Positions 1 to 64,000 of a stretch of 64,000 nucleotides of DNA are shown one piece after another; the first letter of the stretch is position 1; every line of letters starts with the position of its first letter. The notes beneath the pieces were generated by a model. It did not search any database, was not told the origin of the DNA, and worked only from the letters and a program-made list of their open reading frames with translations. The position numbers and the translations under genes were made by a program. The stretch lies in NCBI GenBank assembly GCA_958510875.1, contig OY294069.1:178542868-178606867 (forward strand), given 5' to 3'. Source of the DNA: Endomychus coccineus (taxonomy: Eukaryota > Arthropoda > Insecta > Coleoptera > Endomychidae).

Positions 1-115
1 TGGCAGCTTCAAGTAACCGAATGGGAAAATTAACAAGAAAGGATTCTGATCATTGTTTGAGAGCTATATCTCTCTACAAGATATGTGCCAATACAAAAAA
101 AAAACAAATACAAAC

Positions 116-2903
116 CTAAAGCATTGCCCGATCCTCCATTAGCCCACTGTCTCAAGTACTCCACCAAGAAGAACGTATCAAAAATATCCATCCCTCTTGT
201 AGGTTGATCCAATACTACCAGATCCGTATCCAACAATAGGTGACAAGCAACATCAAGACGTCTCCTTTCAGAAATGGTCATCGACGCTACCTTCGTATTC
301 CTCACTTGTTCCAGACCCAGATCTTCAATAAGAACGTTGATCTAAAAGTGGTAAGGGCATCACACAAAAACGTTAAACGACTATGAGATGGAACACTCAC
401 CCTGTCCATGGAATCGATTTTTAAATAACCTAATTTATCCGTGGGTTTCTTGAGATCGTAGTGGAACCTCAAAGTCTGCAATGCGGTCAGTTCTTTACAG
501 AGATGAGGATCATCTTGAACGTAGGCAACACGAGGTCGCAACGTGTTGGGTTTAACGCGTTGGCCGTTGAGAATAATCTCACCGAGAACGGGGCTTAACC
601 TTCCCGAGATCACATCTAACAGGGCAGTGCCTTCCTCTTCCGATGTTGACATTATAGCCAATACTTCACCACCTCGCACTTCGAACGACACGTCGTTTAG
701 TAGAAGATGTTGTTTCGATCTGCAAAATGAATCCGATTTTGGCCATACTCCGATTCCAATTACCTGTGGAATATGTTAGGATGTAGCAACTTGTATTTGA
801 AGTTAATGATTGATTCATTCGAAATTACTCGACGTATGTTCGCCTTACCTGAAGGTGGGGATATAAGAAGACGGTCCCACTGTCTTCTTCTTGACTTAGA
901 TAGTCTGTTCTCATGATGGGGTGGTTCTTTCTCCGTGCGCTCATTGATAAATGACTCTCGTTCTTAGACATTGGCCTGCTCATGTTGCTTAGGATACTGT
1001 AAAATGTTATTGTAAAATGAAATGATATCCCAATTTGCCCAAGGTGGTGAATGTGGGCTTCAGGAAACTACGGCATCGAGTGCAACGAAAAAAAACTAAA
1101 TGAACTAGCTAGAATTGGCTCACCAGTCTCATATATTGACCCAGAACCTCTACTCGGAGTGAGCATCTAATATAAAAGTTACAGGCATTTACTTTGAATT
1201 TTGTATGAAAACAACCGGTATATTCTTTATTTATTGTCATTTAGCCTCATTAAGGAGTCACGTTTAGTATTCACATGTAGTTGTTGTAGAAACGAAAGAT
1301 ACGACATTCTCTCAATTTATTTAAAAAAATAATGATAATACTCTTGGGGCAAAAAGTTTATACCACAATTTATATCCTGACAGAAGAGAGCCCCTACGCT
1401 CAAAACAATAACTAGTATTGACAGTGTCATTCATGTAACTTAGGCGCACAATTAGGCGCATTCTGCTTGATATCAATACCAAAAAGACTATTGGGCCAGA
1501 TGGAATTCCATCTGTCTTTCTCAAAGAATGTGCTCCTGAATTAACACCAGTTTTCTGCAGGTTTCATACATACTTGGTGTGTTTCCTTCCAGCTGAAAGA
1601 CAGCTAGAGTCCAACCAATTCCAAAAATAAGGAAAGGATACCCATCCTAATAATTATAAACATATTGCACTATTATCTGTGATCTCTAAAGTGATGAGGA
1701 AAGCAATCAACACCGACCTCATCAAATATCCAAAGAGCTACAAAATTGTGAATCACCGGCAATATGGCATAAAGCCTAGAATTAGGAGTATAGAAGATGT
1801 GAATGAAAACCCTATTAAAATATTCAAAAACCTCAGAAAATTTGGAAAAAAGATACCGGTTATGTATTCAGAAAAATAGTAAATATTTCGAACATTTATT
1901 GTGATAATTATTTAGGAATGAATTGTTAAATTGTTGTAATATATAGTAGCTTTTCCTTAGGGCCAATAATACATTCTTTGTTAATGTTAATGTAGTAACA
2001 AAATTCTGGAAAATGTAAAACTAGTGGCTAATTTAATACTTAATGAGGCGAATTGACAATAAAACAACATTCGATATATGAGGGCAAGGTGAAAATCCCT
2101 GAAAAATAAAACAGATGGCGCCACAATCGAAAATTCCATGAGACATTCATGATGTACCATCTTTAACTAGAATGCATTAAAATTTTCAGAATGATATGTC
2201 ATTCAGTTCTGTTTTGACTACCATCGAAAGCAAGCAGCCTTGAAGATTTTTGTAAACAGGGAAAAACTGAATTTCGCGTTTTGATTAACATTATTTCTTA
2301 TGTGGAAAAAAATTACTCAAACCAAACCATCGCTTGTAAAGCATTATGGGGACTCTTCACCATCGATTGGAATGATTCACAAGTGATCTGGATTAGAAAG
2401 ACCTTGCAATTCAGATAAAAATTGAGCAATAATGCATTTTCCCGTCAAAAATATTTCAAAACAAAGACATTGGATAGGGTGATACATTTGGTTGGATCAT
2501 CAGGTATAATGGCGGTACGTTTCAGTCTTGAAGATCTTTCAACTAGAAGATACTTTTCTGTAATTTCACTTCAATATACCTTCCGGTTCTAATAAATGTA
2601 TCTATTATATTGCGACTCAAATGGAAGGGATGGAATCAGCACTCACCTATGATCGACCACGTCATGTTGATGCCCGAAATCGGCGACGCTGTTTCTTCTT
2701 GGATCTCGCGGATGTGGCATGTGGTAAGATTTCGAATATTCTGCCGTTAACAAATTGGCTTCAGATATGCTTTTGTTCCGGTTCCATTGTGTGTTGTTTG
2801 TGGGTCGGATGCCTCCTTGCTGCAGTGCGGCCAATGGAACTCCTGGATGATTCGGATGATTTGGATGGTGCGGATGATTTGGATGATTCGGGTGATTCGG
2901 CGG
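116..2903 (-). CDS. ABCG8: ABCG8-like half ABC transporter, N-terminal part (runs off left edge)
   Basis: Four minus-strand exons, 2647-2903, 849-996, 401-763 and 116-341, join with consistent phases (2, 0, 0, 1) and GT-AG borders. The product is the cytosolic N-terminus and nucleotide-binding domain of an ABCG half-transporter, a family whose G5/G8 pair moves sterols across membranes as a heterodimer. The first exon encodes a Pro-Asn-His repeat and then a basic, serine-rich stretch. Exon 401-763 carries the Walker A region and Q-loop (YVQDDP). Exon 116-341 carries the signature region (TISERRR) and Walker B (VVLDQPT). Walker A lacks the GKS/T core (STSEEEGTALLD), the signature lacks GG, and the Walker B glutamate is glutamine. 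The first exon may start at the acceptor at 2903, or reading may begin at ATG 2966. Membrane segments are expected left of position 1. G8 rather than another ABCG is inferred from the head-to-head ABCG5-like partner. Confidence 0.8.
1430..1880 (+). mobile_element. Jockey-like LINE relic (reverse transcriptase, early part)
   Basis: Broken frames read GIPSVFLKECAPELTPVF, ALLSVISKVMRKAINTDLIK and HRQYGIKPR, the N-terminal RT blocks of a Jockey-type non-LTR retrotransposon. It lies in the intron between ABCG8-like exons 996 and 2647. Stops and frame changes show a dead copy. Related pieces recur at 4.5, 5.5, 17, 36, 41 and 45 kb. Confidence 0.75.
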
Positions 2904-4489
2904 CTGAATAACCAAATTGAAACAAACAGTTAGTAATGTTACACCTAAGGCCAGATCAAACATCATGCCATGGCTCTATAATAATTGTTCTCTATGATCT
3001 AATTTATAAAGTTCGAAGTGGACAACCACGACCAACATACAAAAATTACAAGTGGTGGATCAGCGCTGAGATGGGCTTTCAACCCTAGTCACGAGCCGGT
3101 AAAATTAAATTTGGAGTTGACAGATACATTATAGCTTTAGAAATCAAAAGTTTGGAAAGTGGGGTTATAACTTGCGGTGGATATGTCACTTGCTTGGAAG
3201 GAAGAGCATAGAGCGGCTGATTTCACATTGGAACTGCTGGAAGTTGTTGATAATGTCAGTCAAACTGTATATCAGATTTGGTAAATATATGGTCTCGGCA
3301 CTGTTACACCATAATATCCTCCAATTATAAGCTTCACCATTTAAAAGTGGAACCTGAACGAGTCTAGTTCTTATCTTGATATACGAGATTTAGAAAACGC
3401 AGGTGTTGCTTCAATTTTCTTGTGTCAAATTTAAATGCATTTCATTAAATAATTCAGTTAAGAAACCACCAGGTGTGAACTTATTCAGATTGATTTCCTG
3501 CTATAAGTCGGAATGGAATCATTGGAATCAGTTCTTTCATGGTGCTGCGTTTTATAAACTTAATCATAGATTTTGTGTTCATTATTATTATAATGTAGAA
3601 CTAAGATTAATTTTAATAACATAGACTGCGGTAATATGGTTAATGAATCTGTTTTAATTCTCGAGTATATACTAGAAATGTGTAGTTTCATAATAAAACA
3701 GATAAAAATTACCGTTATTGCATAATATATTCGATATTATTTTAATTACTCCGGGATTTTAGATACGATACTAATATTTCAACTTCCGACAAAGTGCTGC
3801 TTAGGTGTTCGAAGAAAATAATGCAATTTTACTGATAATAAAATTCATTACTTTTTTATCCAGTTTTGTCATTAAAATTTAGAAATGTCAATGGTGTTAA
3901 ATTAATAGTGTTTGATAATTAATGAGCCAAAAAACTAAATTAATCGTTTTCCTAATAAAATAAGTTTGTTTGAACTTTAAGGAAATGTGAAATTTGCATT
4001 AATCAATATGCATACAGGTGTACTATATTTTAATAAACACGTAGCAATTAGATCGCTCAGACCATGTGGTCAATTTCTTGGGCCTATTAGGAATGAACAT
4101 AACCCCTTGGTAAATGTTGTAACTAATGTTTATTATCGTTTTCATTCACGTAAGTAGCTCAAAATTGCCATACTTTTTCGGCATACCATCAAATATAAGC
4201 TTTGGGTGCAACCGATAATTCGCATCTGAACATTCGACGCCTGTATAGACCAGGAGAAAAATGGTTATGTTTCAAAGATTGTACTGAAAGAAAATTCCAG
4301 CAATTGTTTCCTGCATGTAAATTAAAATATTGGAAGAACTTCAATTTGAATGCTATCAGAATAAAGTATACTTTGACTTTTTTGAAGAGCGATCGGAAAA
4401 ACATGGGATCTGAATCTGGAAAATCCAAATCCGAGTCTCCGAAGATAACACTATGGTTCTGGGTCATCAGATCATTGATCTAGATTACT

Positions 4490-4900
4490 CCATGTAGTGG
4501 TTAATCGAGTCTTCTATGATACAATAGGAACTATCAACGCTGGCGTTCCACAAGGATTGTCTAGGTGTTGTCGAAAGTGACCTTCAGTCTCGTCCACAGT
4601 TTTGCGGATGATGTAACGCTCCCCTCCAGATCCCCTATCCCTATATCAACCAATCTTCTCCAGGAAGGCGGATCCCACAATCCTCAATACGATGTTGTCA
4701 GGTACAACTGTTCCTAAGAAGTCCTCAATATTCACGCTCGGTTTCAGCACCAACAACACCCTCTTATGCGATGTCCGTCATGAAAACAGGTTCACAGTAT
4801 CTTGGTCTTATATTCCGTGATAGAAACTACTTTTCAAGCCAGTAGCTGCTCATAATCTACAAAGCACAGACTCGACCAGTCCTGGAGTATTGTTAAGCCA
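4490..4900 (+). mobile_element. Jockey-like LINE relic (RT middle)
   Basis: Across frames it reads the pieces NAGVPQG, FADD and RPVLEY, the catalytic part of the same LINE family as 1430-1880, with internal deletions. The copy is interrupted at about 4900 by some 560 bases of other sequence; its 3' end seems to resume at 5470. Confidence 0.65.
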
Positions 4901-5469
4901 GCCAAGTGCTCGCACTATTTTTGTTTTATAAATTTCAGTTGGCTTAAAATTAGGTTTATCTGAATTTACACTTACTGCGGCACCGCTACGAGAATCTTGT
5001 TCTGTTATTTTTTCCCCAGGAAAAGTGCAATATGCAAATTTTCCACAAGGCCAGCTAATATTCATTGTTTTCGTAGTAAACCGTACGTACGACACGATAC
5101 GCGGAAAGAACTTACATGAGCATTCACTAGGAAGCCATTTTACAACGCACTTTATTCTGAAACTTTTATACACGCTCATTTACAGGCTAACACATTTTCC
5201 TATCTTAAAAAGACGCCTAAGGAACAGGTGCACCATATAATTTTCCAGAAAAATTAGATAATATTTTGTCCATTTGTATTATTTTTCACCTGTCGCACTC
5301 AATACTGGCGATTCTCCATTACCACTAAAAGAGTACTGTCGTAAGCTTCCTGATGATGACGTCACTCATACGTTTGTACTAAACGTTCAGGTCTCGTATC
5401 TAGATGATCTTGGTTCAGCTCCCAAACATACCCTATTCTATTCAGAAGAGATCTATTTGTCTGATCATT
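4901..5469. other. Unassigned insertion between two LINE pieces
   Basis: This stretch separates two consecutive parts of one Jockey-like relic, so it is probably a later insertion. It has a minus-strand open frame (4850-5179, 109 codons) with no recognisable domain. I see no terminal inverted repeats or clear target duplication. Confidence 0.35.
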
Positions 5470-5700
5470 GAAACAAATTCATCGTAGAAAGGTGGACGAT
5501 CTCTACCTTTTCTGTAGATATTTCCATGGTTGGTGTTCATCGGAAGTTGTGTCTGTTATTTCATCACAAGATTTTCCAGGTAGACACCCCTTCATTGTCA
5601 AGTTCCTACCAGACTTTATTTTTCTATCGAATGGCTAAGTTTAGAACTCTTCGCCTAGTAAGGTCTTTCTTGATGCCTATAACCTCGTGAAATGCACGAA
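5470..5700 (+). mobile_element. Jockey-like LINE relic (3' end)
   Basis: Sequence resembling the 3' coding end of the family also seen at 45385-45660 (plus) and reversed at 17060-17340 and 40935-41280: a block encoding a PFL-IFPWL-like stretch and a final LPSEVFP-MPITS-like stretch. Frames are broken. Confidence 0.55.
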
Positions 5701-7590
5701 TAACACTCTCATATTTAATTATACCTAAAATCCATTGATTCATGAGTAATCGAAGTCTGCTAAGGTATTAGATTACACATAATCATAAACATATAATTGT
5801 TGTCACATATTGAAGCAGATAAAACACTTATGTTGGTTCAAGGTAGCTGAATACGCACATTCTACCTGTCGACATGATGTGCTGTTGTACATTTGTACAT
5901 CATTGAAGTTACTAGTATTTACGTCAGTAATGTGACAACTAATTATTACATTCCTAGTTCTTGTTATTTAGTGTATAACGAGAGTTATTAAAGATGTCGT
6001 TGAAAACCTCCGTATAAAACCTAACCCTAGATTTTCAACGAATCTGAAAGGCGATCCTGCTAGTCTTTTTTTTTGGAAAGTAAGCGAAGGATGGTATCAA
6101 ACCAATGGAAAATATTTACAGGGAACAACAAGAGAGTGTAATGAGTATATTTACTATGTATATTTAATAATTGGATGCATTTAGGAATTTAAACAAATTT
6201 GTACATGAGTAATACAAATTCATCAGAGGAAGTCATAATTGCTCAAGCCTGTTTTCACCGGTTAGCATGTTTTTCCTTGCTCAAATCATCAAAACAGTCA
6301 TATATTGTTCTCCCCACATCGTTTTTCCAAGGTAACTCATATGAACAAAAGTAACAGCTTGAATCTGTATCTACAAAATTATGTATATTGGTAATGAATA
6401 TAGTAATGATGACAACATAACTTTCGATTCATTTGCAAATGAAGTCATAGGTTATGGATACAATTATTATTGTTCAAATACAATCTTATATAATATGTAC
6501 TGGACAAGTTTTGCGGAATTCGCATGTAATTTAACAAAATTAAGGACACCAGTAGCAATATTATTACAAATGACATCGTGAGATCAGACTATTGCATATT
6601 TGCAATACGAATCATTCATTGCAATTATTGCATTAACACTAAAGTTAAATACCAAGAGAACGAAACGGTCTCACGGTCATAAAGTGGATGACACAATACA
6701 CAATGAGGTCATTTTTTCCAATTTATGTATAATAGAACTAAGAAATTATTCGATAAATAAGTACTAAAAGTCTCATGAATTTGTATCTTTATGTGTTTTA
6801 AATCTAACAGAAACTGCAGAAAACTTTGGATCGGCGGTGTGTGAATATTATATTATAAGAAAATGTTAAGTATATATGAACGATTATTAAGTTACTTAAT
6901 ATGCCATTCTATTGTTATATTTCTGCAGCGATTAACTTACTCTAGCATTTACCCCTTCATATTCAAATCTGCAATCTATCAGGTGGCAATGATTCAAAAA
7001 ACTATCATCAAGAATAAACGCTACCCCTCCTATCGCCTTTTCTCGGACATTTGGTTACTCACAGTGAGACAATTGTACATCTATCAGAGTTTGTTGCTTA
7101 TAATGAGCTCAAATAGAAACTGATAATACCCGAAAAAAGGCGAATCACAATCTACAAATTTCTAGATGTCGACTCAATCTTGAACTAAAATTTGTTAATT
7201 TCATCGGCCCTAAATTCTTCAACTTGCTACCAGATAAGTTAAAGACCATTTCCAACATAGTTAGTTGGAAAAAAGAACATTCCATCTGATTATGATCTAT
7301 TGAAGGGTGAATCTAATTAATAAAATAAATATTAATTCTTATGTATCTTTCCACCCACTCATTCACTACGTGAATGACTTTATCTCTACCTTAAAATTCT
7401 CACAAACACACATACTACTATTGGTGAATATTCACAAAACAAGCATTGCTAGGTGAAACCTTCCTGATTATGTGAATTTAAATTCTGCCTTTTTTTTTAA
7501 ATTATAGGTTTTTATAACATTCGTAATTATATTATAACAAAAATTTAAGGATCATTCATTTGAACTTACGATCCCTTTTGTTTATTCATA
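5701..7590. other. AT-rich intergenic stretch, nothing recognised
   Basis: Only short open frames occur (6381-6581 and 6863-7123), with no domain, no splice chain and ordinary AT-rich codon use. I see no inverted termini. Confidence 0.5.
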
Positions 7591-7597
7591 CTTCTTG

Positions 7598-7645
7598 TAT
7601 TGTTCTGATGATGACACGCTAGTTGTCGAAACTATAGTAACAATA
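7598..7645 (+). ncRNA. Hammerhead-ribozyme-like motif (solitary)
   Basis: Core box CTGATGA at 7605-7611, a stem II closed by GACA/TGTC, box GAAA, then the palindrome ACTATAGT as a loopless stem III, followed by GTA. Flanking TATTGTT (7598-7604) is complementary to AACAATA just after GTA, giving stem I. As in Penelope-associated hammerheads, stem III is a short palindrome and one extra base precedes stem II. Self-cleavage is untested, and no element body was recognised nearby. Confidence 0.5.
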
Positions 7646-8318
7646 GCGTTGTTTAATATAGGTGATAAGAACAAAGTACAAGTGTTTTATTCTATCAGCT
7701 AGAGTAAAATTTCATTTGCTTTCAGTATCACAAAACGAAAACGGTATTCATGAATTTATTGAGACAATTATTATATATTACTTTCGGATATCTTATAGAT
7801 CAGTTCAAGATCCTAAATTCCAAGCAATCAGTGCGGAAAAAGAGAATCTTTACAATATTAACTACCAATTTCGGTTCGTACAAGTAGCCCCGCCCAATTA
7901 AATATTATACGCACTAACCGATTTCAACCTTTCGAGCTGCAGTAATTGGTGTTTAATGAGGCAGATAATAAAGCCGTTAATAAGCCACGAGAAATAGTTA
8001 CAATAAAAAATGAAAGCCCTACCCCAGGATGATAGGATGGATGAACATTCTGCATACGGAAGTCTGGATCTGATCTGTATTTCCTGTTTTGTTTGTATTG
8101 ATTTGTTGTCTCATTATCTGAACTATCATATCCTGAACTGCCTTCCCTCGGGCCTCTGATGGTTGACTTTGGTCCCCTGAAAAGTTATAAATTCTAAAGG
8201 CGATCGAAATCAAACATTAGCATAAGTTAACTAGCTATACAAAATGTTGAAAAATCAGCCAAAGCCTACTGACACGATACTAGCGAATCGAACCAAAATA
8301 TATTGTTACCCAGTTTCA

Positions 8319-8520
8319 TTAGAATCGATGAAGTTTACCAAAATCGATATTTTTCCATACTTTATTTATTACCCTTACGAAAATTTGCAAAAATAAAATA
8401 AAACAAAAAGTGGGGATAGTAGCTAAAATTCGTTCAAGAGGACCTCAGAAGGAGGGCAATACAAACTATAAGTACATAATCCCGATGAAGTCGACCAAGA
8501 TCGAAATTTTTCCATACTGT
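8319..8520 (+). repeat. Two diverged direct repeats about 160 bp apart
   Basis: CGATGAAGT, then ACCAA, ATCGA and TTTTTCCATACT, recur near 8324 and 8486 with the same spacing. Probably the remains of a tandem repeat; no other features seen around it. Confidence 0.4.
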
Positions 8521-9526
8521 TGTACCGTTGATAAATGATTAAATATTTCAAAAGGTCTCAAACACAGTTGCCGTATCTCTAAATACTCTAATATTCATAA
8601 CGAAATACAGTTTCTTGTTGAATGAATTAAAGAATAGTTAGCCGGGGTCTATGTTCCTTAAATCGATTGAAACGATGGGTAATGTCATGGTTGCTTGGGT
8701 TTTACCTTGTGTGCGGTCTTGTGGAAGCATTCCTTACGAAATGTTGTGGTGTCGTTGAACGGTTCGATCCATTGTGGTTTGGCGGGAAGACTCTAGGCAA
8801 GCCAAATTTCAAATACGTGTACATGTTCGAACCTAGAGCTGACCTAGAACATGTAAATATATAAATACAATGACCGTGAATGGATTGGTTTCATTGATTT
8901 CAATTTTCACACGAGAACATTCAGTTTTCCATGAATCGATGATAACGATAATGCATATTGACTCGTCGTGAAGGAAATCCAGAGTCAACATGCATATAGC
9001 AAATTACTTGGACTAGTTTTCTGAATATAGAGCTCGATATTTGCTACTTCCGGTCATACTAGAAGCGGACCCAACTTCGTTATTCTAAATGGAACGTCCT
9101 ATATAGGGTGATGGGCGAGAAGTATTCGTTAAAAGTTTGACTTTCCTAGCAGAATTGAGATTAAAAAATTTAGACCAGCCGATACAGACATATCAACTAC
9201 CTAATCTGAATATTTTGAATCATGTTGTATACTCCCGGTAATACCGGAAGTACCTAGTAAATAGAATGCTCAAATTTTCATTACAAATTTAGATTGTACT
9301 TGTAATTCAAAATTAGATAGATAAATAGTTTATTTGACTATATCATATATATGCATATTCATAGCTGGTTATATCACAAAGGTAAAAAGGCACAAATACA
9401 TGAATACTGGATCACTGTTTTAAAAAGAACACCTGGAATATTTTCGTGGTATTCATCAATAGAATTCAAACTATTATTTATAATCTAGGTCTGGGTCCAC
9501 TTTATTTACAAGGATTTTTATGATTT

Positions 9527-9790
9527 TTGTATAAAAATATAGTTGTGCACTTTAACATTGAAAACCCTTCAATTTATTCATTTTGTAAACCCTCAGATTT
9601 CATCTTTCCAGAATCGAAAGTGAATATCCTTCTGAAACCAGGGTTGACTGATTGTTCGATTGATTTGTTTCTTGCCAATCAGGCAAAAGCACAACTGGGC
9701 TGTATCCTAGTTCTTAATAAATATGACAATGAATACTATTCAATTCTAGGCTATAACAACATGAATGAAAATGAAAGTAATATTGAGTAA
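9527..9790 (+). other. Unidentified open frame, 87 codons
   Basis: The product starts MYKNIVVHFNIENPSIYSFC and contains KVNILLKPGLTDCSIDLFL. I do not recognise the family. There is no promoter, splice partner or mobile-element end that I can link to it. It may be an orphan exon, a transposon remnant or chance. Confidence 0.2.
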
Positions 9791-10489
9791 TTACTCAATA
9801 TATGAATAGTGTTCCTGTAATTCAATAAATCATCTAGTTAGCGTTCGAATTGAACCAAGAACTGAGTCATGAAAGTGTAACATTCGAAAAGTGAAGATAC
9901 AAAAGAATTGCCAAGCCATGATTCATTACCTTTTTTTAATGATAGCTACACCTATTGACCGGCTTAATTATATATTCGTTCTGTTAGAATAATTAGATTA
10001 ATTCCGTTCCGTTTCGACGTATATTCTTATTATTTCATCAAAATAGCTGTAATTGATCCATCCTAGGAATATCGAAAATGATCTACCGAGCGGTAAACTT
10101 ACTTGGGACCGTATCGAGGATGAGATAAGATGGATTGAACTGTCGTATCCCTGAGCTGGAAGTTGCCATAAGGGAGGGGGCTTTTGTCCGTAGATCCAAG
10201 AGCACTGTCAGTGAAATCCGAGTTGAGATTTTGCCTGAAATTAGAATTATATTTAACTCAGACTCGGATCAAATGCTTTGGAGATATCCAATGCTTCAGC
10301 TATACCAATGGAAGCTCACCTTATATGGACATTTTGCTTAGAATTAAACCTTTTTAAATGGAATGAAATACTGTATAATTGTAATATTTACTTTTAAATG
10401 TAATTCTGATAATCAGTATTGAACGTTGTTTCATCTTTGATTCACACAAGGCATCTTCAATAACTCAATCAATCAAAACGGTGGCGGAC

Positions 10490-10960
10490 AAGTTCAGATT
10501 GCTTGATTGGGTTCATTGTGCGCCTCTCAACTCAGCAGGTCTAAGCCAGCGTCGAAGGTACAATTTCTGCCTGTACTGATGTCTCCTATGGCCTTAGGCC
10601 ACGTGTATGCGCTGCCGAGTTAGTGTAGCCTAATAGAATCCAGTACTGGACATTCCACTTAGATATAAAATGCATTTTCGTCTGCCTCTTTGCATCTACT
10701 ACAACTTGGGTCATCAATAATGCTCATCAAGTGTATTAAGTGTATCCTGTTACCAGATATATGCTTTTTCTGCTCATAGAAAGTAGGGTGTTTGATGTTC
10801 GCCTGCTCTCTGAGGGCCTGAGGCCCGGTGGTTGATAAGATTCCGATCGATGGATCAAGGCCAGGAGTACCCTGGGAACCCCGTTTGGCTTATTCATGGG
10901 CCATTTCGTTCACTATCACGCCAGTGTGGGCGGGTACTCATAAACCAACTATTGAAAATA
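10490..10960 (-). mobile_element. RNase H-bearing LINE relic (3' coding end)
   Basis: Minus-strand frames read VPAHTGV-NEMAHE-AKRGS, the last RNase H block of an R1/I/Loa-type LINE, then DPSCSRCKEADENAF and ECPVLDSIR, the usual C-terminal Cys/His motif, and LGSAYTWPKAIGDIS. Stops interrupt it. It abuts the Tc1/mariner-type element at 10963, which therefore inserted into this relic. A cousin is at 24430-24740. Confidence 0.65.
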
Positions 10961-10962
10961 TA

Positions 10963-13287
10963 CAGGGTGTCCTCGAACTGCGTGGCCAAAATAAAACCGA
11001 AGATTCTTTGATTCGAAAAAAAGTTGAGGAGCCTTTTTACTTTTGCCTCAAGTGTCTTGTTTTCTCGGTAGAAGGCTTCAAAATTGCAAAAATAATTTTG
11101 TTTTTTCGGTATAACTTGAGAACGTGATGAAGAACTCTTACAATATTTAGCAAGTGAGTTACTGTCAATAATGGCAATTTTTGAGAGTGGAGCACAGAGC
11201 CTTAGAGACCATAGAAATGGCTCAAACTTGAGGATGTAACGGGAAAAGTGTCCAGAACTTTTTTGTGGTCAATCTAATTCACTCGATATTTTTTATGTAG
11301 ATAGCTTATTTAATTTGAAAACTTTTCTTACTCTTAGAAAATTTTGATAAAATCAACGGATTAGCTTGAAAAAATTAATTTTCGAGTCTCTGCAATTTTG
11401 GCTTACTAATTTTACTTGATTAAAATACCTTAGTTGCCTTTGCTTTTCTAATGTCATTTTGGCATTTGAAGAATTTATTTTCAAAACTGTCAGTTTTTAC
11501 TTTGCTTTCCGTAAAAATTTTATAAAATTATGCCTCAAAATTTCACTAACACTGAAATGGTTGATATGTTATTGATTTATGGACTTTGTCGTTGCAATGG
11601 CCGGAGAAGGGAAAGATATCCGCATCGCAGAATTCCAAATCGGCAAACGTTCGCGAAACTGGCCAATTTGAAGCAAATCGCAAAGAAACTGGACGCAAAC
11701 GGACAAGAAGGACGTTAGAGCTCGAAGAAGCGATACTGGAAGCGGTTGAAACTGAACCTGGGATAAGCACACTACGTTTGGGACTTCGTATTGGAGCCTC
11801 AAAATCATTAGTTCCTAATGTACTGAAAGAAGAACTGTTGTATCCCTGTCATATTAAAACAGTTCAAGACTTATTGCCCATGGATCCAGGTCATCGGCTA
11901 GATTTCTGTCGGCTTATTGTCCAAAGACAAAACGCAAACCCCAATTTTTGTAGAAGAATTCTGTTCAAGGACGAAGATACTTTCACGAGATGTGGTCTTT
12001 TTAACCTCCGTAATGAACATTTCTATGCTGATGAAAATCCTCATGAAACGGAAGTTACATATTTTCAGAATCAAACTAAAATCAATGTTTGGGTTGGAAT
12101 TGTGGATAACTTTATTATTGGCCCTACCGTTATACCCGATCGATTGAACGGGGAGAACTACTTGAACTTTTTGGAACAAAGGCTACTTGAACTGTTGGAA
12201 GACTTGCCCTTACACATTCGTCGTGGCCTGGTTTATCCATGATGGTGTACCTCCTCATTTCACATTAGCTGTGAGGCGACATTTGAATGCGGAATATCCA
12301 GATCGCTGGATAGGTAGAGGACACGATGCACCAGTGAACTGGCCGGCCCTCTCCCCTGATTTGACGCCCAGCGACTTCTTTCTATGGGGCGCTTTGAAGT
12401 CGAAAGTTTATGCAGCTCCAGTAAACACACGAGAGGAATTGTTGCAACGAATTAATCATGAAGCGGATTTATTGAAGAATGATCCTGAAGTACTAGCCAG
12501 AGTTCAATCCAATTTCTTGAACCGAATTAATTTGTGTATTCAGGAAAATGGGCAACATTTGGAACAATTGATGCCTTAGCGATTTCCCAAAAAGTTTTGT
12601 TGTTTCTTTTAATTTAGCATTTGTTTTTCCTAAATAATCACATCGTTTCCCCATTTCTATTGTTTTTATTATTCGTGTTTTACCGAGATATTAACCATTT
12701 CAGTGTTAGTGAAATTTTGAGCCATAATTTTATAAAATTTTTACGGAAAGCAAAGTAAAAACTGACAGTTTTGAGAATAAATTCTCCAAATTCCAAAATG
12801 ACATTAGAAAAGCAAAGGCAACTAAGGTATTTTAATCAAGTAAAATTAGTAAGCCAAAATTGCAGAGACTCGAAAATTATTTTTTTTAAGCTAATCCGTT
12901 GATTTTATCAAAATTTTCTAAGAGTAAGAAAAGTTTTCAAATTAGATAAACTATCTGCATAAAAAATATCGAGTGAATTACATTGACCAAAGTTCTGGAC
13001 ACTTTTCCTGTTACATCCTCAAGTTTGAGCCATTTATATGATCTCTAAGGCTCTATGCTCCGCTCTCAAAAACGGCTATTATTGACAGTAACTCACCTGC
13101 CAAATATTGTGGAAGTCCTCAATCAAGTTCTCAAGTTATACCGAAAAAACAAAATTATTTTTGCAACTTGGAAGCCCTCTACCGGCTAAACAACACACTT
13201 GAGGCAAAAGTAAAAAGGCTCATAAATTTTTTTTCGAATCAAAGAATCTTCGGTTTTATTTTAGCCACGCAGTTCGAGGACACCCTG
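10963..13287 (+). mobile_element. Tc1/mariner-superfamily element with 600-bp terminal inverted repeats
   Basis: The ends are CAGGGTGTCC...GGACACCCTG, flanked on both sides by TATA, which fits a TA target duplication. Inverted repeats run from 10963 to about 11567 and from about 12687 to 13287, with only scattered differences. Between them lies one transposase gene with two frame breaks. The repeats extend past the transposase ATG, so the start codon and about 11 codons are inside the left repeat and are mirrored in the right one. The near-identity of the arms suggests a fairly recent or gene-converted copy. Confidence 0.92.
11530..12579 (+). pseudogene. DUF4817 + DDE transposase, two frameshifts
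   Basis: Read across three segments. 11530 to about 11600 encodes the N-terminal helix-turn-helix (DUF4817-like: TNTEMVDMLLIYG). 11600-12242 encodes the linker and first DDE part (ILFKDEDTFTRCG, DENPHET, INVWVGIVDN). 12187-12579 encodes the rest (HDGVPPHFTLAVRRHLN, SPDLTPSDFFLWG) to a TAG at the end. The likely catalytic residues are Asp in FKDE, Asp in HDGV and Asp in TPSD, the last two separated by 43 residues by my count. Two frame changes make this copy non-functional as written. It cuts and pastes DNA at TA sites in its family. Confidence 0.88.
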
Positions 13288-13434
13288 TATAGTACAGAGT
13301 ATGAAATTAGAATATTTTTCATAAAAACTAATCGGGACAATGTATGTTAATCGTAGTAGTTGAAATTTAAAAAAAGCAGCAAAAGGTTCATATAGATTAC
13401 AAAAAGTATATATTGGTATGTATATTACCTATAG

Positions 13435-13620
13435 ATGGACCAAGCATGTAAATCTTCGCTTGCAGTACCAGAAAATGCCCTCGACTCTGGATTCGATGGA
13501 ACAGAGTATTTCCTCTCCATTTCGAATCCCTGCGATCCCCCTCCTTGCGAGGGCGTCCGACTACGCACCATCCCCTGTTCTAAGGGATCGCTGCAAAGAA
13601 TAAATCATTGTTATAAACAA
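13435..13620 (+). other. Possible orphan exon, GC-rich and Cys/Pro-containing
   Basis: A GC-rich island in AT-rich surroundings. A good acceptor (CGCTTGCAG) precedes it. One frame gives SNPCDPPPCEGVRLRTIPCS, another gives a 45-codon terminal reading. No family recognised and no partner exon found. Confidence 0.2.
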
Positions 13621-14514
13621 GTTTCCAATCAGGAAATGAATACACTGTAATATTAGCTGAACAAAATAATGGGATCAGCTCCAAGATGGTTTGGGAATAC
13701 TAAGAGAAACTGAACAAACTAAACTAAGCCTAGGCTATCCCCCAAAGATTACAATACCCAACTGGTGACAAACTAGTACAAAGGGGTAGAAATACGAAGT
13801 CCGTTTCCATTGCTTCTTTCGTCAATAAATATGCGAATGCAAAGCAATATGAAAATATGTATGAATCACGTTTTAGCCAAGAAACGCTTTTATTTCATTT
13901 TCATGAGATTACACTTTTCTTCGAATCACAGTTAAGCTTGTTTCGAGCAGGAACTGCATTCTTGAACAACAAGTAACGCTACCGTACAATAAAATAAGTG
14001 CCATAAATGTAATAACCTGTAAGTTGGAAGCAATCGTTTTGGATTGTCCGTCGAGTTTAAATTCGAACTTAGGTGCTCAATATGGTATTGCAGTCGGTAA
14101 TTGGAAACGATTCCTAGTAGAATCGCCGACAGAAGCTTGTTTTCTTTTTAATCTCTCTCATATGCTTACATCTAACCTACATTGATAAATTTATAGATAT
14201 AGGTGACACAAGGATACAGGCATTAATTATTGTTATGTTATTTATTTAGGATTTCCGTTCAAGTTTGTATGTTTTTAGGTCATGTCTAGACCAAAAATGA
14301 ATATCATCATCATGAGAATAAGTTATATCGTGTTTATAATCCTATGATAATAATTCATTGATTATTGTCATAGTATTATAGAAACGATATAAGTTATCGC
14401 ATGATGTAATGTATGAAATAACTATTTTTTCAACTTGCACGCTTATAGTAAATAATCTAGGTTATTTTTAAGTTATAGAAATATTTTACATACAAATAAG
14501 TGCAAAGATTTTAT

Positions 14515-14575
14515 TATAGGTGGGGTTCGAACCGCCATCTTCAAGTGTCTAGACTATGGCGTTACAAATACAACC
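14515..14575 (-). repeat. tRNA-like SINE head fragment
   Basis: The minus strand reads GGCGGTTCGAACCCCACC, a T-arm and B-box, followed by CTATAAT. The acceptor stem and a good A-box are not intact, so it is read as a SINE or tRNA relic, not a gene. Shares CACCTAT-AT after the B-box with 18870-18965. Confidence 0.4.
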
Positions 14576-14599
14576 ACTTTGATTTGAATTCAGTTATCA

Positions 14600-17050
14600 G
14601 TAAAATATTCTTAATAAACGATAATAAGATAATTTAGAATTTTCATCCAGTTACATATTCAGAGACGTTGGGGCAATAATTTCGAATTTGTTGAATATTG
14701 GGAGATAGCCTGGTCTTCATAGCTGGGATCTAGATACCCAGGATATGATTAAAATGACAGCAGTCGCATAAAAATATCCGAATAAGACGGCCATGAGTTA
14801 GAAATAAGTGAAGTAGGACATTATTTACATATAAATAAGCTGAAAGTAAAATTTAATGAAACAATAACCATAAAAATTACTAATAAATTCAGATAAGAGA
14901 TGCATTTCAATTTGATTGAAATACAAATTTAATGAACCATTTTATATATTGTAGATGAGATGAAATAATTGGCGCTTATCATAATAGTGAGTTCATAATT
15001 AAATCACACACTGTTTACTATCAGAAAAACTATTTCATTAACTGACGTAAAAGCCGTTATTCTATGGTAATTTATCATTACGATTCAATGAAAGAACAAT
15101 TACTTTGTTTTTATAGCACTTTTAATAATAACATGAAGACTAAAATTAAAAAATAATGCTTTCAAAATTTCATCTAAAATGCAGAAAAAGATAATTTCTC
15201 ATATTAACAAAATTTTATTTTATTTTATTTTAATTAGATAAAAAATAAACATGAATTTCTAATAAAAAAATTAATAAACTAATAAATTGAATCATTTGAA
15301 TAATATTGATGAATACTTTATATTTAATGATAAAAATATAAAACTGAATTATAATTGATAAATAAATAAAAAATGTTACAAACGTTCCAAAGCGTTTCTG
15401 ACTAACTGATTTTAATAATAATTGATTTCATTATACTTTTCATTTATTTAATATAATAAAAAGTAATAATAATTCCCCACAAATCACTTTATCTACTATA
15501 GTTTCAAAACCGAAGTTCCATTATCAAACAGATAAGAACTTAAGAAGTAAACATAACGTCTTTCTAGTTCAGATCGATCAGTAACCTCACAAACTTATAG
15601 TTCCAGACAGCTGTTTCGCTTTCTCATAGAGCCAACTTGAGATAATATATATTTATTTGTTTCTAATTCTCTTATTTTTCAATTCAGTTTCAGTAAACTG
15701 AAAATAAAATTATAATTAAAATGTAAATGAACAAATCAGATGATAATAAAAAAGACATTAGAATGTTTATTTTTTAAACTGTTTCTTAAACTTTTTGCGT
15801 AGGTAACATTACAAATGAGACGTTTTATACAGTAAACAATCTGACTTGAAATATTTACACTCCTCGGATTAAATTTGTACAAGAATAGTGGATAATTTTT
15901 CCATTCATGAGGGAATCTTAACCTGCAACCTACTGAGTTTTTGCGTAAAGACGACCCTTGGCCTAAGATGTTCATTCGAATAGAAAACATAATGTGTTTT
16001 ACAAAGGACGTTTTATATTTTAATACATGAATTCATTACGTACTGCTACTGTTACCTCCTTTTGTTACCGCAATTGTTCGCTTCCGACGTTAAATTATAC
16101 CCCATGTCATTGTAAGACATCCGAATTGACAAAATATGCGTTTTACAATTCTATGTTTTATACTTATGATCATTTGGATAATTTCTCGGAGAATCTCTGA
16201 GAGTGTTGCCAAATATTAAAATTAAATCCTTCTTCTTTGACGTAGAAGAACGCTTTTGTATATTCTGTACTTCTCTAACACTCATCCTTTGTATATGCCT
16301 ACTACATTGAAAGCTTACGCGCAAATTGTAAAGTTCAATTTTCAATTGTGGAAAATATAAAATAAATTACATTGATTGAGTCGGTATCGCAGCCTTTGTC
16401 GATACAAACATAATTCTAGATTATGTATCACGTATTCCATTATAAGAATAATTGAATCGTATATCAGATAATGTGAAAATTCCTTTCTGATAATTATTTA
16501 TTAGATTCGAATTTCTGACAACAAATTAGTCTGCGGCCTAGCAACAATTTCTGATTTCAATAGTTCTTAAGCCACGAATATAACAAAATTCGATAGCATC
16601 TGCCTTTGGGCATACTTTTTAAGTGGTATCGATTAGAATGAATGCTCGCGTTCTAGTCACTAACCTTCTCAAGGTTTCATCAAACCTTTCTATTATTTTG
16701 TTACGCGTACGACACGTTTATACAGTCTTATAAAGTAACATAGCAAATGAAAGTACAAATGGAAAGATCGTCTTACAAGAACTTGAATCGCCGACAGTGA
16801 AACGCACTTTTACCAAAAGCATGTGGACTTTTTACGAGACCAGGTCGTTTTATGGGTGTTGCATCTGAGAGCTGTTTTGCCACTTGCATCAAACGTTATC
16901 TGACAATCAACTGAACTAAGACCTAAAATATTGGAAGAATTGAATAAACCACCCATTACTTTCGATATATTCATGACAATATTCATTACATTGTTTGGTA
17001 TAATAATACCAACTGCTCTATAAAGTATAATAGATATCATTGTATTTTCT
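14600..17050. other. AT-rich stretch, nothing recognised
   Basis: About 2.4 kb of very AT-rich DNA with short chance frames (15736-15990, 16151-16345, 16810-17040). No domain, terminal repeat or RNA feature is evident. Confidence 0.5.
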
Positions 17051-17059
17051 CCTCCCTAC

Positions 17060-17960
17060 TATTGTTCTTAGCAGTGTTCCACAAGGCTCTGTTCTGGGGC
17101 AGTGGAATGTAGAGAGAGGAGATAGGCATTCGTATTTTTCTTGAAGATTTTGAGATTATAGGCATAGGGAAAGAGCTCACTAGGTAAAGAGTTCCACAAC
17201 TTTGCTGTTCGATAAAAAGTATGGTTTGATAGGAAGAAGTTCCGCAGGTCTCGAGCTTGACTTTGAAGGGTTGACTAGTGAGCTCGTCTGGTCCGCCTAT
17301 CTGGAATCCCCCGTGGTGGAATAACAGACGAGATTTCTAATGAACACCGACCATAGAAATATCTATAGCAAAGGAGCTGTTTGGATGTAAAGTAGCTCTT
17401 GGCGTGGCATAGAAAACAAGTTTTTGTCAAGCACGATTTTCGCAATGGACCTCAAATGGTCGTCCAATGAGAGGGTGCTATTGGTGGTTATCCCGAGCAT
17501 TGTTGAGGAAATAGTTGTACCTGACATCATCATATTAAGGATTGTGGGATCTATCTTCCTGGGGAAGACACACTTGAGTTTTGGTTGCATTAAACTCTAC
17601 TAGATTATCAGATCCCCATTTCAAAATATTTGCCAGATCACCATTAATGTGAAAACCGGTCCCTGTCTGGCTACTCTGGCTTCATTGGATAGTATAGGGG
17701 CTCTAGATGAGAAAACGGTATGAAGTGTACCATCATCTGTAAAACTGTGGATGAGACAAGACGTCACTTTTAGCGGATGTTGATATGGAGTAGAAACGAA
17801 GTTGGTGCCAAGACAGATACCTGTGGAACACCAACGTTGATAGCAATTGTATCGGAAGATACTCCGTCAACCACCACATGGAGTGATCTTCTGAGAGAAA
17901 ACTCGGTCGTAAGCAACAACGTTGAGGCGGTAAATACCATATGTCGGAAGTTTCACAAGA
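17060..17960 (-). mobile_element. Jockey-like LINE relic (RT thumb to 3' end)
   Basis: Minus-strand frames contain FTDDGTLHTVFSS in the catalytic position (F-A-D-D expected), FPRKIDPTILNMMMSGTTIS, TLSLDDHLRSIAK and the 3' block shared with 45385-45660. Stops and shifts are frequent. Same family as the other Jockey-like pieces here. Confidence 0.75.
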
Positions 17961-18869
17961 AAGTATTCTTAAAAGAAATTTTAGGGTCTTATCAATACGA
18001 ACATTTTGCGTCAGGGCACGAATCCAGGTAACAAAGTCACCAAAAAAAGCACAACTTGACTCCACTATATTGGTTGAATGCTTCGTCCAAATTAATTCCT
18101 TCACATTTCATTTTAACTGTAAACGTTCAAGATGTAATTCTTATGCCCCCAAGCACTATGTCAATAGCAAATGCTAGGCGTATTCGGATACAACTGAATT
18201 ATTTCACAGAATTGATATTCAATCATTCCGAGCTAAGAACGAATTTGGGTTACTTACATTATAACTGGACAATGTTGTTATATTCTCAAACGGTACTAAT
18301 GTTATATGTCGTTTTGTATATAATTGAATAACAATGACCTTTGCAGAATTCTCAAGTAAGTCATTATTATGAACATTCGCAAAGCAAAATAATCAACTAT
18401 TAAGTACATACAGACTGTTATTTCATTGTTAACACATCCTCGCATAACAGGAACAAATTGCTGTAGGTTCTATAACAAACAACCAATTAATCGGAGTTTT
18501 ATCGTGGAATTATGTCGGGAAAAGTAGACATAGTTTAGTGACTTTAACAAGAGGAGGACACAATACTCTTTAGGTACACATCCTGTAAGTTTTATCACAA
18601 GTCTAACATATAAACATAATTAAGCAGGTGCTCAATCTATTCCAAGTTACATACAATATGAACTTAATCATTACCATATTTTATATTAAACTTACTCTGA
18701 GAAAGATCCATCAAATTCAGTTCCAGTACTTATCAAGGAATGATATTCATCACCCATATTTCATACGGCAAATATTATTATTCTCAAAGTTACTTATCCT
18801 CAAGATAATTTCGAGAATTTGATATAGTACCTACTATCAAGATGAATGAATATTAAAGTGAACAAATTG

Positions 18870-18965
18870 AATCATAGGTAGGATTCGAACCCACATCCAC
18901 GAATGCCTGGTCCGGAGCATTAACCTTTTACGCTACTTTGGTTGAACTTAAAGTTTTCTTTTTGA
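18870..18965 (-). repeat. tRNA-like SINE head
   Basis: The minus strand has an A-box-like TAGCGTAAAAGGTTAATGC, then GTGGGTTCGAATCCTACC (B-box and T-arm) with proper spacing. The arms do not close into a clean tRNA cloverleaf, so a tRNA-derived SINE is likelier than a gene. Confidence 0.45.
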
Positions 18966-19494
18966 TGCATAAAATCCTCTTAAAGAATAATGAAACGTGT
19001 GTGATTCGATGTTTAGTCAATTTAGTCATAAAACTATCAGCATATCATAGTATGGTACACGGACATGTGCCAAAATATCCCAAAAGGAATTGAATATTAT
19101 AAAATTCAAAGCAATTTCGATCACAATCTGTTAGATAGGATGTTGAGAAAGAAGGAATATAATATTGCTATTGAAGGGGTATCTATGAAAAAATAGTTAA
19201 TCAGGTCGATCTCACCGATTGCGATATAACGGCGTCATAATACACTCTTATGGATGAGAAATTCGATTATATCATGAGTTTTTACATCAGACAGTAAAGG
19301 CAACATGTCGCAGCGTTCCGAAACCTTGAATTTTGGCCATCCCTCAGATAAATACACTATAAACTCACTCCTAATCACAAAAAAATCTGAATACTATAGA
19401 AAAATCACATTCTTTGTGAAATGTCGAATGAAATAAAACCTGAACTGAACCATATGAATCCTTCTTTCAAAAGTACTAATTAACAATATAGTCG

Positions 19495-20800
19495 AGTCAA
19501 TTTAGCAAAAAAGCTCGAAATTTTTTCCAAACAGACCAATAAACTTAATTTTTGTTGCAAATCGTTCTTAGACGGATTCTGAACGATATTGAACTTTAAG
19601 ATCTAGTCGCTCGACCATTTTTCACCTGTTAAACCGGAAATTGGCCAATTTTCATGGGATAATTTGCAAAATTGGTACGTATTTGCCAAAATTTGCTGGA
19701 AAACTTCACTCGGGGGTTTTTGGGGTCGCTGATCACGATTCCGAAGTTAGATTTACCATTTTCGACCGCGGTAGCTAGAAATTGGCCAACTTTATGTCCC
19801 AAAAATGGTCAAATTTAATAATTCCGCAGTTTTTGTTGAAATTGACTAAAACATTTCACTCGGGGGTTTTTGGGGTCGCTGATCATGATTCCGAAGTTAG
19901 ATATACCATTTTCCACCGCGGTAGCTAGAAATTGGCCAATTTTATGTCAGAAAATTGGATAAATTAGATAATTTCGTAATTTTTGTTGAAAATGGCTAGA
20001 AAATATCGTTTCGGGGTTTCGTGATTCTGAAGTAACATTTTTTTATTATTATACCATTTAGAAATTTACCACTTTCATGGCAAAAAAATATTTCATACCT
20101 GAAATTGGTCAACCGTCTTGAAACAAAATGGACAAATTCAAATAAGAACAAGAATTTATGAATATATTTTTATTAAACATTTTAATATTTCATTTATTTT
20201 TTTACATTTTATTATTTACAATTTATATTTTACAATTTCTTACATTCACATTCACACTTACATTCTAATGTTTATAAATTTAAAAATAGTATAAATAAAA
20301 TTCTGGGTACCATTCCAAAACTATAATTTGCAAGAGACAGGTATATCAGAAATCACTGATTCTCGAACGCAAGCGACATTTGATATTGGATATGAAACAA
20401 ATCATTTACAGTCACGGATAAATTCCCTGACTTTTGATATCAGGGCCAATTTCAACAAAAATTACGAAATTATCTAATTTATCCATTTTTCTGACATAAT
20501 ATTGTCCAATTTCTAGTTACCGCGGTGGAAAATGGTAAATGTAACTTCGGAATCATGATCAGCGACCCCGAAAACCCCCGAGTGGAGTTTTCCAGCCAAT
20601 TTTGGCAATACTTACCAATTTTGCAAATTTTCCCATGGAAATTGGCCAATTTCCGGTTTAACAGGTGAAAAATGGCCGAGCGACTAGATCTTAAAGTTCA
20701 ATATCCGTCCAGGAACGATTTGCAAAAAAAAATTAAGTTGATTGGTCTGTTTGGAAAAAATTCCGAACGTTCACAATTTTTACGTCTAATTTGACCCGAC
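19495..20800. mobile_element. Non-autonomous inverted-repeat element, 1.3 kb
   Basis: Ends AGTCGAGTCAATTTAG and, reversed, AGTCGGGTCAAATTAG. Long inverted arms (about 19495-20030 and 20430-20800) share blocks such as the run around the B-like ACCGCGGTAGCTAGAAATTGG. The left arm has an internal duplication of the TCGGGGGTTTTTGGGGTCGC unit (at about 19710 and 19861). The centre is AT-rich with no coding capacity. Superfamily not determined; the target duplication is unclear. Confidence 0.75.
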
Positions 20801-20934
20801 TAATAACATTGAAAAAATAACGAAGATAACTCAGAAATAAGTGTGAAATCTGAAGTTTATAAGTTAAATTGTAGATCTTGTCCAAACTTTATATAGGTCA
20901 AAGTGACATGTCTTTCTTCAGTAGAATGAGTGAA

Positions 20935-21225
20935 CATTTTTTTAACAATTTAAAAATGTATGTATGCACTTAAAGATCATAATAGCGATAAAATCGTATT
21001 CAGGAGGACAAAATTACCCGAAAACGACTATAAACTATACATTTTGATCAAATTCGTATACTCGTTAATAGATAATATTTTTATAACAATTCAAAAATTT
21101 ATTGAAGCATTTAAAGACCATAATAGCAATTAAATCATACTCAGGAGACCAAAAGTATCCGAAAGCGATTATAAAATTGACATTTTGATCAAAATCGTAT
21201 TATTATAAAAAAATATAGTTTGTTT
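20935..21225 (+). repeat. Two tandem copies of a 141-bp unit
   Basis: TAAAGATCATAATAGC at about 20971 recurs as TAAAGACCATAATAGC about 141 bases on, with the following CATTTTGATCAAA also repeated. Diverged; no further function seen. Confidence 0.5.
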
Positions 21226-21359
21226 ATAACCAATTAGCAAATTTGTTAACTGGTTATAAACAAACTAGGACTTTTGGTCGAATTCATCTACTTGTTAATA
21301 AATAAATTGTTTATAACAAATGAAGGTAATTCAACCATTTGTTTAACTAGTTTCATATG

Positions 21360-22850
21360 TTCACTGACTAAGAATAGTCTTTACCCAATCAAAAATGGTC
21401 AAATTTAGCATTTTTCATGTTAATTTATTGTTTATAAACAATATTAACAATTTGCATAACTATCTATGCGGTAGACTTTGTTTTTTCAGATAACCTTCTG
21501 AAGAGAATGCACTTTGTCCCATCAAAATCGACCTTTTTTCCCAAAGATTTATGGGCTTGGTGTATTTTTATATCCATTTGCTTGCACTAATTGTAAAATA
21601 TCGGGCGGAGGAATTATCGTTTCAGATAAAAACAAAGATATCAACAGCTGATCAGCTTGTCAGCTAATATGCCGACCTATATTGAACAGAAAATCAATCG
21701 ATGATTCTCTTTAACGGAATTTCTTCTGCTCATGAACAGCTTGATGTGGAAATCACACGGACAATTAATCTTAATTTTGCAATTAGACGGCGTAATTATT
21801 TAACAAATTGAATTGAGATAAACCATCAGAAGATTAATAAATATATTATTAATTGGACATACCTACTTACATTTAGCCTACATTCGTTATAGCAGGGCGT
21901 TTATTGAATATTTTTATAATGCTCAAAGTGCATATCTGATGAATAATTTATTCATATCCGTCCAAATTCACTTTTCGATAACTCGATCATATTTCAAAAC
22001 TGGTCTGGTTATTTGCATAAAATGTTACAAGATGGGTGTGTTTATTATGATTTTGTAAATTGGAATTCGAACAATTAGGTTTTAATCATTGGAAAAACGT
22101 TTCAGTAAAATCCGTGACCTAGTTGTCAAAAATGTTGATTCAGGGCCGATATAGTCTTACTAAACCGTTGGCCATTTAATTTCACTATTCATAATAAGTA
22201 ATTCTGCGAAAAAATCTATTAAGAGACGAAGTGATGTCTAGACTGCTTGCAAACTGGATTGGTCTATTCAGATTAGAAAATGATCGTATTACTTCCACAT
22301 CAAAAATAATGAAAACACTTTATAGTAACGAATCTATCTTTGAGCAGTAACATATCACAAGTTTGAAGTAATTATTAGTTCCCAGAATCATGTACAGTAA
22401 ACGTAGGCATTCGTGTCTATTTAACAATGACAAATATTTACGCAATTGTGTATTGCACTTCGTTGCTTTCTAAATTACAAATTAGATCTGTTATAGTACA
22501 AACATATCGTATGTTAATACGTAACAGTTTGTTATTATCTCCTTTATTCCTTTACTAATCCACTTTCCAAATAGTTTTTCCACTTCATAACATAAAGTTA
22601 GACCCTTCAATGAATTCATTCCATAACGGTACGTGATTAAGAAAAAATATGTAGTTGGAAACGATTTAACGAGAAATTATAAAGTTCTACATTACAGGAA
22701 AATTAGTATAGTCATAAGCATCATAAGCGTCAAAAAATCTGGTAGAAGCTTCCTCTTTTTTACTTAAAAGAATTACCTATTATCGGATTTTCATGGAGAT
22801 ATTCGTTTTGAGCTTTTCTGAATCGATTTAGATTATTTGTGAGATAATGT
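21360..22850. other. AT-rich stretch, nothing recognised
   Basis: No open frame with a recognisable domain, no inverted termini and no RNA structure that I can support. Confidence 0.45.
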
Positions 22851-22859
22851 GGAGATCTT

Positions 22860-23600
22860 CTTCTACTTCTACGCGACGGGTTGGCCTCTTCTCTCGTTGT
22901 CTATACGTCTGAGCTCCTCCAATACGATGGGCGTAAACTGTGATCTATGAATCAAGCATCTCCTCAACGATGGGTTCACCGTCGTAGGTGGATGCTTTCC
23001 AGACGCTGCTACAGTCACAGTTTCTGTTGTTTTCCTGCTGGTCACCAGTATTGTCTTGGTCTTATGGTCTGCCATTTGCTTGCCATGTGCCGAGAGCCAC
23101 CAGCGGATTGTGGCGACATCCTCGTTCACATTCTGCGTGGCTTCTTCCAAGTACTTGGCAATGACCACCACAGCATTATCGTCTGCACAACGAACAGCCT
23201 TTGTTCCTGTGCGAATGGGTAACCTCAACACCATATCGTACATAATGTTCCACAATGAGGGTCCAAGTACCGTGCTTTGTGGGATGCCTCATGATTTAGG
23301 CTTTGCGCCACTCGTCCGAATTGTACAACAATGTTTGTTCGCTGAAGTAGCTCGCGATCATGCTTGTAATGTAAACGGGACCTCCATCCAATGTCAGCGC
23401 CTCCAGAATTCAATTCCAGTTGAACGCATTCTTCACGTCCAGGGTGACTATGACGCAGCACTTCTTAGCACCACCCTTCTAACGTTTCCCCTCTTCCCCC
23501 GAGTTTCCAGGTGCAGTTTTCACCTCAGTTTAGAATCAAGGATAACTCCAAGGTACTTCATACAGCCAAGTCGTCTGAGTGTAACTCAATCACCTTAGTC
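22860..23600 (-). mobile_element. R1/I-type LINE relic, rearranged RT
   Basis: From 23461 down to 22869 the minus strand carries RT blocks in order, including SLWNIMYDMVLRLP, CADDNAVVVIAKYLEE and WLSAHGKQMADHKTKT. From 23598 to 23461 it carries KYLGVILDSKLR-KLHLETRG, a block that normally comes after the ADD block. So two pieces are joined in the wrong order. Frames are broken in at least two places. Confidence 0.7.
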
Positions 23601-24429
23601 CATTAGCGGTTTCTAAATCATTCCCAATATGTTAGCTGTTACTACAATCATTTACATTTGACCTGCAGGAATGTCTGAAAGCTATTTTGCTAACAAAAGT
23701 GAGGGAAATCAAGAGGTCAATAGATTTATTGTTTGGTATGGTGGAGTTCACCAGACAGTAAAATATGATAATTCATAGAGTATAAAACATAGAGTTGTGT
23801 AACACATAATATGCTGTCAATTGGAATACTAACTCGAAGGACATTATTATAATTTGACATCTTTCCTCGTCTCTACCATTTGCAATAAATTTTTGGCTCC
23901 TACGGACGAGGCAAGGTCATTTATTATTTATTTTCAGTATGCCAACTTAGAAGTACCTTTGAATATATCGCTCATTATTCAAATTTGACACCTCAAAAAT
24001 GTATTCTTCTCGATTCAGATAATACAAAAAGTAGATCTGGACCGAACGTATTTTAATCAGATCGTTAAATCTTTTAAGCTTATTTGTTAGAATGTCAGCG
24101 AATTTGATTTATAATTCGAGCGTCTCACAAAACTAAGAGATATTAATAAAATGAGCATATAGCTGTAGGCATAATAAATTTGTAAACCGACATTCATTAT
24201 TATATCCTACTTCGAAACTGTAATAAATAATAAAAGTATGTCATTCTTATCATACTAAATGTCATTCGGGTATTTCCCAATGCTAGAATTATTTGCGTAT
24301 GTTTTTCAACGAAACTGGTTCATTGTAATAACATTTTATGTTCCGTCTTTTATCACAAAATTGGAATGGACAGACTTGGTTTCCTCATAGATTCTGTTCG
24401 GAGATTGAATTCCAGTCTGGTCTATCCGG

Positions 24430-24745
24430 TAACATTCTGAGGGCGTGGAGTCCTGAGGGTTGATGAGATTCCGATCGCTCGATTTGGCTCAGGGATACCT
24501 AGAGAACCCTGTTTGGCAAATTCATAAGACCACTTCATTTCCCTTCACGCCAGAGTGAAGTTTGTTCTTTCGGTGCTATTGCATCCTGCTTCAGTAGGAG
24601 GATCGCCCAGCTTCCAGCCGCCCAATCCCAAATTTTGCCATGACCGTGAGGCACTCTTCTCTTCTTTTGTTTGCTTATAGCAATAGCGTTTCCATTTGTA
24701 GTGTCAAAACTAGTGTATTGAATATTGAAAACGTTTGAATTCAAT
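24430..24745 (-). mobile_element. RNase H-bearing LINE relic
   Basis: Minus-strand SGVKGNEV and AKQGSLGIPEPNRAIGIS-like readings match the RNase H end seen at 10490-10960 (same G-IP/G-TPG and IGI spacing). It is short and broken. Confidence 0.5.
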
Positions 24746-25327
24746 TCAATTCAATTGAAAACCGTACTTATTCTGAGCGTTGCTTGAAAAATTCACCTTT
24801 TTCAATCAACGTCCTTAGTTAAATCACGCAACATCGCATCTCCTGATAGAATAAACATCAACTGTTACATTGTTAATTGAAATTACTAGCAACAGTTGTT
24901 TCTTGAATTCTTTTAAACCATAGCCGCGATTGAACAGAATCTAGTTAAGTTGTACTGCTCGTTTAACGGTTTGATGTACGGATGACAGATGGAGCGCGTT
25001 GTTTGCGTTATATGAAAGCGATTACAGTTTCTTATTGAGAGAAAAGCAAGAAGGCGTCGTACTATTGCAGGTTTTATTAACACTGACATTACTATAATAT
25101 ACAGTAAAACTTCCATTTGTGCCACTCGTCAAAAACGGTGGTCAGTTTTGAGATTTCAAAAAATTATTCGTATGACAACTCTTATAATAGTAGTCGAGGA
25201 AATAAAGCACTAAGAAAGGTCAAACTTTAAAACCGGTGCAGTTGGATGGATTGAAATGCGGTTTTTATTCAGAAAGTAATTCAGTAATTTTGTGTTAACT
25301 GTAAGAGTGAGGATATAAAGGACGCTA

Positions 25328-25805
25328 ATAATGCAAAAACTTTCCTACAATACCTGGGGTCCTGGGGATACTCGGAGACCTGATATCTACGTCATCTTCT
25401 AGGAATTCGTTGATTTTTCAGTATAATATGTAACAAATTCTGGCTCTCGGTGGTTTTCAAAGTCTCCGATCACGATTATGATACTCACAATGTTCTACAA
25501 ATTACCTGAGGATGTTTCTCGGTCTCTGGGGCCCTGCATATCTACGTCATCTTCTGGGAATTTGTTGATTTTTCTTCATAATATGTGACAAATTCTGGCT
25601 CTCCGGGGTTTTCGAAGTTGCCGATTACGATTATGACACCATGCATGAACTTTGTGAGTGTCATAATCGTGATCGGCGACTTTGAAAACCCCCGAGAGCC
25701 AGAATTTGTTACATATTATGAAGAAAAATCAACAAATTCATAGCAGATCACGTAGATATCCAGTCTCCGGGTACCACCAGGTATTGTAGGAGAGTTTTTG
25801 CATGT
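25328..25805. mobile_element. Foldback/MITE-like element, 0.48 kb
   Basis: The left end ATGCAAAAACTTTCCTACAA and the right end, reversed, ATGCAAAAACTCTCCTACAA form near-perfect inverted termini followed by TACCTGG. Inside, a block with ATATCTACGTCATCTTCT-GG and TGTGACAAATTCTGGCTCTC occurs twice direct and once inverted. No coding capacity. Confidence 0.75.
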
Positions 25806-25975
25806 CGTTATCACCATTAGCGACATCTCGAACAGTTAACAAGCATTAAAAGATAATTTTTCATGACATCATGGCGTCAGGACCCCCGGATACCCTGAGG
25901 AAGATCCAAGCGAGCCTCAGGGAGTTTTTTTTTGTAAGTATATTCGTATTCAGCGACCCAAGTACCCCCGAAAAA

Positions 25976-26291
25976 TCAATTCGAGTTCGTTTTTAATTCA
26001 CCACAAAAAGTGCACTCAGAGAAATTTTTGATAAGAACGCTTTTGGCTCTTACGAACACTGAAGGTAATTTTGAAAGAGCAGAAACAAGCACAGATTTAT
26101 TAAGTGCTATGGCATGGATAGTTGCAGTATGGAAAAATGTTCCATCTATGACTATAAAAAAAGGGTTCCAAAAAGCTGGATTCATGGAAATGATCCAAGA
26201 AGATGAGGTTTTTGAAAGACAGTTGTCCGCTTTCTTAAAAAATACACCAGGAAATGTAGACCTGGAAAAATATTTCTTAACCAATTCATAA
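25976..26291 (+). mobile_element. pogo/Tigger-like transposase C-terminal fragment
   Basis: The frame at 26010-26291 reads TDLLSAMAWIVAVWKNVP, then TIKKGFQKAGFM. This is the typical end of a pogo/Tigger DDE transposase, where a helix with W--V is followed by T-----F-KAGF. The catalytic core is missing. It may be the end of an element whose 5' part was lost in the adjacent foldback repeats. Confidence 0.6.
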
Positions 26292-26299
26292 CTCTCAAC

Positions 26300-27500
26300 A
26301 GAGAACCCAGATTTTCATTTTAGTAAAATACCACATTATCAGTCAAAATGCGAAAAAAGTAAATTTTGACTGGTTTGGCATGTCGCAGAAGCTGTTACGA
26401 TGAAATGGACCATATTGGACATTTTACAAACTACAGAAACAGAGTAACTTCTTTAAACGGTCCAAACAAAACCGTAAACCGGTAGTATCGATATTCGATA
26501 CGACATTCCTGCATTCGAACTTCAGGTCTAATCGACCTGTCGCGTCAACAAGCCCCGTATTAGCGTATTACTCATGTATTATTGATGTTTGTTTGATATT
26601 ATTCTTCACGTGTTTCAGCCCATTTCAACTTTCGAATAACTGTGTTTATGGTTATGTGATCCACTAATAAAATTCTGTAGCTTAGATATTGTTCGTGAAA
26701 TTCTCACGCGAACCTGTAAACTCGGACTAAACGTTGATATTCAATCGTTTGTCATCGTCTGTGTTTCACGGCGTGTAGACCTACTTAATGATGAGTATGA
26801 ATTCTATTCAACGAGATGTACTCCTCTAATTTCGTGCTACTATTAAATAAACCGTTCATCAATTGACGTAATGAAAATCATTATAAAAGCCACAGCAGTT
26901 GAACAATTACATTGGGCAGGTCATTGTAATCCAAATCTTAGAATTTATTTAGCGTTCTGAAACCCGAATAGAACTATTGTCCACATTTAAATATACGCCT
27001 CTCATATATTTGACGTTTAATATGACACTATAGCTTGCTACTACAATATACTTTAGCATGTTATCTCGTCGGAATGAGCTAGTTTTTTTTTATTCTGTTA
27101 TTGAATTGTTTACATTACTAAGACGAAGTGGTATCTAGATATGTTCTCGAAATTCACTGGAACTCAAATTCGATACCTTAAGCCGTTTTTGAGTTATTGA
27201 GTATAGTGATCCGTCGAAATACTCGATGCTATTCGTTATGTTTCGCGCACTGTTCGATGTGCTAACTATCTGGCCGATTGTGAAGAGCCGCAGTGAAATC
27301 GGTATACTCTAGCCTTTCATGCTGCACAAACGGTCGCTTCCTTTTATGCAACATAGGCGGCCACACGTTGATGTTTTCTACAGCGGTCGAACGTTGACTT
27401 CGATTTACCATAGCTTAAGGCGTTATCGAGTTAGAGATTTTGATATTTTTATGTAGGTGGTGTAATGTGGGTTCCAAATAACGCTGCAGTATTCCAGAAT
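26300..27500. other. Unannotated stretch
   Basis: No open frame over 60 codons with a recognisable domain, and no clear repeat. Slightly richer in CpG than the neighbours around 26460-26560 and 27180-27400, but nothing I can name. Confidence 0.4.
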
Positions 27501-27599
27501 AGGAATTATTAATTTTTAATAAAGATTGTTGACCCAGGTATGAATTATATATAAATTCTCTAGAAATAGGTCACACTAACACTTATGCTTATTATTTTC

Positions 27600-27643
27600 A
27601 TCTTTACATACGTTTCGGTCTCACGACTATCATCAGAAGACTT
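27600..27643 (-). ncRNA. Hammerhead-like motif in left Penelope end
   Basis: The minus strand has CTGATGA, stem II AGTC/GACC (one mismatch), GAAA, near-palindrome ACGTATGT, then A and AAGAT pairing with GTCTT (one wobble) for stem I. Slightly degraded compared with the copies at 48.6 and 50.0 kb. Confidence 0.5.
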
Positions 27644-28715
27644 ATTATGTCTGAAACAGAATTTCTTAAAACTAATTGTATCAGCACAAAGCGTATTTAT
27701 CGCACCAGTTTCAATTAAAAATGCTCACGTCGCCGAAACGGACAGAGACACGAATAATCGAAATTGTAACACATCAATGTTTTAAATATATGCATATATC
27801 AGAAATCCACTGTTTAGTAATATTCTTATAATATACAAACATATGTCAACAAAGTCTATAAGCGACTGAAACCAAAAAATGTTACTACTTCACAAGTAAA
27901 TTGAAGTTTACAGAGGAAATTGTTAAATTTAATAATCACGTACTGAATTTTATCATTGGGAACACACATAAGGCAATCATCTATCTACATACCGTTTAAA
28001 GAATACAGGTTGAAAATCTGATGAATTCATTACAGATTCCTCTAGGCATTCCATAACTAGGTTTGCAATAGTAGCTGAAATAGGATATCCCATTACTATG
28101 CCGAATAGTTGTCCAAAATCTTCATTGCTCACCGTATTGAAAATAAGTGCATTCTAAACAAAACTTTACTGCATTTATAAATTCAGATTAATCTAAAGGT
28201 GTGTGGTTTTTAATCTCTGCCCAACGTTTTTTGATACTACTCAATATTAAAACGACTGGTATATTTGTAAATAAAGAAACGACGTCTAAGGCAATTAATA
28301 GATTCAAATAAAATAAATTTTTCCGCCTACCTCTATCCAAAGTATACATTTCCTGGCCTCATTGTAGGGAGCAGAGTCGTACTTTTCCTCCCTAGAGAGG
28401 AAAAGTAAAAGTGACATCATGGTATGCATCAATAAAATAACGGCATTGACGTCCTAAACTATATTCTATTACATAAGTATAAATTTTGCCGTTTATTTAT
28501 AGAACACAGTGTATTTTGCAAAATGGTAGAAATCAGTAAATTGTTATTTCAATTTAACGATTTTTACATTAATAATTTGACTTCAATTCATAGATTCATC
28601 CGGTTTTCGAATTTAGGACAGAAATATTATAGCATGCTATGGTCGATTGACAGATTAACAGTTTCAAAGTGTGTTACGCTATAACATCTACAAAATATAA
28701 AATAATATTTAAAAA

Positions 28716-29801
28716 ATGAGTGATTCAAACGAATTTGAAGATATAAATAATACACCACCGGATATTTTGGAACAAGTTGATGTAATTGTACTGTTACTGT
28801 TCAAGTTCAAGCCTCAAGCCTGCCCTGAAGATGCCACCTGTAATGGTTGGCGAAACGTCTGCATCAAGTCGAGCTATTGTGACGCGGAATTCATCCGGAA
28901 GACAAGATTTTTCAATCCCTATTACCCCAAAAATTCAATGTAAAATACGAAAAACAGTATTTACATCTCAAGCAATGGGCCGAAGAAAAGCATATTCGTA
29001 CTTACTCAGAAAATGTTATTTGGGGGTATTTTTCGCTATTAGCAAATACATTAAAAGTCTCTACATTGTGGTCCAAGTATTCGATGCTACGTACCATGCT
29101 TCAAATGAAAGAAAATGTGGATATTAATACCCAAAATTAATTGCTTTTTTGAAAAGACAAAGCCAGGGATATGAACCTAATAAGGCAAAAACCTTCTCAA
29201 GAGAGGAAGTAAATACATGTTTACTAGAAGCCCCCGATGATATTCAAATTCCGGCGCCGACAGCTTTTTTTATACTCTTTATTCTTTGTTTTGTAGGTTT
29301 CTTCTCATTTTCGGAATTTCAGGATCATGCAGGTGTGACGAGCTCCTTAAAATGGCCACTACAGATATTGAAGATAAAGGTTCAATTTTAATAGTAAATA
29401 TACCAAATTCTAAAAGAAATATACAGAGAACGTTTGTAATCAATACTTTACCGGGGAATGGCCCTAATTATATTGACATTTATAGAAAATATATATCGCT
29501 ACGCCCTAAAACAGATCAGACACGTTTATTTGTCTGCTATAGAGCAGGAAAATGTATCAACCAAATGGTTGGAAAAAATTCTATTGCTAAGATTCCTAAA
29601 AAAATTGCAGAATTTTTAAAACTGCCTAATGCCATAAATTATACCGGGCATAGTTTCAGAAGAACCTCGGCAAATTTACTTGCAAATTATGGAGGAGACA
29701 TTCTTGCTTTAAAGCAACACGGAGGTTGGAACTCTACGAATATCGCTGAAGAGTATATGGAGCAATCTCTTGCAAAAAAGCGAAAAATTTCGAACCAGTG
29801 A
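28716..29801 (+). pseudogene. Crypton-like tyrosine recombinase, frame-broken
   Basis: The C-terminal catalytic domain is open at 29286-29801: GISGSCRCDELL (catalytic Arg region), YTGHSFRRTSANLLANYGG (His-x-x-Arg), LKQHGGWNST and EEYMEQS (nucleophile Tyr). Upstream, the core-binding domain reads in a third frame (KQYLHLKQWAEEKHIRTYSE, STLWSKYSMLRTMLQMKENV), with frame changes near 28940, 29130 and 29250. A possible N-terminus is MSDSNEFEDINNTPPDILEQ at 28716. All catalytic residues survive but the protein as a whole cannot be made. The family recombines DNA through a covalent phosphotyrosine. Confidence 0.8.
28817..28868 (+). ncRNA. Hammerhead-like motif, CTGAAGA type
   Basis: CTGAAGA at 28825-28831, a six-pair stem II (GCCACC with GGTTGGC around TGTAA), then GAAAC. 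It overlaps the reading frame of the recombinase N-terminus. A degraded relative lies at 48040-48080. Stem I/III pairing is weak, so catalytic ability is doubtful. Confidence 0.4.
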
Positions 29802-30560
29802 ATTTAATGAAATTGAATGTAATCAGCCAAGTATGAGTACTTCCGGGGGATACCAGCTGTATGATAATGTTGTTAATGAAAATACCACGAAAACTGCGTT
29901 GGCTCCAGCTCTCACTTCTAGTGGTATTCAAATAACCACTGCTCAAAACTGCACGTTTAACATTAGTATAAATAATTACTCTACCACAAATTAAAAATAT
30001 GTAGGATGCAAGAATGAAAATAACGTGCCTATAAGTTATACTGTACCTAGTCCTTAGATTTAGTTCTTTAATGAATTTTGTTTGTTAGTTTCATGAATAA
30101 ATTTTTTTTAAATAACTTGTTATTTGAGGGAGGCGGAAAAATCATATGTATAACATGGGGGTAAAGTGCCTTTTCCTCCCTTGAAACTTCATCTTCGGGA
30201 GGAAAAGTAGCAATTTCCTCCCTTGTTATACAAATAGCTATTTTCCTATTATATTATTGATAGATTTTGATAAATTGTAAGTAGGCGCTCCAATATTACT
30301 TAAAATCTCAAAGGTCACTTTTAAGTATTTTCGGAAGCCTATAAATATAAGGTGCTTACCCATTATGGAAAATGAATTTATTCTTCGATTCAATAGTGAT
30401 CTTATTTTTGTACCTTTTATTTATTTATTTATTTATTTATTCTTCTCATTTTGTACAGATAGTGTAAGATCAGATTTAAATTTTTTGTAAGTTGTTTCAT
30501 CATTTAACAGATTTCCTATTTTGTTTTCGTAGTCATTTCTATGCGTTTTAAACATAATAA

Positions 30561-30604
30561 GTTTTCTGATGATGGTCGTGAGACCGCAACGTACATAAAG
30601 ACGA
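30561..30604 (+). ncRNA. Hammerhead-like motif in right Penelope end (core mutated)
   Basis: CTGATGA, perfect GGTC/GACC stem II, but the GAAA box reads GCAA, and stem III ACGTACAT is imperfect. Probably inactive. Confidence 0.45.
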
Positions 30605-30689
30605 ACTTATAAGCATATGTGTTAGTGTGACCTATTTCTCGAGAATTTCTATATAATTCATACCTGGGTCAAGAATCATTATTAATTAT

Positions 30690-31780
30690 TTCCCTCTATA
30701 GAGGACTATCGTACTACGATGAAATGACAGATAGTGGTGAAACTTTGTTAAAACGTGTAAAATGTTAAAAAAGCGATCCCTGAACTTTCTCAGAATTCTC
30801 GATAACGTGGTTTGGACAGGAGGGGTTAGGAATTTAATATAACACGGCTTCTTATGGACACAGTTTAGCAAAAAAAAAATCCTCATTGTCTTCATGAAGA
30901 TTCCAATTAAAATTTGGTAAAGTTTGGATGATTACGGAAGACAACCGCTTATATATACACAATGAAACTCTTAGGAAATTGAACAATCTAAGAAAACAAA
31001 GCCACACAACGACCTTCGATGTTACACGCCTTTAAAGTGTTGAATTCAAATTGTTGTAATTTATGTACACCTAAACACTTCAAACCCATCGTCAATAGAA
31101 TAATTAATTACCCAAACAAGAGACTCATCGCCCATGAGTCACGTATGTAATTTGAAACACCCTTTAAGTTATTGCCATTGGACCATTCGACGAACATTTA
31201 CTTGTCCGCGAAGATGCTAACGCAATAAATCAACCTCCAATTATCATATATTATATGGAGAGAAAATTGAATATCAATTCAGGGAGTTTTAACATGTTAA
31301 TGTATTCGTGTTACAAAATTATTTAGTGCTCGACCAGTTGGTATCCTTGAAACAACTATAAATAAACCTGCGGCACCCTAAAAGAAGTTTTGCAATTCGC
31401 TATTTTAAAAATATAAACATAAGCGATTTGCAGGAAGAATTCGACACAAATTTATAGCGCAAGCAAGTCAAGGTGAATAGCATCCGGTTTATTATTATTT
31501 TTCTCCCGTTTCTCGTGTATAGGAACTAATTTTTAATTTAGTTAGTATACGCTCATTTTATTGTAACGCAACGATTATTACATTACAGTTACTTACAGTA
31601 GATGATCTCTTCTATATTATTGGCATCATAATATCTTCGAACAAAAAGCTATTTCATTGTTGAATTTTCATCAAGAAGCGACGGATAAAATGGGAAAAAT
31701 ATACGAGGAGAACTAACTGGGTTTGACAAAAATGAAAGTGTAAGTATTGAGCTGTCTAGAACTATTAGTGCGTAGCATTT
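30690..31780. other. Unannotated stretch
   Basis: No recognisable domain, repeat or RNA. A poly-A run at about 30870 and short chance frames only. Confidence 0.4.
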
Positions 31781-31789
31781 GATACGCCA

Positions 31790-32056
31790 GTGATCATTTT
31801 GCCTTTTTCAAGATAATCGATATGAACGATACCGTATGCATCCCAAAAAACTGTCGCCATGACTTTGTTGGCCGATAAGCCCACTTTGGCCTTTTTCGGC
31901 TTCGATTCGCCGGTATAAGTCCACTGTTTCGACTTTTCTTGGGTCTCTGGTGTGTTGTGATGAATTCAAAGTCCTTCTTATCGCGCTTGAACATCGCCAA
32001 ACACTCCTTTGAACTTTGAACAGAGAGCAAATGGCGGCAGATAGATGGTACATCAC
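31790..32056 (-). mobile_element. mariner transposase fragment
   Basis: Two overlapping minus-strand frames together give the mariner segment around the first catalytic Asp and after it: SSKECLAMFKRDKKDF, then K-WAYRPTKSWRQFFGM and VSFISIILKKAK. A frame change and missing flanks mark it as a relic. Confidence 0.7.
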
Positions 32057-32189
32057 AAATGTTTTATTTTTCAGTTACGATTACTCGTGTTTTTTTGTCG
32101 TTTCGGCGATGTGGGCATTTCAAGTTGAAATTAGTGCGATAAGGAAGTTTTGTGCTTGATACAATTAGTTTTAAAAAATCCCGTTTCAG

Positions 32190-32330
32190 ACATTGATACG
32201 CGTTCTGATGATGGTCGCCAGACCGAAACGTACATAAAGACGAATATAATAAACATATGTGTTAGTGGAACCTATACACCGAGTATTTATAGGTAAATAA
32301 TTCATACCAGGGCCAAGAATAATTAATAAG
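32190..32330 (+). mobile_element. Solo Penelope terminal segment with hammerhead-like motif
   Basis: CTGATGA at 32205, stem II GGTC/GACC, GAAA, then ACGTACAT, followed by the same downstream sequence as the other Penelope ends (TGTGTTAGTG-AACCTAT, then ATTCATACC-GGG-CAAGAAT). The Penelope body is absent. Stem I is not well paired. Confidence 0.6.
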
Positions 32331-32334
32331 TAAT

Positions 32335-33415
32335 CGTGGACTGATTAAATCATCACAAAATAATCGATTAATCATTAAATTAATATTTAATATAAATATT
32401 ACATTTCAATTCGTTTTCTCGTAATAATAAATCAACAATAATATGGTATAGTTTACTGTGAAAGTTCGAAATATGATGGATTTCGGAAAACTAAACCGCG
32501 AAAAATTTATCAAACTAAACTGTGATAACATTGCTGCTTGGTGTATCGAACTCACGCAATAGACCCAAGCGGCAATGTGATTGCAGCTTAGTTTGCCATA
32601 TTTTTCGCGGCAGGTTGTTATGATAATTTTGCTTGAATCGAGCTCACAAAACTAGACAGACTGCGGCGCGCTCTCTTGATCGGTGAAAACGGCGTGAGCG
32701 TACCGAAAGCATAAACCAATTGTCGGACATGCGCAGGGTACTGACCGAAATCCTGGTTTAATTTTAAGTTAATTTTAATTTATATAGTATTCATTAATAA
32801 CCTAGTCATAGATTCGACTAAATGCAGCGGGAAATGAGTTGGGCTCTAGTCCTGTGTATACTCCAAACATTTAATATAATAATAATAGTAGCCAGCAGAT
32901 GGACACTTTTGGATACAAATGGCAAATACTTAAATATATAAAAAAGTTTCGATAATTGAATGAAAAGCAAATTACACGTAGATATTGCTTGAAAAAAAAA
33001 GTCCCATGTCATGAGATCTTGGATACACTCCTGCATGTGTACGAGATTGGTGAGAGTTTTTCTCGGAAACATGCGATCCATTCTATTATAAATGAAATAA
33101 CTGTAAGTTTGATGAAAAATGCGTTCCGTATAGCGAGTAAATTGACATCTCATAATTAAGATGATTTAGAGAAGAAATATTCAATTATGCAGCTTGCATT
33201 AACCCACATTCAAATTCGGCTTACGTAGGTATGTGTTACGACTCGTCGTTGAAATCACCGACCTCGCACACTTTGGTTATTAACTTCTTGCATTAACTTC
33301 TACTATGAATCTATTCTTTATCATATGAAAATTCCCAATTCCACTTTTATTCGCTACTTTCTATGTGAATTATGTCACACAGATTGGTACGGATGTACCC
33401 CTGTTGAAGTCATTC
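32335..33415. other. Unannotated stretch
   Basis: AT-rich with one GC-richer patch (32640-32745). Open frames at 32818-33159 lie on both strands with no recognised domain. Confidence 0.4.
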
Positions 33416-33420
33416 TACAT

Positions 33421-34370
33421 AGAGTAGAGTAGAGTAGAGTACTTTATTTGGTGCTAATATAATATAAGCATTATTTGCACAGGTCAGTTTAAAGATAAAA
33501 GTCAAAATACAAATTAATAAAAAACCAAAATCAGTCACTTAACAAATTATTAAAATTTAGATTAAAAAAATCATCTATTTTATACAATACATTTTTTACT
33601 AAGTAAGATCTAATTACAATTTTAAATTTGTTAAATGGAAGACTACGAATACATATCGGTAATCTGTTAAAAAATTTGAAGGCAAGAAAATTCGGGCCGT
33701 TTTGTGACCTGCTGAGTCTTAAAAATGGCAAATGAATATCATCCTTATGTCTGGTATAATGCGGATGAATGTCGCTATTTGAACTGACAAATTCAGCATT
33801 TTTGTGAGCATACGATAAGCATTCAAAAATAAAAAGGCCAGGTATTGTTAAAATGTCCAGTTTTAAGAATGTGCTTCTGCAACAAGCTCTATAGTTAATG
33901 TTACCTATTATTCTAATTGCTCTTCGCTATAGACTAAAAATTCTGTGAATTTCACCACAGTTTCCCCAAACAATGATACCGTATCTGAATTGAGACTCAC
34001 ACAGACCAAAATATGCTGTTTTAAGTACATTTGATGAAACAGAACCAGACAATCGACGTAAAAGATATACGTTTTTACTAACTTTTTTTGCAAGATGGTC
34101 GATATGAACATTCCAGGTAAGGCGCGAATCCAAATACACACCTAGAAATTTTGCATTAGCGTCGTCAACATGCCCCATACTAAAAACGATTTTCTCCGTT
34201 TTTTCCCGATTCATAGCTAGCCCGTTTCCTGAAAACCATTCAAAGGTATTTTCCTGTATGCGCTCAAAAGCCTCATCAACAGACACCAGATCGGCACAAT
34301 TTTCAGAAACCACAGTGTCATCAGCAAAAAGATAGCTAGTTGCAATAAACTTTATTCTGTTTGGCAAAAT
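33421..34370 (-). mobile_element. Jockey/RTE-like LINE, 5'-truncated, with (AGAGT)n tail
   Basis: The minus-strand frame at 33927-34367 contains LFADDTVV (RT catalytic box), GNGLAMNREKTEKIVFSMG, KFLGVYLDSRLTWNVHIDHL and LKTAYFGLCESQFRYGIIVWG. A second frame at 33531-33731 continues with FKFFNRLPICIRSLPFNKFK. It ends at a short tandem (AGAGT)4 at 33421-33440, the 3' microsatellite tail expected of such LINEs. Truncated at about 34370 just after the start of the palm. Confidence 0.85.
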
Positions 34371-34557
34371 TTGAAGAAAAAAAAAGAAATGTTAGCATAT
34401 TAGAATGATCCTAGAAGACTGACAAGATTCCTAACCATTTGAATTTTGGAATAGATCAAGTAGATATAGTAGAAATAGAATAGTTTGACTTGGAACAAGC
34501 CAAAATCGTCGAAAATAGTTGAAGACATACAGCTTGATTATACCTTTGCCTAAGGGG

Positions 34558-35740
34558 TAGTGTTGCCCAAAATCGGTCTTGGTCTTGTTCTTTCATTTTT
34601 TCAAGTCCAAGACCAAGACCAAGACCGCGTAATTTTAGCAAGACCAAGACCAAGACTGACCGTGCAAGATTTGAGCAAGAACAAGACTAAGCCTGCGAGA
34701 CTCTTGCGTCTTGCAGTTAGGACAGAGTGTCGTTTCAGGGAGCGGACAGCCTTAATTTATCATACAAGAAATTGACACATAGAAAACAAACGAAACAAAA
34801 TGAAAGAAAGTACTAGTACATACAATTTTTAAGAAGAAAATAGGCAGAAAATAGGAAGACGTAAAGTACAGATATAAATTACTATCAGTGCATTTTCGTT
34901 GAAGGGGGAATTTACGCAGTCCGAATAAGTAAATGAAAAATAATATATTAAATATAATATGAAAATAAATAAAAATATTAAAATAATAAAAACGAAAAAT
35001 GAACTATATAGAATAAAGCGTAATAAAATTATATGTAGTATGTTACAGAGAAAATGTTTATTTTCTTAATATTTCAAAAGTTACAGGCCGAAAAAGAGAT
35101 CTTACAAACTAATTTGAAATCTAACTTATAATAATGAGGTAGCTATAAGAGCGAAAAGCAGGACACTACAATGTTATGCGTCTGTACGCCGCATGCGGCA
35201 TCCTATTGATTTGCGGCGGCATCCTTTAATGAGAGCCGGCACGTGCCAAGGCGGCGCGGTACAAGGCGACACTATCTAAGCGAATGGACTATAAATAATA
35301 GTATTTATTTCAATTCTAGTCATTCCCAATTGAGCTTTGCTTCTAGTCTAATGTAATAATTGTTTTAACTCTAATCCTTGTTGTTCTCGGAAAACTTATA
35401 ACGTTTACAATTTGACATGAGTGACGAAGATTCAAAAAGTTCTAGTCGGAGTAGTGAGAGTTGGAGCTAAAAAACTTGAAAGCAAATTTGATGAGTTTTT
35501 CGAAATAATTCATGCATCCCAAATTGCTTTGTGTAAATTGTGCCAACATGAAAAGGTTGAAATAAAAATGAAAAACAAACACTAATAGTTAATTGCGAGA
35601 CTTGCGAGACTCTTGCTGCAAGACCAAGACCAAGACTGGGAGCGCAATAGCAAGACCAAGACCAAGACCAGGTGTATTGGCGCAAGACCAAGACCAAGAC
35701 TGGCTAAGTCTCGTCTTGTTCTTGCATTTGGGCAACACTA
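34558..35740 (+). mobile_element. Deleted hAT element with perfect 8-bp target duplication
   Basis: The termini TAGTGTTGCCCAAA are perfectly inverted at the two ends. CTAAGGGG is duplicated exactly on both sides (34550-34557 and 35741-35748), the 8-bp signature of hAT. Both subterminal regions are dense in CAAGAC/GTCTTG repeats. An internal remnant at 35418-35588 reads KKLESKFDEFFEIIHASQ, then LCKLCQHEKVEIKMKN, a BED zinc-finger start. The DDE transposase is gone. It split a Jockey-like RT, since the flanks (PLPK / GPQFR) rejoin in frame. Confidence 0.9.
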
Positions 35741-35749
35741 CTAAGGGGC

Positions 35750-36740
35750 CACAATTCCGTGCAAGCACCTATATTAGGATAAGTCCAACAGCCGTTCTCA
35801 AGGAATGTGCGCCTGAATTAACACCACTTTTCTGCAGATTGTTTTCCCTTTCATACAAACTTCGTGTCTTCGTATATTACGATTTTAATAATAATCATCG
35901 TTTTTATTGACTAAAAGTTGAAGTCGAAAAAAAACAAGAAACCTCAAATCAACGAAAAAGGATTGGAATTAAGGGATGCTCAACTCCCTCATTGCACCCG
36001 GCAGTTGAATCTATGAGGAGACGAATTATCCCACTATAACATAGTGTAATATACGAAGATTATCTCCAAGTACATGATACCTGCAGATTTTTACTGCTAG
36101 TTATGCGTGGTGTGCTCATTCACTCCTTCCACCCACAGACTATCACTCGTACTTTCAGGGAACAAAAACCATTTGAAAGGCCTCAAGGTATACGCTTGAA
36201 TTTGTGCAATTTTTTTTAATCAACATGTATGGCAGAAATCTACTACAAAACATGTGGAATCTCTAGTTGTATCATTGGATGTCTCCAAAGCATTTGGCAG
36301 AGTCTGACACCAAATCCTTCTTGAGAAACTTCCGTCATATGGTTTGCCTACTCAACTTTTTCGCTAACTGTCGTGTATTCTCTCAGATAGGTCACTCCAT
36401 GTGGTGGTTGACGGAGAAAGCTCCGATACAATGCCTATGAATGCTCCGATACAATGCCTATGAATGCTGGTGATCCACAGGGATCTGTCTTGGCACCACC
36501 TTGTTTCTGCTCCATATAAACGACCTGGTGGAAGTGACCACCTCTCCCGTCCATAGCTTTGCAGATGATGGTACACTTCATACAGCTTTTCCATCTAGAG
36601 CCCCTATACCATCAACTGATGCCATAGGAGCAAGACAGGAACAGGTTGATGCAATTGATGTAGATCTAGCAAAGATTTTGATATGGGGATCCGATAATCT
36701 AGTAGAGGTTAATGCAACTTATTACTTTTCTTATTTATAG
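35750..36740 (+). mobile_element. Jockey-like LINE relic
   Basis: Pieces SPTAVLKECAPELTPLFCRL (35780-35860), SLDVSKAFGRV, LLEKLPSYGLPTQLF and LHVVVDGESSDT (36260-36430), then LHINDLVEVTTSPVHSFADD (36500-36570) and SDNLVEVNAT (36695) are RT blocks in correct order. A 22-base tandem duplication sits at 36420-36465. Dead copy. Confidence 0.75.
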
Positions 36741-36744
36741 GTTG

Positions 36745-38180
36745 TTCTTTATTTATATATTTGTTATTAATTTTTGTATAAGATCATAACAAGCCTGCAT
36801 ACAGGTACCTATACGGCACCTTTGCAGGATTGATATGTAATGTTTATTCTGTAAACCTTATACTTCATACTTTATTTCGGATTAAAAACGGTAAGCATTT
36901 ATTTTTTTCATTTGTACCCAAATTCTGCAACTTATAGAACCCGTGGAAAAAAGTGCATCTAATTTTTTTCCTTTTCTGTTGACGTCAATTCTAACCCACT
37001 GCACATGGTTCCAACTAAATTCATTTTGTGTAACTCAAATAGGAGATTATGGTCATTATAGCGCTTCGTTGACTGACAACTTATAACCTTATGAAGAAAT
37101 CTCGATTATATTTCAGTTCGAAGATGTACCAAACTTGATCAAAATGTTCAAAATGTCGGAATATTCGTAGTCCTTCTTCCGATATCCAAGTGAACATTTT
37201 CACTTGTAAATTTTCTTACACAAATCTAAATCTATATTTTAAGCACTATCCACAAGCTTTCTTCATCTGACATGTCGGAAATACATAGATATTATGTACA
37301 ATAATTTGCTAAATGTTTGATTTAATTTTGCTTAAGTATTTTTTTTACAGAAATTGGTTCAAAATATGCCTAGAGTATGAATTATGTCAATTTCATTCAT
37401 GAGAAACAATCAAATTCGAAAAGAGATCAGAAACTCAAATACTGGAGGATCTTTAAAAACGTCATGAAAAATTCACCAGATCTTTAAACCATCCGATGTT
37501 TTAATATACTATGTAGATACATTTGGAATGGTTTTTTCAAAGTATCATCACATTCTTAGAGCGACCTCGTCAAAAAAAATTTACAAGCCAATTTCCAACA
37601 GTAATTGGTTCAAAATATTCCCAGACCAAAGATTATAATTATTTTACAAAATAAAAAACTAATGGATTAAAATTAAACCAAGAGCGACAATGCATGCGAA
37701 GAACAATATCGAATTAAAACTAGCCAAGGCTTTTTTACGATGAATGTGATTTGTCTTGTGTTGATTTTTCAAAAGATCTGTCCATTACAAAAATCTCGGC
37801 CCACAGTATAGTTAGATTCGAGTGGATCGAGATCAGCTATCCTTCAGTGATAAGGATCAAGACTAAAACTAGAAGAATATATATCCTGAAGATGCATACC
37901 TTTCATGTCGAAATATCCATTGAATGAAAGAATACACTAAATTGTATTTTCGTGTGTCACACTGGAATTAACAAACTCCGCTTGTCGCACCACAAATTAC
38001 AAATTCAACAAACACACTTCATCATTTCGAACTCTCAACACAGTTTTGTGAAATCGATGAAGATTTAACAAATACACGACACACCGATCTATAGGACCTA
38101 CAAAGCCGATGTATACGCATCAAACTGAGTTTCCATCGACAGTACACAAGAATTTGCAGCCAACATTACAACAACAAACT
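36745..38180. other. Unannotated stretch left of the ABCG5-like start
   Basis: A block at about 36790-36860 (CATACAGGTACCTATACGGC) looks like a LINE 3' UTR. AATTGGTTCAAAATAT recurs at about 37352 and 37602. Nothing else recognised. Any promoter for the ABCG pair would lie at the right end. Confidence 0.4.
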
Positions 38181-38183
38181 TAC

Positions 38184-38290
38184 CTGAAATTACCGTATTG
38201 GTCTGCGGAAGGTGTTTTTGATCGTATGCAGGTCGACGTCGGATGAATTCACCGAGTGCTGTCAGTTTAGGACTCGAAGAGGTAATATAG
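38184..38290 (-). promoter_or_regulatory. Candidate divergent promoter and 5' exon between the ABCG pair
   Basis: On the minus strand a consensus donor (TTTCAG followed by GTAAGT) ends a possible exon at 38184. On the plus strand, about 100 bases away, an ATG-containing mini-exon (38243-38281) ends in a GTAATA donor. Two splice donors pointing away from each other are what a divergent promoter serving the minus ABCG8-like and plus ABCG5-like genes would leave. The minus exon has no ATG and would be 5' UTR. No TATA box or initiator was identified. This is inference from splice signals only. Confidence 0.4.
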
Positions 38291-41200
38291 TAGTACTAGT
38301 AGTATTTTACTGATAAATGATTCAATTGGATGGTGTTGATTTGACTAATAGAACATCTAACATCTATTTGGAATAAATTAACCATTTCAATGAATTTGTT
38401 GTAAGATTCTGGAAGTCGTAGATACTTCAAAAGATTAATAGGCGCAACAAATCATTACCACAAGCTTCTTGTCGCAGAGAATAATCATTAATTATTTGGA
38501 TATTAACATATTTATTTAGACGTTATTATTAATACCATACACCCACAACAACAGTAGCTAAGTTCAAATTGAAGTCATTTTGTTCAATTTTACTATAATA
38601 ATAATAATAATAATAACTTATTTCCAGAGATAGTAAATATATCAATACATCCATAAGTACAGGAAATAAAGATATCCTACTGAAATCATTGCTGATTCGT
38701 GCATAGCATAATTTCATATTTCACTGAAATAGATATTTTGAATGCACATATATTATGGATAATTTGTCAGGATATCTGTGATGGGAATATTTTGCAATGA
38801 TGAAATATGTCTGATCATATGGTATTTTTCTTTAGTTTTTTTTTTCGTAATAATCAACATGAAGATTTCAATTCACGAATTTATAATATTTAGAACATAT
38901 TAGAGTGTATATATTGAAGATTACTCAAATTCAATCTAACAGACTTTCTATGCTGTACGTAATTTGGAGAGTATTCAACCATTTTTTAACATCTTTCTCA
39001 AGTTTATATTCCTTTATGTTATTAGGTGGAAGACAATATGTGTAAGTAGCTATGTAAGAGGAAGATCTTTGTTCCAATTTTTTGTGAGCTCGATGCGTAG
39101 TAGTAGCGGGTTTCTTAACTATGAGAAATGTTTGTCAGTGAATTTTCCATTTTGTGTTGCATTAGTATGACTCTATAGATATAAAGATGTCAGGGCTTTA
39201 ATATTCCAGATTCTTTATAAAGGAGGTTAGCCGGGTATGTTCTGTTTTTATTTAACATTATTTTCAAAATAATTTCTTGGTTGGTTTCTAGGCTCTTCAA
39301 GTGAATTTTATATAAACCTCGCCAACCTGTTATTCTATATTGTAGAAGAGATTCAACCAAGGCAGAGTAGATCATTCTTTGGTTAGTTATAATCAGTATA
39401 TTCTTGATTGGTTTGAATTTATAGATTAGTGATCTATTTTTTCTGAATAATTGTTGAATGTACATATTTCAAAAATCGGTCTATTTCGACACCTAGGTAG
39501 CTTTTTGCCCAACCAATCTTTGTCCAAAAGCTCCAAATAAATGCTCTATAACGAGAATCGGAAAATGCGTCACAGCTTCACGCAATCTTTAGTGCAAGAT
39601 TACAAAAAATAAGAACTGAAGGGATCAGTTTTATTGAAATAATACGATTAGGAACATCACTAGTATCAGTCGGAAACATTTCTATGTGAATTCGAAGAAA
39701 TTACTCAGTTATTATATTAATTCAACGTAATAATTGTTTATAAACTTACATATTATTACGCTACTTTATATTTATTTTTGCTCTTTTCCTACCCCCTTCC
39801 TTCAGCGCATAACCAACTTAAGTACGATTATAGGATACCAAAACTTTCTTCCAAATTTCACGGAGTTGAATACAGTTCAGTTTCAGTATACGACCAACTA
39901 TCTGTTGCTCAGTTTCTGTTCAACTTCAGGTGTCTACATGTGTTTGCACGACATTCGCAAAGATTAAAATGTCAAAAGTTTAAGTATAAAATATCACAAT
40001 TGAATCATGATTGCAAGTGACTATATGTTAGAACTATGTAATGTATATTATTCGGGACAGGTATGTAATTATTTATCTATAGTCGAATTTTAATTAACTC
40101 TATGTAATTGTGTCAACAATGTAACTTGCATTTGTTTGTCTTGATTACATTTAATTGGCCCTAATCGTAAATGCAAACGCTCTCCATTGAATGTGATTAT
40201 TGCAAGTTTTGATTGTAAGTGAAAGGACTATTCGTACCCCTTCCGATTTTGGGGCACTCAACTATCAGATACCTAGCGGGCTATGGAGTTGTCAATTGTC
40301 TTGAGTCGACATTCTCTAATGATTCAGTTGGACCAGTTGACCCAAAACTACTTGATGATAGTCAGGATGTACGAAACAACTAAATTTTAAGGAAGCTAAA
40401 TTATAAACTAATAAGTTTCCCCGAAAACAATCAGGGGATCTGTTCGGTCTTGTTTTTTTTTTAAATAAACCATAAAGTACTGAGGACCTTTCTGTTTACA
40501 AGTAGCCATCATCAGAGTAAACTAATTATAAATAAAAAATAAGCCTGGTTAGATACTTTTTGGGAATAAGAATGAAAACTAGGGAAGATTAATCAAAAAT
40601 TAATAAATTGCTTTTTGCCTTTCTAAATTACCTAGATATAAGTCTCTAGTGTGTTTTAAAAGTGATGAACTTTCTTGAAAAAGGCGTAACTTGTATTCAA
40701 AATATTTTGATTATTTCATATATATTGGATTTTTTGAATGATCGGTCATGATTTTTCTTATAAGAGAGACATTTTAGGTGGAACCTGGGTCGTGTTTCCA
40801 AAGAATGGTTGGGAACATCAAAACTGGTGTCATCCTGAAGGACGTCTCTATGACCATACATTCTGGTGAAGTTTTGGCCGTTCTTGGTTCCAAAGGTGAG
40901 ACTTAGCATTTTTTCCTACACTTTGACTAGACTAGAGGGATGCCTATAATGTTCGAAGAACATCGTGTGAACCAGCGGTGGAATGTTGGGAGAGGAGATA
41001 GGCATTCAAAGTTTTCTTGAAGGTTTAGAGGTTATAGGCAGAGGGAAAGACCTCACTAGGTGAAGATTACCACAACTTCGCTGTTCCATAGAAACATTGA
41101 GTAAGAAGAAGATCGGTAGGTCTCGAGCTCGACAATGAAATGATGACTAACTTGAGCTCCTCTAGTCTGCTTATCTGGAATCTCTGGCGGTGGAACAACA

Positions 41201-44200
41201 GACGTAGCTTCTGATGAACAGCGATCATGGAAATATCTATATAAAGGGGAGAGATCGCTACCTTTCTACTATGTTGTAAAGAGGTCAAATCTGTGTTTTG
41301 TAGATTACGAAGGGCTGCTCTTGGCATGGAATAGAAAACCAAGTTTTTGTGAAACGGTTTTCGCACTGGACCTGCCATCCCATGAGAGGGTGCTGTTGGT
41401 GATGTCTATCTTAGAGAAAACTGAGTTGAGGCAGGAAACCATATGACGAAAGTTTTCCAAGAAGGCTTTTGTACTAGACTCGTTCAAATGCTTTGGAGAT
41501 ATCCAATGCTACAGCTAGAGATTCCTCATGTTTTTCAATAGATTTCTGCCATACATGTATTACGTAGGCGAGCAATAATGACATTATTATATTAGTGACA
41601 TTCAGACGTAACCATCAATAATTGTATATTGTAAGGAACAGAAATTTAGACTGCCTGCGAGCTCAATTCGTTTCATTGTCTCTTGCAATTCTCTTCCGTT
41701 TGTCTTCCGCCCTTACTGTTAATAAACTTACTAAGTTTTTCACATAGTAACCAGTAAGCAAAGTTTACTGATTGCTATTAAGTTGGGGCCCCTGTGTTGA
41801 AAAATTTGAAATTTTGTTATACATGCCGAAAGAACGCGCAAGGTTCTGTTTAAGGTTCTGGAGTTCTTTCTCAAAAGTTCTGGTGAAATAGCCTCAAAAA
41901 TAATTTAGGCGCCGCTTTATTGCAAAAAATTAATTCTGAGAGGTTTTTTGGCCATACAAGGGAAATTAATTTGAACAATAGTCTTATTGAAGATAAAAAT
42001 GTTTTTGATTTCACATTAGTGAGTTCTGAATAGCACTAGAATATTTCTATCACAACCCGTAATAAGAACAAATTTGCTATATTATTATTAACAATGGGTT
42101 TCTCGGGAATTCTGATAACAGTTTAGTTTTGGCATTGTGTTCGATGTCATTTTACATACGTGATTATCGACTAGGTACTGCCAAATATTCCATTTTTTGC
42201 CATTGACCCACATTCACCCACATTTCAGGTAGTGGTAAGAAGGCCCTCCTAGACGTAATTTCCCGAAGGGTACAAGGACCAACGCGTGGCCAAATCCTCC
42301 TAAACAACCAACCCATGAGCTTGAGCTTATTCCAACAACGATGTGGCTACGTAACGCACAAATGCGACTTGATTCCAGGACTGACGGTCGAACAAGTTCT
42401 ATTTTATACACCGACGAAGGTTAGTTTAAAACGTCAGCAACTAAACAGATAATAGACATCTATTGTTTCATTGTAGTTGACGGGATATCTGAAGAAAACC
42501 AAAGTAAAACAGGTGATGGCTGACCTTGCTTTATCCCAAGTCGCGAGTCGATGTACCGAGACACTATCGAAGAGCGAATACAGGAGGCTCATGATTGGAA
42601 TACAATTGATAAAAGATCCAGGTAAAGATTACACATAAAACAAATGAACAAATTATACAAAGTCAGAGTTAAGGTTACTTTAGGTCCAACACGACCATCA
42701 GTCCCAGAAAGCTGTTTCGCTTTTCTTATAAGTTAATAATTGGGCATAGAAAACTCAATTTGGAAATTATTACTCGCGAATGTTCAATTGTTGATTCGCT
42801 TTCGAAAGTACTACTAGAGCTGTCTGTTAGCAAGGCGCGTACTCGGCGACTAGTCTAGAAATTATAGATAATGGCAAGAAAATTGAAACGGTTTTGACCC
42901 TTGGAACTTACAGGAGTAAACAGTACGGCCCAAAAGGCTGGAAAGTATGGAGAACCCTGACCCAGATCAATCTTAACTCTGTCTATTGACTGCTAACACA
43001 ACCCCCGTGATTTCTTTGAAAGGGGTGGGACCTTGAACCTCTGTCACTCATAAGCATTGGAAACTACATACAGAATTCCTCAGTAACAGCTTCGTCTCCT
43101 CTAATATTAGTTGCATCGATAAAGTTAGTTATTTATTCTTTTCAGTGATTCTACTCCTTGACGAACCCACTTGGGACCTAGACCCATTGAACACATATTT
43201 GGTTGTATCAATATTATCGAATGCTTCAAAGAAATACGGAACAGCCATAATAATAACAATGGAAAAACCCCGCTCCGACGTATTTCCTTTTCTGGAAAGG
43301 GTTTTATTCTTGTGTTTGGGCGACGTTGTGTATACCGGCGGAACCAGACAAATGTTGGAATATTTCAACGCTATCGGATTCCCGTGCCCGCAGCTTGAAA
43401 ATCCCCTCATGTATTACCGTAAGTTTTTTTATTGATAATTTTATGCTCGATGCGATACAAAGTATATTGGACGAATTGAGCAGACAATACATTCTCAAGA
43501 GCTTTTATATTCACGAATATTGCAACTTAATAACTGTACACGTTTATTTCTGAAATCAGTTTGCCTGTCCACCGTTGATAGACGATCTCGTGAGCGTTTC
43601 ATCGAAAGCAACCATCAAATATCTATTTTGGTGGAGAAATTCAAGATGGAGGGTGGACTATACCGTAAAACTTCCATGGGACCAAATCATGGGATGGAAC
43701 ATGGTCTGGGACACGGTGTTAAGATACCACTTTTATTGGGCAAGCCGAGTTGCTTCCAAGTCGGCTGGATATTATTAGTGTAAGTTATTTTATTTTCCTC
43801 CATAGATAACGTAGAAGAATCCATTCGAACATAGAATTGCAGGTGATTAGATAGAAAATTGGCCAGCTTGTTGCCTAGATCTCAAGCCTCTAGATTGTGA
43901 CATTCCTTCCATGGGTTGAAACCCATCTTATCTGTCTATTTCAGAATAGGATCGATGAATTTCCTAATACTACACATTTTCATCTCGTTTTTAGACGACT
44001 GTTAACCTCCATCATAAACATAAGAAGGGCTGGATTCAAACAATTATTCATGAGATTGTTCCTATTGCCGATGTTCTTCCTTCTATTATGGATAATTTAT
44101 CATGACATGAAGGTATACCTTGGCTTCATTATGAATAATAATTGAACTGTAAATGTATTTTTGTATTTTGTCCTAGAATTTCCAACACAGTTACATTACA

Positions 44201-47200
44201 AGAAGCGGACTGATTCTGAATTGTTTAACAGGTGTTTATTTTATGGGAATCGCAAATGCTGTAACGTTGTGTAAGTATTCAAATCGAACTTATTTTGGGG
44301 ACAAATGCACTTATCCTCTGAAATCATCAATTTTCATCCCATCACATTACTACCCTTCGTAATAAGTTTTCCAGAATATGATGAAAAAACTGCTTCAGCT
44401 AAAAAAACGATTTTTATCAGTGTTGTTAAGATAATATGACTTAGTTTACTCATTAAATAATCTGGAGAGAATGACTATGCAATTTTTATTCAGACATTTG
44501 TCCAACTACTTATTCATTGTTACCTTAAGCAAGAGCACCCCACCCAGCAAAGAAAAGTTTTCTCGCTAGAGCGCTCGAGATTTTTCTTTCATTGCTGGTG
44601 TTTCGTGGTATTTTTAGGTAGCAATGAACTAGTACCTACAGAGAAACTTCATCCTATGAAACATGAGATCTGCTTATATATGATGAAATTCATGTTTGAA
44701 AAATAGTTTCTTCATAAATAATGTTTGTTCACAGTTCCTATATACAGAACGAGGTATTTTCAAGAATCACAAGAAGGACTATATGGAGGAACCTTATTTT
44801 TGACTACTTACAATATAGTCACTCTGCTATTTTCTTTCATTTCGGTCGCTGGGGCATGTGCTATAATTTTCCCGTAAGTAAATATCTTATATTTATTGTT
44901 TCTTTCAAACTAGAATTAGTATTGATTGTTGTTGTCCCATCAACTGTATTCGTCAGATGAAGCTCTTATTCTAGAATAAGAATGACATGAACACATGTCG
45001 TTTGATGAGTTGAATGCCTTCAAACGCTTTTTGATTCATAAAAACGTAACATATAAATTTGTGTTTGAAAGTTACAAAACCTGAAAATGAAAGATGGAAC
45101 ACCTTGAGTTCGCATGCAAACTTCCAACCAATCTCCGGATTGTACAGCTTGTAAATTTTTACCATGTCGGGGATGTAATATTTGGCGATTCAACACACTC
45201 TTCTGATTCGTTTTAATCGTTGATTTCACGAGTGCAGTCATCATTATTTGGAGCAGGCTTACCAAGTTCTGGAAAGCTTTGGAATTATGAAGCAATGACC
45301 GCATTCATATTTGATATAATTTCAAATAGAAGTCAATCAGACAGAAACTTTGCACAAAAATATAACATAAGCTGAAGCTCTTGGTTCATTCACCTTTCTA
45401 CAACAACGTAGAAAAGAGGAAGATCTCTCCCTTTTCTATAGATATTTCCATGGTTGGGGTACATCAGAAGTCTCGGGTGTTCCAGATATGCGGGAGATTC
45501 CAGATATGCGGACTAGACGAGCTCAAACTGGTCACCTCTTCATTGCCCGAGATCTGCTGAGCTTCTTCCTACCAGACTTAATTCTTTTTATCGTACAGCG
45601 AAGTTGTGTAACTCTACCTAGTGAGGTTTTTCCCTATGCCTATAACTTCCAATTATAGGTTTTTCTTCCGTATAGTCAAAGAATCAAAAAAAATCTATCG
45701 CCATTACAGTTACTCAAGCTTGTATTGTTGGTTTATTTTGGAGCTATGTAACGAGTTATTAAAGAAGATAACGTTAATGCTTCATTAATGTATATAGATT
45801 ATTGAAAACAATTACTATCGAATTACAATAATCTGTGTTTCAACATAATAATGTGCCAAGTTAGAGGTGTAATGTACGACGCTGGGTCTATATCTCTTTG
45901 TGCCAATTATTTGTATTAATTGACATTTGGCTGTGTTGCATTATACCTTCACCCCTTCAATGAAGAGTTTTGAAACATACTATTGAAAGTAAAATCTAAA
46001 AATATCCTTTATATTAATTAGGACACAATACCTAGTAAACAGTTTTAAATGTGAAATTCGGTGTTGCAATCTAGGTTTTTGTTTATTCCTTAATAATAAA
46101 ACTTATTAATCTATTATTGTTCACGATATGTGTTTCTCCTGTTTGTCCACTATATTTGAATTTGTTTTGTCTTCATCAGTCACAGTAAATGAACCTTCAT
46201 ATGGGGGTTCCAACTTATATCTAGCACCCTTTTTTAACACCTGATCGTTTATATTGAAGTTCGAAGGATTCTAATTTAGATTTTTCCAAACTCTTATTCG
46301 TACGGGCTGTAGTTCGTATCAGTGTGTGGCGTGAAATTATATGCAAATACGTAGAATTGAAAAAATTCGCCCCAGTTTGAGGATGTTGTATAGTTTATCA
46401 AAAATTCAATCAACACTCCGTGATTTCGTTCTACTCCACACAATATTTCGTGATGGAATGCAGTTGAGGTCACGTGATTTATGTTAGCAAATTTGTTCAC
46501 TGATCTTGATAATTCATTAACATACTCTGTGTCTAGGTCTGGCAGGATCGACGTGTATTGTTGGTTTGTTTTGGACGTACGGAGGGAGTTCACTACAAGC
46601 TGAAGATAGTGTGAAATTTTGTTGATAAACAAAACAAATTAACCATTCCAAAATTCTTCGTTCCTCTTCAGGAATTCAATTAATTAACTCAAAAGGATTG
46701 ATTGTCAATTTTTTTCTAGATTGATGGGCAGTTTTGACAACACAATGGAATACTTATACTTCTCCCTTATACTGTGGGCATGTTACATATTCACGGAACA
46801 ACAAACAATAGCAATTTTGATGATCGTTAAGGATCACTTATCAGCTGCAATATGTAGTATTTATATAACCTGTGTTTGTATCGTTCTGAGCAGTGGAATA
46901 TTAAGGTAAGAATGAATGTTTTCCTAAGACCCTTACGTCCTAATTAATTTATAGACCCTTTTTTGCCCACATCTTCTTTTCAGATATTTAATTAGTTATT
47001 AATATGATTAAAATTAATATTCGTTATGCTTTGATTGAATTACAAAGACATTGTCGTATTAGCAGTCAATAAATAGTTGAGTTTTCTCTAGGTTGAACAT
47101 GAACAGTACCATCAAGTCTATCAGGTGTTTCGCTCTCTCACGATGTCATCAACGGCGAGATGTATCTATGTGCATATCTAATATGTCCTAAGAGTTTGAT

Positions 47201-47692
47201 GATAAAATTGTATATATTGAATGAGTAATCTCAATACACATTTGATTATAATGAGGTGCCAGTAAAATCAATATTAATACGACAAATTATTGTTTTAGAT
47301 CGATAAAAGGATTGCAAGATTGGCTATTTTATCTCACTTACGCCACACAAACCCGATACGCGGCAGCTTTTCTTAATCGACAAGTATTCCTGAGTCCTGC
47401 CCTGTTAGACGCATTGCCGTTCGACGAGACAAGAAACTGCTCCAACATGAATATGTTCGAAACGTCGGGCGTTGGTAACGTCAATAATCCTTATTGTCGT
47501 TACGCCAGCGGTCAAGCTTTCCTAACGGAACGTTATAGCCGAGACCAGACTGAAGTAGTTTTTAGTGGAATTTTGGATTTCGACCTTAATTTGGGTGTGA
47601 CGTTTGCTTTCGCGATAGGAATAATCGTTTTCAATCTATTCCTCTATCTGATACCCCTACCAGCATTCGTCAAAGCAAAATTCAGAGAATAG
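38243..47692 (+). CDS. ABCG5: ABCG5-like half ABC transporter, complete in 11 exons
   Basis: Exons 38243-38281, 40778-40895, 42229-42419, 42477-42621, 43146-43418, 43560-43779, 43995-44112, 44177-44270, 44735-44873, 46720-46905 and 47299-47692 join in frame to about 638 residues, normal for an ABCG half-transporter. Walker A is near residue 50 (GSKGSGKKALLD, second K in place of S/T), the signature near 146 (LSKSE for LSGGE), and Walker B near 168 (LLLLDEPT, intact). A linker with TVDRRSRER follows, then the membrane domain. An ESQEGLY motif before a transmembrane helix and a long Cys-containing extracellular loop before the last helix match ABCG5. The family works as an obligate G5/G8 heterodimer in sterol export; the insect substrate is not established. 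The first exon is weakest (13 codons, GTAATA donor). The introns hold LINE and Ty3 relics. Confidence 0.88.
38940..39480 (-). mobile_element. LINE relic, RT C-terminal region
   Basis: The minus frame at 39190-39465 reads MIYSALVESLLQYRITGW, then SLETNQEIILKIMLNKNRTY and LLYKESG, the region after the RT thumb. Lower down, frames continue with NPLLLRIELTKNWNKDLP. It lies in the first intron of the ABCG5-like gene. Confidence 0.65.
40935..41515 (-). mobile_element. Jockey-like LINE relic in ABCG5-like intron 2
   Basis: The minus strand gives RSSAKTVSQKLGFLFHAKSS (41305-41487) and the shared 3' block. Same family as 17060-17960. Broken frames. Confidence 0.7.
41520..42228. other. ABCG5-like intron 2, right part
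   Basis: Apart from the LINE relic to its left, nothing recognisable; it ends in a good acceptor (CATTTCAG) for exon 3. Confidence 0.4.
45385..45665 (+). mobile_element. Jockey-like LINE relic, 3' end
   Basis: Contains the 3' coding block shared with 5470-5700 and, inverted, 17060 and 40935; a short stretch is duplicated (CCAGATATGCGG twice at about 45482 and 45503). Lies in ABCG5-like intron 9. Confidence 0.6.
46125..46640 (-). mobile_element. Ty3-type LTR retrotransposon relic, integrase end
   Basis: The minus strand reads HVTSTAFHHEILCGVERNHG, then WGEFFQFYVFAYNFTPHTDT and SPYE, the late integrase core including its last catalytic Glu. Past a stop, VLKKGARYKLEPPYEGSFTV is the C-terminal integrase domain. 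No LTRs recognised. In ABCG5-like intron 9. Confidence 0.75.
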
Positions 47693-47718
47693 AAACACAT
47701 TGATATTTGTATATTTAT

Positions 47719-47724
47719 AATAAA
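47719..47724 (+). terminator. Polyadenylation signal of the ABCG5-like gene
   Basis: AATAAA lies 27 bases after the TAG stop codon in an AT-rich tail. Position and motif fit a canonical poly(A) signal. Confidence 0.6.
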
Positions 47725-48039
47725 ATATTAACATATTAAATTCGTTTGTTCTCAATTAACGTATTAAATAATTCAATCAATAGGACCTGGATTATTCTAC
47801 TTTGGCGTCAGTGGTACCTATATTCTTCCCTATAGTACCATTCCCTTCACCGATGACAATCCAGCTCCCTCCAGTTGCATTGTACGTATTTCTTTTGAAT
47901 TCACAGAAATTTTATAGGATATTTAAGAAAACTAATTCATATTAGATGACCCTACATTATACATAATATACGAATAGTATAAACATAATGACATTATCCT
48001 ATTTTATATTGTGAATAGTAGTTTTAGTTTAAGTCTCAA

Positions 48040-48082
48040 GCCTGCCCTGAAGATGCCACCTCTAATAGTTGCCGGAACGTCG
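48040..48082 (+). ncRNA. Degraded hammerhead-like motif, CTGAAGA type
   Basis: CTGAAGA at 48047-48053 and GCCACC/GTTGCC stem match the copy at 28825, but GAAA reads GGAA. Very probably inactive; useful as evidence that this motif forms a dispersed family. Confidence 0.3.
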
Positions 48083-48642
48083 GATTCAAGTCGTGCTATT
48101 GTGAACTGGAATCTATCCGGAATTCAAGAATTTTCAATATTTTCTATTGTTGTTATTTGTAATTTAGTTGATCACTCACTTTGAAAGTGTCCCTGTGTAA
48201 CGAAACTGTGTAAGAAACTAGACTTTGCAGTTCGTGTAAATTCAGATTTGTTTTTTACTTGACTATTCTACATATTATTTTTCTTCATAATAGTTTTCTT
48301 ACTACAAAGACCGTTTAAAAATTAATTATTTAAGTTTGATGATAAATGCAATGATGTCTTAGTGAATATATTAGGTAATGGACCTTGGACAAATATCATG
48401 AAATAAAGGGCAGCTCCTAGGAGCTAGTTTTTTCCAATAAAAATGTTCAAAAGTCTTATTCATAACATTGAAGATTTCGCTCACAAAAGAACCGTGGCAA
48501 GGAATAATAAGCCCAAGAACGAAATACGTTGAAAAAGAGAAGAGAGCTATAACATATTTGCCAAGAACATACAATATGGTATGTTCCTGTATATAAAAAA
48601 TTCTCGGGAATTAGGTCACATTAACACTCTGTTATAAATGTT

Positions 48643-48688
48643 CGTCTTTACGTACGTTTCGGTCTCACGACCATCATCAGAAGACTTA
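48643..48688 (-). ncRNA. Hammerhead-like motif, left Penelope end (intact core)
   Basis: The minus strand has CTGATGA, stem II GGTC-GTGA-GACC, GAAA, palindrome ACGTACGT, then A; stem I GTCTT pairs perfectly with AAGAC. Known from Penelope-like elements as minimal hammerheads whose loopless stem III favours dimers. One extra T lies between CTGATGA and stem II. Confidence 0.65.
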
Positions 48689-49175
48689 TTTTGTTAAAAA
48701 GGGGTTAACTAAAACTAATTAGCACAAGCGTCCATATCGCACAATCTTCAATCAAAAAGCTCACGCCGTCGAAACGAACAGAACCACGAATAATCGAAAA
48801 TTGTATCGTTAATATTAAAGTATAGATTTTTTTGTAACAAGAAACCACGGTTAAGTAATATTCTCATAATGTACAAACGCATATTGCTATGGTCTCAAAG
48901 CAACTGAAGTTCGAAGCTATTTGTTTGTAATAACTCGACCCAGATGTATATTTATGACGTACTTGAAAAGGTTTTAGACCTGCATTGGAATTTAGTTTAC
49001 TTTAAGCGTTCTTCCTAAAATATACTTTTAACATTATAAAGACGTATGTAGGAATTTGCAAGAGTTTTAATTAATCAAAGTTAGTATAAATCTGACTCAA
49101 TCCCTGAATATCATTCCTATGATTTACAGAATTTGAATCCCTTTTTATGTGAATCATCTCCAGGATAGATGTTTT

Positions 49176-49853
49176 CTAATAATTGGTTTCTTTAGTTAAA
49201 ATATTAGCATTTTTGTAATCAAATTGATGGTTATAATCAAAACAGTGCTTAGCAAGGGCGGTGGAATTTTCTAAGTTATTATTTCTTGTGCTATACTTAT
49301 GGCCGTACATTCTTTTTTGTAAATATTGTTTAGAGATTCCAGTATAAGTTCCATCACAATCTAAACAATTCAATTTATATACTGTGTGGGTTTGTTTATC
49401 TTTAGGTATTACAGGTTTTAGATTTGAGAAATATTTCCCAACACAGTTAGTAGGTTTATGCGCAACATTTATATCGTACTTTTTCAAACATTTCTTAATT
49501 TTTTCTGAGGTCTCCGGAATGTATGGTAAAGTTATATAATTGTCTGTATTACCTGTTATGTTATTTTTATAAGAAGAACCATTATAGATTTTGTTTATTC
49601 TCTCTTTAATGATAGGATTGTAGAAAGTTTTTGGGTAGCCATTCATTTCCAATGCATTACGAACAATTTTCAAATTTTTGGGACGGTCCTCTGCGTGGGA
49701 CAACTTTACCGCGCGGTCTGTGAGGCTGTCTACGACACCTCCCCCATAACAAGCTGGTGCAACGGAATTGAAATGAAGATAACGTTGAGACCAGACTTCT
49801 TTAGTAAAACAAGAAGTTTTTATTTTTCCATCCGCATCATGCCTAATGGTCAT
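49176..49853 (-). CDS. Penelope protein, C-terminal part (RT end + GIY-YIG endonuclease)
   Basis: An open frame of 225 residues. The N-terminal third (MTIRHDADGKIKTSCFTKEV, LHFNSVAPACYGGGVVDSL) is the end of a Penelope reverse transcriptase, where N--S--P is usual. From about residue 160 comes the GIY-YIG endonuclease: VYKLNCLDCDGTYTGISKQY (motif Y-x-L and Y-x-G), KRMYGHK, then STALAKHCFDYNH. The Cys-x-x-Cys before the second motif is typical of Penelope. The catalytic RT Asp residues lie in the missing 5' part, so the protein cannot be active alone. The frame itself has no stop. Confidence 0.88.
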   Translation of the reverse strand: MTIRHDADGKIKTSCFTKEVWSQRYLHFNSVAPACYGGGVVDSLTDRAVKLSHAEDRPKNLKIVRNALEMNGYPKTFYNPIIKERINKIYNGSSYKNNITGNTDNYITLPYIPETSEKIKKCLKKYDINVAHKPTNCVGKYFSNLKPVIPKDKQTHTVYKLNCLDCDGTYTGISKQYLQKRMYGHKYSTRNNNLENSTALAKHCFDYNHQFDYKNANILTKETNY

Positions 49854-50022
49854 ATCTAGAAAATTAATGTTATTGTTTATTTCTATTTCACAAGTGAATT
49901 GAAGTTTACAATTCGATTATTCGTGGTTCTGTTCGTTTCGACGGCGTGAGCTTTTTGATTGAAGATTGTGCGATATGGACGCTTGTGCTAATCAGTTTTA
50001 GTTAACCCCTTTTTAACAAAAG

Positions 50023-50067
50023 AAGTCTTCTGATGATGGTCGTGAGACCGAAACGTACGTAAAGACG
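50023..50067 (+). ncRNA. Hammerhead-like motif, right Penelope end (intact core)
   Basis: Identical core to the left copy, in opposite orientation: CTGATGA at 50029, GGTC/GACC, GAAA, ACGTACGT, A, and GTCTT/AAGAC stem I. Being inverted to the other copy, a transcript across the element would hold one sense and one antisense motif. Confidence 0.65.
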
Positions 50068-50279
50068 AACATTTATAACAGAGTGATAATGTGACCTAAT
50101 TCCCGAGAATTTTTTATATAATTCATACTGGGTCAAGAATCTTATTATATTAGTATGTTCCTGTAATATACCAATAATTCATATTCATAAGTACGCAGCT
50201 TACAATTCCTTAGTGAATATAGTACATAATATTAAGAGAATTAACATATTTGCTTGCAAGGAACATTGATTAATACAAT

Positions 50280-51100
50280 GCAAGGAATCATTAATGACAT
50301 TTATGAGTCGGCAACTTACAATACAATACAGTATTATGTTGGTTGCCTAGCTTAGAGTCGGCTTCTTGCGAAAAAGGTCACAAAAGATTTATTAATGACA
50401 TCCACGAGCCGGCAACTTACAATACAATACGTTATTATGTTAGTTGCTTAGCTGAGAGTCGGGTTCATGTGAAAAGGAGCATACAGAAAATTCTTTAATG
50501 ACATTTATGAGTTGGCAGCTTACAATACAATACGTTATTATGTTGGTTGCGTAGCTTATAGTCGGGTTCTTGCGAAAAAGGACACAAAAGATTCTTTAAT
50601 GACATCCATGAGCCGGCTACTTACAATACGATACGTTATTATGTTGGTTGCTTAGCTGAGAGTCGGGTTCTTGCGAAAGGGAACATACAGAAAATTCTTC
50701 AATGACATTTGTGAGTCGGCAGCATACAATACAATACGTTATTATGTTGATTGCCTAGCTTAGAGTCGGGTTCTTGCAAAAAAGGACACAAAAGATTCTT
50801 TAATGATATCCATGAGCCGGCAACTTACAATACAATACGTTATTATGTTAGTTGCCTAGCTTAGAGTTTGATTCTTGCGAAAAAGGACACAAAAGATTCT
50901 TTAATGACATCCATGAGCCAGCAAATTACAATACAATACGTTATTATGTTAGTTGCCTAGCTTAGAGTCGGGTTGTTGTGAAAAGGAACATACAGAAAAT
51001 TCTTTGATGACATTTATGAGTCGGCAACTTACAATACAACACGTTATTATGTTAGTTGCCTAGCTTAGAGTCCGGTTCTTGCGAAAAAACACAGAAAATT
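50280..51100 (+). repeat. Minisatellite, about 8 monomers, alternating 101 and 103 bp
   Basis: The shared end TTATTATGTT falls at 50340, 50441, 50544, 50645, 50748, 50849, 50950 and 51053. Two monomer types alternate: one with GACACAAAAGATTC and GAGCCGGCAACTT, one with CATACAGAAAATTC and GAGTCGGCAGCTT. It lies between the Penelope and the OGA start, 600 bases upstream of the ATG. Confidence 0.9.
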
Positions 51101-51679
51101 TTAATTCATGAAATCCTTTTTCCAATATAAAACCACTAATTCGAAATTGAGTTGCAGCCAATTTCGTGTTCCAAATTTGTTATAAGCTTACAGCTTATCA
51201 TCATCATTCGAAATTGAAACAATTCAAAGTTTAAACAAACTCACATAGTACCTACCGCATGTCACCTCATATGAATTAATGAAAATTATAATACATCTTA
51301 AATCATAAGTCTTTTGAAATTATTTTTACTTTGATTACCGAGTTCTTCTCAATCGATATTGTTAACGTTAATCAATTTCATCACCATAACTGGGTCAGAA
51401 AATTTATATGACCGGATCTGAATTAATAATCAATAATCGTGTTAAGTAAATTTTCATTATAACAAAGTTTTCTTTACTATTTTACAGACACGACCAATTA
51501 AGCAACTATAGAAGTTTCTACCTTCAACTACATACAACATACAATACAAACAAGAACAATATCAGACAATGCTATATAATTGAAAGTACACATGCTAACC
51601 ATTCTATGCTTGAAATTTAAATCATATCTGTCTGTCAGTGGCAAACTCCAGCTCCCCACTCGCGCCAGTTCATAATAAA

Positions 51680-54600
51680 ATGGCTGAAGTTCCTAACCTA
51701 CTACCAGTTTCTGAAAATTTAAATACTAAAAACGGAAATTTTATTTGTGGAGTAGTCGAAGGTAACTTAACACATTTAATTTTACTGTTTCTATTTCCAT
51801 ATGGAGACTATTTCCCTGTGAAGAAATTCTATAGTTTGAATATCCTAAGAATTTTCTGTACCTAATGTGTACATAATTCATTATATATCACTTTTACTGT
51901 TTCAAGGGTTTTACGGGAGACCATGGACTACAGAACAGCGGAAAGATTTATTCCAAAAGTAAGAGTAACATTTTCTTAACGTATATTTATTATTACTTAT
52001 TTCAAATTGCTTACAGAATGAAGAAATGGGGCATGGATTCTTACGTGTATGCCCCAAAAGATGACTACAAACACAGGGCGTATTGGAGAGAATTGTACAC
52101 AGTCGAAGAAGCAGAACATTTAACAGGTTTAATTCAAGCTGCGAAAGACCAAAATATCACATTCTATTACGCTTTATCGCCCGGTTTGGACATAACCTAC
52201 AGTAGCACGAAAGAAATCACCACTTTAAAACGTAAATTAGAACAAGTGTCTCAATTTGGATGTATAGCATTCGCACTTCTCTTCGACGATATTGAATCTG
52301 AGATGTCGGAAGCGGACAAAGAAATTTTCCAGAGTTTTGCTCAAGCCCAGGTGGCAATCACGAACGATATCTATCAGCATTTAGGTCAACCGAAGTTTCT
52401 GATCTGTCCCACACAGTACTGTTCTACGAGGGCTGTGCCTGATATCACAAATTCTGAATATTTAAATACGTTGGGATTGAAGTTGGCTCAAGAAATAAAT
52501 ATCATGTGGACTGGTGAGTAAATAGATCTTGTTTTGTTCTACGTTCTGTAAATTATTTATATAACTATTAATATAGTCCAGTGCGAAGTCTAATTTTTGT
52601 CTATTCTTATGTATTTTGACACGCTGAACACGATGGTTTAGATTAAATTTGGATTAACCCTGTGCTCGAAAAACTGGCCATTTTTTGGACCTGAAAATGA
52701 TTATTTTTCGATTTTTTGCGTTTTGGGACAAAACTATGGGTTTTATGAAAAAATATTTGCATCAAAAGTTGTTGGAAAAACTAATACGCAACTTTTGGCT
52801 CTAGTCCCAAGTCGATTTGAGGTCGTGGGCCCAAGATAGGGCCCATTTAGTGTGTTTTTTTGGCACATTGAAAAATTGAGTATATGTCGAAGAGTTTTCA
52901 ATTTTTCATATTCTGTTTTGGTTAAAAGATGGTATTTTTATTCTTCTTTTATTTTATTTTTGGTATTTTGACCTTTCTCATTTTTTGGAGTCACAATCGG
53001 CCATTTTGAAAAATCCGTATTTTGCGAATTTCAGACGGAATACTAATGTTATCAATCTAAAACCAGAATTATTCGAAAGATTTCATCATTCTGCATATAA
53101 TATCCAAAATTCAAGTATTTTGCTCTGGAAACATAACCTTAGCGCCATTTTGAAAATTCTGGACCAATGAAATCCGTATTTTGCGAATTTCAGACGGAAT
53201 ACTAATGTTATCAATCTAAAACCAGAATTATTCGAAAGATTTCATCATTCTGCATATAATATCCAAAATTCAAGTATTTTGCTCTGGAAACATAACCTTA
53301 GCGCCATTTTGAAAATTCTGGACCAATGAAATCCGTATTTTGCGAATTTCAGACGGAATACTAATGTTATCAATCTAAAACCAGAATTATTCGAAAGATT
53401 TCATCATTCTGCATATAATATCCAAAATTCAAGTATTTTGCTCTGGAAACATAACCTTAGCGCCATTTTGAAAATTCTGGACCAATGAAATCCGTATTTT
53501 GCGAATTTCAGACGGAATACTAATGTTATCAATCTAAAACCAGAATTATTCGAAAGATTTCATCATTCTGCATATAATATCCAAAATTCAAGTATTTTGC
53601 TCTGGAAACATAACCTTAGCGCCATTTTGAAAATTCTGGACCAATGAAATCCGTATTTTGCGAATTTCAGACGGAATACTAATGTTATCAATCTAAAACC
53701 AGAATTATTCGAAAGATTTCATCATTCTGCATATAATATCCAAAATTCAAGTATTTTGCTCTGGAAACATAACCTTAGCGCCATTTTGAAAATTCTGGAC
53801 CAACGAAAAATCCAAACTTTTTGAGGTTAGAAATTTTTTACGGAACCCAAATTCTAGGTTCTATTAGAGGTTTTAATAGCGAGTATTTTAAGTCTAAGCA
53901 GATTGATTTGGGTCGAATAGAAATGAAGCTATCCTAATAAATGTGTTTGGGCCTATAGACAAAAACCTTGAATCAAATTACAGAGAAATACTTCGGCTAT
54001 TTGAGTTTGGAACAGCGCACGGAGATTCGTTCACAATTCCAAGTTGTAACGAATTTCATCATAAAAATTTAGCGCGGAATTTCATGTAGCTGCAATAAGC
54101 GAGGGTCGGTACAATAGATTCCGCGCGCGAAATAATGGTTTTTTTAATATTTTAAAATGCACCTGATGGAATAATCGTTTTTTATGAATGTGCGAGTGTA
54201 TGTACACGTGTGAACGTGTATATGTGACCGTGGCATGATGTTTTTATAGGGTGTTACATAACAAATTTCAATATTAAACAAAATATTATTATTTATTGAA
54301 AAATTATCTATTTGTCTGATTATTTACAAATAACCTACGTTTTATATTTTTTCCATTATTCATAACATAATATAATTTAATCTAATATAAAGGGCGGAAT
54401 ATATGCACGTCAATTCAGTTAAAATATGCGCATATATATGCATAGTTTTTCTTTGAAATATGCAACAATATGCATTTATTTGTCAAAATATGCAATTATA
54501 TGCCTTGAATGTAAAACATGGAAAAATGGAAATGAAGAAACGCCGACTCTTACAAAAATTATTTATTTTAAGTAAAATTAAAAGAAAAATATAATAGGTA

Positions 54601-57600
54601 AAATTTTTAACCTGAAATAGTATAAAATGCATTTATAACGATATATTTTTCAAAATTTTCCAATAAAAGTGTTTGCCTTCTGTCTGTAAAAATATGTTTG
54701 TACAAAGAAAAAGATCTTTCAACATCTACCGATCTGATCTGGCAATATTTTAATTTGGGTAGTAAGTTATAAGGCCAAGGTATTACTTCGTTGGATGGTT
54801 TAGTATCGTTAATATTTTTGACTTCCATTAAATACTTAAAGCCTTCATTCCTTCCCACAATAACTTCGAGTTTACTTCTTACTTGATTTCCTACATCACC
54901 GGGAACTTTTTTTGCATTTGTCGGAAAAAGTTTCAACAATATTAATTGATTCTCTTAAACTCATATTCCTACTTTCTAACGAAGTTATTATATCTGGTAT
55001 AAAACTAAAATTAACCTTAATAAAAACAAGTTCCTTAGCTAAATTTACATTTTTGAATATGTACTGCCTAACTTTGCACTAGACACTGTGAATTGTCTTC
55101 TAAATCTAAAACTATGTCTTTAATGGCTCCAAAATGGTTGCGTAGAATATCTAGGCCTTAATCCATGTTCCCCATCGAGTAATTACGGGCTCTGGAGGTA
55201 AACTAACTCCTGGCAATTTCTCTCTATAGATCTGCACTGTTAGAGGTGCTTTCAAAAACACTTTCTTTACATTTGAAATTAATTTGTTCACCAAGGGATA
55301 TGCTGTTCTAATAGTTTCTGCAACTCTGTTTATCCCGTGTAAAAGGCAAGTGACATGTACCATATTGGGATAAAATATTTCTAAGTTTTGGCCTACTTTA
55401 ACCATATTCGGCGCTGCGTCAGACAAAAACACTAAAAACTTCTTACTGGAACTGGATTTGGTAAAAAAAAATTTGATTGAGACTGCTGAATAAATCGAGT
55501 TACGGTCACATTATCTGTTTAGAAGATATTAAATATGGCTTCCCTGGCTTATTTTCTTGAAGCCCTCCTATAAGATGTGCGATATATCGACCACATGAGT
55601 CTGTTCGGTGACAATACTTACTACCACCGAACACGACCACCAGCTTCAAGTGAACCTTCTTGTCTTGTTTCTGTTCGGAGAATTAGGCAAGCTGATTACT
55701 TGGAAATTCCTAAACATCCAATAAATGCCGGCAATAAACCATATAATAATGAAATGGGTCCATAAACCATATAATAATAAAACCTTTCCACCTTTTAAAT
55801 AATTTCAATTATCTGCAAGGGTCGCACTTAATCTTTTGATAAAACGAAAAACATAAAAATATGCACACAAATTTTATTTTTGCCGAAATATGCAATTTTT
55901 TATGAAATTTTTAGAAATATGCAAAATATGCGAATATATGCACTTTGCATATATTCCGCCCTTTAATCATAACATACATAATATTGCTTATCGGGAAAAA
56001 TAAAATGCAAGTGTACAGATTCACATTATAGATACGTCTAATACCCATTATTTTATACAATAAACACATTTACTTATTTCTCAATCTTTGTTTACCACGA
56101 TTTTCTGTAATTTCGCTATCAGTCGTACAGTCTGAAGTGCACGACGTATCGATGATGTTATCTTCGTTATCAATGTCATCATATATTGTTAAAGTTGTGA
56201 TATGATCATTATTGATATACGGATCATCGTGATCCGCTTCATCATCTGAGTTTGATAGTATTTGATCGTTGCAAGTGTCAGTGATAACATCATCGGTATC
56301 GTCATTATCTTCATCATCGTGTTCATTTTCATCAATACACTTTTCAAAATCATCATTATCTAATATACTGATTTGTTACTCGGGGCAATTAGAACAATCT
56401 TTAACTTCACAATGCTTACATAATGAGCTACAAGGTAATCCTAATTTTTTGCACGAACATTTACCAGTACAATTTTTTTTACAACTACAAGAGATTATTT
56501 TAATCATCGGGACGTGCATTTTTACTCTTTCTATAGGAGTAATTCCGTTCGAACTATTTCTCCAACCTCATTTCGTTGGATCAATGGTTTCATTGATGCA
56601 TTGTGAAGGTAAATGCTGTTCTAATTGCCCCGAGCCAGAAATCAGTATATTAGATTTTGATAAGTGTATAGATGAAAATGAACACGATGATGAAGACGAT
56701 GACGATACCGATGATCAACGACAATTGCGACGATCAAATGTTATCAACCTCATATGATGAAGCGTATCACGACGATCCGTATATCAATAATAATCATATT
56801 ACATCATTAGCAATATACGCTGGCAGTGATAACAAAAACTTAGGGTATTTGTGAATAATCAGATCATTTTTGAATAAATATGAACTGTAAAAAATTAAAA
56901 AAAAATATCAATGTGAAAAAAAACAAAATTATTTTTTAATCTTATTTTTTTGTTTAAATGTTGAAATTTGTCAAAAAAAAACATCATGTCACGGTCACAT
57001 ATACACGTTCACACGTCTACATACACACACACATTCATAACAAACGATTATGCCTTCAGGTGCATTTTAAAATATTTAAAAAACCATTATTTCGCGCGCG
57101 AAATCTATTGTACCGACCCTCGCTTATTGCCGCTACATGAAATTTCGCGCTAAATGATGAAATTCGTTATAACTTGGGATTGTGAACGAATCTCCGTACG
57201 CTGTTCCAAACTCAAATAGCCGAAGTATTTCTCTTTAATTTAAAATACTCGCTATGAAAACCTCTAATAGAACCTAGAATTTGGGTTTCGTAAAAAATTT
57301 CTAACCTCAAAAAGTTTGGATTTTTCGTTGGTCCAAAATTTTCAAAATGGTGCTGAAGTTATGTCTTCGGAGCAAAATGCTTGAATTTTGGATATTATAT
57401 GCAGAATTATGAAGTCTTTCGAATAATTTTGGTTTTAGATTGATAACATTAGTATTCCGTCTGAAATTCGCAAAATACGGATTTTTCAAAATGGCCGATT
57501 GTGACTCCAAAAAATGAGATAGGTCAAAATACTAAAAATCAAATAAAAGAAGAATGAAAATACTATCTTTTCACCAAAACAGAATAAGAAAAATTGAAAA

Positions 57601-60600
57601 CTCTTTGACATATACTCAATTTGTCAATGTGCCAAGAAACACATTAAATGGGCCCACAACCTCGAATCGACTTGAGACTAAATCCAAAAGTTGCGTATTA
57701 GTTTTTCCAACAACTTTTGTTCGAAACATTTTTTCATAAAACTCAGTTTTGTCTCAAAACGCAAAAAAAATGCCCATTTTCAGGTCCAAAAAATGGCCAT
57801 AGTTTTTCGAGCACAAGGTTAATCCAAATTTAATCTAGACCATCGGTGTTCAGCGTGTCAAAATACATAGGAATAGACCAAAATTAGAACTGGCGGAATT
57901 TCGGACAAAAATTGTCGATTTTCATCCTTAAATGCCAGGACTAATACATTTTTTCTAAAATAATTAATCTCCAATCTTCTATTCTCTATTGGTGTGGCAA
58001 GTCAGTATCGTATTACAGTTTTTTTAGTAATCTTGAAGGAATGTTGTTTGATATGTTCCATAAAAATTATTGGAGGAATAAGGAATAACTTGTGTATTTC
58101 GAAAATCTTGTAGGTCAAAAAGTAATAACTAGAACTTTAACTAGAGAAAATATCCAAGAAATAACGGATGCTTTAAGGAGGCCCCCAGTAATCTGGGATA
58201 ATCTACACGCAAACGATTACGACCAGAAACGTGTATTTTTGGGGCCCTACTCTGGCAGATCTCCCGATTTAATACCAAAACTTCGAGGAGTTCTAACCAA
58301 TCCCAACTGCGAATACGGAGCTAACTTCATCGCGATCCATACTCTAGCCCAATGGTCCAGGTGTAACTTGGACGGTCAACGAGATCCTATGCTGAGTGAG
58401 TATCCTATTTTTTTCATATTCCATCGGAAATTACGTTATCGGGTTTCCACAGGAACCTCTTCTGGTTCCACCCTATCCGATTCAATTGTTTTCACTTTCA
58501 GACGATACAGTTTCCGCCGACATCAAATTAGAAACGGAAACGGAGGACGGGCAAATGGGTGAAGACGTGCCTATCACGTTATCGCCGAATATGTATCATC
58601 CCAAACAGGCACTGAAAAACGCAATAAAAGAGTGGTTGGCCGAATTTTCGAAGTACAAGGCAGCTTGGGGACCAATCGCAAAACCTCAACCGACAGTAGC
58701 AGGTAATGTACTATTTTCCGATATTCGGTAGATTTTATAATTTCAGCATTTGATTCATCCAAAAGTTTTGAATTCTTGAAAGTTGAGTTATTTTTTTAAT
58801 GTTTGCGGAATGTATGAATTCAATTCAACTAGAAAATTTGAGAAAATAACAGGTTTGATGAAATTCTTCTATCCAATAATGTATCACTGAGAATTTTATT
58901 CTTTAATGCGATTTGTTTTCATTTTCCAACATGATTTAATTTGACAGGTTTATCCATCACTGGGTTTGGGGTTTTTACTTGATACTAATTATCAGTTTTG
59001 GTCGAAAAATGCGGAAAACTTGCTTTAGCTTACATTTAACTTGAAACGCTGTCAAAATCGGAACCAGAGGGTGAAAACTGGATCGGAGTCGAATCGAGTC
59101 AATTTTTCAGGTGTTAGAGTTGGTTGACTATTTTTTGAGGCGGACAACAGTACGTGCTCAATTGTTTTTGCCACCTGGACAACAGAGTTATCTAGTATTC
59201 TGTCGCTGACATTTTATATTCCTCCAAAGAGGACCATGCTAGCTTTGTTTTGACAGCTTTTACATTTAAAATCGTAAACTGCGATTTTATGCGGATGTTG
59301 GGAACCGATTTTTATAAGATTACGGATAGGGTGACCAATACAGCTCCAAACTCCAGTCAATTAGTTGTACTTGGGCAAACTTGTCATCTTTAGCCTTAGT
59401 AAAACTAGTTCTAGTGGATCCTAAAGTTGGCAATCGATCAAAGATGACCTGAACCGAGGTAAGTTCGGGTTAATTGTTGAAAAAGTGAGAATGAAGAAGG
59501 ATCCTTGTGGAACTCCCCATACCTTCACAAGTTGAAGTTCAACAAAAAGGTAACTCCAAGACTCAGATTGGGGTTTAGCCTGTTTTTTCGAAAAGTGAAG
59601 ACCAAGAAGGATCCGTGCGGGACACCTCGCACCGTCACAAATTCACGTTAGCCTAAACCATCAAGACTTGCCACGTTTTTTTCTTGTTCCCTCGTTGATC
59701 CACGCAGATGTCGATGTTGCTGTTGAACTTTAACCAATTGAATTGCTGCAAAATTTGTAGTCTTTACATTCACAAGTTCAAGTTCGACAAAGAGAACCTT
59801 CAAGACTAAGGTTGCGGGTTATCCTGTTTTTTTCGAAAGGTGAAGACAAGGAAGGATCCGTGTGGAACACCTCGCACCGTCGCAAGCTCACGTTTAGCAA
59901 CGATCTGAACCATCAAAACTCACCACGTGAGTTTCACTGTTCCTTCGTTGATCCATGCAGATGACGATGTTGCTGTTGGACTTTAACCAATTGAATTGCT
60001 GCAAAATCTGTAGCCTACATTCACGAGTTCAAGTTCGACAAAGGGAAAGTCCAATACTAAGGTTGCGGGCTATCCTGTTTTTTTCGAAAGGTGAAGACAA
60101 GGAAGTATCCGTACGGGACACTTCGCACCTTCACAAGTTCACGTTGGACAACGGTCTGAACCATCAAGACTCACCACGTGATTTTCACTGTTCTTTCGTT
60201 GATCCGTGCAGATGTCGATGTTGCTGTTGGACTTTAACCAATTGAATTGCTGCAAAATTTGTATTCTTTGGATTCACAAGTTCAAATTCGACGACTTCCA
60301 AGACTTAGGTTGGGGGTTTAGCCTGTTGTTTCGAAAGGTGAAGACAAGGAAGGATCCGTGCGGAACACTTCCCACCTTCACAAGTTCTCGTTATACAATG
60401 GTCTGAACCATTAAGACTCACCACGTGAGTTTCACTGTTCCTTCGTTGGATAGGAATAAATAAAAAACGACGCAATTTTCCACAAATTTTCCAGAATTTT
60501 CTTTCTTTTAGTGAAAATTGTACCGAGACACATCATGGCAGCTTATTATTTCAATACCACTCAAGTCCGAGAAAGAACATTGTTGCTAAGATTTAGTAAA

Positions 60601-63600
60601 ATTTTCCGGGTTTTCCAGCAAACGAACCGGATTTCCCATTTTCCGGATTCAGCGGATAAAAAAACCACCTGATACCTGATATACATTTGTTAATTGAAAA
60701 TGGTTTTTCATTGTTTATTAATAATAGTGATCACGAGCCCTCTTTTTTCTGACTAACGACGTGTAAGCCATTTTGAAAACGATGCAAAAAGAATTGTGCA
60801 TTTTCGTGCGGTCTGTAAAATTTTAGTAATGACCCCTATTTTTCACAATTTTGACTGGACTGTAAGGGCATCTCCCAAGGATTCCTATCCCATTTTTTTA
60901 TCACAGCTCGATACTCAATTTTCGTGACTTTAAACGATTGACAATTGAAAGAAAACCAATTGTCGTAAAATCAATGTTTGTTTTTGCCAAAGCTACTAAG
61001 ACTTCAACTTGTGACCTACTGCGATACCTGTATGCCGGTACTTTTTGGCGTTGTCCTTGTATATCACTTACTGGTTTCTTGCAGTTATACCGCTTCCAAT
61101 AATACCTTCAATAAACACCTGCATGACTCTCACACCAACCACGACAACCAATTCAACCACACAGGCAGTTGTTAACACGACGCAGTTGCAAGCTTTGGCG
61201 GAAGTTTGCAGCTCGGTAAGTGTACCCACAAGCGACGCAAACCACGGAAGAAGTAAACGCGCCTAATTTTTTCTAGGTGTCCGTCACCGATTCGCTGGTC
61301 AGTCCGGTGCCTGGTCCCGTCATGAATTCCCTCATGTCCGAAAGCAAAGTGATCTGCAACGAATCGATACCCAATCCGATAACCACCGTCACCATTCCGA
61401 TACCGATACGCGCCGACGAAGAAACCAAAAGTATCACGGTGTTGAGCGGCGCGATCATCAAACAGCCTCAGCACCACACCAACGGACGCGATTCCGTGGC
61501 GCTTTCGAGCGTCGATAAAGCGACGAACGCCGTCCCCGCTAAGAACTCGACGAGCGCCAACGCCAAAGACGAAGTATCGATGAACACCGACGCCGGCACC
61601 GACGTGAGCAACGAATCGAGTCTCAGTCCATCGGAACCGATGGATTGCAATAGCACGCCGAACATATCGCCCGCGCATCTCGTCAAGTCCGCCGGCGAAT
61701 CCAACGAAGACGTGGCCATGAGCGAAACGTCGGTAAGTGGACATTTAGCTTTTTCGCGCTGATTTTTTTTTTAACTGTGAACTTAGATAAACTATTTGAT
61801 GAAATGGAAGCGCCCTCGAATAGATCCTTGCGGAACACCGGAAAGCAGATGCGGTCTTAGCTCGTCTAAATGAATTGTTTTATATCATGTTTACGCTGCT
61901 GTTAAACTGTAAACGTATGTAAACTACGGGATGAAATGGAAATGCTCTCAACAAGGATCCTTGGGGAACTCCAGAAGATGCAAAGGTGTATTTTCTGTTG
62001 TCTAAATGAAATCTTGCTTTTCAGTCGTTCCATTTGCAGGAGATATGGAGTTTGTACAGCGAAAGTTTTTCGTAATTATAGTGTTCTCTTAAACATTTAC
62101 AATAATTACTTCCTCATAAAAGAAACGTGAAGTCTCGAAAAGTTACTTTGGAGTCTCCGATGAACAGTTTCATGGGGCGGATTTTCATTTTTTATCCAAA
62201 ACATTTTGTGTCTGGCGTAATATAAGAAAATATCTGCTGTATCGACGCTTTAAGAAACAAAAAAAATCTCACGCGTCTGTTCTTTGATGTTGTCCTGAAT
62301 ATTCCGTTGCTTCATTTCTAACGAAACGATGGATACTCTTGCTTTCATCAACTGTTTCCAGGGCCTCTTTCACAAACGGCGGAAGGCTTAGAAAAGATCC
62401 CTGCGGAATCGCAGAGGGAAGAGAAGAACTCTTATCACATTTCACTTGAAATTGTGATAATGTTTGGGATAATTCATCCAATCTTCTTTTTTTCCCTCTG
62501 GGATTCCGCAGGGACCTTTTCATACCCGGGACCTTTGATATTTCAGATGTTTTTCAGCTCGAACTGAATGATCGGAACTCTTGCTTTCTTCAACTGTTTC
62601 CAGGGCCTCTTTCACAAACGGCGGAAGGCTTGGAAAAGATCCCTGCGGAATCGCAGAGGGAAGAGAAGAACTCTTGATTGAATGAATTATCCCAAACATT
62701 ATCACATTTCACTTGAAATTGTGATAATGTTTGGGATAATTCATCCAATCAAGAGTTCTTTTTTTCCCTCTGGGATTCCGCAGGGACCTTTTCATACCAG
62801 GGACCTGCAGATGTTAAGTTCAATTGAGTCAGCAGCAAAGTTCAGGTGATAGGTCTTCATTGTAAGCTCAGAGTAAATCGTCTCTTGTATGATGTCATCT
62901 CTTTTATTAGAAATCTGGAAAAACGGCAAAACAGGGGTTGGGCCAAAAGGAAGTTTTGGCATTGGTAAACTCCGAATTGGTCGTTAATACCAAATAACTA
63001 TTCTGGATCCATCGATGTACTGACAGATTCCTCTTCTAACAGGGTGAATTTTCCAGTTTTCACTCTTGTTGCCAAGATGGGTTTTGAAGTTCTTTGTGTA
63101 CCTGAAATATGTACATTTTAGCTGTGTTTATTCAAGCAGCGCCAGAAGTTGAGTTCCAAGATGATGGTCATCTCATTCGATTCCAAAGAACTGTGAATTA
63201 TCGAAATTTCGGATGCTAAAACTATTGTAGACGTCATCGAATAATATTCATGTAATTAATTCCTTTATAACGTACAACTCTAGACCGAAACAGTTTCCTT
63301 GAGGAACTCCTAATAACTGTTTTAATTCGTTACTTATGACGTTTTCTGCACCTGTAACTGTGTTAGGCGATATTCCGAAATCGCTCTGATATAAACTTAA
63401 ATATTTCAGACGTCCAGCGCGAGTATGCAAGTGGAGCCCAATGAAAGTCATATGATTATCGAAAATTACGAAAAGTAAGTGATAGGGCTTTCAGTTTTTG
63501 CTCAGTTTGCCTGACGAGAACGTTGTTTTATTCTAGGAAAGAGTGCGAATTGACGGTGGAAGATTTGCAACTCTTGTGCGACTTGTTCTATCTGCCGTTC

Positions 63601-63990
63601 GAACACGGCAACCAAGGATTACAATTATTGCAGGAATTCAATTGGTTAAAGTCCAACGCCAACATAGTCGTCTGCGCAGATCAACTAAAAAACAGAGAAA
63701 CTCCCGAGGTGAGTCTTGTCGGAGTCCAAGGGGTTTCCACATGGATCCTTCCTTGTCCTCGGCTAGTTATTTCGGTGCTATTCACACGTTTGACGTGTTT
63801 TGATTTTTCGTTTAGATGGAAGAGTGGTTTTCTCGGGCGGAAAAGATGGGCGAACTCGTGCAAGGCATCAATACGTTGTTCCAACATTTGAGTTCGTGCC
63901 AAAATAGAGAGTTGTTGTACGATCTGTATCCGTACGTTTGGGATATCCGAAGTATCATATCTTTGTTGAATTCGTATGTTAAATGGTTGG
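51680..63990 (+). CDS. OGA: O-GlcNAcase (protein O-GlcNAc hydrolase, GH84), 3' end beyond window
   Basis: Ten exons, 51680-51761, 51907-51958, 52017-52513, 58114-58395, 58502-58702, 61085-61215, 61277-61732, 63410-63474, 63537-63708 and 63816-63990, splice in frame to about 704 residues before the window ends. The enzyme removes O-linked GlcNAc from serine and threonine of nuclear and cytosolic proteins. The GH84 domain begins near residue 22 ([27 protein letters not shown]). The catalytic Asp pair in LLFDDI is residues 135-136, and [13 protein letters not shown] is also conserved. Exons 6-7 encode a low-complexity Ser/Thr linker; exons 9-10 encode the helical stalk ([34 protein letters not shown]). 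The C-terminal acetyltransferase-like domain is expected to the right. ATG 51680 is chosen because the frame upstream has no ATG before a stop at 51611. Introns 3, 5 and 7 carry unusual inverted repeats. Confidence 0.95.
53012..53806 (+). repeat. Five perfect tandem copies of a 159-bp unit
   Basis: The unit begins AATCCGTATTTTGCGAATTT at 53012, 53171, 53330, 53489 and 53648. Copies look identical by eye. The inverted arm (57307-57510) has one copy. The unit is flanked by GAAAAATCC on both sides in the single-copy arm, and junctions read AATGAAATCC, so amplification probably began at this short homology. Confidence 0.95.
54389..55964 (-). mobile_element. hAT element inserted in the left arm of the foldback
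   Basis: The ends AAAGGGCGGAATATATGCA and its inverse form the termini; subterminal regions are rich in ATATGCA. The right arm of the foldback lacks this segment. The target duplication is not clean (TAATATA left, TAATCATA right). It contains hAT transposase pieces on the minus strand. Confidence 0.75.
54607..55440 (-). pseudogene. hAT transposase fragments
   Basis: 55151-55440 encodes [40 protein letters not shown] and [11 protein letters not shown], the RNase H-like part around the conserved SDAAPNM and the later RW motif. 54607-54939 encodes the dimerisation end: [38 protein letters not shown]. About 200 bases between them have lost the frame, and the 5' domain is missing. Confidence 0.8.
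56060..56860. other. Palindromic core: two inverted copies of a Cys-rich/acidic C-terminus
   Basis: Read on the minus strand, 56480-56060 gives [18 protein letters not shown], then [22 protein letters not shown] and a final RGKQRLRNK before a stop. Read on the plus strand, 56610-56860 gives [20 protein letters not shown] and [15 protein letters not shown]. So the same protein tail, a CXC-type cysteine cluster followed by an acidic tail, occurs twice in opposite directions. It looks like the end of a transposon-encoded protein; the host family is not identified. Confidence 0.6.
58750..59435. other. OGA intron 5, left part
   Basis: AT-rich intronic sequence. I see no domain or repeat before the antisense array begins at about 59440. 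Confidence 0.4.
59440..60450 (-). repeat. 250-bp tandem array of antisense copies of OGA exon 9, in OGA intron 5
   Basis: The monomer recurs with a period of about 250 (CGATGTTGCTGTTG at about 59716, 59968 and 60219). Its reverse complement reads [20 protein letters not shown], matching OGA exon 9 [20 protein letters not shown]. It continues across the exon 9 splice donor (GGTGAGTCTTG) into intron 9 (GGATCCTTCCTTGTC). Over the best 84 bases about 71 match. Three full and two partial units are present. Confidence 0.85.
61800..62060 (+). repeat. Two diverged direct repeats, 130 bp period, OGA intron 7
   Basis: GATGAAATGGAA at 61800 and 61930, followed in both by GATCCTTG-GGAAC-CC and TCTAAATGAA. 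On the minus strand both read GVPQGS. No further coding sense. Confidence 0.6.
62380..62800. repeat. Duplicated palindromic hairpin repeat, OGA intron 7
   Basis: Two copies (62380-62525 and 62615-62800). The second has a near-perfect hairpin from AAGAACTCTTGATT to AATCAAGAGTTCTT (62665-62763), nested inside TCCCTGCGGAATC/GATTCCGCAGGGA. The first lost part of the left arm. On the minus strand both copies read [19 protein letters not shown]. Confidence 0.75.
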
Positions 63991-64000
63991 GTAAGTAAAT

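Follow-up and report, generated by a model that had tools for sequence, protein, structure and literature searches.

In human TERT, 38-bp repeats of intron 6 pair with the downstream pre-mRNA and thereby lead to skipping, for which compensatory mutations provided the proof (PMC3948165). The long-range complementary regions described for human pre-mRNAs are conserved, mostly of the intron-intron type and depleted around exons (PMC8052449). The window analysed here, a stretch of 64,000 nucleotides from the beetle Endomychus coccineus, holds a tandem array in an intron of OGA, the units of which are, like the TERT repeats, predicted to pair with the downstream pre-mRNA of their own gene.

The OGA gene and its intronic array

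The host gene is the beetle's OGA (protein O-GlcNAcase), with Cryptolaemus montrouzieri (79%), Henosepilachna (78%) and Zophobas (78%) at the top among the best 120 of 3,339 homologues found. Exons 1-10 lie within the window at about 51680-63991, and in the home genome the gene extends as far as about 70.2 kb. A search of that genome returned 11 OGA protein matches, all in C3:178594767-178613075 (C3 being the host contig), and no second OGA copy. The relevant parts of the gene are:

58703-61084, plus strand: OGA intron 5, host of the array
61085-61215, plus strand: OGA exon 6 (131 nt), part of the loop that separates the arms
61277-61732, plus strand: OGA exon 7 (456 nt), part of the same loop
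63410-63474, plus strand: OGA exon 8 (65 nt), part of the same loop
63537-63708, plus strand: OGA exon 9, 172 nt, the source, with the copied part at about 63612-63708
63709-63815, plus strand: OGA intron 9, 107 nt, the donor and parts up to about 63760 being present in array units

When 63400-63900 was used as BLAST query against the window, exon 9 found minus-strand matches in the array, and each full unit corresponds on that strand to the last part of exon 9 plus the splice donor and the first part of intron 9:

59520-60448, minus strand: tandem array in OGA intron 5 (TRF: period 251, 3.7 copies, 84% matches)
59520-59764, minus strand: unit U1, with its exon 9 copy in 59662-59765 (BLAST, 76.2% over 105 nt)
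59765-60015, minus strand: unit U2, with its exon 9 copy in 59914-60012 (BLAST, 81.8% over 99 nt)
60016-60264, minus strand: unit U3, with its exon 9 copy in 60165-60271 (BLAST, 83.2% over 107 nt, E 2.8e-27)
60265-60448, minus strand: unit U4, partial, with a 36-nt exon 9/donor piece at 60413-60448, 83.3% (BLAST)
59467-59531, minus strand: degenerate partial unit at the array edge, lacking the exon 9 part (nhmmer, E 7.6e-07)

An initial annotation, made from the sequence alone, had described an array of about 250-bp units antisense to the terminal part of exon 9 together with the donor and the beginning of intron 9, and TRF and BLAST bear this out. Its coordinates and its exon and intron numbering are right as well, and the arms, which it had placed 3 kb from each other, are about 3.3-3.8 kb apart. 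The antisense similarity is real, the figure of about 85% identity being too high for each of the three full units; the exon 9 segment given as 63640-63708 in fact starts at about 63612, and the three antisense copies are joined by the fourth, partial one. The concern that the matches might be no better than chance does not hold, the match between array and exon 9 lying far above chance.

Beyond the donor, the match runs for about 10 nt; after a gap, the two sides differing in length by as much as about 30 nt, it resumes to about 63760, with the intron 9 segment 63735-63760 matching 59867-59842 (92.3% of 26 nt) and 60365-60340 (88.5% of 26 nt). Within the 10 nt past the end of exon 9, U3 shows no difference, U2 one and U1 two. 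Pairwise, the units diverge by 7-23% over the larger parts compared, the leftmost being the most decayed. The array region had no match in Rfam, which gave a single weak tRNA match elsewhere in the window. At the left array edge (59455-59470), the plus strand carries a strong-looking splice donor consensus.

Origin of the copy

The array query of 1011 bases gave at least two matches in the 906-Mb home genome, namely the array itself and exon 9. On these grounds, and with the count being a lower bound, a dispersed repeat or transposable element family was rejected; the hundreds of copies against which the initial annotation had cautioned did not appear in this search. A second OGA copy or pseudogene as source was likewise rejected, every OGA protein match falling within the single locus. 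No other exon was found copied into introns when ten exon segments were BLASTed against the window: significant off-locus matches were obtained for exon 9 only, the remaining segments giving merely 17-25-nt matches (E 0.027-0.1).

Because exon 9 and the array have in common a Cys that occurs at that position in none of the 119 listed homologues and an Asp that occurs in one of the 119, and because the array deviates from the homologues in having Gln where those listed have Glu (109 of 111 matched) or Asp (2 of 111) and Ser where they have Ala (107 of 108 matched), exon 9 is the source and the array a derived copy that arose on this lineage. At one further site, exon 9 encodes Leu (1/119 listed homologues) and the array Arg (14/119, including Cryptolaemus and Harmonia), which suggests, for this single site, that the array retains the older state. 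Since the copy includes the donor and intron sequence, it was taken from DNA and not from spliced RNA. Of the 98 common sites, 12 (4/4/4 over the codon positions) show one and the same difference from exon 9 in all three units, and 14 differ from exon 9 in some units only. The founder therefore diverged before amplification, and the units diverged later. With an inverted copy of a same-locus source present in tandem, the array belongs to the intragenic inverted duplications with tandem amplification.

Other repeats in the window

When the window was compared with itself, 32 inverted pairs passed E <= 1e-6, a count in which several are self-palindromes or repeat a single pair; find_repeats gave 37 pairs in 51600-64000. 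The largest are those of intron 3, which are 93-95% complementary:

52589-54283 and 56948-57888: intron 3, a large inverted repeat whose longest arms measure 317 nt (93%)

Because inverted repeats are common in the region, an inverted repeat in OGA is ordinary; one arm being a coding exon with its donor is not. An arm of the intron 3 repeat contains a 159-bp unit five times at 99% (53011-53808). Direct and inverted duplicates are also seen in intron 7 at 62311-62806, including a near-perfect palindrome at 62633-62793 (91-92%), and just upstream of OGA lies a tandem array whose unit measures about 101 bp (50291-51098). Far from the gene, open frames at 11586-12579 resemble a mariner/Tc-type transposase by eye and are flanked on either side by 609-nt inverted repeats (10959-11567 and 12688-13291, 93%).

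A short motif, which on the minus strand resembles the GVPQGS core of reverse transcriptases, recurs in unrelated segments of OGA introns 5 and 7 (59503-63310), with a degenerate copy in intron 9 (63731-63750). With at most one mismatch, this GVPQGS-like motif has 18 matches in the window versus 0.8 expected, 13 of them in 59.5-63.3 kb and some of the 18 being local duplicates or both-strand overlaps; 200 kb of same-chromosome background gave five. A 20-base pattern derived from the motif copies has seven exact matches in the genome, three in OGA introns and four in apparent LINE remnants. The motif also occurs in a diverged tandem pair in intron 7 (61771-62029), for which the genome search matched this place only; with a profile built from this pair, nine of 18 other matches of at least 3.7 bits in 284 kb fall in 59.4-63.8 kb. 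Ten short RT-like peptides gave no match in Pfam (0/10), the likely LINE remnants that served as comparison being among the ten.

Predicted pairing with exon 9

Duplex energies with the exon 9 region amount to -149.5, -180.3 and -175.5 kcal/mol for U1, U2 and U3, respectively, with shuffle means of -66.5, -74.1 and -75.1 kcal/mol and none of 100 shuffles as low as the real sequence in each case. The partial U4 (-93.3) lies just under its lowest shuffle (-92.2), and pairing of the degenerate unit at 59440-59540 with exon 9 is within the shuffles (-52.7 versus a mean of -45.8 and a minimum of -61.0).

When 59400-63900 was folded, the structure of lowest energy had the array paired with 108 of the 135 nt in 63600-63734 and with eight of nine donor nucleotides, U3 being the copy that pairs with exon 9. 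Removal of introns 6-8 before folding left the same pairing between array and exon 9, while shuffled arrays gave no paired nucleotides in five of five cases under both settings and folds weaker by about 100-121 kcal/mol. Such folds predict the equilibrium state of naked RNA, 3.5-4.5 kb in length, and have no bearing on cells. The earlier idea that pairing could mask exon 9 or its donor is thus upheld as a physical potential, by energies and fold alike, and drew no support as to use or selection from the tests run.

Tests for selection

Summed over the three units, the differences between array and exon fall on codon positions 1/2/3 as 20/21/16, and this even spread gives no sign of coding constraint on the array. 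Nor was there an excess of wobble-preserving changes: 13 of 27 transitions keep G-U, where about half are expected without selection, in a count from one species with non-independent units and hence a weak test. For a selected long-range RNA structure, changes that keep pairing would have to exceed chance, and in this weak, one-species test they did not. Compared in pairs, U1-U3 diverge by 7-14% in the exon-like part and by 13-18% in the rest, a direction as under selection that is not significant; the better keeping of the exon-like part (variable columns 15/98 versus 33/142 in the rest) gave a Fisher p of 0.14. We read this as no detectable constraint on the array, at low power and in one genome.

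Interpretation

The reading we favour, with a probability of roughly 0.78, is that the array is a neutral leftover of a local inverted duplication and its pairing incidental. The initial annotation had itself offered neutral debris of this kind as an alternative, and it fits best with the even codon positions, wobble at chance and p = 0.14. On the sequence evidence, about 160 bp, comprising the end of exon 9, the donor and the start of intron 9, were copied in inverted orientation into intron 5 in the beetle's own lineage; the mechanism may have been, for example, strand-switching in replication or repair. The copy would then have diverged and joined extra sequence to give the 251-bp unit, followed by tandem amplification, and the units would have decayed since without detectable constraint. 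By thermodynamic prediction, array and exon 9 can still form a long, imperfect duplex in the pre-mRNA; normal OGA production probably continues because intron 5 is removed, or the duplex is tolerated, sufficiently often. In favour of neutral debris, OGA intron 3 holds other intragenic inverted repeats that are longer and better matched. Against it stand the very strong predicted pairing, the lower (not significantly so) unit divergence in the exon-like part and the 10/10 nt just past the exon 9 end that are matched by U3, the best-kept unit. If neutral, the array measures how much perfect-looking antisense complementarity, covered splice donor included, is tolerable in an essential gene, and it warns against equating pairing energy with function.

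Control of splicing is an unlikely alternative, in which pairing of the array with exon 9 and the donor either hides the donor from spliceosomal U1 or brings exon 5 close to exon 9 or 10. A fraction of transcripts would accordingly skip exon 9, exons 6-8 or exons 6-9, or retain intron 9, and OGA output would be lower. The duplex energies of U1-U3 far below shuffles and the predicted fold covering exon 9 and donor speak for it, and human TERT intron 6 repeats work likewise (PMC3948165). Skipping of exons 6-8, 9 or 6-9, or retention of intron 9, each causes a frameshift to a stop, so that the array, if it acted at all, would reduce the amount of functional message. The array would in that event act as a cis-acting antisense brake, sequestering through an exon 9-derived intronic sequence both exon 9 and its donor and diverting transcripts to frameshifted products, an outcome we would not bet on. 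Equally improbable is the corollary that it represents a second, independently evolved TERT-like pairing of repeat RNA, built by inverted exon duplication. Splicing control is countered by the absence of a selection signal for pairing and by the requirement of TERT for at least nine repeats (PMC3948165), versus 3.7 here; moreover, transcription has to proceed about 2.6 kb from the start of exon 6 to reach exon 9, by which time intron 5 may already be gone. If functional, one inverted duplication would have created the gene's own splicing repressor in a single step, and repeat copy number would be linked to OGA dosage.

Still less probable is a role as a source of dsRNA, with the array/exon 9 duplex giving rise to Dicer-2 endo-siRNAs against OGA mRNA or to ADAR editing. 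The long antisense match within one transcript is compatible with such a role, as is the proposal, made for Drosophila hairpin RNAs, that these derive from their targets (PMC10317233). It is disfavoured by the unpaired mismatches (U1 18/104, U2 15/99 and U3 14/107 nt), by a loop of more than 3 kb and by a duplex that would presumably be confined to nuclear pre-mRNA prior to splicing of intron 5.

That the array is an assembly artefact or a dispersed repeat and not a feature of the gene is very remote, no evidence for either having been found in these analyses, with units 7-23% apart pairwise (which a collapse or duplication error would not produce), a home genome search that gave this locus only (a lower bound) and a host contig of 183 Mb.

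Comparison with known systems

The initial annotation had pointed to detained introns of mammalian OGT and OGA that respond to O-GlcNAc; the likeness is one of pathway name alone, and the tie has no support here beyond the shared gene name. A published array of the OGA kind was not found in the open-access literature searched.

Drosophila hpRNAs resemble the array in that antisense sequence was duplicated from a protein-coding target, and differ from it in that OGA has no separate hairpin locus, the copy lying inside an intron of the target, 3.3-3.8 kb off (PMC10317233). With the human long-range complementary regions, it shares distant complementarity within one pre-mRNA and exons that are looped out; in contrast to the mostly intron-intron pairs there, one of the OGA arms is coding (PMC8052449). 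Both the hpRNA pathway and the human long-range pairings are looser parallels than TERT.

As in TERT, an intronic tandem repeat is able to pair with the downstream pre-mRNA of its own gene, reaching exon 9, and is lineage-restricted, with non-functional skip products predicted (PMC3948165). In contrast to the at least nine 38-bp repeats that TERT needs, OGA has 3.7 units of 251 bp, which are direct antisense copies of an exon with its donor and for which pairing is a prediction only (PMC3948165). On this comparison, the TERT intron 6 repeat is the nearest known mechanism to the OGA array.
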